Source: Pseudoxanthobacter soli DSM 19599 (GTDB lineage Bacteria; Pseudomonadota; Alphaproteobacteria; Rhizobiales; Segnochrobactraceae). From it: 64,000 bases of DNA. The stretch spans positions 248,001-312,000 of the forward strand of contig NZ_FRXO01000001.1 in NCBI RefSeq assembly GCF_900148505.1, written 5' to 3'. A program made the translations under genes and the position numbers. Shown here piece after piece: positions 1 through 64,000 of the stretch; position 1 is the stretch's first letter, and the number at the start of each line of letters is the position of its first letter. Below the pieces are notes generated by a model. That model saw only the letters and a list, made by a program, of their open reading frames with translations. It was not told the DNA's origin and searched no databases.

Positions 1-2
1 CC

Positions 3-221
3 TATCTCGACCGCCTGCTGCCGCTGCCGCGCTTCCTGGTGGATCGCGGCATGAACGCCGATCCCGATGCGGACGACATCCGCGCCGGTCTGCGGCTCAC
101 CGGTCATTTCATCGACGCCCACCTCAACGCGCCGCGCGGCATCGAGATGCCGATGGTGCGCGAGCAGTTCCTGTCGGCGCTCGAACGGGCCGCCGCCCGC
201 GACCGGCGTCTCGAACCATGA
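3..221 (+). CDS. recO: DNA repair protein RecO, C-terminal fragment
   Basis: This is the last 72 residues of a protein that begins left of the window; the frame is open from base 3 to the TGA at 219-221. The text RLLPLPRFL followed about 25 residues later by LRLTGHFIDAHL and PRGIEMP matches the C-terminal end of alphaproteobacterial RecO. RecO loads RecA onto gapped DNA together with RecR in recombinational repair. Its stop overlaps the start of the next gene by ATGA. parC lies a few genes downstream, a neighbourhood I associate with rhizobial recO. The call rests on a short tail, so it is probable rather than certain. Confidence 0.75.
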   Translation, partial: YLDRLLPLPRFLVDRGMNADPDADDIRAGLRLTGHFIDAHLNAPRGIEMPMVREQFLSALERAAARDRRLEP

Positions 222-586
222 AAGCCGGCGACGGACAATCGAGCGACGGACAAACGAGCGACGGACCTGCACGGGCGGAATGGCGCGCGGATGTCGATGC
301 GCTCGCCTTCCGCCCGGCCGGCCATGCAGGCCTCTGCATGGTCCACAGGCTTGCCTTCCGCGTGCTCGTCGGCCCCTCGGCCGCACCGGAGGACTGCCTC
401 GCCCTGTTCGCCGGGCAGCGGGCGGCGTTCGAGACGGCGGCGGCGGCCAAGATCGCGCGCCGCACGCTGGCGCCCGAGGCCAACTTCCATCTGGACAGCC
501 GCGACATCCGGGCCGCCCTGGCCGGCGAGAACCGCCGGGACGGCGGCGCCAGCTCCTGCGTGGCGAAGTGGGGCCGCAGGCCCTGA
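218..586 (+). CDS. Small uncharacterised protein coupled to recO
   Basis: A 122-residue soluble protein that I cannot assign to a family. The start ATG overlaps the recO stop (ATGA), so the two are probably translated together. The first 20 residues are low-complexity and polar (repeated SSDGQ/SDG text). The region from about residue 22 to 100 looks folded, with WRADVDALAF, a central CMVHRLAFRVLVG and a helical AAFETAAAAKIARRTL. No signal peptide, membrane segment or catalytic motif is visible. The position directly behind recO suggests co-expression but does not show a function. Confidence 0.6.
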   Translation: MKAGDGQSSDGQTSDGPARAEWRADVDALAFRPAGHAGLCMVHRLAFRVLVGPSAAPEDCLALFAGQRAAFETAAAAKIARRTLAPEANFHLDSRDIRAALAGENRRDGGASSCVAKWGRRP

Positions 587-684
587 CCGGGCGCGGGCGC
601 CCCGTGCCGGCGATTGCCAGCGTGAACGGGGCGGCCTACACTGCGCCGTCCGATATATTTGCCAGCGAAATTATAGGCTTACAG

Positions 685-1263
685 ATGAAAGTGCAGAAGC
701 TCGCCGTGCTGTCGGCCTTCCTGGCGGCGCCGTTCGCGATTTCGGCCCCCGCGCAGGCCGCCCCCGCCGTTCACTGCGCCTCCAACAGCCTCTATCTCGT
801 CGCTGCGGTGGAACGGCAGGACTCGGTCGGCGAGCGGCTGATCGTGAAAAACAACGCTGCCGGCGCCAAGGCGGCCTGCAACGCGAAGATCGGCAAGTCG
901 GACTTCGTGATCGGCTCCAAGGACGGCGAGGACGACGACGCCTATTATCTGCTGCGGCTCGAAGGCAAGTACCTGCTGATCGACGACGGGACCGGCCCGG
1001 ACAGGACGCTGTTGATCTACGACCTCAGCCGCAAGGCGCGCGTGTTCACGGCGGGCTATTCGGAGGAGGACTTCGACGCCGACAGCAAGAGCGCCTCGTT
1101 CTGGATGAGCACCGAGCAGAAGCCGACCAAGCAGAACTGCAAGGACCTCGCCGAGATCAAGAAGAACGACCTGACGCCGGCCATCGAGATCCGCGCCACG
1201 TTCGACTTCACGACCGGCACCCTGTCGAAATCGACCCAGGCGCGCTGCGTCGCTCATCAGTAG
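685..1263 (+). CDS. Exported protein of unknown function
   Basis: 192 residues with a clear Sec signal peptide (MKVQKLAVLSAFLAAPFAIS, cleavage expected after AQA at about residue 25). The mature part is mixed alpha/beta and carries paired cysteines (HCASN, AACNA, NCKDL, ARCVA) that could form disulfides in the periplasm. An acidic run GEDDDAYY lies mid-protein. The frame is open far upstream, but the upstream translation is a shadow of the two preceding genes; the ATG at 685 begins a typical signal peptide. I recognise no family. The 98 bp before it are enough for its own promoter. Confidence 0.7.
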   Translation: MKVQKLAVLSAFLAAPFAISAPAQAAPAVHCASNSLYLVAAVERQDSVGERLIVKNNAAGAKAACNAKIGKSDFVIGSKDGEDDDAYYLLRLEGKYLLIDDGTGPDRTLLIYDLSRKARVFTAGYSEEDFDADSKSASFWMSTEQKPTKQNCKDLAEIKKNDLTPAIEIRATFDFTTGTLSKSTQARCVAHQ

Positions 1264-1296
1264 AGCGGGCGGGCCGAGGCTTGCGGCGTCGCCTTT

Positions 1297-1391
1297 TTCC
1301 GAAAGCTGGCTCCCACTTCTCGGTCCAATGCTCCCGGTTCTGGCTGCGCATCGGATTTCCCGAAAACGGGTCCCACTTTTCGGTCCGATGC
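1297..1391. repeat. Pair of rhizobial-type CACTT(T/C)TCGGTCC repeats
   Basis: Two related elements lie 60 bp apart: 1297-1331 and 1358-1391, both with the core TCCCACTT-YTCGGTCC-RATGC. The second is framed by an 8-bp inverted repeat, GCATCGGA at 1348-1355 and TCCGATGC at 1384-1391, so it can fold. Elements built on GCATCGG / CGAAAA / CACTTTTCGG are, from memory, common between genes in Rhizobiales. They sit between the exported-protein gene and the cobalamin riboswitch and may serve as the 3' structure of the former. Confidence 0.6.
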
Positions 1392-1397
1392 GGTAAC

Positions 1398-1603
1398 GTG
1401 ACGGCGACGACCGGTTCCGCAAGGATCAAAAGGGAACGCCGAAGGGAAGAGGCAGGCCTCGCGCCTGCCGGAGCCCCAGCGGCGGCTGCCCCCGCAACTG
1501 TGAACGGCGAGCCCGCCATCGCGAAACGGCCACTGGCATTCGTGCCGGGAAGGCCTGATGGCGGGCGATGACCCGTGAGCCAGGAGACCTGCCGGACGTC
1601 AGA
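1398..1603 (+). promoter_or_regulatory. Cobalamin (adenosylcobalamin) riboswitch
   Basis: The conserved blocks of the B12 riboswitch occur in order: AAAAGGGAA near 1427-1435, GCCCCCGCAACTGT at about 1489-1502, a GGGAAGG block near 1548-1554, then GATGACCCGTGAGCCAGGAG leading into the B12 box AGCCAGGAGACCTGCC at 1578-1593. The ends are estimates because the P1 stem is not fully resolved. It lies 135 bp upstream of cbtB and points at cbtB-cbtA. Riboswitches of this class reduce expression when adenosylcobalamin is plentiful, which fits cobalt-uptake genes. Confidence 0.95.
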
Positions 1604-1737
1604 AACCACCGACCGGGCGGGGTGTCCGGAGTGCGTCGCGGGTGGCACCGAAGGCTGGTTTTAGCGGCTTCCGGTGCACGATGTGGCCTCTCTCTCCTCA
1701 ACCGGCTGTCTCTGCATTTGCCATGAGGAGAGAGCCA

Positions 1738-1926
1738 ATGGCCTTCCATCAGACTTCCTCCGGTGCCGCGGCACCGGCGACGACCTCGCTGAGCATCGCC
1801 GTCCAGGCCGGCCTTGCCGTGCTGCTCGGCATCCTGATCCTCGGCACCGTGGGCTTTTCCCACGTCGAGGCCTTCCACAACGCCGCGCACGACACCCGCC
1901 ACGCCAACGCCTTCCCCTGCCACTGA
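1738..1926 (+). CDS. cbtB: Cobalt transporter subunit CbtB
   Basis: A 62-residue protein with one membrane helix (VQAGLAVLLGILILGTVGFS, about residues 20-39) followed by a histidine-rich tail HVEAFHNAAHDTRHANAFPCH. One helix plus a C-terminal metal-binding histidine cluster is the layout of the CbtB family, predicted to act with CbtA in cobalt uptake for B12 synthesis. The ATG at 1738 follows GAGGAGAGAG and gives the usual family length of about 60 residues. It lies behind a cobalamin riboswitch and 12 bp before cbtA, so the pair is one B12-controlled unit. Confidence 0.93.
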   Translation: MAFHQTSSGAAAPATTSLSIAVQAGLAVLLGILILGTVGFSHVEAFHNAAHDTRHANAFPCH

Positions 1927-1938
1927 GGCAAGGCGCAG

Positions 1939-2679
1939 ATGTCGATTTTCCGTTCGATCGTCTTCACGGCGGTCGCGGCCGGGCTTGTGGTGGGCCTGAT
2001 CGTGACCGCCATCCAGCACTTCGGCGTCGTGCCGTTGATCCTGCGCGGCGAGGTCTATGAACAGGCCGCCGAAGCCGCCGCGCCCGTTGCGATGGCCGAT
2101 AGCCATAGTGCTGAGGGCCATGATGCCCAAGGCCACGAAGGGCAGGGACAGGGTGGCCATGACCACGGCGCGGAAGCCTGGGAGCCAAGCCCCGGCCTTG
2201 AACGCAATGCCTTCACAGCCGCCGCCAACATCCTGACCGCCATCGGCTTTTCCCTTCTGCTCGGCGCGGCGTTCGCGCTGCGCGGCAAGGCCGTGACGTG
2301 GCGGGAGGGCCTGTTGTGGGGCCTCGCCGGCTTCGTGGTGTTCATGGTCGCCCCCGGCCTCGGCCTGCCGCCTGAACTGCCGGGAATGCCGGCGTCCGAA
2401 CTCGGGCCGCGGCAGGCGTGGTGGATCGGAACCGTCGTCGCCACCGCAGCGGGGCTCGGCCTGGTCCTCCTGAAGCGGACACCGTGGGCGGCGGTCCTCG
2501 GCCTCGTGCTGATCGTCGCGCCCCATGTCGTCGGTGCGCCGGCGATGCTCGACGAGGCGACCAACGTGCCGGAATCGCTCGTCCACCAGTTCGTGGTCAC
2601 GGTCACGCTGACGAGCTTCCTGTTCTGGGTGCTGCTCGGCAGTCTGTCCGGCGCGCTCTATCGGCGGTTCTCCGCCTGA
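1939..2679 (+). CDS. cbtA: Cobalt transporter subunit CbtA
   Basis: 246 residues, integral membrane, about five hydrophobic segments: the N-terminal one at residues 5-25 and four more between about 90 and 245. Between the first and second helices lies a histidine- and acid-rich loop (MADSHSAEGHDAQGHEG continuing to HDHGAEAW), a likely metal-binding site. This matches the CbtA family (predicted cobalt transporter, partner of CbtB). Expression is expected to be governed by the riboswitch upstream of cbtB. Substrate assignment comes from known family genomics (B12-riboswitch control), not from a residue visible here. Confidence 0.93.
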   Translation: MSIFRSIVFTAVAAGLVVGLIVTAIQHFGVVPLILRGEVYEQAAEAAAPVAMADSHSAEGHDAQGHEGQGQGGHDHGAEAWEPSPGLERNAFTAAANILTAIGFSLLLGAAFALRGKAVTWREGLLWGLAGFVVFMVAPGLGLPPELPGMPASELGPRQAWWIGTVVATAAGLGLVLLKRTPWAAVLGLVLIVAPHVVGAPAMLDEATNVPESLVHQFVVTVTLTSFLFWVLLGSLSGALYRRFSA

Positions 2680-2707
2680 GTGTCCGGGGCGGCGCTACCG
2701 CGTCGGT

Positions 2708-2734
2708 GCCGGCCGGGTGACGTCATCCGGCCGG
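2708..2734. repeat. 26-bp palindrome, copy 1 of a two-copy motif
   Basis: The arms CCGGCCGG at 2709-2716 and 2727-2734 enclose the perfect 8-bp palindrome TGACGTCA at 2718-2725. It lies 29 bp after the cbtA stop and 77 bp before parC. Almost the same sequence (GCCGGCCGG, then TGGCGTCATCC, GGCCGG) occurs at 54495-54521. It could act as a factor-independent terminator for cbtBA or be a dispersed palindrome. There is no T-run behind it. Confidence 0.6.
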
Positions 2735-2810
2735 GGCATGGCGCGTGCCGCCCCGTTTTCCCGCCTCGTTGCGCTTGCCCTCGCGCGCCTGCGGCTTTAT
2801 CCGAGAAATC

Positions 2811-5054
2811 ATGGGAAAAGAGCTGATTCCGCCCGGCGGATCGATCGAGCCAGTCGACCTTCGCGAGGCGCTCGAAGAGCGTTATCTCGCCTATGCGCTG
2901 TCGACCATCATGCACCGGGCGCTGCCCGATGTGCGCGACGGCATGAAGCCGGTGCACCGGCGCATCCTTCACGCCATGCGGCAGTTGCGGCTCGATCCGG
3001 ATGCCGCGTTCAAGAAGTGCGCCCGCGTCGTCGGCGACGTCATCGGCAAATATCACCCCCACGGCGACCAGTCGGTTTATGACGCGCTCGTGCGCCTCGC
3101 CCAGGACTTCGCGGTGCGCTATCCGCTGGTCGACGGCCAGGGCAATTTCGGCACGCTCGACGGCGATGGCGCCGCCGCGATGCGTTACACCGAAGCCCGC
3201 CTGACCGATGTCGGCGCGCGGCTGCTGGAAGGCATCGACGAGGACGCGGTCGATTTCCGCGACACCTATGACGGCTCCGAGGATGAGCCGATCGTGCTGC
3301 CGGGCGCGTTCCCGAACCTGCTCGCCAACGGGTCGTCGGGCATCGCGGTCGGCATGGCGACCTCGATCCCGCCGCACAATGTGGCCGAACTCGCCGATGC
3401 GGCGCTGCACATCATCGCCCATCCCGATGTCGAGCCCGATCGCCTGCTCGCCTTCGTGCAGGGCCCGGATTTCCCGACCGGCGGCATCGTCATCGACGAC
3501 CCCGCGGTGATCCGCGAGGCCTATCGCACCGGGCGCGGCGGTTTCCGGGTGCGCGCGCGCTGGCAGGTGGAAGATCTCGGCCGCGGCACGTGGCAGGTCG
3601 TCATCACCGAGATTCCCTATCAGGTGCAGAAGGGGCGCCTCGTCGAGCGCATCGCCGAGCTTCTGGAGAACAAGAAGCTGCCGCTGCTCGGCGACGTGCG
3701 CGACGAATCGGCCGACGACGTCCGCCTCGTGCTGGAGCCGCGGGTGCGCACGGTCGATCCCGTGTTGATGATGGAATCGCTGTTCAAGCTGACCGATCTG
3801 GAAAGCCGGATCTCGCTGAACATGAACGTGCTGGTGCGCGGGCAGGTGCCGGCGGTCATCGGGCTGAAGGAGGCCCTGCGCCACTGGCTGGACCATCGCC
3901 AGGAAGTGCTGGTGCGGCGCGCCCGCCATCGCCTCGGCAAGGTCACTCACCGCCTCGAGGTGCTGGACGGCTTCCTCGTCGTCTATCTCGATCTCGACCG
4001 CGTCATCCGCATCATCCGCGAGGCCGACGAGCCGAAGCCGGAACTGATCGCCGCCTTCAGCCTGACGGACGTTCAGGCCGAGGCGATCCTCAACATGCGC
4101 CTGCGCAGCCTGCGGCGCCTGGAAGAGATGGAGATCCGCAAGGAGCACACCTCGCTCACCGCCGAGAAGGCGGAACTGGAGGGTCTGATCGCCGACGAGG
4201 CCGCGCAGTGGAAGCGCGTCGGCGAGGAAGTCGCGGAGTTGCGGAAGGTCTATGGGCCCGAGACGGCGCTCGGCAGGCGCCGCACGAGCTTCGCCGCCGC
4301 CCCGGACGCGCCCGCCGTCGACGTGATGGAGGCCATGATCGAGCGCGAACCGATCACGGTGGTCGTCTCCGCGCTCGGCTGGATCCGCGCTTTGAAGGGG
4401 CACGTGCAGGACCTTTCCGGCCTGACCTTCAAGCAGGGCGACGAACTGCGCTGGGCGATGCGCGGCGAGACGGTGGACAAGCTTCTGGTGATGTCGACCA
4501 CCGGCAAGGTCTACGCGCTCGGCTGCGACAAGCTGCCGGGCGGGCGCGGCCATGGCGAGCCGGTGAAGCTGATGGTCGACATGGACCAGGGTGCGGAGAT
4601 CGCCGCGCTCAAGCTGTTCCGCGCCGGCGGCAAGGTGCTGGTCTCCTCCAAGGAAGGCCGCGGCTTCGTGGTGGCGGAGGACGACATCCTCGCCAACACC
4701 CGCAAGGGCAAGCAGGTGCTGAATGTCGATGCCGCCAATCCGGCCATGGTGATGGTGCCGGCCGACGGCGACATGGTGGCGATCGTCGGCGAGAACCGGC
4801 GGATGCTGGTGTTCCCGCTGTCGCAGGTGCCCGAGATGAGCCGCGGACGCGGCGTGCGCCTGCAGCGCTACAAGGACGGCGGCCTTTCGGACATCCGGGT
4901 GTTCTCGTCCGAGACGGGGCTCAGCTGGACCGACAGCTCCGGCCGCACCTACACGCGCTCGGTCGCGGACCTCAAGGACTGGATCGCCGACCGCGCGACC
5001 GTCGGGCGGATGCCGCCCACCGGCTTCCCGCGCTCCAACCGCTTCGACGGATAG
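2811..5054 (+). CDS. parC: DNA topoisomerase IV subunit A
   Basis: 747 residues, the usual length for ParC. The N-terminal breakage-rejoining domain carries [16 protein letters not shown], the quinolone-determining segment [16 protein letters not shown] (about residues 79-94) and the active-site tyrosine Y126 in [10 protein letters not shown]. The C-terminal half has the blade repeats expected of a ParC/GyrA beta-pinwheel. ParC works with ParE to unlink daughter chromosomes. The GDQSxYDA version is, as I recall, normal for alphaproteobacterial ParC, so the non-serine at the E. coli Ser80 position should not be read as acquired resistance. The start ATG at 2811 (MGKELIPPG) is preferred over an upstream ATG that only adds an unrelated 22-residue leader. 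Confidence 0.97.
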
Positions 5055-5080
5055 GACGATCTCCAACCGTTCGGAATGAG

Positions 5081-5105
5081 AAAAGGGGCCGTTGCGGCCC
5101 CTTTT
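5081..5105. terminator. Bidirectional rho-independent terminator between parC and ferritin
   Basis: The stem AAAAGGGGCC at 5081-5090 pairs perfectly with GGCCCCTTTT at 5096-5105 around a GTTGC loop. T-runs are present in both directions. It lies between the convergent parC (+) and ferritin (-) genes. Confidence 0.88.
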
Positions 5106-5144
5106 CGTTTGCGGTGCGCGGAAGCGGTCAGGATGCCAAAGCGG

Positions 5145-5651
5145 TCAGGACGCCTTGCGCTTCTCGGTCAGCTCGTGCAGCTCGCGGTCGACGAAATAGA
5201 GCGCCTGCGGGCCGTCGCCGACGAGCTCGATGCGGTCGAGGATGGAGCGGAACAGCGCTTCTTCCTCGTGCTGCTCGTTGACGAACCACTGCAGGAAGGC
5301 GAACACCTCGTGGTCGTGCTCGGCCTGCGCCAGCTCGACGCCCTCGTTGATGATCTTCGTGACCTTGACCTCGTGGGCCGCGATCTCGCGGAACAGGCCG
5401 GTGACGTCGTTCACCCGGTAGACCGGCTTCTCGATGGCATCGATGGTGATGCGCGCATCGTTGTCGTCGAGGAACTCGAACGTCTTCATGGCGTGGCCAA
5501 GCTCTTCCTTGGCGTGGTCGAGCAGGAATTCAAGCACGCCGTCCAGGTTCTTCTCCGACGCCCAGGCGGCGGCGGCGAGATAGTTCTGGTGTGCCTGGAG
5601 ATCGGCGTTGAGGAGCCGGTTGAGCGCCGTGACCAGGGTCTCGCTCGTCAT
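5145..5651 (-). CDS. ftnA: Bacterial non-haem ferritin (FtnA-type)
   Basis: 168 residues, aligning by eye over the whole length with E. coli FtnA. Ferroxidase ligands are visible: E and H in HAKEELGH (about residues 46-53), the glutamate in AAHEVKVT (about 94) and the NEQHEEE segment (Q127/E130 region). The FtnA residue Glu17 is Asp17 here (LLNADLQ), a conservative change. Ferritins oxidise Fe(II) and store it as ferric mineral in a 24-mer shell in the cytoplasm. The C-terminal end ALYFVDRELHEL is characteristic. It stands alone, and about 500 bp of AT-rich DNA with inverted repeats lie upstream, suggesting dedicated (probably iron-responsive) control. Confidence 0.92.
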   Translation of the reverse strand: MTSETLVTALNRLLNADLQAHQNYLAAAAWASEKNLDGVLEFLLDHAKEELGHAMKTFEFLDDNDARITIDAIEKPVYRVNDVTGLFREIAAHEVKVTKIINEGVELAQAEHDHEVFAFLQWFVNEQHEEEALFRSILDRIELVGDGPQALYFVDRELHELTEKRKAS

Positions 5652-5792
5652 GGTGTGGTCTGCTTTCTCTGGGGTGCGGGCCGGCCGGCGCGATCAGCGG
5701 GCCGGCGGTCCGTATGGCGGACATGGCGCGACCGCGCTGTCCGGATGAGCGGGTTGGAGCGAGCCGGGTGCGGGGAGCGCGCGCTGTGGAAT

Positions 5793-5940
5793 GAATGTCT
5801 ACATTCGATTCTTTGTTAGGTGTACCCTGTCTTAGAGCACGTCTACAGTCTGCATTCTTGAATAATTCAAGATGATGGCAGAGAACTGCTGTCCCGATCA
5901 GGATATAAAAGGGGCCGAATAATCGTCAATATTTATTCGG
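5793..5940 (-). promoter_or_regulatory. Three inverted repeats upstream of ferritin
   Basis: Perfect inverted repeats are: GAATGT-CT-ACATTC at 5793-5806; TCTTGAA-TAA-TTCAAGA at 5856-5872; and CCGAATAA (5915-5922) with TTATTCGG (5933-5940) around a 10-nt loop. Only the ferritin gene (minus strand, start 5651) can use this region as a promoter. They could be operators for iron-responsive regulators (Irr, RirA and Fur/Mur are the known ones in this order). None matches a consensus I can quote with confidence, so the regulator is left open. Confidence 0.45.
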
Positions 5941-6071
5941 TTCATCGGAGCGTCATTTCCAACAATGACGATCAAAATATTTAAGTATTATAATTCTAGT
6001 TTGAAGCACTGTCTGTGCTCGACGGCGCGTGACCGGCGGGAGAAAGTCCGCCGAGGCGAGGGGAAACGAAA

Positions 6072-6102
6072 TGGCCGGCCGGGATGTCCTCCCGGCCGGC
6101 CA
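6072..6102 (-). terminator. Hairpin terminator after exported DUF3298-like gene
   Basis: A perfect 13-bp stem: TGGCCGGCCGGGA at 6072-6084 with TCCCGGCCGGCCA at 6090-6102 and a 5-nt loop. On the minus strand it is followed by ATTTCGTTTCC, a modest T-tract. It lies 78 bp beyond the stop at 6180. Confidence 0.7.
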
Positions 6103-6179
6103 GTTCAGGTGTTGCTGTCTCGGGTGGTGCGTGTCTCGCGTGCTGCTGCCTTGGGATGTCGCGATCCCGGCGCGCGCGG

Positions 6180-7028
6180 CTACTCGGCCCCGCCCGCGAG
6201 CGCGTCGAGGAAGGCGGGCTTGGCACCGAGGGACTTCAGCTTCGACGGCGAGATGACGACGGCCACGCCGCAGGCAGCGATCGCATGCGGCAGGCCGAGC
6301 GGCATCACGGCGAGGCCGACCGGGTTCGCCTGCGGCCAGATCACGAAGCTCTGGCCCTGCAGGCTGTCGGTGATGACGTCCTCGCATTCCTTCACGCTCT
6401 CGGCGTCGAGCGCGGGCGAGTCGCTGCCCGTTGCGACGGCATTCGCGGCGTCGACATAGCCGGCGAGATAGAGCTTCACGAGCATGGACGAGGACACGAC
6501 GCCGAGGCGGGTGCCGTCGGAGGCCGATTCCAGCGTCGCCTTGCCCGTCAGCGACGCCGGCAGGTAGCGCGCCCAGTTCACCGGCGCGCCGGTGGCGAAA
6601 TCGAACACCAGCGGGAAGCTCTCCTGCGACGGGTAGGCGCCGCCGCAATAATAGGAGTCGTTGACGAGATAGGACAGGAAGCCGGGGCCGTTCCAGGTCA
6701 CGTCGACAGTGCGCTGCCAGCCGCCGCCGTCTTGGTCCAGCGAGCCGGACTCCTTCGCCTGGTCGCGGCACTCGGAGGCCGCCGCCTCCACGCGGGCGTC
6801 GGCCTTGGCGAGCGCCGCGTTGATCTTGGCGACGCCGTCGGAGGTGAGCCCGGACGCGTCGGCATCGGCAATCCGCGGGAAGGCCGACAGTTGCGCCGCC
6901 AGCTCCTCCGGCCCGTCGAGCGCGACGCCGTCGGCGGCCGACGCTGCGCCCGGCAGCAGCAGAAGCGCGGCCGCGGCGGCAAGTCCCGCGAGCCGCGAGC
7001 GATGAAAACACCCGGATTGAACGGACAT
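6180..7028 (-). CDS. Exported protein, DUF3298-like
   Basis: 282 residues. The signal peptide is SRLAGLAAAAALLLLPGAAS with cleavage after about residue 32 (ASA). The central segment GFLSYLVNDSYYCGGAYPSQ, then FPLVFDFATGAPVNWARYLP, resembles the DUF3298 / RsiV-type fold (Y-x-GGA-P followed by a strand and TG turn) found in exported or anti-sigma-like proteins. Cysteines (ECRD, YYCGG, ECED, ACGV) could form disulfides. It is transcribed alone, with a hairpin behind it. Function is unknown; the family resemblance is by eye only. Confidence 0.65.
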   Translation of the reverse strand: MSVQSGCFHRSRLAGLAAAAALLLLPGAASAADGVALDGPEELAAQLSAFPRIADADASGLTSDGVAKINAALAKADARVEAAASECRDQAKESGSLDQDGGGWQRTVDVTWNGPGFLSYLVNDSYYCGGAYPSQESFPLVFDFATGAPVNWARYLPASLTGKATLESASDGTRLGVVSSSMLVKLYLAGYVDAANAVATGSDSPALDAESVKECEDVITDSLQGQSFVIWPQANPVGLAVMPLGLPHAIAACGVAVVISPSKLKSLGAKPAFLDALAGGAE

Positions 7029-7090
7029 AGGAACCCCAAGCCCCCTGAGTCATCGAAAGGAACGAACACCGTCATATCGCGCCTCGCGCG

Positions 7091-7160
7091 ATCGGACGAT
7101 GAAAGTCGCGCCCCGCGGGATCGGACGATGGACGTCGCGGCCCGCAGGATCGGGCGACGA
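7091..7160. repeat. 29-bp tandem repeat upstream of the exported protein
   Basis: Two consecutive 29-bp units, 7091-7119 and 7120-7148 (25 of 29 bases alike), start with ATCGGACGATG. A partial third unit (ATCGGGCGACGA) covers 7149-7160. The array lies between the greA terminator and the start of the exported-protein gene at 7028, in that gene's probable promoter region. Confidence 0.7.
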
Positions 7161-7220
7161 CCGAATTTCAGGCGGCGGGCGCGGAGACGCAAGCCAAACG
7201 ACGAGAGGGAACAAAAAATT

Positions 7221-7254
7221 ACGGCCTCCGGCGGGGTGCACCCGCGGAGGCCGT
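7221..7254 (-). terminator. Rho-independent terminator of greA
   Basis: ACGGCCTCC-G-GCGGG (7221-7235) pairs with CCCGC-GGAGGCCGT (7241-7254), leaving one bulged G. On the minus strand the stem is followed by AATTTTTTGTTCC, a good T-tract. It lies 29 bp beyond the greA stop. Confidence 0.88.
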
Positions 7255-7282
7255 CGGTCGGTCTGGGCCGGAGCCCGTCGGA

Positions 7283-7762
7283 TCAGGCGCTGATGAAGCG
7301 CACGTTGGTGATTTCGTAGGAGCGCGCGCCGCCGGGCGCCACCACCTCGACGGTGTCGCCGGTGGCCTTGCCGATCAGGGCGCGGGCGATGGGCGAGGAA
7401 ATCGAGACGCGGCCCTGCTTCACGTCGGCTTCGACGTCGCCGACGATCTGATAGACCTTCTCTTCCTCGGTATCCTCATCGATCAGCGTCACGGTCGCGC
7501 CGAACTTGATCGTGCTGCCGGACAGCTTCGACACGTCGATGATCTCGGCGCGCGAGAGCTTGTCCTCGAGCTCCGCGATGCGGCCCTCGTTGAGGCTCTG
7601 CTGCTCCTTGGCGGCGTGATATTCCGCGTTCTCGGACAGGTCGCCGTGGGCGCGGGCCTCCGAAATGGCCTGAATGATCCGCGGACGCTCGATCTGCGAG
7701 CGATGCTTCAGCTCGACCTCGAGCGAGGTGTAGCCAGCGGCGGTCATCGGTATCTTTTCCAT
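7283..7762 (-). CDS. greA: Transcription elongation factor GreA
   Basis: 159 residues, the standard length. The N-terminal coiled-coil domain ends in the acidic tip [16 protein letters not shown] with D41 and E44, the residues that enter the RNA polymerase secondary channel and stimulate transcript cleavage. The C-terminal FKBP-like domain carries [19 protein letters not shown] and [12 protein letters not shown]. GreA rescues backtracked RNA polymerase. It lies between carB and a strong terminator on the same strand; 166 bp separate it from carB, so it may have its own promoter. Confidence 0.98.
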
Positions 7763-7928
7763 TTCGTCCTCGTCTTCTCCGTTCCCGTCGACGCATCACC
7801 GTTCTCTCGGCACGGGCTCACGCCCGATGCCGGCGCGGGTTCAATGGCGCGACGACAACAGAACAACGGCCGTTCCGACGAACGCTCTCGTTCGCCGGAA
7901 CGGCCGGGGTCTGGTTTCAACAGTCCGC

Positions 7929-11234
<3,306 letters not shown>

Positions 11235-11472
11235 GGCGGCCCGCGTCGATCCGCGGCGCCGGCGGTTTTTGAACCGTCAGGCGCCGGAATGCTGGTCAGT
11301 GAGGGTTTCGGCGTTCGCGGGCTTATAGGGGATATTGCGCCGGACCGCAAAGGGCCTGGGCGTCGCGGCAGCGATGCGTGCAATCGGCGGCGATATCGCC
11401 GCAGGCGGGAAATCGGGCGATGACGGCAATCATGAACGGCGACAGTGTGCACCGGCACGGGAGACGACGGCG

Positions 11473-12444
11473 ATGAAGTGGCGCGGGCGGCGCGGAAGCG
11501 ACAATGTCGAGGACAGGCGCGGCGATTCCGGCGGGTTCGGCGGAGGTTTAGGCGGCGGCTTCGGGGGAGGCGGCTACCCGCGCGGCGGCTTCCGCCTCCC
11601 GACCGGCGGCAGAGGCGGCGGCGGTGGCCGCATCGGCATCGGCGGCCTGATCGTCATCCTGATCGTGCTGTGGTTCCTCGGCATCAATCCGCTGACGCTC
11701 CTAGAGGGCCTCGATGACAGCCGGCCGGGCACCACGGTCGGCAGCAGCACCGGCACCGGCGAAAGCGGGTTCGTGCCGGGCGGCGAGGGCGCGCCTTCGA
11801 CCGAGGAGGAGATGAAGCAGTTCGTGCGCGTCGTGCTCGCCGATACGGAGGACGTCTGGCACAGCCTGTTCGGCGCCGCCGGGCGCACCTATGAGGAACC
11901 GCGGCTGGTGCTGTTTTCCGGGCGCATCGCCTCGGCCTGCGGGCAGGCGAGCGCGGCGGCCGGGCCGTTCTATTGCCCGAACGACGAGAAGATCTATCTC
12001 GACATGGATTTCTTCCAGGAGATGGCCCGGCGCTTCAACGCGGCCGGCGACTTCGCCGACGCCTATGTCATCGCCCACGAGGTGGGCCACCACGTCCAGA
12101 ACCAGCTCGGCATCCTGCCGCAGTTCAACGCCATGCGCGGACGCCTGTCTCCCGCCGACGCCAACGCCATGTCGGTGCGCATCGAACTGCAGGCCGACTG
12201 CTTCGCCGGCATCTGGGCGAACCGCGCGGCCGCGGCCGGCAATCTGGAGGCAGGCGATATCGACGAGGCCCTGAACGCCGCCCACCAGATCGGCGACGAC
12301 ACCCTGCAGAAGCGCTCGCAGGGCTATGTCGTGCCGGACAGCTTCACCCACGGCACCGCCGCGCAGCGCGCGCGCTGGTTCAAGGCCGGCTTCGACGCGG
12401 GCAAGCTCTCCGCCTGCAACACGCTTGACGCCAAATCGCTGTAG
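11473..12444 (+). CDS. YpfJ-type neutral zinc metallopeptidase, membrane-anchored
   Basis: 323 residues. The N-terminus MKWRGRRGSDNVEDRRG is followed by a Gly-rich stretch (about residues 20-55), one membrane helix (IGGLIVILIVLWFLGI, about 58-73), then a long soluble domain. The zinc site is AHEVGHHVQNQ (HExxHH, near residue 205), with a distal ELQADCFAG that can give the third ligand. This is the PF04228-type putative neutral zinc metallopeptidase (YpfJ). Substrate and role are not established. The ATG at 11473 gives the family N-terminus; the frame is open further upstream without homology. It is divergent from carB, with 238 bp between them. Confidence 0.9.
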   Translation: MKWRGRRGSDNVEDRRGDSGGFGGGLGGGFGGGGYPRGGFRLPTGGRGGGGGRIGIGGLIVILIVLWFLGINPLTLLEGLDDSRPGTTVGSSTGTGESGFVPGGEGAPSTEEEMKQFVRVVLADTEDVWHSLFGAAGRTYEEPRLVLFSGRIASACGQASAAAGPFYCPNDEKIYLDMDFFQEMARRFNAAGDFADAYVIAHEVGHHVQNQLGILPQFNAMRGRLSPADANAMSVRIELQADCFAGIWANRAAAAGNLEAGDIDEALNAAHQIGDDTLQKRSQGYVVPDSFTHGTAAQRARWFKAGFDAGKLSACNTLDAKSL

Positions 12445-12561
12445 GCGGCCAATGCCGGGTGGATGACGCAGGAACCGTCCGCGGCGCGGGTGCCGCCGCG
12501 GCCGAAGCATCCCCGGCCTGCCTTCGGCACCGTTCGCCCGGCCGCCGGCAGATCGCCCGGG

Positions 12562-12646
12562 CGCCGCAAGACTTCTGGCGCCGCAAGACCTCAGGCGCCG
12601 CAAGACTTCGGGCGTCCGAAGACTTCTGGCGTCGAAAGACATGGCA
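12562..12646. repeat. Five-unit 17-bp tandem repeat
   Basis: Five consecutive 17-bp units start at 12562, 12579, 12596, 12613 and 12630. The unit consensus is CGCCGCAAGACTTCTGG. The first three are nearly identical; the last two start CGTC and are more diverged. Seventeen is not a multiple of three, so the array is not a repeated peptide. It lies about 50 bp before the DUF1003 gene. Confidence 0.9.
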
Positions 12647-12695
12647 TAATGCCGGTGCTCGGACGGGTGCGGTCCGGGGCGACGACGACCGAGGC

Positions 12696-13358
12696 ATGAT
12701 CGAGACGGCCATGGTGAATGCAGAGCCCGAAACTTCCCCGGCGCCGGGCGCGAATGCCGCGGCGGCCGGCCGACCGGCGAAGGCGGCGGCCGGCGACGAC
12801 GGCACGGAGAACGCGGTGCGGGAGTTCGCCCGCCGACTGCTCGACATGGGCATTTCCGACCTGACGCCGCAGGAAAAACGCCTGATCCGGCGCATGGCGA
12901 AGCGGCACGCGGTTTCCCGCGATCTGTCCGTCGAGTTCGATTCGTCCCGCAGTTTCGGCGAGCGCCTCGCCGATCAGGTCGCCGAGGTCGGCGGCTCCTG
13001 GGGCTTCATCATCGGCTTCGGCATCGTCATCGTGGTGTGGGTGATCCTGAACACCCTCGTTCTCACCCGCTGGATCGGTGCCTTCGACCCCTATCCCTTT
13101 GTGTTCCTGAACCTGATGCTGTCGCTGGTCGCGGCGGTTCAGGCCCCGATCATCATGATGTCGCAGAACCGGCAGGCCCAGAAGGACCGGCTGGAGGCAG
13201 CGCACGATTACGAGGTCAACCTCAAGGCCGAGCTCGAGATCATGGCTCTGCATGACAAGCTCGACGACATCCGCGCGCGCGATATTCGCGCCATCGTCGA
13301 GCGACTCGAATCCGCCGGCGTGTTGAAGGCGCTCGAAGGCGGGGGTGACCCGGCCTGA
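12696..13358 (+). CDS. DUF1003 family membrane protein
   Basis: 220 residues. A disordered N-terminus (Ala/Pro-rich to about residue 40) is followed by a soluble segment, two membrane helices (WGFIIGFGIVIVVWVILNTL about 107-126, and PFVFLNLMLSLVAAVQAPII about 139-158) and a C-terminal coiled-coil-like helix QNRQAQKDRLEAAHDYEVN with KAELEIMALHDKLDDI. The SFGERLADQVAEVGGSWGF entry and MMSQNRQAQKDR exit are typical of DUF1003. Function is unknown. ATG 12696 (MIETAMVNAEPE) is chosen because the open frame further left crosses the 17-bp repeats. ATG 12711 is an alternative. Confidence 0.85.
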   Translation: MIETAMVNAEPETSPAPGANAAAAGRPAKAAAGDDGTENAVREFARRLLDMGISDLTPQEKRLIRRMAKRHAVSRDLSVEFDSSRSFGERLADQVAEVGGSWGFIIGFGIVIVVWVILNTLVLTRWIGAFDPYPFVFLNLMLSLVAAVQAPIIMMSQNRQAQKDRLEAAHDYEVNLKAELEIMALHDKLDDIRARDIRAIVERLESAGVLKALEGGGDPA

Positions 13359-13389
13359 CGGCGCGCGGCGCACATTCCTGCGGAGGCAC

Positions 13390-13929
13390 ATGAACGCGGT
13401 CCTCGTCGGCCTCAACGAAACGCCGTGGTGGCTGTTCGTCGTCTTCGTCGTGATCATCGGCCGGGGCGCGGTGGGCCTGCGCGCGCGCACCATGCCGTTC
13501 ACCAAGCTCGCGGTCGTGCCGCTGCTGTTCTGCGCCTGGGGCGTCTACAGCGTGGTCGTGCTGTTCTCGTTCAACTGGCGGGTGGTCGTCATGTTCTGTG
13601 CGGCGGCGGCGGCTGGCTGCGTCGCCGGCTATGCGGCGTCGCTGCGGGGGAGGGTCGCGGCCGGCCAGCGGCCGGGAACGGTGGTGCTGTCCGGCAGCCC
13701 GCTGACGCTTCTCGCCGTGGCTGTGGTCTTCGCCGGCAAGTACCTGCTCTGCGCCTGGGACGTCGCGGACCGCTATGCCCGCTTCACGATGAGCTACTGG
13801 GGAATCGATGCCATCATGACCGGGCTCGTGGTCGGCATCTTCGTCGGGCGCTTCTTCGGGGTGTGGCTGCGCTACGCCGCGGCGCGGGCCGATGCTCTGG
13901 CGCCGCCAGCCGAGCCCGGCCAGCCATGA
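13390..13929 (+). CDS. Integral membrane protein, unknown function
   Basis: 179 residues with about five membrane segments: WWLFVVFVVIIGRGAVGL, AVVPLLFCAWGVYSVVVLF, VVVMFCAAAAAGCVAGYAAS, LTLLAVAVVFAGKYLLCAW and AIMTGLVVGIFVGRFFGVWL. The pattern TPWWLF, then a short loop with RARTMPFTK and a second helix, is reminiscent of the DUF6622 type of small membrane protein, but I am not sure of this. The ATG at 13390 follows CGGAGG. It lies 31 bp after the DUF1003 gene, so the two are probably co-transcribed, and a terminator follows directly. Confidence 0.75.
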   Translation: MNAVLVGLNETPWWLFVVFVVIIGRGAVGLRARTMPFTKLAVVPLLFCAWGVYSVVVLFSFNWRVVVMFCAAAAAGCVAGYAASLRGRVAAGQRPGTVVLSGSPLTLLAVAVVFAGKYLLCAWDVADRYARFTMSYWGIDAIMTGLVVGIFVGRFFGVWLRYAAARADALAPPAEPGQP

Positions 13930-13931
13930 GA

Positions 13932-13961
13932 AAAGGCCGGCTGCGCGGGCGGCCGGCCTTT
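13932..13961. terminator. Bidirectional terminator between membrane protein and carA
   Basis: AAAGGCCGGC at 13932-13941 pairs with GCCGGCCTTT at 13952-13961. It has short T-tracts both ways and lies directly behind the + strand gene, about 60 bp before the carA stop. Confidence 0.78.
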
Positions 13962-14019
13962 CGGATCGTGCATGGCGTCGTGTTCCGCCGGGCGGATGCG
14001 CCGCCGGGTGGCAGGCGGC

Positions 14020-15213
14020 TCAGCCGGCCTTCTTGCGGTCCTCGATCAGGCCGACGAAGCGGTCGAACAGATAGTGGCTGTCGCGCGGGCCGGGCGAGGC
14101 TTCCGGGTGGTACTGCACCGAGAACACCGGCCTGTCCTTGAGGCGCACGCCGCAGTTCGAGCCGTCGAACAGCGAGACGTGGGTTTCCTCCACCTCGGCC
14201 GGCAGGCTGTCGCGGTCGAGCGCGAAGCCGTGGTTCATCGAGGTGATCTCGACCTTGCCGGTGGTGTGGTCCTTCACCGGGTGATTGGCGCCGTGGTGGC
14301 CCTGGTGCATCTTCACCGTCTTGCCGCCGAGCGCGATGCCGAGCATCTGGTGGCCGAGGCAGATGCCGAACACCGGAAGGCCGCTGCCGACAACCTCGCG
14401 GATCGCCGGCACGGCATATTCGCCGGTCGCCGCCGGATCGCCCGGGCCGTTGGAGAGAAAGACGCCGTCCGGCTTGTGGGCGAGGATTTCCTCGGCGGTG
14501 GCGGTCGCCGGCACGACCGTCACCCGGCAGCCGCGGTCGGCGAGGAGGCGCAGGATGTTGCGCTTGATGCCGTAATCGACGGCGACGACGTGGTGCTGCG
14601 GTTCCGTCTGGCGGCCGTAGCCCTCGCCCCACCTCCAGGTGGTCTCGTCCCACTGATAGGTCTGGCCGGCGGTGACCTCCTTCGCGAGGTCGAGCCCGAC
14701 GAGGCCCGGCCACGCGGCGGCCTCGGCCTTCAGCGCGGCGAGATCGAACACGCCGTCCGGCGAATGGGCGATGATCGCGTTGGGCATGCCCTTTTCGCGG
14801 ATCAGGTTGGTGAGCGCGCGGGTATCGACCCCGGTGAGCCCGATGATGCCGCGGGCGGCGAGCCAGCGGTCGAAGCCGCGCGTGGCGCGGTAGTTCGACG
14901 GATCGGTGATCGAGGTCTTGAGCACGCAGCCGCGGACCGCGGAGGCGCCGGCCGCATTGACCGTTTCCAGATCCTCGTCGTTCACCCCGACATTGCCGAT
15001 GTGCGGGAAGGTGAAGGTGACGATCTGGCCGGCATAGGACGGGTCGGTCAGGATTTCCTGGTAGCCGGTCATCGCGGTGTTGAAGCAGACCTCGGCGACG
15101 GCCTTGCCCGTGGCGCCGATGCCGATGCCTTCGATGACCGTGCCGTCGGCAAGGACCAGAACGCCCGTGGGCGCGGTTTCGCTCCAGCCGGAGGCGGCGG
15201 CTTCGTGTTCCAT
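14020..15213 (-). CDS. carA: Carbamoyl-phosphate synthase small subunit
   Basis: 397 residues. The N-terminal CPSase-S domain starts with [19 protein letters not shown] and contains [20 protein letters not shown]. The C-terminal class I glutamine amidotransferase domain carries the nucleophile C285 in FGICLGHQ and the His/Glu pair H369/E371 in [10 protein letters not shown]. It hydrolyses glutamine and channels ammonia to CarB. The start ATG at 15213 ([10 protein letters not shown]) gives the length typical of rhizobial CarA; an upstream ATG would add 43 residues without homology. It is not adjacent to carB. Confidence 0.97.
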
Positions 15214-15516
15214 GGCGGCGACCTGCAATTTCCTGGTGCGCGAAGCGGCGTCGTGCGCGGGATCGTCGGGCGGACGCGCAAACGGCATCGCCCCGGCCAG
15301 CTTCGAAGCGATTGAACTAGGCGACAGGCAGCCCCGCGTCAAGCGAACGGCGCTGCGGCAGGGCAGTCATGCAGGCAGCGAACAACGGGTTCGCGCCGGC
15401 AGGCGGCGAAATCGGCGACGCGTGATGAAAAAGGCGTCCGCACGGCATTTCGATTGTCGCTCCCGACCGGCTAACCTATAGTTGAGCCAAGGGACATTCA
15501 GGGTTGGGGGCAACTC
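15214..15516. other. 303-bp divergent promoter region, carA / exported protease
   Basis: I see no gene here. It must hold the carA promoter (minus strand) and the promoter of the gene at 15517 (plus strand, marked separately). No CarA-type leader peptide or pyrimidine attenuator was recognised. Confidence 0.5.
15454..15482 (+). promoter_or_regulatory. Candidate sigma-70 promoter of the exported protease gene
   Basis: TTGTCG at 15454-15459 and TATAGT at 15477-15482 are separated by exactly 17 nt. The expected transcript start near 15489 leaves a leader of about 28 nt, with a G-rich ribosome site (GGTTGGGGG) before the ATG at 15517. This is a sequence match only. Confidence 0.5.
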
Positions 15517-17667
15517 ATGCAGGCGGGTGCGGTACCCTTTTTGCGCGTATGGAAAGGCGCTTCGGTCCTTCTTCTCGGCGGTGCGCTGATCGCGGCGCCG
15601 GTGCGCGAGGCGCGGGCGGGCGGAGACGGCGCTGCGGTCGTGAGCGGCGTGCTCGGGTTCGCGCTCGGCGCCATCGCCGGCAGCGCCATGAACAACCAGC
15701 AGCGCCCCGGCAATGCGCCGGCCCCCACCCAGCGCGCGCCGAAGCGCCAGAAGCCCGTGCGGGCGCCGGACCAGACGGTGCTCAACGCGCAGACCGCGCT
15801 GAAATATTTCGGCTTCTACAACGGGTCCGTCGACGGGGTGAGCGGGCCGGGCACGCGGCAGGCGATCGCTGCCTTTCAGGCCAAGGTCGGCGAGGAGCCG
15901 ACCGGAAAGCTGACACCGGATCAATACGCCGCCCTGATGCAGATCTACGCTGATCGCGGCAGCGGCATGGGCGCCAGCGGCCCGGCGCCGAACGACCCAG
16001 GCGTGGATCAGCTGTTCGCCGCGATTTCGCGCGGGCCGGATGACGGCGCGCCCGCCCGCGCCGTGCCGGCCGCTACGACCGCCACCAACGTCGCGACGGG
16101 AGCCGCCGCAGCCGGCACCGCAGCCGCCGCGGCTGCCGCTTCGCCGGCCTCCCAGCCGGTCGCGACCGACGAACCGGTGGTGGCGCTCGTCGAGTACAAC
16201 GACGTCTGCATCGGCCGGAACGCGCTGAAATCCGCCGATGCCACAGCGGGCGAGATCGCGATCCGCCAGCATTTCTGCGGCACCCATGCCCTGGCGGTCG
16301 CGGCCGGCAACGCGGCCATCGACGAGGCCGAAATGACGGACATGGATGTGGTGCTGGCGCGGTGCGAGAAAACCGAGGAAGCCATCGACACCGCGATGGC
16401 CGACGTCTCGACCGCCGAGCCTGCCAAGAAGATGGAGGCGCTGTCCGGCCAGTTCGCCGGCATGACGGAGGAGGCGAAGCCGAAGGCGGTGCGCAATTTC
16501 GTCATCTGCACGGGCGTCGGCCTGAACGCGCTCGATGCCGGCGTGGTCAATGCGGCGTCGCTCGCGCTCGCGGCCCTCGGCAACGACGCCTATCTCGAGT
16601 TCGTGGCCTCATCCCTCGCGATCGGCATCGGTGAGGGGAAAGACTCCGCCGCCGCCGCCGAGTGGTACGACTACCTGGCCTCGCGGCCAGTCGTGGAGGC
16701 GCCCGGCTCCGGCATGCCGGTGTTGAAGGCGGCGGATGTCGCGGCGTTCAGGGCGATGGCGTCCGGCCTGAGGGCCGGCGGGGACGTTCAGATCGCGAAG
16801 GCGGAAAGCCTGCTCGTGCCGCAGTTCGACCAGCCGGCCGCCGATCCGCAGGAAAAGGCGCCGCCGGAGGTGATCCAGACGGCGAAGACGACCGTGGGGG
16901 GCGAGACAGGCGGTACGCCGGGGCCGGTCGCGGCCGACTCAAGTCACAAGGGGCTCGCGAATTCCGAGATCGCCGAGATCCTCAAGGACTCGATCGTCGT
17001 CATCTACGATCCGAAGGGCGGCACGTCCGGCACCGGGTTCATGATCGGGCCGCGCTATATCCTGACCAATTCCCATGTGGTGCAGGAGGCGGACCGGGTG
17101 GTGGTCGCCAGCCGTCGCTATGGCGTGCGCGCGGCCAACGTCGTGGCGAAGGGCATGACCCCGCGGAGGGTCGGCATCGACGCCGCGGTGCTCGAAACCG
17201 TCAACTGGACGGCGGACAAGCACCTCGCCTTCAGCACCGCGGTGCGCGAGGGCGAGCCGGTCGCGATCGGCGGCTTTCCGGGGCGCGCCTCGGAAAGCGA
17301 CCGGTCGTCCGAGCGCTTCTTCAGCATCATCACTCAGAACCGCATTCCGACCATCGACGATATCCCGGCGCCGAAATTCGACTTCGGCTATGTGCAGTCG
17401 CTGTTCACCGACAGCGAGACCGGCCTGAAGAACATCCAGGAGGGCCTGGAAACCTCGCCCGGCAATTCGGGGTCGCCGGTCACGAACAGCTGCGGAGACG
17501 TGGTCGGGCTGCATTATCAGGGCTCGGTGGCCCGCCTCACGGTCAGAAACGGCCAGGCGCTCGGTGATACCTCGAAATACAACTACGCCATCACCAGCGA
17601 CGAGGTGCTGAAGTTCCTGAAGTCCATCAACATCCGCTACGACGTCGTTGACGATCCGTGCAGATGA
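15517..17667 (+). CDS. Exported peptidoglycan-binding / trypsin-like serine protease fusion
   Basis: 716 residues. Domains in order: an N-terminal export signal (GASVLLLGGALIAAP, about 14-28); a glycine-zipper stretch VSGVLGFALGAIAGSAM (42-58); a PG_binding_1 domain (about 87-143, ALKYFGFYNGSVDGVSGPGT); an Ala-rich linker (180-215); an uncharacterised helical region with paired cysteines (225-440); a second linker; and a chymotrypsin-fold protease (about 483-716). The likely triad is H520 (LTNSHVV), D555 (GIDAAVLE) and S651 (SPGNSGSPV), so the enzyme should be active. It probably acts in the periplasm while bound to the wall. Substrate unknown. It is a single-gene unit with its own candidate promoter. 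Confidence 0.85.
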   Translation: MQAGAVPFLRVWKGASVLLLGGALIAAPVREARAGGDGAAVVSGVLGFALGAIAGSAMNNQQRPGNAPAPTQRAPKRQKPVRAPDQTVLNAQTALKYFGFYNGSVDGVSGPGTRQAIAAFQAKVGEEPTGKLTPDQYAALMQIYADRGSGMGASGPAPNDPGVDQLFAAISRGPDDGAPARAVPAATTATNVATGAAAAGTAAAAAAASPASQPVATDEPVVALVEYNDVCIGRNALKSADATAGEIAIRQHFCGTHALAVAAGNAAIDEAEMTDMDVVLARCEKTEEAIDTAMADVSTAEPAKKMEALSGQFAGMTEEAKPKAVRNFVICTGVGLNALDAGVVNAASLALAALGNDAYLEFVASSLAIGIGEGKDSAAAAEWYDYLASRPVVEAPGSGMPVLKAADVAAFRAMASGLRAGGDVQIAKAESLLVPQFDQPAADPQEKAPPEVIQTAKTTVGGETGGTPGPVAADSSHKGLANSEIAEILKDSIVVIYDPKGGTSGTGFMIGPRYILTNSHVVQEADRVVVASRRYGVRAANVVAKGMTPRRVGIDAAVLETVNWTADKHLAFSTAVREGEPVAIGGFPGRASESDRSSERFFSIITQNRIPTIDDIPAPKFDFGYVQSLFTDSETGLKNIQEGLETSPGNSGSPVTNSCGDVVGLHYQGSVARLTVRNGQALGDTSKYNYAITSDEVLKFLKSINIRYDVVDDPCR

Positions 17668-17763
17668 GGCGTGGGTTCCGAAGGTGAGGGCGCGTGCCGC
17701 CGGATGGCGGGCGGCATCCTCGGACGAGATGACCCGGCGCTCCGGGCGACCTTTCGCTCGGTC

Positions 17764-18507
17764 TCAGGCGCGTTCCCAGCCGCGGGCGCCGAGGTGTTCC
17801 TGGGGGCGGAAGCGGGCTTTGTAGCCCATCTTAGGCGAGCCCTCGACCCAGTAGCCGAGATAGACATAGGGCAGGCCGGCGGCGCGGGCGCGGCGGATGT
17901 GGTCGAGAATGATGAAGGTGCCGAGGCTGCGGTCCGCCATGTCCGGCTCGAAGAACGAATAGACCATCGACAGCCCGTCGCAGAGCTGGTCCGTCAGAGC
18001 GGCCGCGATCAGCGGCCCGCCGCCGCGCCCGGTGATGGCGCTGTCGGGCGTGCGGCGGCGATATTCGATCAGGCGGGTGTCGACGTGGGTGTCCTCGACC
18101 ATCATCGCGTAGTCGAGCACCGACATGTCGGCCATGCCGCCGTCGGCGTGGCGCGCGTCGAGATAGCGGCGGAACAGACTGTATTGCTCGGACGACGGGC
18201 GCGGCGCGGAGTCCTGGCCGATCAGCGACGCGTTCGCCCGCAGCACGCGCCGGAACGAGGCCGTCCAGTCGAAATCATCCACCACGATACGGATCGACAT
18301 GCAGGCGCGGCAGCCCTCGCACGCCGGCCGGTAGGCGATGTTCTGGCTGCGCCGGAAGCCGCCCTGGGTGAGGACGTCGTTCAGCGCGGCGGCCTTGTCG
18401 CCGACGAGGTGCGTGAAGACCTTCCGCTCCATCCGGCCTTCGAGATAAGGGCAGGGAGACGGCGCGGTCAGATAGAACTGGGGGTTGTCGCTGAACTGCC
18501 GGGTCAT
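17764..18507 (-). CDS. bpt: Aspartate/glutamate leucyltransferase (Bpt)
   Basis: 247 residues. The N-terminal cysteine-rich domain has [16 protein letters not shown] and [13 protein letters not shown]. The C-terminal GNAT-like domain ends with [19 protein letters not shown], then RFRPQEHL, a hallmark of bacterial arginyltransferase homologues. Bpt transfers leucine from leucyl-tRNA to N-terminal Asp or Glu, marking proteins for ClpS/ClpAP degradation (N-degron pathway). It lies between the peptidoglycan-binding protease (convergent) and an RDD membrane protein on the same strand. Confidence 0.95.
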
Positions 18508-18839
18508 GACCTCCCTCGATCACGCACGGTCGAGTGCTCTCTTGACGGAGACTGAAACGCCTTCCACGCACGCTAACCTTCACGATAGCGCCAAGCGGTT
18601 GGCGGCGAAATGGTTTTATGCGTGAACGGTTCCCGCCCCGGACCGACATGAGCCGGCTTTCGCATCCCTCAAACGCGAGGCGGTTCGCCACCTTATGTCC
18701 GGATCGGAGCAATCCGGACGGCGAGGGCGGGTCCGCTCGTCACGCTCCCAGCCGCCGCGCTGCCGGCCGCGCGCGGAGCAGTCGCGCCGGCGCGAATGCA
18801 CGACGCCGGGTGCTCCCACAGGGTGGCGACGCGCCGTCG
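18508..18839. other. 332-bp gap upstream of bpt
   Basis: No gene seen. It should contain the bpt promoter (minus strand) and the 3' end of the RDD transcript. I found no convincing hairpin with a T-tract, so read-through from the RDD gene into bpt is possible. Confidence 0.4.
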
Positions 18840-19325
18840 TCAGACGGGCCGGCGCGCCGCTTCGGTATCCACGACGACCGTGCCGAGCACGAGATCGTGC
18901 AGCAGCCGCTTGCGGGTGTCGATCAGCCCGACCAGCAGCACGAACGGCGTCAGGAACGAAACCGAGAGATAGAACAGAAGCGAGTGCGCCACGGCGAGCA
19001 GCGGATAGCCGGCGCCGCCGTTCCAGACCCGCATCTCCAGCCCGAGGGCGCGCATTCCCGGCGTCGCCGAGCGCGGCCCGCCGAGGGTCGCGGCGGCATA
19101 GACCAGCGCCACGCCCTGCCACAGGAACAGGTAGGCGAACCAGCCGAGCCCCAGCGTGAACAGACCCAGGAAGAACACGACGACCGCGCCGATCAGCGTG
19201 AGGACGAAGATCATCACCACGTCGAACAGAAAGGCCACCATCCGCCGCCGGCGCACGCCGGCATAGAGATCGGGCCGGTCGAACGGCCGGTCGACCATCG
19301 GTTGTGCGGACGAAAGATCGCTCAT
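18840..19325 (-). CDS. RDD family membrane protein
   Basis: 161 residues. The N-terminal RPDLYAGVRRRRMVAFLFDV carries the Arg plus Asp pattern of the RDD family. Hydrophobic segments follow at about residues 31-54, 58-78 (GWFAYLFLWQGVALVYAAAT) and 107-133 (LLFYLSVSFLTPFVLLVGLI), and DTRKRLLHDLVLGTVVV carries the conserved aspartates. RDD proteins are multi-pass membrane proteins of mostly unknown function; some are ion exchangers. ATG 19325 (MSDLSSAQP) is preferred to an in-frame upstream ATG. Its place between hemB/ilvA and bpt is a familiar Rhizobiales arrangement. Confidence 0.85.
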   Translation of the reverse strand: MSDLSSAQPMVDRPFDRPDLYAGVRRRRMVAFLFDVVMIFVLTLIGAVVVFFLGLFTLGLGWFAYLFLWQGVALVYAAATLGGPRSATPGMRALGLEMRVWNGGAGYPLLAVAHSLLFYLSVSFLTPFVLLVGLIDTRKRLLHDLVLGTVVVDTEAARRPV

Positions 19326-19585
19326 CGGTGCCTCCATGGCCGGCAGATGGGGACCGCAGGCGATTTTGTCAATTAAATCGCCGGCAGACGGCGAGGATAA
19401 CAGGTGGCCCCGATCAAACACGCGTGATTCAACTGACCGTCATGAGACAAGTGTCAGGTGACACGCGTCATGGGATCGCGCTGGCATGCGTCAAGGGATC
19501 GTGCGTGTGATGCGGCCAGCGTGGTCGCTCCGGCGCTCAGCGGGGCGCGCTGGCGCGGCCCCGCCGGGACGTCAGGGTCAGCCGC

Positions 19586-22471
<2,886 letters not shown>

Positions 22472-23149
22472 ATGACCAACGCCTCGCCCGACATCGCCGG
22501 AAGCCCGGCCGCGAGCGGAGCCGCTCCGCCCGGCGCGCGGCAGGCGGACGACGGCGATGGTGTTGCCTCCCGGCGCCCGGGCTTCTTCGCGCGGCTGTTC
22601 GGCGCCCGTGCCGAGGGTGAGGGGCGCCGGCGCCGCCGCCGGCCCTCGCCCGCCGCGCCGATCGGCAAGGGCAATCCCGTCGGCCCGCGCCGCCGCGCCG
22701 AGCCGCTGTCCGGCGGCGTTCCCCAGATCGACGACAGCGCCATCGACTGGAAAATCACGTTCGTCTCGGCGGATTATTGGTCGTGGGAGCGCATCCTCAC
22801 CTGGTACATGAGGTTCAACGCGATCCTCTGGATGGCGATGGGCCTTTATATGTGGGCGCGCATCACCGGCTTCCTGCCCTGGCGCGGGCACTTCTTCTGG
22901 GACATGCCGATCGAGTGGCGGTCGGCCATCGTCTATTATGGCGTGCTCGACCTCGTCGTGTCCGTCGGGCTCTGGCTCGCGGCCCCGTGGGGCGTGGTGA
23001 TCTGGCTGTTCACGATCGTCTCGCAGATCGTGACGCACAGCGCCTTCTCCGAAATCTTCGGCGAGCGCCCGTTCCGTATCCCGTTCTATGCGGTGACGGT
23101 TTTCTTCTATGTGCTGCTGGCCTTCCGGGTGCGTCGCACGCGCCGTTGA
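22472..23149 (+). CDS. DUF6163-type membrane protein
   Basis: 225 residues. A disordered, basic N-terminus (residues 1-85, with an arginine run near 52-57) is followed by four membrane segments: AILWMAMGLYMWARITGF, AIVYYGVLDLVVSVGLWLAA, WGVVIWLFTIVSQIVTHSAF and IPFYAVTVFFYVLLAF. The text DWKITFVSADYWSWERI before the first helix, and the place between hemB and an LdtR-type regulator, fit the small rhizobial DUF6163 family. Function is unknown; the neighbouring cell-wall genes make an envelope role plausible. Confidence 0.75.
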   Translation: MTNASPDIAGSPAASGAAPPGARQADDGDGVASRRPGFFARLFGARAEGEGRRRRRRPSPAAPIGKGNPVGPRRRAEPLSGGVPQIDDSAIDWKITFVSADYWSWERILTWYMRFNAILWMAMGLYMWARITGFLPWRGHFFWDMPIEWRSAIVYYGVLDLVVSVGLWLAAPWGVVIWLFTIVSQIVTHSAFSEIFGERPFRIPFYAVTVFFYVLLAFRVRRTRR

Positions 23150-23311
23150 AAGGCCTTTCGAGTCGTTCCGAGTCATCGTTGCAGAAATGACAGCCCGGCA
23201 GGATTCACCGAAGATTCATCCTGCGCCTTAAGTCGCCTTTAGATTCGTGGCGTCAGTGTCGCCTGCGAACAAAGACCGGAAAATTCCGGGAGACGACAGG
23301 AAGGCAGTCAC

Positions 23312-23830
23312 ATGTACGCGGGACGGGCGGTCGAAATCGGATCGAGCGGCGGCGAAACATCGCGCGGCAGCGCGCTGAAGCCGAGCTTCCTCGAAGCCGT
23401 GATGCTCGTCGAGCGGGTTCACCGCCGGTTCCTCGACGTGGTGAAGGACGAACTGGAGCGCCTGCGGCGCGCCGACGTGAACAGTGTGCAGGCGGTGCTC
23501 CTGTACAATATCGGCGATTCCGAACTGAGCGCCGGCGAGCTGAAGAGCCGCGGCTACTATCTCGGCTCGAACGTCTCGTACAACATCAAGAAGCTGACCG
23601 AAGCCGGTTTCATCGTTCAGGAAAGATCGCTTCAGGACCGGCGCTCGATCCGCATCCGGCTGACCGAGAGTGGGCGCGCGGTGGCGGCGATCGTCGCCAA
23701 TCTCTACGAGCGCAACGCCCGCACGCTGAGCGAAGTCGGGGTGCTCGACGTCGCGGACCTGCGCCAGATGACGACGGCGCTTCAGCGGCTCGACCGCTTC
23801 TGGGACGACCAGATCCGCTACCGGATGTGA
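23312..23830 (+). CDS. ldtR: MarR-family regulator LdtR
   Basis: 172 residues, MarR-type winged helix. The N-terminal helix region is LEAVMLVERVHRRFLDVVKDE, the recognition helix region is YYLGSNVSYNIKKLTEAGFI and the wing is QERSLQDRRSIRIRLTESG. In Liberibacter and Sinorhizobium the homologue LdtR activates the L,D-transpeptidase gene ldtP and osmotic-stress tolerance. Here the next gene on the same strand, 421 bp downstream, is exactly such an L,D-transpeptidase, which supports the name. The start MYAGRAVEIGSS is retained; the first about 20 residues are variable. Confidence 0.88.
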   Translation: MYAGRAVEIGSSGGETSRGSALKPSFLEAVMLVERVHRRFLDVVKDELERLRRADVNSVQAVLLYNIGDSELSAGELKSRGYYLGSNVSYNIKKLTEAGFIVQERSLQDRRSIRIRLTESGRAVAAIVANLYERNARTLSEVGVLDVADLRQMTTALQRLDRFWDDQIRYRM

Positions 23831-24251
23831 GGCTGCCGGCCGGGGTGGCGGCGCACTGATGCAGCCGCGCATCACTCACGGCGAATTGCGCCCGTTTCCG
23901 CCGATTGAGGCGCGACCAAGGCGTAAAACCATCAAGGCGCCACAGTGTCATGAAACCAGAAAGGCCGGTGAGGGGTTCGATCTTGCGGCCGCTTTGACGG
24001 TCGGAAATCTCGGTCCTCCGATGCTTTCACGGGTGAAGCGTCGCGGTCGCGATCCGGTGTGATTTTGCCGGCCGCGGCAGGGACGTTTCGGAATTGTCTG
24101 GGCCAGAAAGGCCTGTGGCCGGCGGGTGACGGTCGCGGGTGGAACCGGGCGCCGTCCGCGGACCTTTCATTGTTTCGTTAACCATCCTCATGGTACGGAA
24201 CGGCAGGAATTTCGCGGTCGGGCTGCAGGATCGATCGACGGGAGTTGGAGC
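23831..24251. other. 421-bp ldtR-ldtP intergenic region
   Basis: No gene. It is the probable ldtP control region. The stretch 24160-24190 is locally AT-rich and contains TTAACCAT (marked separately). The LdtR operator should lie here, but I could not pick a specific palindrome. Confidence 0.5.
24178..24185 (+). promoter_or_regulatory. Candidate CtrA half-site upstream of ldtP
   Basis: TTAACCAT at 24178-24185 is the half-site form described for the alphaproteobacterial cell-cycle regulator CtrA. It is 67 bp before the ldtP start. An 8-mer can occur by chance, though less easily in DNA this GC-rich. Confidence 0.35.
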
Positions 24252-25841
24252 ATGATCAAGGATAGCGCAGTTGCGCGAGGCTCTGTTCGGCTGGCGCAGC
24301 GTCTGCGTTCTCTGGTGAGCGGCGAGCGGACCGGCGTCGAGAGCGACGCCCCCGCCTCCGTGTCCCGCCGCAACATGTTGACGCTGATGGGCGGCGGCGC
24401 CGTCGGCGCGTTCGTGACCGGTCCGGCCATGGCGCAGTCGGCCTACGAAGCGGCGATGAGCTCCGGCTCGGGCGCCGAGTGGGCCGACAAGTTCGACGCG
24501 CCGATGCCGAGCCTTCAGTCGGTGAAATCGAACCGGCCGACCTTCTCGCCCCAGAGCGCGGCCTATACCGAGCAGGCGATCCAGGCCTATACCGCCATCG
24601 TCCAGAAGGGCGGATGGCCGACGCTGCCGACGAACATGAACCGCCTCAAGGTCGGTTCGCGCGGACCGAACGTCGTCACCCTGCGCCAGCGTCTGCTGGT
24701 GACGGGCGATCTCGTGCAGAACAGCGGCCGGCAGGACACGTTCGATTCCTATGTCGACGCCGCGGTGCGCCGCTTCCAGATCCGCAACGGCCTTCAGCCG
24801 GACGGCGTGGTCGGCGGCTCCACTCTCAAGGCGCTCAACGTGCCGGCCGACGTGCGGCTTCAGCAGCTTCAGGTCAACCTCGTGCGCCTCAAGGCGATGT
24901 CGGGCGACCTCGGCCAGCGCTACGTGATGGTGAACATTCCGGGCGCGGAGATCGAGGCGGTGGAGAACGGCCTCGTCGCCTCCCGCCACCTCGCCGTCGT
25001 GGGCAAGATCGACCGTCAGAGCCCGATCCTGACCTCCAAGATCAGCCAGATCAACTTCAACCCCTATTGGCACGTGCCGGTCTCGATCATCCGCAAGGAT
25101 CTGATCCCGAAGATGCAGGCCGATCCGAACTACCTGACCCGCAACAAGATCCACATCTACGACGGCAAGGGTCGCGAGCTGCAGGCGACCGACATCGACT
25201 GGAACACCAACGACGCGGTGAACTACCAGTTCCGTCAGGAGCCGGGTCTCGACAATTCCATGGGTTCGGTGAAGATCAACTTCGCCAACCCCTATTCGGT
25301 CTACATGCACGACACGCCGTCCAAGAGCCTGTTCGGCCAGGATGCGCGGTTCCATTCGTCGGGCTGCGTGCGCGTGCAGAACGTGCGCCAGCTGATCGGC
25401 TGGCTTTTGAAGACCAACCCGGAATGGCCGGAGCAGAAGATCGACCAGGTGATCCGCGACGGCACCCGCGTCGACGCGCAGGTCAAGCCGCCCGTGCCGC
25501 TGTACTTCACCTATGTGACGGCGTGGGCGACCCCAGAAGGCGTGGTCAATTTCCGCTCCGACATCTACATGCGTGACGGCCTCGGCACCGTGACCATCAC
25601 CGACGGCGACGTGCCGCCGGACCAGACGGCGAGCGCCGCGGCGCCGACCACCCAGCAGAGCGCTTCGGCCGCGCCGGCCTATTCGCAGGCCCCGGCCCAG
25701 ACGGCGCCGACCCAGGTCACCACCACGGAGACCTTCGGCGGCACGCAGCCGAGCGCCGGGTTCCAGGGCAACAGCTCGTCCTTCGCCGGCTATAAGCCGA
25801 GTCCCGCCTATGGCGACGGCGGCGCGGGTCAGGCCTACTGA
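24252..25841 (+). CDS. ldtP: L,D-transpeptidase with peptidoglycan-binding domain
   Basis: 529 residues. The N-terminus has a twin-arginine-like signal (SRRNMLTLMGGG, R39-R40, hydrophobic core to about 58, cleavage near AMAQ). A PG_binding_1 domain covers about 135-197 (GPNVVTLRQRLLVTG). The YkuD-type catalytic domain (about 222-385) has H353 (YMHDTP) and the HSSGCVRV motif with H368 and nucleophile C372. A Gln/Ala/Pro-rich tail follows from about 450. It forms 3-3 cross-links in peptidoglycan or attaches proteins to it, in the periplasm. The ATG at 24252 follows GGAG. Expected to be activated by LdtR. A strong terminator follows, so it is monocistronic. Confidence 0.93.
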   Translation: MIKDSAVARGSVRLAQRLRSLVSGERTGVESDAPASVSRRNMLTLMGGGAVGAFVTGPAMAQSAYEAAMSSGSGAEWADKFDAPMPSLQSVKSNRPTFSPQSAAYTEQAIQAYTAIVQKGGWPTLPTNMNRLKVGSRGPNVVTLRQRLLVTGDLVQNSGRQDTFDSYVDAAVRRFQIRNGLQPDGVVGGSTLKALNVPADVRLQQLQVNLVRLKAMSGDLGQRYVMVNIPGAEIEAVENGLVASRHLAVVGKIDRQSPILTSKISQINFNPYWHVPVSIIRKDLIPKMQADPNYLTRNKIHIYDGKGRELQATDIDWNTNDAVNYQFRQEPGLDNSMGSVKINFANPYSVYMHDTPSKSLFGQDARFHSSGCVRVQNVRQLIGWLLKTNPEWPEQKIDQVIRDGTRVDAQVKPPVPLYFTYVTAWATPEGVVNFRSDIYMRDGLGTVTITDGDVPPDQTASAAAPTTQQSASAAPAYSQAPAQTAPTQVTTTETFGGTQPSAGFQGNSSSFAGYKPSPAYGDGGAGQAY

Positions 25842-25874
25842 TCCGCGAACGACGGGCCTTTCCGGTTCGAACAG

Positions 25875-25908
25875 AAAAGGCCGGGTGCCTCGCGCACCCG
25901 GCCTTTTT
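25875..25908 (+). terminator. Rho-independent terminator of ldtP
   Basis: AAAAGGCCGGGTGC at 25875-25888 pairs perfectly with GCACCCGGCCTTTTT (25894-25908). A five-T run and TTTC follow on the plus strand. It lies 33 bp beyond the ldtP stop and also faces the thiL 3' end. Confidence 0.93.
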
Positions 25909-26039
25909 CATTTCCGAAGACAGAGATGCGCCGGCTGGGATGTCCGGGGCTTATGACGCGCCGAGAGTCGTGACGCGCCGGACCTGTTGAAGCGCCGGGA
26001 TTTGCCGACGATCGGACGGAAAGGATGGTCTGACAGCGC

Positions 26040-27032
26040 TCAGAAGTGCTCGTAGCGGCCGAGCCCGAGCGGCAGCGGGCGCCCGCCGGCATCGACCACC
26101 GTGACGGCCGCCGGACCCGGACCGATCTCGCCGATCCCGGCGACGGCGATGCCGGCCCGGGCGAGGCTCGCCGTGAAACCGGCGGCGCTGTCGGGCGGGA
26201 CGGCGCAGAGGATTTCGTAGTCGTCGCCGCCGCCGAGGGCGGTTCCGATCAGGGCCGGATCGGCGGCAAGCATCCGCGCGGCCCCCGGCGAGAGCGGAAC
26301 GCGTTCGGCGTGCACCCGCGCCGAGACGCCGGCCGCGCGGCACATGCGGCCGAGATCGCCGACGAGGCCGTCGGAGATGTCCATCGCCGCCGAGGCGAAA
26401 CCGCACACGGCGGCCGCCGCGGCGCTGCGCGGGCGCGGCAGCAGATAGCGGTCGTGGAGGTGCGCGATGTCGGCCGGATCGAGGCCGCAACGGCCGGCCG
26501 CCGCAGGATCGCGGCGCAGGTGAAGGCCGAGGGCGGCGTCGCCGATGGTGCCGGTCACGAACAGCCGGTCACCGGGCCGCGCGCCGCCGCGGCGCACGGC
26601 GGCCTCGCGCGGGACCGAGCCGAAGCAGGTGACGGAAACCACGAGCCCGCCGGGCGAGCGGATGGTGTCGCCGCCGAGGAGGGGGCAGGCGAACTCGGCC
26701 TGATCGGCCGCGAGTCCGCCGACGAAATCGGCGAGCCAGTGCTCGGTCCAGTCGGACGGGAGCGCAAGCGTCAGCAGGTAGCCGCGCGGCACGGCACCCT
26801 TCGCGGCAATGTCCGACAGGTTGACCCGCAGCGCCTTGCGGGCGATTGCGGCGGGCGGATCGTCGGCGAAGAAGTGAATGCCGGCGGCGATGGCGTCCGT
26901 CGTCACCACGAGGTCGTGGTCCGGATCGGCGGCGATAACCGCCGCGTCGTCCGTCAGCCCCGCCGCGCCGGGATCGGTGGCGAGCGGCGCGAGATAGCGC
27001 GCGATCAGGTCGTCTTCACCGGGACGTGTCAC
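26040..27032 (-). CDS. thiL: Thiamine-monophosphate kinase
   Basis: 330 residues. The N-terminal GEDDLIARYLAPL and the metal/ATP motifs DDAAVI, TTDAIAAGIHF and LSDIAAKGA are followed by the PurM/AIR-synthase-type C-terminal half with GTIGDAALGL, MDISDGLVGDLGRM and GGGDDYEILCAV. It phosphorylates thiamine monophosphate to the active cofactor. The start is a GTG at 27032 (VTRPGEDDLI); an upstream ATG in frame lies inside nusB and would add 64 non-homologous residues. It is third in the ribH-nusB-thiL operon. Confidence 0.95.
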   Translation of the reverse strand: MTRPGEDDLIARYLAPLATDPGAAGLTDDAAVIAADPDHDLVVTTDAIAAGIHFFADDPPAAIARKALRVNLSDIAAKGAVPRGYLLTLALPSDWTEHWLADFVGGLAADQAEFACPLLGGDTIRSPGGLVVSVTCFGSVPREAAVRRGGARPGDRLFVTGTIGDAALGLHLRRDPAAAGRCGLDPADIAHLHDRYLLPRPRSAAAAAVCGFASAAMDISDGLVGDLGRMCRAAGVSARVHAERVPLSPGAARMLAADPALIGTALGGGDDYEILCAVPPDSAAGFTASLARAGIAVAGIGEIGPGPAAVTVVDAGGRPLPLGLGRYEHF

Positions 27033-27099
27033 AGGAGAGGCTCCCGGTTCGCCGGGGCCGCGGCGGATCGACGAGCGGTCCGCCGGCCGGCCGCCGCGC

Positions 27100-27618
27100 T
27101 CAGGCCTTGCCGGCGGTGGGCGCCGCGAACTCGGCCGGGCGCAACTCGTGGGCGATGCGGTCGAGCACGCCGTTGACGATACGCGGCTCGTCTTCCTCGA
27201 AGAAGGCGCGGGCGACCTCGACATATTCGGTGATGACGACGCGGGCGGGCACGTCCGCCCGGCGGATCAGTTCGTAGACGCCGGCGCGCAGGGTGGCGCG
27301 GAGGATGGAATCGACCCGCCGCAGCGGCCAGCCGTCCATCAGCGTGCTGTGGATCATCGGATCGATGACGCGCTGCTCGGCGACCACGCCGGACATCAGG
27401 TCGCGGAACCAGGCGGCGTCGGCGTCGCGATATTGCTCGCCGTCGATTTCCTTGCCGAGACGGAACAGCTCGAACTCCGCGACAACGTCGGCCAGATCCG
27501 TGCCGGCGATCTCCATCTGGTAGAGCGCCTGCACGGCCGCGAGCCTTGCGAGGCTGCGCTGGTTGGCCGGTTTCTGTTCCCGGGGAACGGGGCGTGCCGG
27601 TTCGGACATCTGCGTCAT
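27100..27618 (-). CDS. nusB: Transcription antitermination factor NusB
   Basis: 172 residues. An all-helical protein with [17 protein letters not shown]-type helix 1 (here [13 protein letters not shown]), the central helix [17 protein letters not shown] and the family ending [20 protein letters not shown] with [10 protein letters not shown]. NusB with NusE (S10) binds boxA RNA for antitermination of rRNA operons. The ATG at 27618 overlaps the ribH stop (ATGA), which favours this start over the ATG at 27609. The gene pair ribH-nusB is conserved widely. Confidence 0.97.
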
Positions 27619-28070
27619 ACTCCGAAGCGGTTCTTGTGCTCGATCATGGCCAGCGCGGCCTTGGCGGCGAAGCCGCCCTTGTCCTTGCGGTCGACGCGGG
27701 CACGTGCCCAGGCCTGCTCGTCGTTCTCGACGGTCAGAATGCCGTTGCCGAGCGCGAGAGCGCCGTCGACCGTGAGGGTCATCAGCGCGCGGGCGGATTC
27801 GTTGGCGACGATGTCGTAGTGGGTGGTCTCGCCGCGGATGACGCAGCCGAGCGCGACGAAGCCGTCATAGTCCACGTCGCCGAGTTCCATCGCGACCAGC
27901 GCCATGGAGAGCGCGGCGGGGATTTCGAGCACGCCCGGGACCGAGATCCGCTCGTAGGTCGCCCCGGCCTCGTCGAGCGCACGGATCGCCCCTTCGACGA
28001 GCGCGTCGGCGATGTCGTCGTAGAAGCGGGCCTCGATGATGAGAACGTGAGGTGCTGAATCGTCGGCCAT
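27615..28070 (-). CDS. ribH: 6,7-dimethyl-8-ribityllumazine synthase
   Basis: 151 residues. Core motifs: [19 protein letters not shown], the substrate loop [29 protein letters not shown] and [15 protein letters not shown]. It condenses the pyrimidinedione from RibA/RibD with dihydroxybutanone phosphate to give lumazine, which RibE turns into riboflavin. The ATG at 28070 (MADDSAPHV) matches the family; an upstream ATG would add a basic leader of 21 residues. It is first gene of ribH-nusB-thiL, about 1.2 kb from ribD-ribE on the same strand. Confidence 0.97.
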
Positions 28071-28395
28071 GGATCTGATCCTCCGGGGGCGCGCCGTCCG
28101 GTGACCGGCGACGCCGCGCGCGAGACGAACCACGACGGGAGCCTTTTGTCCAGCCGATCCGTGCCCCGGAGCCCGGCTCGGGGTGAGGAGCCGCCATGCA
28201 TCGGCCGGCCCCTCGCGGTGGTTTGCCGGGCATCGCGCCGGCAGTCGATCCGGCCAGCGGATGTGGACCCGACGTTACCAAGAATTCACAATTTTTGACA
28301 TGGACGGATAAAGGGCGAGGTCTATGGTTTGGCGGCGCACCGGTTCGATGCACAGGCCGGTGCGGCCAGAATTCTCGATTTGGAAAGACGTCGAT
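28071..28395. other. 325-bp divergent region ribH / exported protein
   Basis: No gene. Promoters for ribH (minus) and the gene at 28396 (plus) must lie here. A TTGACA hexamer stands at 28295-28300 in an AT-rich patch, but no good -10 box is at the right distance. No FMN riboswitch pattern was seen before ribH. Confidence 0.45.
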
Positions 28396-29001
28396 ATGAT
28401 GTTCCGGAAATCGTCCAAGAAGTTCGCCACGCTGGCCGCCGCCGGCCTGATCGCCGCTTCGCTCGGTGGCGCCGCGCTCGTCGCGCTCCCGGCCGCCGCC
28501 CAGCCGCTCGCGGCCGATGCCGACGTCCAGGTCACCACCCTGAAGGCGACCGTCGAGGCCATCGATGCCAAGACCCGCCAGGTGACGCTGAAGGGGCCGG
28601 ACGGCAACCTCGCCACGGTGAAGGCCGGCGACGCGGTGAAGAACTTCAACCAGATCGCCGTCGGTGACACCGTCACCATCACCCGCACCGACGCCCTTGT
28701 CGCCGACATCGCCAAGCCGGCCAAGGGCGCCGGGCCGAGCGTCTCGGTGACGCAGATCGCCGGCAAGGCCGCTCCCGGCCAGAAGCCCAGCGCCGGGCTC
28801 GTGGACGCGATCACCGTGACTGGCGAGATCGTGCGGCTCGACGCCAAGGCCCACACCGCCACCATCAAGGGTCCGGAAGGCCGCCTCTATACCCTGAGCG
28901 CCGTGCAGCAGAAGCACCAGGAGAAGCTCGCCAAGGTGAAGGTGGGCGACCTCATCCAGGTGACGTTCCTGCAGTCGATCGCGGTCTCCGTCACGAAGTG
29001 A
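28396..29001 (+). CDS. Exported protein with two DUF5666-like repeats
   Basis: 201 residues. The signal peptide runs KKFATLAAAGLIAASLGGAA with cleavage after about AAAQ. The mature protein contains two related beta-rich repeats: KATVEAIDAKTRQVTLKGPD (about residues 48-67, continuing to VGDTVTI) and GEIVRLDAKAHTATIKGPEG (about 149-168, continuing to VGDLIQVTF). The pattern (V.aID...tvtLKgPdG.....VGD.v.V) resembles the DUF5666 OB-like fold of exported proteins. Function unknown. ATG 28396 or the directly following ATG 28399 may be used. It interrupts the otherwise continuous riboflavin gene region. Confidence 0.75.
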   Translation: MMFRKSSKKFATLAAAGLIAASLGGAALVALPAAAQPLAADADVQVTTLKATVEAIDAKTRQVTLKGPDGNLATVKAGDAVKNFNQIAVGDTVTITRTDALVADIAKPAKGAGPSVSVTQIAGKAAPGQKPSAGLVDAITVTGEIVRLDAKAHTATIKGPEGRLYTLSAVQQKHQEKLAKVKVGDLIQVTFLQSIAVSVTK

Positions 29002-29010
29002 CGGCGTCTA

Positions 29011-29061
29011 GAGCGCTTTCCGATCTGATGGAATCATCAGATCGACAAGAAATCGCTCCAG
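29011..29061 (+). repeat. Interspersed palindromic repeat GAGCGCTTTCC, copy A
   Basis: The 51-bp element begins GAGCGCTTTCC and ends ATCGCTCCAG, with an internal 9-bp inverted repeat GATCTGATG / CATCAGATC at 29022-29043. A second copy at 54417-54467 is nearly identical, and a diverged inverted copy lies at 63001-63048. It stands directly behind the stop of the exported-protein gene. Confidence 0.85.
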
Positions 29062-29073
29062 ATTCAAAAGCAT

Positions 29074-29122
29074 GAGCATATCCTTATCGTTCAGATCGAT
29101 CCGATCTGAACGGGATATGCTC
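29074..29122. repeat. Large nested palindrome GAGCATATCC
   Basis: The outer arms GAGCATATCC (29074-29083) and GGATATGCTC (29113-29122) are perfectly inverted. Nested arms CGTTCAGATCG (29088-29098) and CGATCTGAACG (29102-29112) are also perfect, with a 3-nt loop; a 4-nt TTAT bulge separates the outer and inner arms on one side. Together this is a 21-bp stem. From memory, elements with this text are frequent between genes in Rhizobiales. It lies beside the 29011 repeat. Confidence 0.85.
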
Positions 29123-29194
29123 CAGCCCGGCGGGCGAGGGCGCTTTCCGGCCGGATCGCGCCGCCTGACCGGCTTCATTGTGCCCGAGAACGAG

Positions 29195-29228
29195 AAAACC
29201 CCGCCGTGCTGCCGCACGGCGGGGTTTT
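29195..29228. terminator. Bidirectional rho-independent terminator
   Basis: AAAACCCCGCCGTGC at 29195-29209 pairs perfectly with GCACGGCGGGGTTTT at 29214-29228 around a 4-nt loop. T-runs in both directions. It separates the exported-protein gene (+) from ribE (-). Confidence 0.93.
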
Positions 29229-29263
29229 CGATTCACAGTCGGCCCTTTGGATGAGCGCGCCGG

Positions 29264-29878
29264 TCAGGCGGCGGCCGCAGCCTCCTGAAGGCGGGCGACG
29301 TAGCGCGCCATCTGGTCGACCTCGATATTGATGCGGTCCGACGGCGCCGTCTCGTCCCAGTTCGTCACCGCGAGAGTGTGCGGGATGAGCAGCACCGAGA
29401 AATCGTTGCCATCGACCGTGTTCACCGTCAGCGACGTGCCGTTGAGGCAGACGGAGCCCTTCACGGCGACGAAGCGGGCGAGTTCCGGCGCGGTGCGGAA
29501 GGTGAAGCGGGTGGTCTCGCCGATATCCTCCCGCGCGACCACGGTCGCAAGGCCGTCGACGTGCCCGGAGACGAGGTGGCCGCCGAGTTCGTCGCCGATC
29601 TTGAGCGCGCGTTCCAGATTGATCCGGCGGCCGGGCTGCCAGCCATCGACGGTGGTGACGGCGAGCGTCTCGGGACCGGCATCGAAGGCGATCTCGGTGA
29701 GGCCGTCGGCGCGCGGCGCGCGGGACACCACCGTCAGGCAGACGCCGTCGCAGGCGATCGAGGCGCCGATGTCGATGGTTTCGGCCTCATAGCGGCTCAG
29801 AACCACCAGTCGCTTGACCACGTTGTCGGCCGCCGCCTCGGCGAGTTCGCCGACATCGGTGACAATTCCCGTGAACAT
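29264..29878 (-). CDS. ribE: Riboflavin synthase alpha subunit
   Basis: 204 residues. It has the duplicated lumazine-binding barrel: the first repeat begins MFTGIVTDVG and includes SIACDGVCLTVV, the second includes GHLVSGHVDGLATV and VKGSVCLNGTSLTVN. It dismutates two lumazine molecules to riboflavin. The ATG at 29878 shares its A with the ribD stop (TGATG), so the two are coupled. The family start MFTGIV is unambiguous, and the longer open frame upstream is a shadow of ribD. A 3' Ala-rich tail (EAAAAA) is unremarkable. Confidence 0.97.
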   Translation of the reverse strand: MFTGIVTDVGELAEAAADNVVKRLVVLSRYEAETIDIGASIACDGVCLTVVSRAPRADGLTEIAFDAGPETLAVTTVDGWQPGRRINLERALKIGDELGGHLVSGHVDGLATVVAREDIGETTRFTFRTAPELARFVAVKGSVCLNGTSLTVNTVDGNDFSVLLIPHTLAVTNWDETAPSDRINIEVDQMARYVARLQEAAAAA

Positions 29879-31005
29879 CAGCTGCGCTCCTTGCGCCAGA
29901 ACCGGAGGACGCGATCGACGCCGAGGCGCCGGTCGCCGATCTGGACGAATCGCGGGTCTTCCGGCACGGCCTCCGGCGGCTTGCCGGAGAAGGCGGGGAT
30001 GCCGCCGGCCCCGATGGCCATCGGCGAGACGTCGAAGATCATTTCGTCGATCAGATCGGCATCGAGCAGCGCGTTTGCAACCCGCGGCCCGCCTTCGACG
30101 AGAACGGACGTGATGCCCTGCGCCGACACCGCCGCGAGCGCGGCGGGGAGCGAGACGCGGCCGCTGTCGTCCGCGTCGACCGGCAGCACGGTGACGCCCT
30201 TTTCCTGCCACGCCGCCACCAGCGCCGGATCGGTGCGGTGGGTGGTCACGATCCACAGCGGTGCGTCGCCGGCGGTGCGCACGAGCTTCGAATCGACCGG
30301 CAGACGTCCCGCGCTGTCGAGCACCACCCGCACCGGCGAGCGGTCGACGAGGCCGGGCAGCCGGCAGGTGAGGGACGGGTCGTCGCTCAACGCGGTGCCG
30401 ATGCCCACGAGGATGGCGTCGGTCGAGGTGCGCAGGCCGTGGACGTAATCGAGCGCCTCGGGCGAGGAGATCGCGATCTGGCCGGCGCCCTCGCGCCCGA
30501 CGAAGCCGTCGGACGACATTGCCATCTTCAGCCGGACGTGCGGGCGGCCGTCGCGCACCCGCCGGATATGGCCCGCGTGGTCGCGCGCGGCCTCCTCGGC
30601 GAGGATGCCGGTGACGACCTCGATGCCGGCCTCGCGCAGGATGGCGTGGCCCTGGCCCGCCACGAGCGGGTTCGGGTCCTCGATCGCCGTCACCACCCGC
30701 GCGACGCCGGCGTCACGGAGCGCGACGGCGCACGGGCCGGTACGGCCCTGATGGCTGCAGGGCTCCAGCGTGACGTAGGCGGTGGCGCCGCGGGCGGCGT
30801 CCCCGGCTTCGGCAAGGGCGAGGGGTTCGGCGTGGGGACGGCCGCCGGGCGCGGTCACGCCGCGGCCGATCACGGTCGGGCCGGCGCCGTCGTCGCGGGT
30901 GACGATCGCCCCGACCGAGGGGTTGGGCCAGGTGCGGCCGGCATTGCGGCGGCCGATGGAAAGCGCCGCCGCCATGAAGCGGCGATCGAGTTCAGGCGAT
31001 TTCAT
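29878..31005 (-). CDS. ribD: Bifunctional deaminase/reductase RibD
   Basis: 375 residues. The N-terminal deaminase has the zinc motifs PHAEPLAL and PCSHQGRTGPC (His plus two Cys), with TWPNPSVGAIV upstream. The C-terminal reductase (about 150-375) has LKMAMSSDGFVG, GIGTALSDDP and LVEGGPRVANALL. It performs the deamination and side-chain reduction steps of riboflavin synthesis. It lies upstream of ribE and overlaps it. A 237-bp gap to nrdR contains a small AT-rich patch with TAAAAG-G-CTTTTA (31118-31130), possibly part of its promoter. Confidence 0.97.
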   Translation of the reverse strand: MKSPELDRRFMAAALSIGRRNAGRTWPNPSVGAIVTRDDGAGPTVIGRGVTAPGGRPHAEPLALAEAGDAARGATAYVTLEPCSHQGRTGPCAVALRDAGVARVVTAIEDPNPLVAGQGHAILREAGIEVVTGILAEEAARDHAGHIRRVRDGRPHVRLKMAMSSDGFVGREGAGQIAISSPEALDYVHGLRTSTDAILVGIGTALSDDPSLTCRLPGLVDRSPVRVVLDSAGRLPVDSKLVRTAGDAPLWIVTTHRTDPALVAAWQEKGVTVLPVDADDSGRVSLPAALAAVSAQGITSVLVEGGPRVANALLDADLIDEMIFDVSPMAIGAGGIPAFSGKPPEAVPEDPRFVQIGDRRLGVDRVLRFWRKERS

Positions 31006-31242
31006 CGCGGCGTCGGCCCTCGTCCGGAACGCCCGCTTCCGCCGCGGCGGGGGCGTTCGAGTGTCTGGCGAGGCCGCTCGACGTGTCGGGGGGTCCGCCG
31101 AGTAAAAGCATGAAAACTAAAAGGCTTTTAATCTGCTTAAAACCGCCGAGAACAATAACCGGATCCCGTTGGAGGACCCGGCGCAGTCATTCCCGATTGT
31201 CGTCGGCTGGCAATACCAGCATGGCCTCATTCCGGCGGGGCG

Positions 31243-31704
31243 TCAATCGTCGCCCCGCGGAACGAACTCCTCAAGGAAGGCGCCGAAGTCCTTCGCTTCG
31301 CGGAAGTCGCGGTAAACGGACGCGAAGCGGACATAGGCGACATCGTCGACCGCCCGCAGCGCTTCCATCACCATCAGCCCGATCTGCTCGGAGGTGACCT
31401 CGTTTTCGCCGAGGCTTTCGAGCCGGCGCACCACGCCGGACACCATCTGCTCGACGCGTTCGGCATCGACCGGCCGCTTGCGCAGCGCGGTCAGGACCGA
31501 ACGCATCAGCTTCTCGCGGTCGAACGGCACGCGGCGGCCGGAGCGCTTCAGGACCGTGAGCTCGCGCAGCTGCACGCGCTCGAAGGTCGTGAAGCGTCCG
31601 CCGCAGGTGACGCACACCCGCCGGCGACGGATCGCGGCGCCATCCTCGCTGGGCCGCGAATCCTTCACCTGGGTGTCGTCACCGCCGCAATAGGGGCACC
31701 GCAT
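31243..31704 (-). CDS. nrdR: Transcriptional repressor NrdR
   Basis: 153 residues. The N-terminal zinc ribbon uses C3, C6, C31 and C34 ([14 protein letters not shown]). The ATP-cone domain follows (about 49-139, [19 protein letters not shown]) and the typical end is [17 protein letters not shown]. NrdR senses dATP/ATP and represses ribonucleotide reductase genes. It starts 10 bp after glyA on the same strand, so the two form a unit; the glyA-nrdR-rib order is common in the order. Confidence 0.98.
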
Positions 31705-31714
31705 CGGATCTCCG

Positions 31715-33022
31715 TCAGCGGTAGAGCGGGAAGCGGGCGACGAGCGCAGCGACCTCGTTGCGCACCTTGCCTTCGACCAGCGAGTCTTCCTCGGCGCCCT
31801 TCTGCGACAGCGCGCCGAGCACCTCGGCGATCATGTCGCCGATCTGGCGGAACTCCGCCTCGCCGAAGCCGCGCGTGGTGCCCGCCGGGGTGCCGAGACG
31901 GATGCCCGAGGTCACGAACGGCTTCTCCGGGTCGTAGGGGATGCCGTTCTTGTTGCAGGTGAGGTGCGCGCGGCCGAGGGCGATCTCCGAGACCTTGCCG
32001 GTCAGCGACTTCGGCCGCAGGTCGACCAGCATCAGGTGCGTGTCGGTGCCGCCGGAGACGATGCGGAAGCCGTGGCCGGCGAGGGTTTCGGCGAGTGCCT
32101 TGGCGTTGGTGACGACGTTCGCGGCATAGGTCTTGAACGAGGGCTGCAGCGCCTCGCCGAAGGCCACCGCCTTGGCGGCGATGACGTGCATCAGCGGGCC
32201 GCCCTGCAGGCCCGGGAACACCGCCGAGTTGATCTTCTTGGCCAGCGCCTCGTCGTTGGTCAGCACCATGCCACCGCGCGGGCCGCGCAGGGTCTTGTGG
32301 GTGGTGGTGGTGACGACGTGTGCGTGCTCCATCGGGTTCGGATGCACGCCGCCGGCGACGAGGCCGGCGAAGTGGGCCATGTCGACCATGAACAGCGCAC
32401 CGATCTCGTCGGCGATGGCGCGGATGCGCGCGAAGTCGATCACGCGCGGATAGGCCGAGCCGCCGGCGATGATGAGCTTCGGCTTCTCGGTGCGGGCGAG
32501 GTGCGCGATCTCTTCGTAATCGATCAGTTCGTCGTCGCGGCGCACGTGATAGGGCACCGGGCGGAACCACTTGCCGGACATGTTGACCGGCGAGCCGTGG
32601 GTGAGATGCCCGCCGGCGGCGAGGTCGAGGCCGAGGAAGGCGTCGCCCGGCTGGAGCGCGGCGAGGAACACGGTCTGATTCGCCTGGGCGCCGGAGTGGG
32701 GCTGGACGTTCGCGAACTTCGCGCCGAACAGCTTGCAGGCGCGCTCGATCGCGAGCGATTCGGCGATGTCGACGAACTGGCAGCCGCCGTAATAGCGCTT
32801 ACCCGGATAACCCTCGGCATATTTGTTGGTCAGGACCGAACCCTGGGCCTCGAGCACCGCCTTGGAGACGATGTTCTCGGAAGCGATCAGTTCGATTTCC
32901 TCGCGCTGGCGACCGAGCTCGTGCTCGATGGCGCCGAACAGTTCCGGATCGGACTCGGCGAGCGAACGGGTGAAGAAATCGGCTTCGGCCGCCTGGGCGG
33001 CCTTTTCGGTCACGATGGCCAT
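31715..33022 (-). CDS. glyA: Serine hydroxymethyltransferase
   Basis: 435 residues, as expected for alphaproteobacteria. PLP lysine in [13 protein letters not shown]; substrate and cofactor motifs [42 protein letters not shown] and [11 protein letters not shown]. It interconverts serine and glycine while charging tetrahydrofolate with a one-carbon unit. The ATG at 33022 ([10 protein letters not shown]) begins the family N-terminus; the frame stays open for 171 further codons but these are non-homologous. nrdR follows 10 bp downstream. Confidence 0.98.
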
Positions 33023-33491
33023 TGGTGCATACCCCAACAAATGGGACTTCGGGCAAGTGGTGCGGCGCGCATCGCAAATAAAACCGGCATCGCCGGAAGC
33101 GAAACGAGCGAAGCGGCGCCAAGGCCCGCATGGCAGGTCTTCGACGCCGCTTCTCACCGCGCGCGGAATTAGCACACCTCGCCCACCGCGCCAAGCTTGC
33201 CGGGCCTGAAGCGTCGTCGCAGGGGGCCTCTCGGAGCGCATACGGCAGCGGCCGGGTGGCTCCGGCATGGCGGCCCAAGGCCGCGCGAAGGCCGGTTCGA
33301 CGAACGCCGGGAACGCAAATCTTCGATGAAGGACAAGTTTTCTTGACGAAATCCGGCACGGGCGTACCGTCATCCGGCGGCGACTTCTGCCGGACACCGG
33401 CGAGATGCCGAGAACAAGAAGAACAGTGCGGAAGAGCAGAGGCGCGGCGACGGCCTCGGGCCGGACGGAACTGCGCCCTTCGGGAGGTCTT
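33023..33491. other. 469-bp divergent region glyA / hppA
   Basis: No gene recognised. It must contain the glyA promoter (minus) and the hppA promoter (plus). A TTGACG hexamer occurs near 33342, but no good -10 follows. The glyA leader is long enough for a regulatory RNA, but I saw no glycine or SAM riboswitch pattern. Confidence 0.45.
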
Positions 33492-35612
33492 ATGGGTGCG
33501 CTTGGTTTCGTTGTCCTCGGTGGACTGTTGTCCATCGTCTATGGTGCGTGGGCGATCCGGTCGGTCATGGCGGCCGACGCCGGCACGGCAAGAATGCAGG
33601 AAATCGCCGCGGCGATCCGCGAAGGCGCGGAGGCCTATCTGAGCCGCCAGTACACCACCATCGCGGTGGTGGGCGTCGTCATCTTCCTTCTGTTCGGCTT
33701 CCTGATGTCGTGGTCGGTCGCCATCGGGTTCGCGTTCGGCGCGCTGCTGTCGGCGGCCGCCGGCTATATCGGCATGCTGGTCTCCGTGCGCGCCAACGTC
33801 CGCACCGCCCAGGCCGCCACCCGCAGCCTCGCAGCCGGCCTCGACATCGCCTTCAAGTCCGGCGCCGTCACCGGAATGCTCGTCGCCGGCCTCGCGCTTC
33901 TCGGCGTCTCGATCTATTTCGGGGTGATGATGGGCGTCGCCGGCCACGCGCCGGGCGACCGCGAGGTGGTGAACGCCCTCGTCGCCCTCGGCTTCGGCGC
34001 GTCGCTGATCTCGATCTTCGCCCGCCTCGGCGGCGGCATCTTCACCAAGGGCGCGGATGTGGGGGGCGATCTCGTCGGCAAGGTCGAGGCCGGCATTCCG
34101 GAGGACGATCCCCGCAACCCCGCCACCATCGCCGACAATGTGGGCGACAATGTCGGCGACTGCGCCGGCATGGCGGCAGACCTGTTCGAGACCTACGCGG
34201 TCACCATCGTCGCGACCATGGTGCTCGGGTCGATCTATTTCGCCGGCACCGATCTCGTCTACCGGGTGATGCTCTATCCGCTCACCATCGGCGCCGCCTG
34301 CGTGGTGACGTCGATCATCGGCACCTTCTTCGTGCGGCTCGGCGCCTCGCAATCGATCATGGGCGCGCTCTACAAGGGCTTCATCGCCACCGCGCTGTTG
34401 TCGCTGGTCGCGCTGCTGCCGGTGACGGCGGCGGTGTTCGGCGGGCTGTCGGTCGATCTCGCCATCGGCGACAAGCACTTCACGCCGCTGTCGCTGTTCT
34501 TCTGCGGCGTCACCGGACTGGCCGTGACCGGGCTCATCGTCTGGATCACGGAATATTATACCGGCACGGGCTTCCGGCCGGTGCGCTCCATCGCCAGCGC
34601 CTCCGTCACGGGCCACGGCACCAACGTCATCCAGGGCCTCGCGGTGTCGCTGGAGGCGACCGCGCTGCCGGCACTCGTCATCGTGGTGGGCATCATCGTC
34701 GCCAACGCCTTCGCCGGGCTGTTCGGCATCGCCATCGCGGTGACGACCATGCTCGCGCTCGCCGGCATGGTGGTGGCGCTCGATGCCTTCGGTCCTGTCA
34801 CCGACAATGCCGGCGGCATCGCGGAAATGGCGGATCTGCCGCCCTCCGTCCGGGTCTCCACCGATGCCCTCGACGCGGTCGGCAACACGACGAAGGCGAT
34901 CACCAAGGGCTACGCCATCGGCTCGGCCGGGCTCGGCGCGCTGGTGCTGTTCGCCGCCTACACCGAGGATCTGCGCTTCTTCTCCGCCAACGCGGCGCAG
35001 CATCCCTATTTCGCCACCGTCGGGCCGATCGACTTCGCGCTGTCGAACCCGTTCGTGGTCGTCGGGCTGTTCCTCGGCGGCCTGCTGCCGTTCCTGTTCG
35101 GCGGCATCGCCATGACGGCGGTCGGCCGCGCCGCCGGCGCGGTGGTGGAGGAGGTCCGCCGGCAGTTCCGGGAAAAGCCGGGCATCATGGCCGGCACGGA
35201 CCGGCCGGACTATGGCCGCGCGGTGGACATGCTCACCCGGGCGGCGATCCGCGAGATGATCGTGCCGTCGCTGCTGCCGGTGCTGTCGCCGATCGTGTTC
35301 TATTTCGTCATCGAGGCCATCGCCGGGCGGGCCAACGCCTTCGCCGCGCTCGGGGCGATGCTGCTCGGCGTCATCGTCACCGGGCTGTTCGTGGCGATCT
35401 CCATGACCGCCGGCGGCGGCGCCTGGGACAACGCCAAGAAATATATCGAGGACGGTCACCACGGCGGCAAGGGATCGGACGCCCACAAGGCGGCCGTCAC
35501 GGGCGACACCGTCGGCGATCCCTACAAGGACACCGCCGGGCCCGCCATCAACCCGATGATCAAGATCACCAACATCGTCGCGCTGCTGCTGCTAGCCGCG
35601 CTGGCGCACTGA
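33492..35612 (+). CDS. hppA: Membrane-bound H+-translocating pyrophosphatase, K+-independent type
   Basis: 706 residues with about 16 membrane segments. The pyrophosphate site is [18 protein letters not shown] and [18 protein letters not shown]; a second acidic site is [17 protein letters not shown]; the third is [18 protein letters not shown] near the C-terminus. The text [17 protein letters not shown] has lysine where K+-dependent enzymes have alanine, which marks the K+-independent H+-pumping class as in Rhodospirillum. It hydrolyses pyrophosphate and pumps protons out of the cytoplasm. The ATG at 33492 follows GGGAGGT; upstream in-frame codons are not part of the family. It is monocistronic. 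Confidence 0.97.
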
Positions 35613-35722
35613 CCGGGCAGGGTGCCGCCGCGAGCGGGCGCCCGTCTCTATCCATCCCGCCGGCAGGCTTCGGTCCGATGACCGGGGCCTGTCGGCGGAA
35701 ACCGTCTTCCTCGATGACGACC

Positions 35723-36247
35723 TTACTTGTTGAGCGACGGGCCGACCTGCGTCGCGCCCTTGAAGATCTGGCCGATGAAGCCGTAATCGGCGCCGCCGGT
35801 GTGGGTCTTCTTGGCGATGAAGTCGAACACCTTGCCGTCCTTCAGGCCGTAATCGGCGATGCTCTCGACGGTGCCGTCCTTGGTGAAATAGACGGCGATG
35901 ACGCGCTGGTCGATCACCTTCGGCCGCTCGAACGCCACCGAACGCAGCGTCTTCTGCGAGATGTAATAGAACGCCTCGTTGCCGATGGTGCTCGTGGTGG
36001 AGGGCGTGCCGAGCGCCAGCAGCACCTGCTCGCGGCTGGAGCCGATCGGCACCTGCGACAGGGCATCCTGGCCGAGCACGTAGCCGTGGGTGTAGGTCTC
36101 GCTGATGCAGCCGCCGAGGGGAAGCGCGAGCGCGAGGCCGGCGGCGATAAGGCCCGCCATGCCGAGGCCCCTGCCGCGCGACGCATCCGCGCCATGGGGG
36201 CTTTGGCTCATGTCGAGGGAGCCGGTCGTCTCAAGGGCGCTTTTCAT
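35723..36247 (-). CDS. bamE: Outer-membrane assembly lipoprotein BamE (SmpA/OmlA)
   Basis: 174 residues from the ATG at 36247. A signal segment GMAGLIAAGLALALPLGGC contains a lipobox ending in LGGC, so the mature protein is a lipoprotein. The SmpA/OmlA domain follows: ALSQVPIGSSREQVLLALGT, YYISQKTLRSVAFERP and VIAVYFTKDGTVESIADYG. BamE belongs to the BAM complex that inserts beta-barrel proteins. The start is uncertain: ATG 36211 (MSQSPHGADA) would give 162 residues and a shorter n-region; neither has a strong ribosome site. It is divergent from the Cbp3 chaperone gene, an arrangement usual in Rhizobiales. Confidence 0.92.
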   Translation of the reverse strand: MKSALETTGSLDMSQSPHGADASRGRGLGMAGLIAAGLALALPLGGCISETYTHGYVLGQDALSQVPIGSSREQVLLALGTPSTTSTIGNEAFYYISQKTLRSVAFERPKVIDQRVIAVYFTKDGTVESIADYGLKDGKVFDFIAKKTHTGGADYGFIGQIFKGATQVGPSLNK

Positions 36248-36740
36248 GGCAATCGCTCGCTCGGCATTGGCACGGTACACCTTGGGCTCCTCCAGACAGG
36301 CTGTTCGTCTGCCGCGCGGCGGCGCGGCGGATAAGATGGGACGGTCTTGTCGCCGGTTCCGTCCGCATCCGCGCTGCCTGACGGCCGAACCCGGTGTAGA
36401 CAAGGACGCCGCACGGTGCAATCTGGCCGTAACGGGTGCGGCGGCGAAACGTCGGCGTTCCCGGCGCCGCGGGAGCAAGCTGCCACGGAACGGCGCCGCC
36501 GGGAATGCACCGGCTTGAACTGTCGTTCGAAGGGAAGGAGCCGTCCCGAGTGTGCCCGGCCTTGGCCGGAACCGTCCCGTGCCTGCCGTTCCGGGATCTC
36601 GGGTCGGAGGGCGCAATCCTGCCGGGAAGCGCGAAGCGTGCCCCGCCCGGCATCCGCGAATCCGCGTTTCGTCCGCGAATCCGGATTGTTGCCACCTTGA
36701 GCGGCTGGCCGACGAAGCCGCCTATCCCCACATTTCACCC
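36248..36740. other. 493-bp divergent region bamE / Cbp3 chaperone
   Basis: I see no gene or structured element here, only GC-rich DNA open in several frames. It should contain both divergent promoters. Confidence 0.4.
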
Positions 36741-37301
36741 ATGATCTTTCGATTGTTCAAACGCCGCGACCGACAACCCTATGCCCTCTATTCGGCGATC
36801 GTGGCGCAGGCACGGCAGCCGGCGTTCTATGCCGCCTTCGGCGTGCCGGACAGCCTCGACGGTCGTTTCGACATGATCGTGCTCCATGCGGTGCTGGTAT
36901 TCCGCAGGCTGCGCGGCTGCGAGGGTGAAGCCGCCGAGAGGACCCAGGCGCTGTTCGACCTGTTCATGAGCGACATGGACCGCTCCCTGCGGGAGATGGG
37001 CGTCGGCGACCTGACGGTGCCGAAGCGCATCAAGAAGATGGCGGAGGCGTTCTACGGACGGCTCGACGCTTATGTCGGGGCGCTCGATTCCGCCGCGTTG
37101 CCCGAGCTGCAGGAAGCGATCCGTCGGAACGTCTTTCCGGACGGAACCGTGTCGCAGTCCGCGCTGACGGCGGCCCATGGCCTCGCCTGCTACGCGCTCG
37201 ATGCCGCCGCCTCGCTCGACACGCAGGCCGCGGAGACTATTCTGGACGGCACGATCCGCTTTCCCGATCCCGCCGATTTCCACACCGGAGCCCGGGCATG
37301 A
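36741..37301 (+). CDS. Ubiquinol-cytochrome c chaperone (Cbp3/UQCC1-like)
   Basis: 186 residues. The order MIFRLFKRR, then LYSAIVAQARQPAFYAAFGV, LHAVLVFRRL, TQALFDLFMSDMDRSLREMG and PKRIKKMAEAFYGRLDAY is the UbiC-chaperone family (PF03981), the bacterial relative of mitochondrial Cbp3/UQCC1 that helps assemble the cytochrome bc1 complex. The bacterial role is inferred from the family. The ATG at 36741 begins the family sequence. Its stop overlaps the next gene start (ATGA), so it is coupled to the YceD gene. Confidence 0.9.
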   Translation: MIFRLFKRRDRQPYALYSAIVAQARQPAFYAAFGVPDSLDGRFDMIVLHAVLVFRRLRGCEGEAAERTQALFDLFMSDMDRSLREMGVGDLTVPKRIKKMAEAFYGRLDAYVGALDSAALPELQEAIRRNVFPDGTVSQSALTAAHGLACYALDAAASLDTQAAETILDGTIRFPDPADFHTGARA

Positions 37302-37858
37302 CCTCTTCCTCCGACGCGCTGCCGTTCTCCCGGCCGATTCCGGTCCGCGAGATCGGCTACGCTCCGACCCGCATCACCGTCGAGGCCGAGCCGGCCGAGC
37401 GGTCCGCGCTCGCCCGGCTGCTCGGTGTGCCCTCCGTCGACCGCCTCAAGGCGGCGTTCGAACTGCGCGCCCGCCACGGCGGCCGCATCGCGGTGCACGG
37501 CACGCTTGAGGCCCATGTCGTTCAGGCCTGCATCCTGACCCTCGCGCCCGTGCCCGTGGACGTGAGCGACGAGATCGACATGGTGTTCGCCCCGCCGGGG
37601 GACGAGGCGCTCTACAAGCCCGGCGAGGAACTCGATCTCGACGCCTTCGGCGAAGACCCGCCCGACGTCATCGAGGGCGACGCCATCGATCTCGGCGCGC
37701 TCGCCGCCGAACACCTGTCGCTGGCGCTCGATCCCTATCCGCGCGCGCCCGGCGCGACCTTCGACGAAATCTCCGAAGGCGAGGGCGAGGATGTGCCGCC
37801 GTCGCCGTTCGCGGCGCTCGCCCGCCTCAAGCGAAACGAAGCGGAAAGCGATGGCTGA
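37298..37858 (+). CDS. YceD / DUF177 family protein
   Basis: 186 residues. It has the DUF177 layout: an N-terminal segment with [11 protein letters not shown], a central strand-rich part with [20 protein letters not shown] (the cysteine region is reduced to one Cys) and an acidic C-terminal part ending [14 protein letters not shown] with PFAALARLK. YceD proteins are linked to 23S rRNA/ribosome maturation in plants and E. coli. In gammaproteobacteria rpmF lies between yceD and plsX; here no rpmF is present in the 143-bp gap to plsX. It is translationally coupled to the preceding chaperone. Confidence 0.9.
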
Positions 37859-38001
37859 TACCGTGCTACTCATCGGGCTGCGGCCGGGTATGCCGACATG
37901 ACAGTTGTTTGCGGCAGCGAAATCGTTATGGTCCGTCGGCCGTCGGCCAATCGGGCAGTTCGCAAGGCCCCCGTCGTCGACAGAGCGGGGACCTGAACGC
38001 G

Positions 38002-39081
38002 ATGCCGAAGCAAATCACCTTATCGCTCGACGCCATGGGAGGCGATCGAGGGGCGGAGGTGGTCGTGCCGGGTGCCGATATCGCACTGGTGCGTTGCCCG
38101 TCCCTGCGGCTGAAGCTCTATGGCGACGCCGCGATCGTCCAGCCGCTGCTCGATGCCCATCCGCGCGTCGCGGCGGCCAGCGAACTCATCCACTGCGACG
38201 TCTCCGTGAAGATGGACGACAAGCCGAGCCAGGCGCTGCGCCAGGGCCGGTGGAAATCGTCGATGTGGCGGGCGATCGATGCCGTGAAGAACGGCGAGGC
38301 CGATGCCGCCGTCTCCGCCGGCAACACCGGCGCGCTGATGGCGATGGCGAAGTTCTGCCTGCGCACGCTCGACGGCGTCGAGCGCCCGGCGATCGCCGCG
38401 ATCTGGCCGACCCTGCGCGGCGAATCGATCGTGCTCGATTGCGGTGCCACCATCGGCGCGGACGCCCAGCAGCTCGTCGATTTCGCGATTCTCGGCGGCG
38501 CCATGGCGCGCGCGGTGATCGGCGTCGATGTGCCCTCCGTCGGCCTCCTCAATGTGGGCGTCGAGGAGGTGAAGGGCATCGAGGAGATTCGTGCCGCCGG
38601 ACGGCTTCTGCGCGAAAGCCGGCTGCCCTCCTTCCGCTATCACGGCTTCGTCGAGGGCGACGATGTCGGCGCCGGAACGGTGGATGTCGTGGTGACCGAA
38701 GGCTTCGCCGGCAACATCGCGCTCAAGACCGCCGAAGGAACCGCCAAGCAGGTGGCCTCCTTCCTGCGCAGCGCGATCGGCCGGAGCTGGCGCACGCGCA
38801 TCGGATATCTGCTGGCGAAGCCGGCTTTCGACGCCCTGCGAGAGAAGCTCGATCCGCGCAAGTCCAACGGCGGCGTGTTTCTCGGCCTCAACGGGCTGGT
38901 GATCAAAAGCCACGGCGGCACCGATGCCGAAGGCTTCGCCAGCGCCGTCGAGCTTGGTTTCGACATGGTTCGGAACGACCTTTTGAGCAAGATCGGCCAG
39001 GACATGGCCGCGTATCGGCTGGGCGAGGAGCAGGCGCCGGTGGCGCACGCCGTGTCCGAGCCGGCGGTGGAGGCACCTTGA
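38002..39081 (+). CDS. plsX: Phosphate acyltransferase PlsX
   Basis: 359 residues. Signature parts: [77 protein letters not shown] and [12 protein letters not shown]. PlsX makes acyl-phosphate from acyl-ACP for PlsY, the first step of phospholipid synthesis. The ATG at 38002 ([14 protein letters not shown]) matches the family; the frame is open upstream to 37909 without homology. The plsX-fabH-ihfA block is a standard lipid-synthesis neighbourhood in the order. Confidence 0.97.
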
Positions 39082-39083
39082 GC

Positions 39084-40055
39084 GTGACGCGTTCAGTCGT
39101 ACTCGGCTGCGGCAGCTACCTGCCGCAGAATGTCGTGACCAATGACGACCTCGCCCTGCGGGTCGATACCTCCGACGAATGGATTCAGCAGCGTACCGGC
39201 ATTCGCGAGCGCCGGATCGCGGCCGCCGACGAGACCACCTCGACGCTCGGCATCGCCGCGGCGCGCAGGGCGATGGCCGCCGCCGGTATCTCGGCCGCCG
39301 ATATCGACCTCGTGCTGGTCGCGACCTCCACGCCGGACAGCACCTTTCCCGCGACCGCGGTCATCATCCAGGCGGAGCTCGGCATCGAGCGCGGATTCGC
39401 CTTCGACCTGCAGGCGGTTTGCTCCGGCTTCGTCTACGCGGTCACCACTGCGGATGCGCTGCTCCAGACCGGTCAGGCCACCCGGGCGCTCGTCATCGGT
39501 GCGGAGACGTTCTCCCGCATCATCGACTGGGAAGACCGCACCACCTGCGTGCTGTTCGCCGACGGCGCCGGCGCCGTCGTGCTGGAGGCGCAGCCGGCCG
39601 GAGACATCAAGACGGGGCGCGGCGTCATCGCGAGCCGGCTGCGGGCGGACGGGCGGCATCGCTCGAAGCTCTTCGTCGACGGCGGACCCTCGACGACCGG
39701 CACCGTCGGCCACCTCCGCATGGAGGGGCGCGAGGTGTTCAAGCACGCCGTCGGCATGGTCACGGACGTGATCGAGGACGTGTTCGCGGCGACGGGCTAC
39801 ACGGCCGACGACATCGACTGGTTCGTGCCCCACCAGGCCAACCGCCGCATCATCGACGCCAGCGCCAGGAAGCTCGGCATCGACCCGGAAAAGGTGGTGG
39901 TGACGGTCGACCGCCACGGCAACACCTCCGCCGCCTCGATCCCGCTCGCGCTCGACGTCGCCGTCTGCGACGGACGAATCAAGCGCGGCGACCTCGTGCT
40001 GATCGAGGCGATGGGTGGCGGCTTCACCTGGGGCGCGAGCCTGATCCGCTGGTGA
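39084..40055 (+). CDS. fabH: 3-oxoacyl-ACP synthase III
   Basis: 323 residues from a GTG at 39084. The catalytic triad is C113 ([11 protein letters not shown]), H250 ([10 protein letters not shown]) and N280 ([10 protein letters not shown]); the terminal [13 protein letters not shown] is typical. FabH condenses acetyl-CoA with malonyl-ACP and starts fatty-acid synthesis. The start is ambiguous: a TTG at 39078 overlaps the plsX stop and is 4 nt from GGAGG (39069-39073), while the GTG is 10 nt from it. The N-terminus [13 protein letters not shown] agrees with either. It is co-transcribed with plsX. Confidence 0.96.
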
Positions 40056-40237
40056 GCGGTTCCGGCTGCGTTCGTCGCGAAACAAAGTGCGCCGGTCTGT
40101 TGACCGGCGGGTGACCACGCAATACCGTCCGGGAGCAAAACCGGGAGCTGGGTGCCTTCCGGTTGCCGGCGCCACCGATCTCACGCGTTCGTCGACAGCC
40201 AGTCCAGATTCACCAACCCATCGGGAGACAGCAGGCC

Positions 40238-40546
40238 ATGGCCGGAAGGACCGTTACGCGCGCCGACCTCTGCGAGGCCGTGTATCAGAAAGTGGGTCTT
40301 TCGCGCTCGGAATCGTCCGAGCTGGTGGAGATGGTGCTGAGGGAAATCTCCGACTGCCTCGCCAGGGGCGAGTCGGTGAAGCTGTCTTCGTTCGGCTCGT
40401 TCGTGGTACGCGCGAAGGGCCAGCGGATGGGCCGCAACCCCAAGACCGGCGAAGAGGTTCCGATCGAGCCCCGCCGCGTGATGGTGTTCAAGCCGTCGAA
40501 CGTCCTGAAGCAGCGCATCAACGAATCGCTTTCCGCTTCATCGTGA
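40238..40546 (+). CDS. ihfA: Integration host factor subunit alpha
   Basis: 102 residues. HU/IHF fold: [40 protein letters not shown] and the DNA-intercalating arm [20 protein letters not shown] with its proline. The plsX-fabH-ihfA-merR order identifies it as the alpha subunit. IHF bends DNA in replication, recombination and transcription. The ATG at 40238 follows CGGGAGACAG and begins [10 protein letters not shown]; an in-frame ATG 75 bp earlier is unlikely. Confidence 0.97.
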
Positions 40547-40725
40547 CGTCCGCGGCTGCCCCGCGCCGGATGGGCGGTTCAGGATAGCCGCGATTTCAAG
40601 GCCTTGACGGCGGTTTCGAAACCGTCTTGATCGGATTCCAGCAAGGCGCATGATGGAAGGGGACGGCCACCCATGCCGGCCGTCGCACACGCGCAGGATG
40701 GAAACGACAGGAAGCGAGCGTCGTC

Positions 40726-41424
40726 GTGGAGAAAAGCCCGGAAGCGTTCCGCACCATCAGCGAAGTTGGGACGGATCTCGACCTGCCGCAGCATGTGCTG
40801 CGGTTCTGGGAAACCCGCTTCACGCAGATCAAGCCGCTGAAGCGGGCCGGAGGGCGGCGCTATTACCGCCCGGAAGATGTGGACCTGCTGCGCGGCATCC
40901 GCCATCTGCTCTATAACGAAGGCTATACGATCCGGGGCGTGCAGCGCATCCTGAGCGGCCATGGCGTGCGCCACGTCGCCGCGATCGGGCGCGGCGGGCC
41001 GGAGGCCGTGGCGGCGCTTGCCGCCGTGCCGCGCGAGCCTTCGGACGATCACGACGAGCCGAGCTTCCCGTTCGAGGGTGGCGAGACCGAACGCCCCGCT
41101 CCGTCGCTGGCCGTGCAGGCCGCGCGGGCGATCGACGAGGACGGCATGGACGAGAACGAACCGCTGATCTCGGCCGACGACCGCCGGACCGTCGGCGGCG
41201 ATCCGGGATTGCTTGGCATGGATGTGGACGGACCGGTCCCACGCGACATTCGCGTCGGCTCCGAGGACGAGCATCGCGGCGGCGCGTTCCGCTTCTTCGA
41301 CCGCCTGCGCGGCGGCGAGGGCAAGGGCGGCGATGGCGGTCTGACGCGCGAGGACGTCCGCCGCCTGCAATCGACGCTGTTCGAACTCCTGGAATGCAAG
41401 CGCCTGCTCGATCAGGCCCGCTGA
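40726..41424 (+). CDS. MerR-family regulator downstream of ihfA
   Basis: 232 residues from a GTG at 40726. The N-terminal MerR DNA-binding domain (about 8-78) carries [20 protein letters not shown], the [20 protein letters not shown] wing and [20 protein letters not shown]. The middle (about 85-195) is long, acidic and probably disordered. The C-terminus has a short helix [20 protein letters not shown]. No metal-binding cysteines like those of MerR/CueR sensors are seen, so the ligand is unknown. The gene behind ihfA is conserved in Rhizobiales. It ends 50 bp from the convergent exported-protein gene. Confidence 0.9.
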
Positions 41425-41474
41425 ACGGCGCCTGATCCCGCGCCCGAGCGATCGATGCCGGACGGCGCGGCCAC

Positions 41475-42020
41475 CTACGCGCCGCGGTTTTCGAGCACGA
41501 AGCGCAGCGTGAACACCTCCCCGGCGATGGCCGCGCCGAGGCCGGGGCTGAGGGCGAGCGGCGTGCAGTTGGCCATGGCCTGCGTCACGGACGCCGCGAA
41601 GCGCTGCTGCGTGCCCTCATCGCCCACGAGCTTGACGAATGTCAGCTTCGGCTTGCCGATCACCGCCCCGGACCGGTTCAGCGAGAACATCACCGTCGCC
41701 TGAGACCCCTCCGCCCCCGCCGGCGGCCGCCAGCATCCGAGGATCGCCGGCCCGATCTGATCGAGGCGGGAGAGTTGCGGGGCCGACGGCGCCGGGCTTT
41801 GGGCCGTGCCGTCGGCCTGAGCCGCGGCCGGGAGCGTTGTCGTCGCGAAGGCCGCGATCCCCACGGCGAAGCCAAGCGCCGCGACACGAAAGCCAAGCGC
41901 CGCGGCACGAAAGCCAAGCGCCGCGGCACCAAAGCCAATCGCTGCGGCACCTGCGCGCCGGTGCGGCGAGCGCGTTCCGGCGCTTGTGCCGTTCGGGACC
42001 ATCGTCCTGGTGAGCGTCAT
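41475..42020 (-). CDS. Exported protein with a repeat-built signal peptide
   Basis: 181 residues. An unusually long hydrophobic leader (residues 20-60) is made of repeated AALGFR-type heptads: FGAAALGF, RAAALGF, RVAALGF and AVGIAAF; cleavage is likely near PAAAQAD (about residue 68). The mature part (about 82-181) has IGPAILGCWRPP, ATVMFSLNRSGAVIGKPKLT and FTLRFVLENR, resembling the TonB-C/TolA-C-like fold seen in exported proteins, with two cysteines that could pair. The start may be M1 or M7. It begins 13 bp after the aldo-keto reductase on the same strand, so it may be co-transcribed. Confidence 0.7.
   Translation of the reverse strand: MTLTRTMVPNGTSAGTRSPHRRAGAAAIGFGAAALGFRAAALGFRVAALGFAVGIAAFATTTLPAAAQADGTAQSPAPSAPQLSRLDQIGPAILGCWRPPAGAEGSQATVMFSLNRSGAVIGKPKLTFVKLVGDEGTQQRFAASVTQAMANCTPLALSPGLGAAIAGEVFTLRFVLENRGA
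41867..41950. repeat. Four-unit 21-bp tandem repeat inside a signal peptide
   Basis: Consecutive 21-bp units lie at 41867-41887, 41888-41908, 41909-41929 and 41930-41950. The second and third differ by no base that I can see, and the outer two differ by a few bases. Twenty-one is a multiple of three, so the reading frame is kept, and on the minus strand each unit encodes a seven-residue hydrophobic piece. Confidence 0.92.
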
Positions 42021-42033
42021 CGTCCGGCCGGTC

Positions 42034-42900
42034 TCACAGCATCTCCAGCGCCCGCGCGCGGGTCGGCGGGGGGAAGGCGCGGTCGATGATGGCCAGGTCC
42101 TCGGCGTCGAGATTGAGGGCCGCGGCGGCGCGGTTCGCCTCGACGTGTGCGGGGGTGGAGGCCTTGGGGATCGCGATCATGCCCGGCTGGCGCAGCACCC
42201 AGGCGAGAGAGACCTGCGCGGGCGTGGCGCCGTACCGGGCGGCGACGGCGGAGAGCGCGGGATGGCGCAGGATGCGGCCCTGCTCGATCGGCGAATAGGC
42301 CATCATCGGTATGCCGTGCTCGCGGCACCACGGAATGAGGTCGAACTCGATGCCGCGCCGCGCCGGATTGTAGAGCACCTGATTGGTCGCGACGGCCTCG
42401 CCGCGTTCGAGCGAGACCAGGGCCGAGCAGTCCGAAACGTCGAAATTGCTGACGCCCCAGTGCCGGATCTTGCCATCCTCCACGAGCGCCTCGAACGCCT
42501 CGACGGTGTCCTCCACCGGCTCGCCACCGACCCAGTGCAGCAGATAGAGGTCGATCACGTCGGTGTTGAGCCGCTTCAGGCTGCGTTCGCAGGCGAGCAC
42601 CGTGCCGCGGCGGCTGGCGTGGGTCGGGATCACCTTGGAGACGATGAACACGTCGTCGCGCCGCCCGGCCACCGCCTCGCCGACGAGATGCTCGGCGCCG
42701 CCGTTGGCATACATCTCCGCCGTGTCGATCAGCGTCATGCCGAGGTCGATGCCGCGCTGAAGCGCCGCGATCTCGCTCGCCCGGCGCGCGGGGTCTTCCG
42801 CCATCGCCCACGTTCCCTGGCCGAGGGCCGGAACGGTCTCGCCGCCCGGCAGGGCGACGGTCGGAAGCGGGGCGAGGTGCGGCAGGGTCTCGGCGGCCAT
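42034..42900 (-). CDS. Aldo/keto reductase
   Basis: 288 residues, an AKR-type TIM barrel. The catalytic tetrad is visible as D59, Y64, K89 and H122 (LIDTAEMYANG, FIVSKVIP, LYLLHWVG). The NADPH-side motif is HWGVSNFD, then IAIPKASTPAHVEANRAAA. It reduces aldehydes or ketones with NADPH; the substrate cannot be read from sequence. The layout (short loops, VPALGQGTWAM start) resembles the YeaE/diketogulonate-reductase-like group. It is divergent from nothing: fumC lies upstream on the same strand, separated by a hairpin. Confidence 0.92.
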   Translation of the reverse strand: MAAETLPHLAPLPTVALPGGETVPALGQGTWAMAEDPARRASEIAALQRGIDLGMTLIDTAEMYANGGAEHLVGEAVAGRRDDVFIVSKVIPTHASRRGTVLACERSLKRLNTDVIDLYLLHWVGGEPVEDTVEAFEALVEDGKIRHWGVSNFDVSDCSALVSLERGEAVATNQVLYNPARRGIEFDLIPWCREHGIPMMAYSPIEQGRILRHPALSAVAARYGATPAQVSLAWVLRQPGMIAIPKASTPAHVEANRAAAALNLDAEDLAIIDRAFPPPTRARALEML

Positions 42901-43014
42901 CGCGGGTGTCCTCTTCGCGGCCGGCTGCGCCTCAGGGCGCGCATTGGACGGGCGCCGCTCGCAGCCTTGGGATCGGCCGGAGTTTGAACCAATGCCGCTG
43001 CCGCGGCAATCCGG

Positions 43015-43050
43015 CGGGCGGCCCGCGGGGCGAAACCCGCGGGCCGCCCG
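43015..43050 (-). terminator. GC-rich hairpin after fumC
   Basis: CGGGCGGCCCGCGGG at 43015-43029 pairs perfectly with CCCGCGGGCCGCCCG at 43036-43050, a 15-bp stem. There is no T-run on the minus strand. It lies 6 bp beyond the fumC stop, so it probably acts as a terminator or 3' stabiliser. Confidence 0.6.
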
Positions 43051-43056
43051 CGCGGC

Positions 43057-44472
<1,416 letters not shown>

Positions 44473-44901
44473 CTCAGTCTTCCTCATTCGGTCCTGATGC
44501 GGGGCGGCGCTGCCGGAAGGCGGCCACGGAAAGGCGGTTCACCCTTGTTAGACCACACCCTCGTGCCCGCGGGCGACGGCAAATCCGGCGGTCCGCCGGC
44601 GAAGCCCGGCACGGGCGGAGACTATCCCCGTTTCTTCGCGGTTGGAAAGCCGCATCTGCGAGCGTGTTGCAACAGACCCAAAAGCGACAGCCCTCGCGGA
44701 AGGCGACGCCCGCACCGGCCACGTTCATACGCCGACACATTTGCGTCGCCTTGGCCGGCTAGATCGGCCGTCCGCGGGCAGAAGTCGTTCGCAGGCAGGT
44801 CTATTTGAATCCAATGACTTGCAGATGACATCTCATGCTCCGTGTCGTCTGGCCGACCCCCTGCGACGGTGGCCATTCCCGCGGCCGCCGAGGAGGATCG
44901 A
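44473..44901. other. 429-bp divergent region fumC / secreted protein
   Basis: No gene or clear structure recognised. The first part must hold the fumC promoter (minus); the region just before 44902 has the ribosome site AGGAGGATCG of the secreted-protein gene. Confidence 0.4.
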
Positions 44902-45900
44902 ATGCGCCTCACCCGCCTGTTCCACGCGCCGCTTGCGGCGCTCGTCGTGGGGCTCTCCCACCCCGCGCTCGCCCAATCGGCACTCGCCATGGAGCAGAAA
45001 GCCCCGGTGAACTTCCTCTATACCGGCTCGGGAGAGGTGGAGGCGTTGCGCGGCGTGCTGGAACGGCCGGACATCGGCGGCGTCCAGGTGGTCTATAACT
45101 GGAAGGCGCTCGAGCCCGAGAAGGGCCGCTACGACTTCTCCGCCATCCGCGACGATCTCGCGGTGACGGACGCGCTCGGCAAGAAGCTCTTCATCCAGAT
45201 CCAGGATCGCTTCTTCTCGCCGGACGCCCGCAACGTGCCGGATTATCTCCTGACCGATCCCGCTTATGGCGGCGGGCTTGCGCCCCAGAGCGACAATCCG
45301 GGCGAGGGGCTGGCACCCGCGAGCGGGTGGGTGGCGATGCAGTGGAACCCGGCCGTGCGCGAGCGCTACCAGGCGCTTCTGAAGGCGCTGGCGGCGGCGT
45401 TCGACGGCCGCGTGTATGGCATCAACCTGCCGGAGACATCCGCCGACATCGACATGAAGCACGACAAGAGCGGCTTCACCTGCGAGGGCTACTTTGCCGG
45501 CGAGATGGAGAACCTGAAGGCCGCCCGCGCGGCGTTCACACGGTCGCATGTGGTGCAGTACGTCAATTTCTGGCCATGCGAGTGGGACAACGACCACGAT
45601 TATATGGGCCGCATGTTCGCCTTCGCCGCCGGCAACGGCATCGGGCTCGGCGGTCCGGACGTCATTCCCTACCGCAAGGGGCAGATGAAGAACGCCTATC
45701 CGTTCTTCAACCGCTACAAGGGCAAGCTCGATCTCGTCGCGATGGCCGTGCAGGAACCGACGCTGACCTACCGCAATCCGAAGACCGGCAAGCGCTTCAC
45801 CCGGGAAGAGTTCGTCGATTTCGCCTCGGGCTATCTCGGTGCCGACGTCATCTTCTGGAGCGCGGAGTCGCCGTGGCTGAAGGCGAAGCCGGGCAGATGA
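44902..45900 (+). CDS. Secreted TIM-barrel-like protein, putative glycoside hydrolase
   Basis: 332 residues. The signal peptide is MRLTRLFHAPLAALVVGLS with cleavage after about residue 24 (ALA-Q). The mature text GVQVVYNWKALEPEKGRYDF, then LGKKLFIQIQDRFF, NLPETSAD, VVQYVNFWPCEWDND, and AGNGIGLGGPDV resembles GH42/GH10-like barrels, where W..LEP..G.YDF is the typical second strand and NLPETS could carry an acid/base glutamate. No known family was identified, so enzyme activity is inferred. The start ATG 44902 follows AGGAGG. It is convergent with eutC, with 13 bp between the genes. Confidence 0.7.
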   Translation: MRLTRLFHAPLAALVVGLSHPALAQSALAMEQKAPVNFLYTGSGEVEALRGVLERPDIGGVQVVYNWKALEPEKGRYDFSAIRDDLAVTDALGKKLFIQIQDRFFSPDARNVPDYLLTDPAYGGGLAPQSDNPGEGLAPASGWVAMQWNPAVRERYQALLKALAAAFDGRVYGINLPETSADIDMKHDKSGFTCEGYFAGEMENLKAARAAFTRSHVVQYVNFWPCEWDNDHDYMGRMFAFAAGNGIGLGGPDVIPYRKGQMKNAYPFFNRYKGKLDLVAMAVQEPTLTYRNPKTGKRFTREEFVDFASGYLGADVIFWSAESPWLKAKPGR

Positions 45901-45913
45901 TGCAGCGGCGCGG

Positions 45914-46753
45914 TCACGCCGACGGCAGCGGCGTGCCGGACGGGCCAGCCAGCGCCTCGGCGTCTTCCTTCAGGTCGACGCCGGTGAGGCCAAGGCGCAG
46001 CGCCTCGCGGGCGAGCCACGCGATCTTGTCGGCGGCGGCCTCGTAGGACAGACCGTCCGGGTGGATGTTGGAAATGCAGTTGCGTTCCGAATCGAGCCGT
46101 CCGACCTTCGGACCGAAGGTGAGATAGGCGCCGAGGCTGTCGGGCACGCTGAGGCCGGGCCGTTCCCCGACGATGATGACGGCCAGACGCGCGCCGATCC
46201 GCTCGCCGATATCGTCGCCGAGCGCGACGCGGGATTGTTCCGCCAGCACCACGGGGGCGATGGAAAGGTCGCCGAGCCGCCGCATCGCGGCCTTCACCGT
46301 CGGCACTGCGTTCTTCTCGACCGCGGCGGCGGACAGGCCGTCGGCCACGATGAACACCACGTCCCAGTCCCCCCGCTCCAGCGCCCCAGCGCTTTCGGCC
46401 GAGAGCTTCCGGCCGAGATCGGGGCGGCTGAGATAGGTCACGCGCTCGGGCGCGGCGGAATGCACCCTGAGCGTCGGCAGCGGGGCGAGGGCGGCGGCGA
46501 TGGCGTCGAAATCGACCCGGCCGTGGACGGCGTCGCGGGCGCGGGCGTGGGCAAGCTGCAATTCCAGCACATCGCGGGTGGCGAGGCTGTCGCCCGTGCG
46601 CGGCAGGCCGATGCGCGCGCGGGTGGCGGAGCGGAACCGTGACCAGGGATCGTTAGCCGGATAAGAGCCGGTTCTCGCGGTGCCGTCGCTTGCCGGCTCG
46701 GCGATGTGCGCGGCCGGAACGGGCACGTCGGTCGGATCGCTCTCGCCGGTCAT
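45914..46753 (-). CDS. eutC: Ethanolamine ammonia-lyase small subunit
   Basis: 279 residues. A disordered N-terminus (1-30) is followed by WSRFRSATRARIGLPRTGDS, LAHARARDAVHG, TYLSRPDLGRKLS, FIVADGLSAAAVEKNA, AVIIVGERPGLSVPDSLGAY and the end part RNCISNIHPDGLSYEAA. These are EutC landmarks. With EutB it forms the adenosylcobalamin-dependent lyase that splits ethanolamine to acetaldehyde and ammonia. It starts 8 bp after eutB. No eutA (reactivase), eutH or microcompartment shell gene is in this window. Confidence 0.97.
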   Translation of the reverse strand: MTGESDPTDVPVPAAHIAEPASDGTARTGSYPANDPWSRFRSATRARIGLPRTGDSLATRDVLELQLAHARARDAVHGRVDFDAIAAALAPLPTLRVHSAAPERVTYLSRPDLGRKLSAESAGALERGDWDVVFIVADGLSAAAVEKNAVPTVKAAMRRLGDLSIAPVVLAEQSRVALGDDIGERIGARLAVIIVGERPGLSVPDSLGAYLTFGPKVGRLDSERNCISNIHPDGLSYEAAADKIAWLAREALRLGLTGVDLKEDAEALAGPSGTPLPSA

Positions 46754-46761
46754 GTGCGTGC

Positions 46762-48153
46762 TCAATCCTGGTATTCGAGGAAGCGCCGCGCGGCGGGAGC
46801 GGCGGCATCCGGCGGCGGCAGGTGGCCGGCTTCGTCGAGCATTCCCATGCGGCCGAGCCACGCCTCGAACTCCGGCGCGGGCGGCTTGTTGAACAGGTGC
46901 CGCAGGCTGACGACGTCGTGGTAGGCGAGGCTCTGGTAGTTGAGCATCACGTCGTCGGAGCCCGGAACGGTGATGAGGAAGTTGGTGCCGGCGGAGACGA
47001 GCAGGAACATCAGCGTGTCCATGTCGTCCTGATCGGCCTCGGCGTGGTTGGTGTAGCAGACATCGACGCCCATCGGCACGCCGAGCAGCTTGGCGCAGAA
47101 GTGGTCTTCGAGGCCCGCGCGGATGATCTGCTTGGAATCGTAGAGATATTCTGGCCCGATGAAGCCGACGACGGTGTTGACCAGAAGCGGCTTGAACGCG
47201 CGGGCGACCGCGTAGGCGCGGGTCTCCACCGTCTGCTGGTCGACGCCGCGATGGGCGCCGGCCGAGAGCGCCGCGCCCTGTCCGGTTTCGAAATACATCA
47301 CGTTGTCGCCGACGGTGCCGCGCTTCAGCGACAGCGCGGCCTCCTGCGCCTCCGCGAGCACCGCGAGATCGATGCCGAAGCCCCGGTTCGCCGCTTCCGT
47401 GCCGGCGATCGACTGGAACACGAGGTCGAGCGGCGCGCCGCGCTCGATCGCCGCGATCGAGGTGGTGACGTGGGACAGCACGCACGACTGGGTCGGGATG
47501 TCGAACCGCTGGCGCAGCCGGTCCAGCATGTCGATCAGGGTGACGCAGGCCTGCACGTTGTCGGTCGCCGGATTGATGCCGATCACGGCGTCGCCCATGC
47601 CGAACATCAGGCCGTCCAGCGTGGAGCCGGCGATGCCCGCCGGGTCGTCCGTCGGGTGGTTCGGCTGCAGCCGGCTGGCGAGGCGGCCGGGAAGGCCGAT
47701 GGTCGAGCGGAACGCCGTCACCACCCGGCACTTGGCCGCGACCGCGATCAGGTCGTGGTTGCGCATGATCTTGGAGACGGCCGCGACCATCTCCGGCGTG
47801 AGGCCGGGGGCGAGGCGGATCAGCCGTTCCGTGGTGGCGTCGTAGGACAGCAGCCAGTCGCGGAACTGGCCGACCGTCATGTGGCTCACAGGTCCGAACG
47901 CCTCCGCGTCGTGGCTGTCGACGATGAGCCGGGTGACCTCGTCGTCCTCGTAGGGAACGATGGCCTCGTTCAGGAAGGTCTTGAGCGGGATGTCGGCCAG
48001 CACGTAGCGCGCGGCGACGCGCTGTTCGTTGCTCTCGGCCGCGAGGCCGGCAAGCGAATCCCCCGAGCGCTGGGGCGATGCGCACGCCAGCACGGTCTTG
48101 AGGTCCGAAAAGCTGTGTCGCTGCCCGCCGAGCAGCACGCTGTACTTGCCCAT
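46762..48153 (-). CDS. eutB: Ethanolamine ammonia-lyase large subunit
   Basis: 463 codons, a 462-residue TIM-barrel protein close to E. coli EutB (453). Aligned stretches include RSGDSLAGLAAESNEQRVAA, TIGLPGRLASRLQPNHPTDD, GDAVIGINPATDNV, PTQSCVLSHVTTSIAAIERG, YFETGQGAALSAGAH, NTVVGFIGPEYLYDSKQII and CYTNHAEADQDD. It carries the active site and binds ethanolamine with EutC and adenosylcobalamin. The ATG at 48153 (MGKYSVLLGG) fits the family; an ATG 12 codons earlier is possible. It is divergent from a ureohydrolase gene across 271 bp. Confidence 0.98.
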   Translation of the reverse strand: MGKYSVLLGGQRHSFSDLKTVLACASPQRSGDSLAGLAAESNEQRVAARYVLADIPLKTFLNEAIVPYEDDEVTRLIVDSHDAEAFGPVSHMTVGQFRDWLLSYDATTERLIRLAPGLTPEMVAAVSKIMRNHDLIAVAAKCRVVTAFRSTIGLPGRLASRLQPNHPTDDPAGIAGSTLDGLMFGMGDAVIGINPATDNVQACVTLIDMLDRLRQRFDIPTQSCVLSHVTTSIAAIERGAPLDLVFQSIAGTEAANRGFGIDLAVLAEAQEAALSLKRGTVGDNVMYFETGQGAALSAGAHRGVDQQTVETRAYAVARAFKPLLVNTVVGFIGPEYLYDSKQIIRAGLEDHFCAKLLGVPMGVDVCYTNHAEADQDDMDTLMFLLVSAGTNFLITVPGSDDVMLNYQSLAYHDVVSLRHLFNKPPAPEFEAWLGRMGMLDEAGHLPPPDAAAPAARRFLEYQD

Positions 48154-48424
48154 GACCGCGAGCGTATGGGCTGCCTCCGTCCGCAGCAAGGATGATTTTT
48201 ATGCAAACGCTGCCTTGCCGCTGCCTTGCGGGTGGACATTCGCGGGCGCCCGCCGCGGCTGTCGTCGGATTGTCACCTTTCCGATCTCTATTCGCCGCGT
48301 GACCCGGCGCGCCGGCCTTGCTAAACAGGCGGCGGACCGGTGTGCCGCGTCCGTTCGTCCGCCTCGTCGCGCCGCTTTTGTGTTCTCGCCGCCCGGCCGT
48401 CCGGCCCGGCCCTGGAGGGTTTCG

Positions 48425-49378
48425 ATGTCGCCCGCTCGCCCGACCGACAATGCCTTTCTCGGTCCGATCAGGAAGGCGTCGGAAGAATCGACCTTTGCTG
48501 GCGCACTGTCCTTCATGCGGCGGCGCTATTCGCGCGACCTCACCGGCATCGATGCCGTGGTGTGGGGCATTCCGTTCGACGCCTCGGTGACCAACCGGCC
48601 CGGCGCGCGGTTCGGCCCGCAGGCGATCCGGCGCGCCTCGGCGATTCCGTCGGGCGATCCGCAATATCCGTTCGGCTTCGACATGTTCGAGGAACTCGCG
48701 GTGATCGACTGGGGCGATTGCGCCTTCGATCCCGGTTTCCCGATGGAGATGGCCGCGACCGTGCGCGCCGAGGCGGAGAAGATCCTCGCATCCGGCGCGT
48801 TCCTCTACACCCTCGGCGGCGATCATTTCGTCACCTGGCCGCTGCTGCAGGCCCATGTCGCCCGGCACGGCCCGCTGGCGCTGGTGCAGTTCGACGCCCA
48901 TCAGGACACGTGGGACGACGACGGCAACCGCATCGATCACGGCAGCTTCGTCGCCCGGGCGGTGAAGGAAGGGCTGATCGATGTCGAGCATTCCATCCAG
49001 GTCGGCATCCGTACCCATGCGCCGCAGGATTGCGGCATCGAGATCGTGTGGGGCCACGAGGTGGAGACACTGGGCGTCGCCGGTCTCGTCGAGTGCATCA
49101 CCTCGCGGGTGGGCACCGCCAAGACCTACCTGACGTTCGACATCGACTGCCTCGATCCGGCGTTCGCGCCCGGCACGGGCACGCCGGTCGCGGGCGGCCT
49201 CACCAGCCGCGAGGCGATGATGACGCTGCGCGGTCTCGGCGCGCTCGACATCGTCGGCAGCGACGTGGTCGAAGTCGCGCCCGCCTACGACCACGCCGAC
49301 ATCACGGCGATCGCGGGCGCTACGGTGGCGACGATGGTTCTGGGACTGGTTGCGGAACGACGACGCGCGGGCGTCTGA
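48425..49378 (+). CDS. speB: Agmatinase / ureohydrolase family enzyme
   Basis: 317 residues. The manganese-site motifs of the arginase/agmatinase family are complete: GGDHF, FDAHQDTWDD and TFDIDCLDPAFAPGTGTP, followed by EVAPAYDHADIT. SpeB hydrolyses agmatine to putrescine and urea. The family also includes guanidinobutyrase and other guanidino-acid hydrolases, so the substrate is not certain. The ATG at 48425 is 5 nt from GGAGGGTT. The divergent eutBC raises the possibility that the pair is a small amine-catabolism locus. Confidence 0.88.
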   Translation: MSPARPTDNAFLGPIRKASEESTFAGALSFMRRRYSRDLTGIDAVVWGIPFDASVTNRPGARFGPQAIRRASAIPSGDPQYPFGFDMFEELAVIDWGDCAFDPGFPMEMAATVRAEAEKILASGAFLYTLGGDHFVTWPLLQAHVARHGPLALVQFDAHQDTWDDDGNRIDHGSFVARAVKEGLIDVEHSIQVGIRTHAPQDCGIEIVWGHEVETLGVAGLVECITSRVGTAKTYLTFDIDCLDPAFAPGTGTPVAGGLTSREAMMTLRGLGALDIVGSDVVEVAPAYDHADITAIAGATVATMVLGLVAERRRAGV

Positions 49379-49561
49379 AAGGACGCCGCAAGCCGCGCCG
49401 TTTCGCGCGGCGCCCATACCGTCTCGGTTTTGTGCCGTCTCGGCTTCGTGCCGTCATGACCGCATAGTCGTCACGCCCGCGTTCGCTGCGGAGGCCAATC
49501 CGGTATCGGAGGCCCCGCCGGCGCGGAGCGCTTCAAGGCCCCGATCCACGGGATCAGATCC

Positions 49562-50614
49562 ATGTCCAAGAAACTCAACGTCGCCGTTCTCGGCGCCTCC
49601 GGCTATACCGGCTCCGAACTCGTCCGGATGCTCCTGCGCCATCCGGCGGTGGAGATCGTCGCCCTGTCCGCCGATTCCAAGGCCGGCAAGACGATGGCGG
49701 ACGTTTTCCCCCAGTTCGCCCCCTTCGCGCTGCCGCGGCTCGTGAAGATCGACGAGATCGATCTCGGCCTCGTCGACGTGGTGTTCTGCGCGCTGCCCCA
49801 CGCCACCACGCAGGTGGTGCTGAAGGGCGTCATCGCCGCCAAGCCGGACCTCAAGGTGATCGACCTCTCGGCCGATTTCCGGCTCGCCGATCCCGCCGCC
49901 TACGAGACGTGGTACGGCCACGCCCACCAGGCGCTGGAGCTTCAGGCCGAAGCGGTCTACGGGCTCACCGAGATCCACCGCGCGGCCATTTCGAGGGCGC
50001 GGCTCGTCGCCAATCCCGGCTGCTTCACCACCTGCTCGCTGCTGCCGGTGCTGCCGCTGCTCACGGCCGGCGCGATCGATCCCGACGAGATCGTGGTCGA
50101 CGCCAAGACCGGCATGTCCGGCGCGGGCCGGGCGGCGAAGGAGGCGATGCTGTTCTCCGAGGTCGCCGAGGGTCTGCACGCCTATGGCGTCGCCAACCAT
50201 CGCCACACGGCCGAGCTCGATCAGGAATACAGCCTCGCCGCCGGCCGGCCGGTGAAGCCGACCTTCACGCCCCACCTTACGCCGATGATCCGCGGCATCT
50301 ACGCCACGATCTATGTGCGCACGACGCCGGGCCACGATGCGGCGGACCTGCACACCATCCTCGCCGAGCGCTACAAGGCCGAGCCGTTCGTCACGGTGCT
50401 GCCGCTCGGGCAGGTGCCGCAGTCGCGCCACGTCAAGGGCTCGAACCACGTCCAGATCGGCGTGGTGCCGGACCGGATCCCCGGCCGCGCCATCGTGATC
50501 TCCACGCTCGACAACCTCGTCAAGGGCGCGTCCGGGCAGGCGATCCAGAACATGAACGTGGTCTGCGGTCTCGCCGAAGGCACCGGCATCGATCAGGTCG
50601 CGCTGTTCCCCTGA
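49562..50614 (+). CDS. argC: N-acetyl-gamma-glutamyl-phosphate reductase
   Basis: 350 residues. The NADP-binding start is VAVLGASGYTGSELVRMLLR; the catalytic cysteine is C154 in ANPGCFTTCSLLP; the conserved KTGMSGAGR and ANHRHTAELDQE segments follow. It reduces N-acetylglutamyl phosphate to the semialdehyde, the third step in arginine synthesis. The ATG at 49562 is the family start. It is a single gene with a strong terminator behind it. 183 bp before it separate it from the ureohydrolase. Confidence 0.98.
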   Translation: MSKKLNVAVLGASGYTGSELVRMLLRHPAVEIVALSADSKAGKTMADVFPQFAPFALPRLVKIDEIDLGLVDVVFCALPHATTQVVLKGVIAAKPDLKVIDLSADFRLADPAAYETWYGHAHQALELQAEAVYGLTEIHRAAISRARLVANPGCFTTCSLLPVLPLLTAGAIDPDEIVVDAKTGMSGAGRAAKEAMLFSEVAEGLHAYGVANHRHTAELDQEYSLAAGRPVKPTFTPHLTPMIRGIYATIYVRTTPGHDAADLHTILAERYKAEPFVTVLPLGQVPQSRHVKGSNHVQIGVVPDRIPGRAIVISTLDNLVKGASGQAIQNMNVVCGLAEGTGIDQVALFP

Positions 50615-50650
50615 TCGTCGCCTCCTGACCTTGCTTTCCTGATCCGGGCG

Positions 50651-50683
50651 CGCGGCGCCGGTTCTCCCCGAACCGGCGCCGCG
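50651..50683. terminator. Terminator between argC and hlyD
   Basis: CGCGGCGCCGGTTC at 50651-50664 pairs perfectly with GAACCGGCGCCGCG at 50670-50683 (14 bp). The plus-strand tail ACCCTTTTCGCC has a short T-run. It lies 36 bp beyond argC and 22 bp beyond the convergent hlyD gene. Confidence 0.8.
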
Positions 50684-50705
50684 ACCCTTTTCGCCGTCCG
50701 CCCGG

Positions 50706-52406
50706 TCATTCCTCGCGCATCGAGCGGGCGAGCTGGTCCGTCAGCGGCTTCGTCAGGTAGCTGAGCGGCGTGCGGTCGGCGGACACCACGAACACCTCCG
50801 CCGGCATGCCCGGCATTAGCCGCTTGCCGTCGAGCCGGGCGAGTTCGCTCTCGGGGATCGAGACCTTCACCGCGTAATAGGGCTGGCCGTTGACCGGATC
50901 GGTCAGGCGGTCGGCCGAGATCGTCAGAAGCGCGCCGTCAATCTCCGGCGTGGTGCGCTGGTCGAACGCCGAGAGGCGGATGCGCGCGGCCTGCCCGGCA
51001 TGGAGCTGGTCGACGAAGGTGGGCTCGACGCGCGCCTCAACGATCATCGCCTCCTTGTCCGGCACGATGTTCATCACCACGTCCGCCGGCTTCACCACGC
51101 CGCCGATGGTGTGGAAGGCGAGGTTGTTGACCGTGCCGCTGACCGGGGCGCGGATGTCGATGCGGTCGAGCTTGTCGATGGCGGCGACGCGCTGCTCGGT
51201 CAGGTCCTGCACGTTCGATTCCGCCTCGCGCAATTCCGTCAGCTGCTTCTCGCGGGCATCGCGCTTCAGCTCGAGAATCTGGAGCTGAAGTTCGCCGATG
51301 GACTGCTCCACCGCCGCGATCTCGGAGCCGTGGCCGGCGATGTTGCCTTCGAGTTCCGCCTCCTGGCGCTCCAGCGCGAGCACGCGGGGCAGCGGCATCA
51401 GCCCCTTCTCGTAGAGTGCGCGGGAACCCTCGAGTTCCTTCAGGATCAGGTCGCGCTGGCGCTCCTGCGAGGCGCGCTGGGACGAGATGCCCTTGATCTG
51501 CTCCTGGCTCTGGGCGATCGAGGCCTCCAGCCGGTCGACCTGCGCCTTCAGCGTGTCGCGCCGCGCCTCGAACAGCCGCACCTGACCGGAGAACACGCGG
51601 TCGGCGATCTCGGCGCCGGTCTCCAGCGTGGCGTCGGCCGGCACGTCGCTGCGGGCGTGGCTCGTCAGCGCGGAGGCGAGCTTCGGATCGCTGCCGGCGG
51701 TCGCCATCAGGCTCTTCCAGCGCCGGTCGCTCGCCACCATGGCGTCGAGCATCGCCGGCCGCATCATCTTCGGCGCGTCGTCGCGCTCGGCTTCGAGCCG
51801 GGCCTTGCGGGCCAGCGCCTCGTAGAGCCGGTTCTCGATGATCGCGAGCTGGGTGCGCAGGTCGGTGGCGTCGAGCCGCACCAGCACGTCGCCGGCTTCC
51901 ACCGCCTGGCCGTCCTTGACGAGGATCTCGTCGATGATGCCGCCGTCGAGATGCTGCACCGCCCGGCTCTGGCCCTCGGTCGCCACCACTCCGGCGGCGA
52001 CCACCGCGCCGCTGATGGAGGCGAACGCCGACCAGCCGCCGAACCCGAACACCACGATGGCGCAGACCCAGAGGCCGAAGCGCAGCGGCCCGTCATAGAG
52101 CGCCGGCTCGCGGCCTCCGCTGCCTCCACGCTGCGGCAGGCGCGGGCCGAAATGCGCGACGAGGCCGCGGGCGGAGGCCGAGCCGCGCCGGGTCGCGGCG
52201 ATGACCGCCGCGAAGCCGCGCACGGGGCTCTGTGTGGCGCTGTCGCTGCTGGCTTCGCGGTCCACGCCCGCCTCATCCGCCGAGGTCGCGGCGGCGTCGC
52301 GGGTGGCTTCCGTCGAGGCCGCGGCGCCTGCGTTCGCCGCCTCCGGCGCCGGTCGGGTTCCCTTCGTGGCGTCGTCCTTCGTGGCGTCGTTCTGCGGGCC
52401 GCTCAT
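50706..52406 (-). CDS. Type I secretion membrane-fusion protein (HlyD/PrtE family)
   Basis: 566 residues. A long cytoplasmic N-terminus rich in Ala/Thr/Asp (1-110) is followed by one membrane helix (LWVCAIVVFGFGGWSAFASI, about 112-131), a lipoyl half-motif with QHLDGGIIDEILVKDGQAVE (about 148-167), a coiled-coil hairpin (about 270-385), the second lipoyl half RIDIRAPVSGTVNNLAF and a beta-barrel end with VKVSIPESELARL. It bridges the ABC exporter to an outer-membrane channel. Its ATG overlaps the ABC gene stop (ATGA). No TolC-type channel gene is in the window. Confidence 0.95.
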   Translation of the reverse strand: MSGPQNDATKDDATKGTRPAPEAANAGAAASTEATRDAAATSADEAGVDREASSDSATQSPVRGFAAVIAATRRGSASARGLVAHFGPRLPQRGGSGGREPALYDGPLRFGLWVCAIVVFGFGGWSAFASISGAVVAAGVVATEGQSRAVQHLDGGIIDEILVKDGQAVEAGDVLVRLDATDLRTQLAIIENRLYEALARKARLEAERDDAPKMMRPAMLDAMVASDRRWKSLMATAGSDPKLASALTSHARSDVPADATLETGAEIADRVFSGQVRLFEARRDTLKAQVDRLEASIAQSQEQIKGISSQRASQERQRDLILKELEGSRALYEKGLMPLPRVLALERQEAELEGNIAGHGSEIAAVEQSIGELQLQILELKRDAREKQLTELREAESNVQDLTEQRVAAIDKLDRIDIRAPVSGTVNNLAFHTIGGVVKPADVVMNIVPDKEAMIVEARVEPTFVDQLHAGQAARIRLSAFDQRTTPEIDGALLTISADRLTDPVNGQPYYAVKVSIPESELARLDGKRLMPGMPAEVFVVSADRTPLSYLTKPLTDQLARSMREE

Positions 52407-54244
52407 GCGCGTTGCTCCAGGGCATGGACGCCGGGCTTCGGCGGCGTTGCGTTGCTCTGCATCATGTCGCGCATCACGGTCTCCTTAGGGCCGCAGGCGA
52501 CCTGCCGCCCGTCCTTCACGATCAGCACCCGGTCAACGGCCGCGATGGCGCTCGGCCGGTGGGTGATCACGACCACCGCCGAGCCGCGCTGGCGGGCCTT
52601 CTGGATCGCCTCGGTCAGCGCGGCGTCGCCGTCCTGGTCGAGGTTGGCGTTGGGTTCGTCGAGCACGATCAGAGGCGGATTGTCGTAGAGCGCGCGGGCG
52701 AGGGCGATGCGCTGGCGCTGTCCGCCCGAAAGTGCGGCGCCGCCGAGGCCGAGCCGCGTCATGTAGCCGTTCGGCAGGCGCAGGATCAGGTCGTGGGCGC
52801 CGGCCGCCTGGGCCGCCTCGATCACCTTGGCATCGGTCGCGTCCGGTGCGTGGCGGGAGATGCAGTCGCGCACCGTGCCGCCGATCAGCTCCACGTCCTG
52901 CGGCAGGTAGCCGATATGGCGGCCGAGCAGGTCCGGGTTCCACTGGTCGAGGGTGGCGCCGTCGAGCCGCACGGTGCCGGCGAGCGGCCGCCACAGGCCG
53001 ACCATCAGCCGGGCGAGGGTGGACTTGCCCGAGGCGCTGGGGCCGAGGATGCCGAGCCCGTCGCCGGGGGCGAGCGAGAAGTTGATGCCCTGCAGCACCG
53101 GCCTGGAGACCCCCGGCGGCGCGGCGACGACGCCGGCGAGCGAGAGGTGGCCCTGCGGCTTCGGCAGGGTGACGCGGGGCGGTTCGGCCGCGTTCTGGCT
53201 GAGGCGCGCATCGAGCCGACGCCAGGCGTTGCGCGCCGCGGCCACGGCCTTCCACTGCGCCACGATCTGGTCGATCGGGGCGAGGGCGCGGCCGAGCGTG
53301 ATCGAGGAGGCGATCATCACGCCGCCGGTCGCCTCGTGCTTGATGACGAGCACGGCGCCGAGGGCGAGGGCCGCCGATTGCAGGAACAGGCGGAAGGCGC
53401 GCGAGGCGGAGGCGATGCGCGCGCCCGCATCGCCCGAGGCGCGCTCGGCCTCGATGGCGGCCCGCCGCTCCGAACCCCACAGGTTCACCACCGACGGCAC
53501 CATGCCGAGCGCGGTGATCGCCTCGGCGGACCGGCGGGCACCGTCCAGCACCGCCACCGCCGCGCCGCCATGACGGGCGGCCGTCAGCATGGGCCGCGAG
53601 GTCAGCTTGTCGGTCAGGATCGCGAGCACGATCACCACCAGCGCGCCGACGACGCCGACGAGACCGAGCGACCAGTGCAGCATCGCGAGCACGCCGAGAT
53701 AGAGCGGCACCCAGGGAATGTCGAACATCGCCAGCGGCGCGGGTCCCGCAAGGAACCGGCGCACGGTGCCGAGATCGGCCAGCGGCTTGCCGTCCGCCGC
53801 AGTGCGCGTGCCGGAGAAGGAATCGGCGATCTCCATGCGGAACGCCACCGGCGCGAGATCGTCTTCCAGCCCGTCCGCCACCCGCGACAGCACCCGTCCA
53901 CGGGCGAAGTCGATCAGGGCATAGGCGAGATAGAGCGCGGTCGCCAGCAGGCCGATGGCGGCAAGCGTCGGCATCGAGCGGCTCGACAGCACGCGGTCGT
54001 AGACCTGGAGCATGAACAGGGGGCCGGTGAGCATCAGCACGTTGGCGACGCCGCTGAACAGCGCCACGCCCCAGAAGCCCCGGCGGCTGCGCGCGAGCGC
54101 CGCCAGCACAGAGCCTCCATCGCCGGCCGCGTTCGCCGCGGCGCCACCGCCCCGGGGCGCTGCCCCCGACGGCGCCCTGCCGGCTCTCGATTGGTCGGGC
54201 CCCCGCATGGCCGCCTCCGTGTTCGTATCAACCGTCGTTCGCAT
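52403..54244 (-). CDS. Type I secretion ABC transporter (PrtD family)
   Basis: 613 residues: membrane domain (about 55-320) plus ATPase domain. Walker A GPSASGKS (401-408), signature LSGGQ (505-509), Walker B LIVLDE (525-530) and the H-loop VVVITHRPSAI. There is no C39 peptidase domain, so it should export substrates with uncleaved C-terminal signals. It partners the HlyD protein whose gene overlaps its 3' end. Upstream on the same strand, 301 bp away, is a chitinase-like protein without a classical signal peptide, the probable cargo. ATG 54208 is a possible shorter start. Confidence 0.95.
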   Translation of the reverse strand: MRTTVDTNTEAAMRGPDQSRAGRAPSGAAPRGGGAAANAAGDGGSVLAALARSRRGFWGVALFSGVANVLMLTGPLFMLQVYDRVLSSRSMPTLAAIGLLATALYLAYALIDFARGRVLSRVADGLEDDLAPVAFRMEIADSFSGTRTAADGKPLADLGTVRRFLAGPAPLAMFDIPWVPLYLGVLAMLHWSLGLVGVVGALVVIVLAILTDKLTSRPMLTAARHGGAAVAVLDGARRSAEAITALGMVPSVVNLWGSERRAAIEAERASGDAGARIASASRAFRLFLQSAALALGAVLVIKHEATGGVMIASSITLGRALAPIDQIVAQWKAVAAARNAWRRLDARLSQNAAEPPRVTLPKPQGHLSLAGVVAAPPGVSRPVLQGINFSLAPGDGLGILGPSASGKSTLARLMVGLWRPLAGTVRLDGATLDQWNPDLLGRHIGYLPQDVELIGGTVRDCISRHAPDATDAKVIEAAQAAGAHDLILRLPNGYMTRLGLGGAALSGGQRQRIALARALYDNPPLIVLDEPNANLDQDGDAALTEAIQKARQRGSAVVVITHRPSAIAAVDRVLIVKDGRQVACGPKETVMRDMMQSNATPPKPGVHALEQRA

Positions 54245-54416
54245 GATCCGCCCCGCCGTCCCGCATCATGGCCGACGGTTTCGCGCCGTTCGTCCGGCGT
54301 TGCCTCGCGGCCAGAAGGTGGGCGGAATCGGCGCGGTTTTGAACCGCCGTTCGTCGACCGGATCGGCCGGCTCGTCGATTTGCGGTCCCCGCATCGCCGA
54401 AAGCGGCGCAGCCCTG

Positions 54417-54467
54417 GAGCGCTTTCCGATCGGATGGATGCATCCGATCGACAAGACTTCGCTCCAG
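54417..54467 (+). repeat. Interspersed palindromic repeat GAGCGCTTTCC, copy B
   Basis: Starts GAGCGCTTTCC and ends TTCGCTCCAG; same length as the copy at 29011 and nearly identical, with compensating changes in the inner stem (GATCGGATG / CATCCGATC instead of GATCTGATG / CATCAGATC). The paired changes suggest that the folded form is under selection. Confidence 0.88.
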
Positions 54468-54491
54468 CGGCCGCGCCGTCGGGCCGAGTGC

Positions 54492-54523
54492 CCGCCGGCC
54501 GGATGGCGTCATCCGGCCGGCGG
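54492..54523 (-). terminator. 14-bp palindrome behind the chitinase-like gene
   Basis: CCGCCGGCCGGATG at 54492-54505 pairs perfectly with CATCCGGCCGGCGG at 54510-54523. It lies 22 bp beyond the chitinase-like stop codon. There is no T-run, so it could be a terminator or a dispersed palindrome. Its core recurs at 2708-2734. Confidence 0.55.
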
Positions 54524-54545
54524 CCGTCGCGCGCCCGTCAGACCG

Positions 54546-56786
54546 TCAGACCGTCAGGCCGTCGGCGGCATGGAGCGGGTTGGTCACGTCCGCCGCGGCA
54601 TCGGCCGCGTCGAGAACCGCCTTCCACTCCGCAAGCGCGGAGGCATCCTTGGCGGCGATGTCGTCGATCGACATTTCCGCCAGCGTCACGCCCGCGAGCG
54701 TGTAGGTCTGCTGGTTCGAGGGGATCGAGATCACCACCGAGCCGTCGTGCTCGGACACGTCGAAATTGTCGGCGGAGAACCAGCCGAAATCGAGCGTGTC
54801 CTTCGCCGGGTCGAAGTCGATGGTCTGGTGCGTGCCCCAGGCCCAGGTGATCGTCGTCGTCGTCGCATCATGGCCGGAGCCGTGGCCGGGATCGGTCCCC
54901 GTTCCCGTTCCCGGATCGGTGCCGGGATCGGTGCCCGGGTCGGTCGTGCCGCCGCCGGTGCCGGTACCCGGGTTCTCGCCGGTGCCGGTTCCGCCGCCGG
55001 TGTTGCCGCCTTCGGACGAGCCGGAGCCGACGGTCTTGAAGATCGAGCTGAAGTCGTACTTGTCCTGGACGACGCCGCTACCGACGGGCGAGACCGTGCC
55101 GACAGTGCTGCCGTTGTCGCGGCCGAGCGACCACATCGAGATGCCGGCGATCGCGTCGTTCGACTGCACGAAGTCGACGAGCTGGTAGGCGTCCTCGAGC
55201 GTGAACACCTCGCTCGTCACGTCGTTGATGCCGATCATCGGGGTGATGACGATCTGCGCGTCGAGGCCGATGGAGTGCAACTGCGCGAGGGTGGCGGTCG
55301 CCGCGGAAATCGCGTCGTTGCCCATGTCGCCGGTGTCGTAATAGGCACCGTAGTCCATGGCCATGATGTTGACGGTGTCGATCTCGACGCCGGCGTGCAT
55401 CGCCGCGGACAGCAGGTTCAGCCCGTCCTGGGTGAGGCCGGTGGTGAGCACCGGCAGCGTGAACGACACCTCGAGATCCGGGTTCGCGTGCTGCAGCGCG
55501 ACCAGCGCCTCGTTGCGCAGCGTGTTCGCCGCCGTGTTGGCGATGGCCGCGCCCTCGACGTCGAAGTCGATCTTGTTGACGTGGTAGGTGTCGATCACCG
55601 ACTGGTAGGCCGCCGTCAGCGCCGAGGCGCTGGAGAAGGTGAGGGCGGGTTCCTGGCCGTTGGCGCCGCCGAACGAGATCGTGACGTCGACGCCGAGCTG
55701 CTGCACCGCCGCGATCTGGTCGTGGATCGTGCTGCCGTTCGGCAGGGTGTCGTTGGCGATGGTGCCGATGCCGCCCCAGCCGATGGTGTTGGTGCCGGAC
55801 GAGAGCACGAATGCCAGGGTGACGGCGCTGACGCCCGCCGCCGTCACGATCCCGACGAGGTCCTGGCTCGTCGTCAGCGACATGTCGATATAGGGCGAGA
55901 ACGTCTTGTCCGACGTCTCGGTGCCTTCGAGCTTGGTGGTGACGCTGACGGGGTCGGCGGCCTCCGACTGACCGGCTTCGTCCACCGCGACGACGGTGAA
56001 CGTGTAGGTGGTGCCGGCTTCGAGGCCCGTGACCTTGAAATAGGGGCTCGTGGAGCTGCCGATCAGATCGCCGTCCTTGTAGACGAGATATTCGCTGACC
56101 GTGCCGACGCCGTTGACCGTGGCGGCGTCCCAGATGAGCACGGTGGTCGTCTGGGAGGTGCTGGCGGCATAGAGATCGTCGGGCGCGTCTGGAACGACCG
56201 GCGTGTCGTCCATGAAGCCGACGAAGGTCCAGACCTTGCCGCTGCCGAGGGCGCCGCTGTGGGTTGCCGGGTCATCGCCCTGGGTCCACCAGTTGGCCTC
56301 ATAGACCGCGTTGCCCACGCTGACGCGGCTGCCGCCGGTATAGACGCCCGTCGCGGACCAGACCGGGGCGTAGTCGGCTTCCCCATCGCCGCCCGAACCG
56401 CCGCCGGTGCCCGGATCGGTGCCGCCGGAACCGTTGTCCCCGCCGGTCCCGGTGCCAGGATCGGTTCCCGGATCCGTCCCCGGGTCGGTACCCGGATCGG
56501 TCTCGCCGCCGCTGCTGCCGTGCGACAGCGCATCCTGCCACTTCGCCACAGCGCTGGAGTCTTTCGCGACGATATTGGCCGCCGACATCTCCTCGAGCGT
56601 TACGCCCGCCAGCGTATAGGTCTGCTGATTGGACGGAATCGAGATGACGACGGAGCCGTTCACTTCCGAGATCGTGAAATTGTCGGCCGAGAACCAGCCG
56701 AAATCGAGCGTGTCGGTCGTCGGATCGAACTGGATCACCTTCGCCGTATTCCAGGCCCATGTGATCGTGGTCGTTGTGGCGGTCAT
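54546..56786 (-). CDS. GH18 chitinase-like protein with duplicated terminal modules, probable T1SS cargo
   Basis: 746 residues, in order: module A (2-86); Gly/Thr/Asp/Pro linker of GTDP repeats (95-135); CBM5/12-like chitin-binding domain (138-190, GVYTGGSRVSVGNAVYEANW); fibronectin-III-like domain (198-286); GH18 barrel (about 295-585); second GTDP linker (590-640); module B (640-725), 62 of 85 residues identical to module A. Catalytic text: SFGG (371-374), IDFDVE with D407, D409 and acid/base E411, MAMDYG (475-480) and W552. The first Asp of the canonical DxxDxDxE is Asn404. There is no N-terminal signal peptide, which with the adjacent type I exporter suggests T1SS secretion. No RTX GGxGxD repeats are present. 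Confidence 0.88.
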   Translation of the reverse strand: MTATTTTITWAWNTAKVIQFDPTTDTLDFGWFSADNFTISEVNGSVVISIPSNQQTYTLAGVTLEEMSAANIVAKDSSAVAKWQDALSHGSSGGETDPGTDPGTDPGTDPGTGTGGDNGSGGTDPGTGGGSGGDGEADYAPVWSATGVYTGGSRVSVGNAVYEANWWTQGDDPATHSGALGSGKVWTFVGFMDDTPVVPDAPDDLYAASTSQTTTVLIWDAATVNGVGTVSEYLVYKDGDLIGSSTSPYFKVTGLEAGTTYTFTVVAVDEAGQSEAADPVSVTTKLEGTETSDKTFSPYIDMSLTTSQDLVGIVTAAGVSAVTLAFVLSSGTNTIGWGGIGTIANDTLPNGSTIHDQIAAVQQLGVDVTISFGGANGQEPALTFSSASALTAAYQSVIDTYHVNKIDFDVEGAAIANTAANTLRNEALVALQHANPDLEVSFTLPVLTTGLTQDGLNLLSAAMHAGVEIDTVNIMAMDYGAYYDTGDMGNDAISAATATLAQLHSIGLDAQIVITPMIGINDVTSEVFTLEDAYQLVDFVQSNDAIAGISMWSLGRDNGSTVGTVSPVGSGVVQDKYDFSSIFKTVGSGSSEGGNTGGGTGTGENPGTGTGGGTTDPGTDPGTDPGTGTGTDPGHGSGHDATTTTITWAWGTHQTIDFDPAKDTLDFGWFSADNFDVSEHDGSVVISIPSNQQTYTLAGVTLAEMSIDDIAAKDASALAEWKAVLDAADAAADVTNPLHAADGLTV

Positions 56787-57157
56787 ATGTGTACATCCCC
56801 AAAATGCAACGTAGAAAATGCAGCGTAGTAAGGCGCAACCTCTCGCTGCCCCCAGCGAGGTCGAATGTGGTAGGCCCGGGGCAATTCTGGCAAAATGCGG
56901 GCGTGGATGTCACCTATATTATTGGTAACACACAACATTGATCATCCTGACACATAGCGGATGTATTCAGGATCCTCCGCAGTTTTTGAGAACGTGATAT
57001 TTGGCTGGCGAATGGATCTCATTCAGAGAACCCATTTCCCTTTCGTCAGCCGTCGCCCTACGAAACGACAGCGGCGCGGTGACCGCGCAGACGTCTGCGA
57101 CCGACGGCCGTGACCGGAGGCATCCGGCAGTCGGGCGCGTCCGTGGCGGAGGGTGAC
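56787..57157. other. 371-bp AT-rich divergent region, chitinase-like gene / EamA exporter
   Basis: No gene. The stretch 56900-57010 is clearly more AT-rich than its surroundings and carries a 30-bp interrupted palindrome at 56944-56973. It serves as promoter region for the chitinase-like gene (minus) and the exporter gene (plus). Confidence 0.55.
56944..56973. promoter_or_regulatory. Interrupted palindrome upstream of the chitinase-like gene
   Basis: ATCCTGA (56944-56950) and TCAGGAT (56967-56973) are perfectly inverted. Inside them ACAT (56952-56955) and ATGT (56961-56964) are also inverted around AGCGG. It lies 158 bp before the chitinase-like start and 185 bp before the EamA start. An operator shared by both divergent genes is possible; the binding protein is unknown. 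Confidence 0.5.
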
Positions 57158-58123
57158 ATGAGATCGGCGCAGATGAAGCAGGGCATACCCGGCGGGGCGG
57201 ATGCGGACCGGAGCATCGCCGCACGATTCGGCGATCGCCGCGCGATGCTCAATCTCGCTCTCGTCGCGGTGTTCTGCGTGTTGTGGAGTTCTGCCTTCGC
57301 GGCGGCGAAGATCGGGATCGTGGATTGCCCGCCGCTGATCCTGTTGTCCGCGCGCTTCCTTGCCGCGGGTGTCATCATGATCGCGCTCGCGGTGGCGACC
57401 GGCGCGCTGCGGGCCTTGCCCCGCCGGCGGGACCTCGTGCTGCTCGTGGCGCTCGGCGCGCTCAACAACGCGGTCTATCTCGGGCTGAGCTGGGTCGGAA
57501 TGGAGACGGTGTCGTCCGGGGTCGCCGCCGTCATCATCAGCGCCAACCCGCTGCTGACGGCGTTGATCGCGGCGCCGGTGCTGGGGGAGCGGCTCGGAGT
57601 GGCGAAGCTCGCCGGGCTGGCGCTCGGCCTCGCCGGCGTGGCGATCGTTGTGCGGTCGCGGATCGCGGGCGGGGAGGAGTTGTTCGGAACCGCGCTCGTC
57701 TGTGCCGCGCTGCTCTCGCTCGTCGCCGGCACCATCGTCTTCAAGCGGTTCGTGCCGCGGGTCGATCTCTGGACCGGCAACGCCGTCCAGTGCCTCGCCG
57801 GCGGGGTGCTGCTCGCCCCCGTGGCGCTGATGACCGCCAGCCCCGCCGACATTCACCTCACGGCGAACCTCGTCTGGTCGTTTGCCTACATGGTGGTCGC
57901 GGTCTCGATCGGGGCCTATTGGCTGTGGTTCTATCTGCTGTCGAAATCGAGCGCGACCGCGGCCGCCTCGCTCCACTTCCTGATGCCGCCGCTCGGCCTG
58001 ATGTTCGGCTGGCTGCTGCTCGGCGAGCCGGTGGCGGCGGCGGACCTTCTCGGCATCGTGCCGATCGCCATCGGCATCCGCCTCGTGACCCGGCCGACGC
58101 GCGGCGCCGGCGGGCGCGCGTAG
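57158..58123 (+). CDS. EamA/DMT-family transporter
   Basis: 321 residues with ten predicted membrane segments arranged as two EamA repeats: the first from about 28 (LALVAVFCVLWSSAFAAAKI), the second from about 170 (GTALVCAALLSLVAGTIVFK). LIVGAGVA-like ends (GVAAVIISANPLLTALIAAP, PPLGLMFGWLLLGEPV) are family hallmarks. DMT proteins usually export amino acids or metabolites; the substrate is unknown. The ATG at 57158 is 5 nt behind GGAGGG; an in-frame ATG 48 bp earlier has no such site. It is divergent from the chitinase-like gene. Confidence 0.92.
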   Translation: MRSAQMKQGIPGGADADRSIAARFGDRRAMLNLALVAVFCVLWSSAFAAAKIGIVDCPPLILLSARFLAAGVIMIALAVATGALRALPRRRDLVLLVALGALNNAVYLGLSWVGMETVSSGVAAVIISANPLLTALIAAPVLGERLGVAKLAGLALGLAGVAIVVRSRIAGGEELFGTALVCAALLSLVAGTIVFKRFVPRVDLWTGNAVQCLAGGVLLAPVALMTASPADIHLTANLVWSFAYMVVAVSIGAYWLWFYLLSKSSATAAASLHFLMPPLGLMFGWLLLGEPVAAADLLGIVPIAIGIRLVTRPTRGAGGRA

Positions 58124-58168
58124 CCTGACGGCCGGTCCGGAAAGGTCCGGGCCTCCTGGTCAGACTCG

Positions 58169-58192
58169 GCGGGTCCGGTGCGGCGGACCCGC
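58169..58192. terminator. Hairpin between EamA exporter and gpt
   Basis: GCGGGTCCG at 58169-58177 pairs with CGGACCCGC at 58184-58192. There is no T-run on either strand, but it sits between two convergent genes where a terminator is expected. Confidence 0.55.
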
Positions 58193-58215
58193 GTCGGATA
58201 GCCCCGCGTGCAGGC

Positions 58216-58722
58216 TCAGCCGGCCACGCCCTTGCCGATCGGCGGCTGGAACGTCAGGCCCATGTCCCACGGGAAATAGATCCAGGTGTCCTGCGACACC
58301 TCGGTCACGAAGGTGTCGACCAGCGGCCGGCCCATGGGCTTGGCATAGACGGTGGCGAGATGGCACTTCGGCAAGAGGCGGCGGACCTCCTGCGCGGTCT
58401 TGCCGGTGTCGACCAGATCGTCCACCACAAGGATGCCGCTGCCGTCGCCGCCCGTCTCCGCGATCAGCTTCTCGCTGACGTGCTTCAGCACCGCGAGGTC
58501 GCCCTGGTCCTTGTAGTCGTAGGAGGCGATGCACACCGTCTCGATGACCCGGATGCCGAGCTCGCGCGACAGGATCGCCGCCGGCACCAAGCCGCCACGG
58601 GTGATGCACACGATCGCCTTCCATTCCCCCTGCCCGGCGAGGCGCCAGGACAGCGCGCGGGCGTCGCGGTGGAACTGATCCCAAGAAACGGGAAAGACCT
58701 TTTCCGGGCCGGGATGGGACAT
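58216..58722 (-). CDS. gpt: Xanthine phosphoribosyltransferase
   Basis: 168 residues, slightly longer than E. coli Gpt. The PRPP-binding motif is [15 protein letters not shown] (about 96-110); [17 protein letters not shown] is the pyrophosphate loop. The hydrophobic end [17 protein letters not shown] carries the W-x-x-G purine pocket. It salvages xanthine and guanine to nucleotides. It begins 21 bp after the CinA-type gene on the same strand; the two are probably co-transcribed. Confidence 0.95.
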
Positions 58723-58743
58723 GCGTTGCGTTCTCCGAAGCTG

Positions 58744-59505
58744 TCAGGCGCGGGCGTGAAGGGCGGCGACCATGGCGGCGACTTCCGCCGCGACGGCCTT
58801 GAGGCGCTCGGGATCGCGGGCGCGCACCACGAGGCGCGTGCCATACCGCGTTCCGTCGAAATAGGGATAGGAGCCGAGGATCGCGTCGGGATTGGCGGCG
58901 GCGATGGCACCGAACGGCTCGGCGATGGCGCCTTCGCCGGTGCCGGCCTCGATGGTTTCCGACAGGAGCGGCCGGCCGTGGGCGAGCGTCGGCCCGATGG
59001 CGTCCATCATCGACTGCATGATCTTCGGCACGCCCGCCATGACGTGGACGTTGCCGATGCGGAAGCCCGGCGCCGCCGAGACCGCGTTGGGAATGAGATC
59101 GGCCCCGGCGGGAATGCGCGCCATCCTGAGCCGCGCGGGCGTCAGGTCGGTCGCCTGATAGCGCGCCAGCATCAGCTCCACCGCGCGTGGATCGACGTCG
59201 ATCGAAACGCCGAACGCCTTGGCGATGGCGTCCGCGGTGATGTCGTCGTGGGTCGGGCCGATGCCGCCGGTGGTGAAGACATAGTCGTAGCGGCCGCGCA
59301 GCGCGTTCACCGCCTCGACGATGCGGTCTTCCACGTCCGGCACGATCCGCACCTCCGTGAGGTCGATGCCGACGGCGGTGAGATAGTCGGCGATGAAGCC
59401 GATATTCTGGTCCTTGGTGCGCCCGGACAGGATCTCGTCGCCGATGACGAGCACGGCGGCGGTGACGATTGCCGGGGAGGCCGCCGGATCGCTGGTGGAG
59501 GTCAT
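58744..59505 (-). CDS. CinA-type molybdopterin-binding domain protein
   Basis: 253 residues. This is the N-terminal MoaB/MogA-like half of CinA: VLVIGDEILSGRTKDQNIGF, RIVPDVEDRIVEAV, YVFTTGGIGPTHDDITADAI, AFGVSIDVDPRAVE and VHVMAGVPKIMQSM. The C-terminal nicotinamide-nucleotide amidase domain of full CinA is missing, as is usual for stand-alone alphaproteobacterial proteins of this type. Full-length CinA hydrolyses ADP-ribose; function of the single-domain form is not settled. It forms a unit with gpt. Confidence 0.92.
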   Translation of the reverse strand: MTSTSDPAASPAIVTAAVLVIGDEILSGRTKDQNIGFIADYLTAVGIDLTEVRIVPDVEDRIVEAVNALRGRYDYVFTTGGIGPTHDDITADAIAKAFGVSIDVDPRAVELMLARYQATDLTPARLRMARIPAGADLIPNAVSAAPGFRIGNVHVMAGVPKIMQSMMDAIGPTLAHGRPLLSETIEAGTGEGAIAEPFGAIAAANPDAILGSYPYFDGTRYGTRLVVRARDPERLKAVAAEVAAMVAALHARA

Positions 59506-59606
59506 CGCCTGTTCCGTGGTTGGGAGCGCGTCGGACGTAGTGTCTGGAGACGTATTGCCTGGTTCGTCTACTCCACGGACCGGGCGTTCTCAAGCGGGGC
59601 GTGTGC

Positions 59607-60833
59607 TCACGCCGGGAGACGCCATTCGTAGATCCAGTCGAGCTGTTCCATCAACGCGCCGCGCGGCAGCATCGAAAGCGTCAGGTTGCGCGTCTTCGCG
59701 GCGATGCCGGAGAGATGGTAGATCTCGCCGTTGCGGACGGACACCTTCTGCACCGCGACGGCGCGATGCCGCCGCTCCTCCTCGTAGGCGGCCAGCGCCT
59801 TGGCGACCGTCGGCCCGCCCGCGAGCCGTGCCGCGAGCACCGTGGCGTCCTCGATGGCGAGCGCGGCGCCCTGGGCGGCGAACGGCAGGCTCGCGTGGGC
59901 GGCGTCGCCGATCAGCGCCACGCGCCCGGCGGTCCAGGACCCGGAGGCGTCGACGGTGGAAAGCGGCCAGCGCGTCCATTTCGGCGCGCTCAGCAAAAGG
60001 TCGCGCAGCGGCTTGTCGAAATCCTTCGAAAGCGCCTCGATCTCGGACACGCCGGCCGGCGAGGCCCAGTCCTCCACGAACCAGGCGCTCGCGGCGACCG
60101 CGACCACGTTCATGAACCGCCCGCCGAGGACGGGATAGCGCACCACATGGGCGCCGGGGGCGAGGTGGGCGTGCACCCTGTCGCCGCGCATCGGCGGCGC
60201 CACCGCGTCGGCGGGGATGAGGGTGCGGTAGGCGAGCTTGCCGGTCGGCCGCGCCGTGCTGCGCGGACCGGGCATCCGCGGGCGAAGCCTGGACCACACG
60301 CCGTCCGCCGCGATCAGCGCCTCGCCCTCGACCGTGCCGGCGGTGGTCGAGACCGTCACGCCGCCGGGCGCCTCGGCGAAGTCCTCGACCGCGACGCCGC
60401 GCACCAGCGTGATCGCCGGCTCGGCCTCAGCGGCCTCGGCGAGGATCGCGATCAGGTCGGCGCGGTGCAGCACGAAATAGGGCGCACCCCAGCGCGTCAC
60501 CGCCGCCTCGCCAAGCGGAATGCTGGCGAGCACGCGGCCGTCGAGCCCGTGGAGGTCGACCGCCTCGGGTGCCGTGCCCTTTGCGGTGATGGCCGCACCG
60601 AGACCCAGCGCATCGAGCGCGCGGAACGCGTTCGGGGAAATCTGCAGGCCGGCGCCGACTTCGGTGAAGGCCTCCGCCCGCTCATGGAGCACCGAGCTTA
60701 TGCCGCGCCGGGCAAGCGCGAGCGCCGCCGTCAGGCCCGCGATGCCGCCGCCCGCGATGACGACCGGCCCGCCCGGCGTCCAGGCCGGTGTCGGTCGGTC
60801 CTGCGTCGCGGACGCATTGCGCTGGGGAACCAT
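59607..60833 (-). CDS. FAD-dependent aromatic monooxygenase (salicylate-hydroxylase-like)
   Basis: 408 residues. The FAD Rossmann fold is VVIAGGGIAGLTAALALARR (G28, G30, G33), the DG-like motif LIAADGVWSRLR and the FAD-ribityl motif GRVALIGDAAHASLPFAAQG. It belongs to the UbiH/salicylate hydroxylase group that hydroxylates aromatic rings with NAD(P)H and O2. Substrate unknown. It starts 9 bp after a small zinc-finger gene on the same strand, an arrangement I associate with Rhizobiales genomes. Confidence 0.92.
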   Translation of the reverse strand: MVPQRNASATQDRPTPAWTPGGPVVIAGGGIAGLTAALALARRGISSVLHERAEAFTEVGAGLQISPNAFRALDALGLGAAITAKGTAPEAVDLHGLDGRVLASIPLGEAAVTRWGAPYFVLHRADLIAILAEAAEAEPAITLVRGVAVEDFAEAPGGVTVSTTAGTVEGEALIAADGVWSRLRPRMPGPRSTARPTGKLAYRTLIPADAVAPPMRGDRVHAHLAPGAHVVRYPVLGGRFMNVVAVAASAWFVEDWASPAGVSEIEALSKDFDKPLRDLLLSAPKWTRWPLSTVDASGSWTAGRVALIGDAAHASLPFAAQGAALAIEDATVLAARLAGGPTVAKALAAYEEERRHRAVAVQKVSVRNGEIYHLSGIAAKTRNLTLSMLPRGALMEQLDWIYEWRLPA

Positions 60834-60842
60834 GAAGGCGGA

Positions 60843-61091
60843 TCAGGCGTGGGCGAGTTCGTGCCAGACGCACGCCGCCGGATCGGCCTCGCCGTGGGCG
60901 AGCACGGGATCGTAGCGGTAGAGCGTCGAGCAATACGGGCAGATTTTCTCGACCTCGTCGCCCATGTCGAGGAAGACGTGGGGATGGTCGAACGGCGGCT
61001 TCGCCCCGATGCACATGAAGATTTTGGAGCCGATGCGCACGCTCTCGACACCCAGGTCGTTCTGGAAATGGGGGACGCCCGAGTCCGACAT
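60843..61091 (-). CDS. zf-CHCC domain protein (NDUFS6-like)
   Basis: 82 residues. Zinc ligands are C27 (FMCIGAKP), a histidine at 36 or 38 (FDHPHVF), C51 and C54 (ICPYCSTLYRY), matching the zf-CHCC domain related to the NDUFS6 subunit of mitochondrial complex I. In alphaproteobacteria the stand-alone form is expected to associate with complex I assembly or structure. It is followed, after 9 bp, by the FAD monooxygenase. Beginning MSDSGVPHFQND fits the family. Confidence 0.92.
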   Translation of the reverse strand: MSDSGVPHFQNDLGVESVRIGSKIFMCIGAKPPFDHPHVFLDMGDEVEKICPYCSTLYRYDPVLAHGEADPAACVWHELAHA

Positions 61092-61413
61092 GTCTACCCG
61101 ATCCGAATGGTTGATCCGAAGGCTGGGAAGATAGCCGCCGGAACCGGGAAAAGATAGATGACAGACCCGCGCGGTCGCGTCGCCCGTCGGCCCGGCCCTC
61201 GCGTCACGCCGGCGGCCGGAGGCGGCGCGGGCGATCAGGTCCTGCGATCAGGTCCTATCGTCGAGGGCCCGGTCCGGATTAGTGTGGCGAAGAAGCGCGG
61301 TCCGCGGCGGTCGCGGGCGGCGCTTCGGTCCTCCCTTCCAGCCGGCCCGTGTCGTCCGGTGCCTGTCGTCCGGCCGTGGCCGTCGCGGCCGCGTGCCTTC
61401 CCGGAGTGCTTCG
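61092..61413. other. 322-bp divergent region zf-CHCC / MFS exporter
   Basis: No gene or clear element recognised. The open frame that runs into the MFS gene here is Arg-rich and has no homology; promoters for both divergent genes should lie here. Confidence 0.4.
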
Positions 61414-62919
61414 ATGGTCGATCGTTCGCGCGTCATTCCGCTGCTCGTCGCCTGCGCGATCGGCATGGAGATGATCGACGCCACCGTAATCGCGACGGCC
61501 CTGCCGGCCATCGCCGCCGATTTCGGCGTGCACCCGCTGACGCTCGCCGTGGCCGTCACCTCCTACATGCTCAGCCTCGCGGTGTTCATTCCGATCTCCG
61601 GCTGGGTCGCCGACAAGTTCGGCGCGCGCAACGTGTTCCAGGTGGCGATCCTGCTGTTCCTGGCCGGCTCCATCGGTTGCGCGTTCTCCGATTCGGTGTG
61701 GGAACTCGTGCTCGCGCGCATCGTCCAGGGCATCGGCGGCTCGATGACGACGCCCGTCGGCCGCCTCGTGCTGGTGCGCACGGTGCCCAAGGACCGGCTG
61801 GTCGATGCCATGGCCCTCGTCGCGGTTCCGGCCCTCGTCGGGCCGCTGGTCGGCCCGCCGCTCGGCGGCTTCATCGTCGAGCACTTCAATTGGCGCTGGA
61901 TCTTCGGCATCAACGTGCCGATCGGCATTCTCGGGCTCGCGCTCGGGGCCTGGATCCTGCCGCGCGACGACGAGCGCACGCCCACGAAGTTCGATGTCGC
62001 CGGCTTCGCCTTCATGGCGCTCGGCCTGTGGCTGCTGATGGCGGGGCTCGATACCGCCGGCAAGGGCGTCGTCGGCTGGTATGTCACGGTGGGAATGCTG
62101 ATCGGCGGCGGCGTGCTGCTGTGGCTCTATATCGGCCATGCCCGACGCACGGCGACGCCGGTGCTCGATCTCAAGCTGCTGGCCGTGCCCACCTTCTCCT
62201 CCACCGTGCTCGGCGGCTTCCTCAGCCGGTGCGGCATCGGCTCGCTGGCGGTGCTGACGCCGCTGATGCTGCAGGTCGGCTACGGCTTCTCGCCGCTCAC
62301 CGCGGGCGTGCTCAGCATCTCCGCCGCGCTCGGGGCGATGGGCGCGAAATCGGCGGTGAAGGGTATCGTGCGCAAATGGGGCTTTCGGCGCACGCTCGTC
62401 GTGTTCTCCGTCGCGACCGGGCTCTCGATCATGCCGATGGGTTTCTCGCGGCCGGATCTGTTTCCGCTCGGCATCGTCGTCCTGCTCCTGATCAGCGGCG
62501 TCACCCGGTCGGTGCTGTTCACCGCGATGCAGACGCTCACCTACGCCGATGTCGACGAGGCCCACACCAGCCAGGCGACGAGCTTCGCCAGCGTGGCGCA
62601 GCAGCTTTCGCTTGCCGCGGGCGTGGCGGTGGGAACGGTCATCGTGCACGTGTTCGCAGGGCTTGGCTTCCAGCAGCCGGGCACCGGCCTGCCGACGCCG
62701 ATGGCCTTCGCCTTCGCGCTGGTCGTGGTCGGCTTCCTGTCGATGGGCTCGGTGTTCTCGTTCGCCGCGCTGCCGAAATCGGCCGGCGAGAACTATCTGC
62801 CGGGCGGGCCGAAGAAGCGGCCGGCCGCGCCGGTGGCGCCCTCCCTCAACGCCATCGAAGGCAGCGTGGTCGAACTCGAGCCCGACCCGGACCGCAGCGT
62901 CGCCGCCCGCAAGCGCTGA
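61414..62919 (+). CDS. MFS drug exporter, DHA2 (EmrB/QacA-like) family
   Basis: 501 residues with 14 predicted membrane segments. Motif D1 at helix 1 (MEMIDATVIATALPAIAADF), motif A-like GWVADKFGARNVFQ, motif B with R in LARIVQGIGGSMTTP, and the motif C-like PALVGPLVGPPLGGF. This is the DHA2 group that expels drugs with protons. A hydrophilic tail (about 455-501) ends basic. The ATG at 61414 follows CGGAG. No regulator (TetR/MarR) is adjacent, so the substrate class and control are unknown. Confidence 0.93.
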   Translation: MVDRSRVIPLLVACAIGMEMIDATVIATALPAIAADFGVHPLTLAVAVTSYMLSLAVFIPISGWVADKFGARNVFQVAILLFLAGSIGCAFSDSVWELVLARIVQGIGGSMTTPVGRLVLVRTVPKDRLVDAMALVAVPALVGPLVGPPLGGFIVEHFNWRWIFGINVPIGILGLALGAWILPRDDERTPTKFDVAGFAFMALGLWLLMAGLDTAGKGVVGWYVTVGMLIGGGVLLWLYIGHARRTATPVLDLKLLAVPTFSSTVLGGFLSRCGIGSLAVLTPLMLQVGYGFSPLTAGVLSISAALGAMGAKSAVKGIVRKWGFRRTLVVFSVATGLSIMPMGFSRPDLFPLGIVVLLLISGVTRSVLFTAMQTLTYADVDEAHTSQATSFASVAQQLSLAAGVAVGTVIVHVFAGLGFQQPGTGLPTPMAFAFALVVVGFLSMGSVFSFAALPKSAGENYLPGGPKKRPAAPVAPSLNAIEGSVVELEPDPDRSVAARKR

Positions 62920-63000
62920 CCGGCCCCGGCTCCCACGCCGCGCCGAAGCATTCGGCGGCGCTGCCGCCATGCAGGAGCGTCAGGGCAGCCGAGCGGTCGG

Positions 63001-63048
63001 GGACGTTTCCTTGTCCGTCGAATGATTCCATCAGATTGGAAAGCGCTC
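63001..63048 (-). repeat. Interspersed palindromic repeat GAGCGCTTTCC, diverged copy C
   Basis: Read on the minus strand it starts GAGCGCTTTCC and continues with ATCTGATGGAATCATT, matching copy A, then GGACAAGGAAA. It is inverted relative to copies at 29011 and 54417 and lacks part of the inner stem. It lies between the MFS gene and the alpha/beta hydrolase. Confidence 0.75.
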
Positions 63049-63078
63049 TGGCGCCCGCCGGTTTCCGAGGATGACACC

Positions 63079-63831
63079 ATGCCGACCTTCCAGTCCGACG
63101 GCCTCACCATCGCCTATTCCGATGAGGGCGAGGGCGAACCGATCCTGCTCATCCACGGTTTCGCCTCCAGCCGCGACGTCAACTGGCGCAACACCGGCTG
63201 GATCGACACCTTGGTGCGGTCGGGGCGGCGCGTCATCGCCGTCGACAATCGCGGGCACGGCGAAAGCGACAAGCCCCACGACGCCGCCCGCTATCGCGTC
63301 GCGCTGATGGCGGAGGACGCCCGGCGGCTGCTCGATCACCTCGGCCTGCCGCGGGCGGATGTCATGGGCTATTCGATGGGCGCGCGGATTTCCGCCTTTC
63401 TGGCGCTCGCCCACGGCGAACGGGTCCGCAGCGTGGTGTTCGGCGGGCTCGGCATGGGCCTCGTCGACGGCACCGGGCCGTGGGAGCCGATCGTCGAGGC
63501 GCTGGAAGCGCCGTCCGCCGCCGACATCCAGCACAAGACCGGGCTGATGTTCCGCCGCTTCGCCGAACAGACCGGCGGCGACCTCGCCGCGCTCGCCGCC
63601 TGCATGCGCGCCAGCCGCGAACCGCTCACGGCCGAACAGGTCGGCCACATCACCGCCCCGGCGCTCGTCGCCGTCGGCACGCGGGATGTGATCGCGGGAG
63701 AGCCCGAAGGCTTGGCCGCCCTGCTGCCGAACGGCCGCGCGCTGCCGATTCCCGATCGCGACCACATGCTCGCGGTCGGCGACAAGGTCTACAAGGCGGG
63801 CGTGCTCGCCTTCCTGGCCGAGCGTCCCTGA
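63079..63831 (+). CDS. Alpha/beta hydrolase
   Basis: 250 residues. Alpha/beta-hydrolase fold: oxyanion loop LLIHGFASSRDVNW, VIAVDNRGHGESDKP, the nucleophile elbow GYSMGAR (Ser near residue 98), acid GTRDVIAG and histidine DRDHMLAV. It should be an esterase or related hydrolase in the cytoplasm, since there is no signal peptide. Substrate unknown. The ATG at 63079 is 7 nt behind GAGGATG; an upstream ATG lies in the palindromic repeat. Confidence 0.92.
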   Translation: MPTFQSDGLTIAYSDEGEGEPILLIHGFASSRDVNWRNTGWIDTLVRSGRRVIAVDNRGHGESDKPHDAARYRVALMAEDARRLLDHLGLPRADVMGYSMGARISAFLALAHGERVRSVVFGGLGMGLVDGTGPWEPIVEALEAPSAADIQHKTGLMFRRFAEQTGGDLAALAACMRASREPLTAEQVGHITAPALVAVGTRDVIAGEPEGLAALLPNGRALPIPDRDHMLAVGDKVYKAGVLAFLAERP

Positions 63832-63925
63832 GGCCGTTCGTTTCGGCCACGGCCATCCAACCGGGGGCAGGGAAGCGCCCCCGATCGCCGAACGGCAGCG
63901 GGTCGTGCTCTCCGCCAACGAAAAA

Positions 63926-63949
63926 GGCCGTCGCGGGGTGGCGACGGCC
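63926..63949. terminator. Terminator near the right edge
   Basis: GGCCGTCGC at 63926-63934 pairs with GCGACGGCC at 63941-63949. The minus strand has a TTTTT tail (from AAAAA at 63921-63925); the plus strand has TGTCTCTCTTTC. It can therefore end a minus-strand gene entering from the right: reading back from the edge, the frame CAG-GCG-AAT-CTG-ACG-ACC-TGA could be its last codons (63980-64000). Too short to identify. Confidence 0.75.
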
Positions 63950-64000
63950 GTGTCTCTCTTTCAGATCCGTAGGATACGATCAGGTCGTCAGATTCGCCTG

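Follow-up and report, generated by a model that had tools for sequence, protein, structure and literature searches.

The window analysed here, a stretch of 64,000 nucleotides from Pseudoxanthobacter soli DSM 19599, carries at 15517-17667 on the forward strand an uninterrupted open reading frame that runs from ATG to stop over 716 codons and encodes a protein that we call P0001. The gene sits on contig C1 of the source genome (G000:C1, 5.16 Mb) and is oriented divergently from carA. Its G+C content at third codon positions (0.877) is like that of its eight neighbours (0.820-0.916), as is its codon use; a recent import of the gene was weighed, and the match in codon use speaks against it. In the gap between carA and the protease gene, a sigma-70-like promoter match (TTGTCG-17-TATAGT, 15454-15482, forward strand) ends 34 bases 5' of the start codon; this is a consensus match only, found once versus a mean of 0.2 in shuffled sequences. 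The neighbouring genes, named by eye from their translations, are of a housekeeping kind. The segment 7929-22167 of the window forms the junction of two blocks that a second genome, G002, carries on separate contigs, one with carB, a zinc peptidase, a DUF1003-like gene and carA, and the other with bpt, RDD and ilvA; the genes after carA in G002 are a YqeY-like gene and dnaG (all of these named by eye). In a further genome (G001), the two blocks flanking the protease gene are far apart, and gene order gave little.

P0001 consists, in order, of a probable export signal, a glycine zipper, a PG_binding_1 domain, a four-cysteine helical domain and a chymotrypsin-fold protease, all with coordinates on the forward strand of the window. 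The probable signal peptide (residues 1-34, 15517-15618), recognized by eye, ends in ARA before GG, and its A34 is invariant in seven aligned modules. The hydrophobic glycine-zipper stretch that follows (residues 35-58, 15619-15690) has the highest hydropathy of the protein and recurs in related modules, and a basic proline-rich linker (residues 59-85, 15691-15771), seen by eye and in the module alignment, separates it from PG_binding_1 (residues 86-140, 15772-15936). The latter scores 52 bits against a Pfam cut-off of 23 (E 8.2e-14), and the peptidoglycan-binding domain named in the initial annotation is thus borne out. An Ala-rich linker (residues 141-222, 15937-16182, G+C 0.768) leads to the four-cysteine domain (residues about 223-420, 16183-16776, with C231, C254, C283 and C331), which is delimited by conservation and by helices in a low-confidence model, and which includes a weakly Sel1-like stretch (residues about 355-390, 16579-16686) placed by a match to PDB 6ork. 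The next linker (residues 421-484, 16777-16968) holds five glutamates located from the alignment (430, 446, 451, 463 and 484), which are possible self-cleavage sites. Pfam, a domain model and structure comparison place the chymotrypsin-fold protease domain at residues 485-716 (16969-17664). Trypsin_2 matches residues 505-665 (E 9.9e-17, 62.5 bits against a cut-off of 27.6), and besides it and PG_binding_1 the sole Pfam family above cut-off is Trypsin, in the same region as Trypsin_2. Sequence alignment assigns the catalytic residues as His520 (17074-17076), Asp555 (17179-17181) and Ser651 in GNSGSP (17467-17469). The six cysteines of the protein are the four of the middle domain and two in the protease, Cys659 (17491-17493) and Cys715 (17659-17661), which alignment identifies as the first and second of a pair typical of its clade.

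Export of P0001 is probable, as assessed by eye and from hydropathy, for which the highest windows start at residues 39 and 40, and we infer that the protein is held at peptidoglycan via PG_binding_1. With a profile of the anchor part (signal, glycine zipper plus PG_binding_1), we obtained matches at 1e-18 in 33 of the 297 genomes searched within the order, the source genome included; up to 13 candidates were scored per genome, and some of the 33 match through the PG_binding_1 part alone. We scanned 22 anchor-type proteins, hand-chosen from three genome searches, against Pfam in batches of 10, 10 and 2, and each of them has PG_binding_1 above cut-off. Their payloads include a caspase in two (L115 and L118), ankyrin in one (L126, 6172-7947) and WD40 in one (L130, 5863-9918); in another (L131, 1311-2240) PAN_1 scores below its cut-off (18.8 versus 21.4), and the remaining 17, three of which have the middle domain, yielded no further Pfam family above cut-off. 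Judging from these sequences, the export and anchor module recurs in Hyphomicrobiales joined to different payloads, which suggests that this group reuses an anchor module. PodJ is described as having a periplasmic TPR plus a peptidoglycan-binding domain (PMC8980812).

The helical region with cysteines reported in the initial annotation is likewise confirmed, and the comparison of sequences indicates that this middle domain is a conserved unit. C231, C254, C283 and C331 are kept in all five compared sequences (P0001 included), which come from four families and two orders, and so is W383. The other carriers of the anchor part together with the middle domain are Propylenella binzhouense (G210), two genomes of one genus (G158 and G244) and one genome from another order of the same class (G549). 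In G158, G244 and G549, the open reading frame stops after the anchor and middle domain, without a protease, so that the middle domain need not be a protease receptor; it may have an independent function, with the protease as a possible addition to it. The protein of P. binzhouense L72 (NZ_SPKJ01000173.1; L005, L033 and L043), from the same order as the source of P0001, is 35% identical over residues 15-451 and shares with P0001 the signal-like start, the glycine zipper, a PG_binding_1-like part and the four-cysteine domain, but the contig stops before reaching any protease. When that genome was searched with a profile, four proteases came up, each in an open frame 494 to 556 residues long; no stand-alone fragment of the size expected was among them. 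Contig scans gave no relative when queried with the whole protein, and confirmed P. binzhouense alone when queried with the middle domain; these scans miss distant relatives, which were found by genome search, and a scan of viral contigs with the same limitation found no middle domain.

A profile built from four of the five middle-domain sequences matches the Sel1 repeat protein 6ork with an E-value of 6.7e-5 for the whole chain, which is a sum over five repeats of which none is significant singly (best i-Evalue 4.4). Pfam Sel1 itself gives no match to P0001 at E up to 1. The C-terminal end of the middle domain thus appears to resemble Sel1 repeats weakly. The only other matches of the middle-domain profile in 21 genomes lay in three long proteins, at E 0.04 to 0.08. 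The cysteines probably form disulfides that stabilise the protein, and the presence of six of them fits an oxidising compartment.

Searches for the complete layout returned it from a single genome. Among 61 genomes, three had any match at 1e-10, the source included, and there was no other whole-length relative; among 397 genomes of the order, 57 matched at 1e-8, and all parts were covered in the source genome only; among 289 genomes of the class, 12 matched at 1e-10, the source included, again with no other whole-length relative. Since few candidates were scored per genome (at most two in the 397-genome search and at most three in the 289-genome search), these figures bound strong relatives only, and weak relatives may be missed. 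At 1e-7, the protease domain alone has matches in eight of the 398 genomes searched across the phylum, the source included. Two other genomes of the same family have no match to P0001 at 1e-10, nor to the middle-domain profile at 0.1, and one profile search, with up to seven candidates per genome, recovered four genomes that were the very sources of the sequences in its query profile. Plasmid records gave partial relatives only (four records, none covering 80%), and 50,697 phage records gave no match. The initial annotation had held that no named family has this layout, and this stands for Pfam, for NCBIfam, none of whose models scores P0001 above its cut-off, and for the literature searched, in which we found no title or abstract opening describing the whole arrangement. 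A 2008 survey of 91 genomes recorded 15 multidomain S1 architectures, including Tryp-(Sel1)6, Tryp with two CW_binding_1 repeats and FHA-FHA-Tryp, and its text does not mention PG_binding (PMC2605481). Trypsin and caspase have been described as interchangeable peptidase components of conflict systems (PMC7159879). P0001 is a set of known parts in a new combination, seen in one genome among the samples searched.

To place the protease, we used an alignment of P0001 with 65 other rows (66 in total), which were gathered by similarity with a profile containing P0001, duplicates having been removed beforehand. From 19 loci on viral contigs, 13 entered A6, and the six whose match figures were identical to another were omitted. 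The complete H520-D555-S651 triad claimed earlier holds up: all 65 other rows carry H, D and S at the corresponding positions. One row (L072) reads GMSG at the Ser motif, and its genome match holds two stops; it was left out of the tree, which therefore has 65 rows. Cysteines occupy both 659 and 715 in 26 of the 65 other rows and neither position in 39, and in the tree, the 27 cysteine-pair rows including P0001 are split off by a branch with support of 100/99. The branch of P0001 is long (3.19), and its exact place within the clade is unsure. On the evidence of both cysteines and the tree position, the P0001 protease belongs to this cysteine-pair trypsin clade, whose other members come mostly from Alphaproteobacteria (L003, L006-L012, L017, L019, L030, L074, L075, L077-L084, L115, L155 and L157-L159). 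These share with P0001 the protease domain, the triad, C659 and C715, but differ in their N- or C-terminal parts (by eye, and by Pfam for the FHA domain in L115), and in 17 clade members examined we saw neither the anchor module nor the middle domain.

The substrate pocket sets P0001 apart from its clade. The stretch at 17452-17523 contains T646, H666 and G669, which correspond to positions 190, 213 and 216 when counted from S651 as 195 and placed by sequence alignment. At position 646 the other clade members have I, V, M, L or T, and at 666 all 26 of them have N, whereas P0001 has His, a residue that none of the 65 other rows shows there. Of these 65 rows, two share Thr at 646 (L149 and L157), nine Gly at 669 and two Ser at 653 (L148 and L151). 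His213 and Ser/Thr190 are described as mandatory S1 elements of glutamyl endopeptidases (PMC5508998), and P0001 has both by sequence alignment. In phmmer alignments, the T646-G669 segment around Ser651 is aligned to that of glutamyl endopeptidases (chains 6tya, 6u1b and 4jcn), with T646, H666 and G669 all matched, while the overall similarity of P0001 to V8-type chains is weak (E 3.4e-6 to 4.4e-6). The V8-type enzymes (Esp, V8 and BIGEP) have GNSGSP and the Thr190/His213/Gly216 set, like P0001, but they are secreted, Gram-positive and possess a free mature N-terminus. V8, BIGEP and Esp are reported to have Gly at the third position and to use the N-terminal amine as a charge compensator, and V8 forms with N-terminal additions to have less activity while still favouring Glu over Gln 10-20 times (PMC5508998). 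With Gly216, the V8 group relies on the amine of a free N-terminus; an internal domain would have one only if the chain were cut. Two considerations temper this comparison: SplB has the same Thr and His in the phmmer alignment, so the pocket set is not peculiar to annotated glutamyl endopeptidases, and His213 is common to Gln-specific enzymes too (PMC5508998), so a preference for Glu is not certain. The inferred activity is that of a catalytically competent protease that would cut after Glu. The parts of P0001 are already known; what is new is their combination, plus a pocket unusual for its clade.

The reading that we prefer, to which we give a probability of roughly one in three (0.35), is that P0001 is a periplasmic, wall-tethered, Glu-preferring endopeptidase that trims envelope proteins held by its middle domain. 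It would be exported, probably disulfide-stabilised and tethered to peptidoglycan by PG_binding_1. The four-cysteine, weakly Sel1-like domain would serve as a built-in substrate receptor, which is a guess, and the C-terminal chymotrypsin-fold domain would cleave the captured envelope proteins, with Glu preferred at P1, then Gln. The likeliest substrates, again a guess, would be cell-wall enzymes or other envelope proteins. Receptor, anchor and protease would thereby work in one chain like LbcA-CtpA or NlpI-Prc. In both systems, the protease receives wall enzymes through a partner protein and belongs to family S41. The likeness to P0001 lies in this proposed logic, whereas each of those systems comprises two proteins and its protease is not chymotrypsin-like; Pfam finds no S41 domain in P0001, which places it outside the C-terminal processing proteases and limits the comparison to how the parts might work. 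LbcA-CtpA is reported to degrade wall hydrolases (PMC6050968), and the Sel1-like IltA of Pseudomonas aeruginosa to bind and inhibit the lytic transglycosylase MltF (PMC10746161). If our reading is true, a wall-anchored receptor and protease in one chain would be an alternative to the two-protein control of cell-wall enzymes, and Glu specificity would have arisen within a Gram-negative periplasmic clade.

Would a general envelope protease of the HtrA kind, tethered to the wall and degrading misfolded periplasmic proteins without selective substrates, explain the same features? The initial annotation had proposed quality control as one of two roles, and we regard this as possible, if on the unlikely side. 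A full-length model built from two sequences had a mean pLDDT of 36.5 and was kept out of the fold searches. A protease-domain model from 14 sequences reached a mean pLDDT of 78.1 and a pTM of 0.81 (domain residues 147-163 are under 50), and together with the complete PG_binding_1 and triad, it lends sequence support to the earlier description of a wall-binding domain joined to an active-looking protease. The solved structures nearest to this model are the HtrA-type Rv0983, DegS, DegP and MucD, tied at Z 23.3-23.9 over the first 14 rows; Foldseek likewise places HtrA-type structures first and also lists Esp (6tya, rmsd 3.5; 6pym, 3.2) and Rv3671c (3k6z, 3.4), though HtrA-like sequences abound in the alignment from which the model was built, and the fold ranking may therefore be biased. 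The degP_htrA_DO model adds a weak match (27.9 bits against a cut-off of 416.2). Against this, P0001 ends with its protease domain and has no PDZ domain at E up to 1 in Pfam, which sets it apart from HtrA/DegP; its own genome has other proteases that resemble PDZ-type HtrA by eye (L056, L062 and L068), from whose rows T646 and H666 differ; and the cysteine-pair branch separates P0001 and its clade from all other rows. The MarP family (Rv3671c) shares the chymotrypsin fold, but P0001 scores 38.1 bits against the cut-off of 250 for MarP (NF033740) and falls outside that family.

A role in envelope signalling, in which the protease would be kin to the trypsins of kinase-FHA-caspase clusters and wall damage would trigger the cutting of a signalling partner, perhaps after self-release at the linker, seems doubtful to us. 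Its basis is that two genomes from two families (G166 and G097) have a clade trypsin with FHA near a large kinase, PP2C, FHA, VWA-FHA and an anchor-module caspase, with the parts identified by Pfam for G166 and by similarity to those for G097; the five Glu of the 421-484 linker would suit self-release. The cluster itself (L115, 109-12520; L177, 3578-15280) comprises a large STPK, trypsin-FHA, VWA-FHA, FHA, PP2C, a small STPK and an exported-looking PG_binding_1-caspase. However, it occurs in only two of the 17 clade contexts examined, and G166 was inspected because its trypsin and caspase genes lay close together. By the same test, the other 15 regions have none of those cluster genes save the protease's own FHA (L178 and L179), in a set that was hand-chosen and in which some regions are shortened by contig ends, and by eye no such neighbours lie beside the gene at 15517-17667.

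More speculative still is a scenario that combines several of these elements. Hyphomicrobiales would possess a chassis for anchoring to the wall (export signal, glycine zipper, basic linker and PG_binding_1) with swapped catalytic or binding payloads, to which a trypsin kin to those of the kinase-FHA-caspase clusters would here have been fused; this trypsin would have been re-specialised to Glu independently of the Gram-positive enzymes and would be weak while anchored, its activity boosted once a cut in the linker frees the N-terminus. That P0001 arose by a recent fusion, or is a decaying one, and has no lasting function appears improbable: the whole layout is found in one genome only, the protease branch is long, and the gene sits at the junction of two blocks that G002 carries separately, but 716 codons have stayed open with neighbour-like codon use, and the triad and six cysteines are retained. 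An anti-phage defence protease, the other role offered in the initial annotation, is very improbable and goes unsupported, since the PADLOC matches to RT-Protease_XI (45.1 bits, E 1.7e-12) and LmuA (26.7 bits) are confined to the protease part (profile positions 328-503 of 506 for RT-Protease_XI), P0001 lacks the reverse transcriptase domain of an RT-Protease system and is probably exported, the neighbours are housekeeping-like and by eye include no defence gene, and the phage records gave zero matches. Within the cysteine-pair clade, several members (L006-L010, L012, L078, L080 and L081) carry, by eye, an unnamed N-terminal domain followed by a single TM-like stretch.
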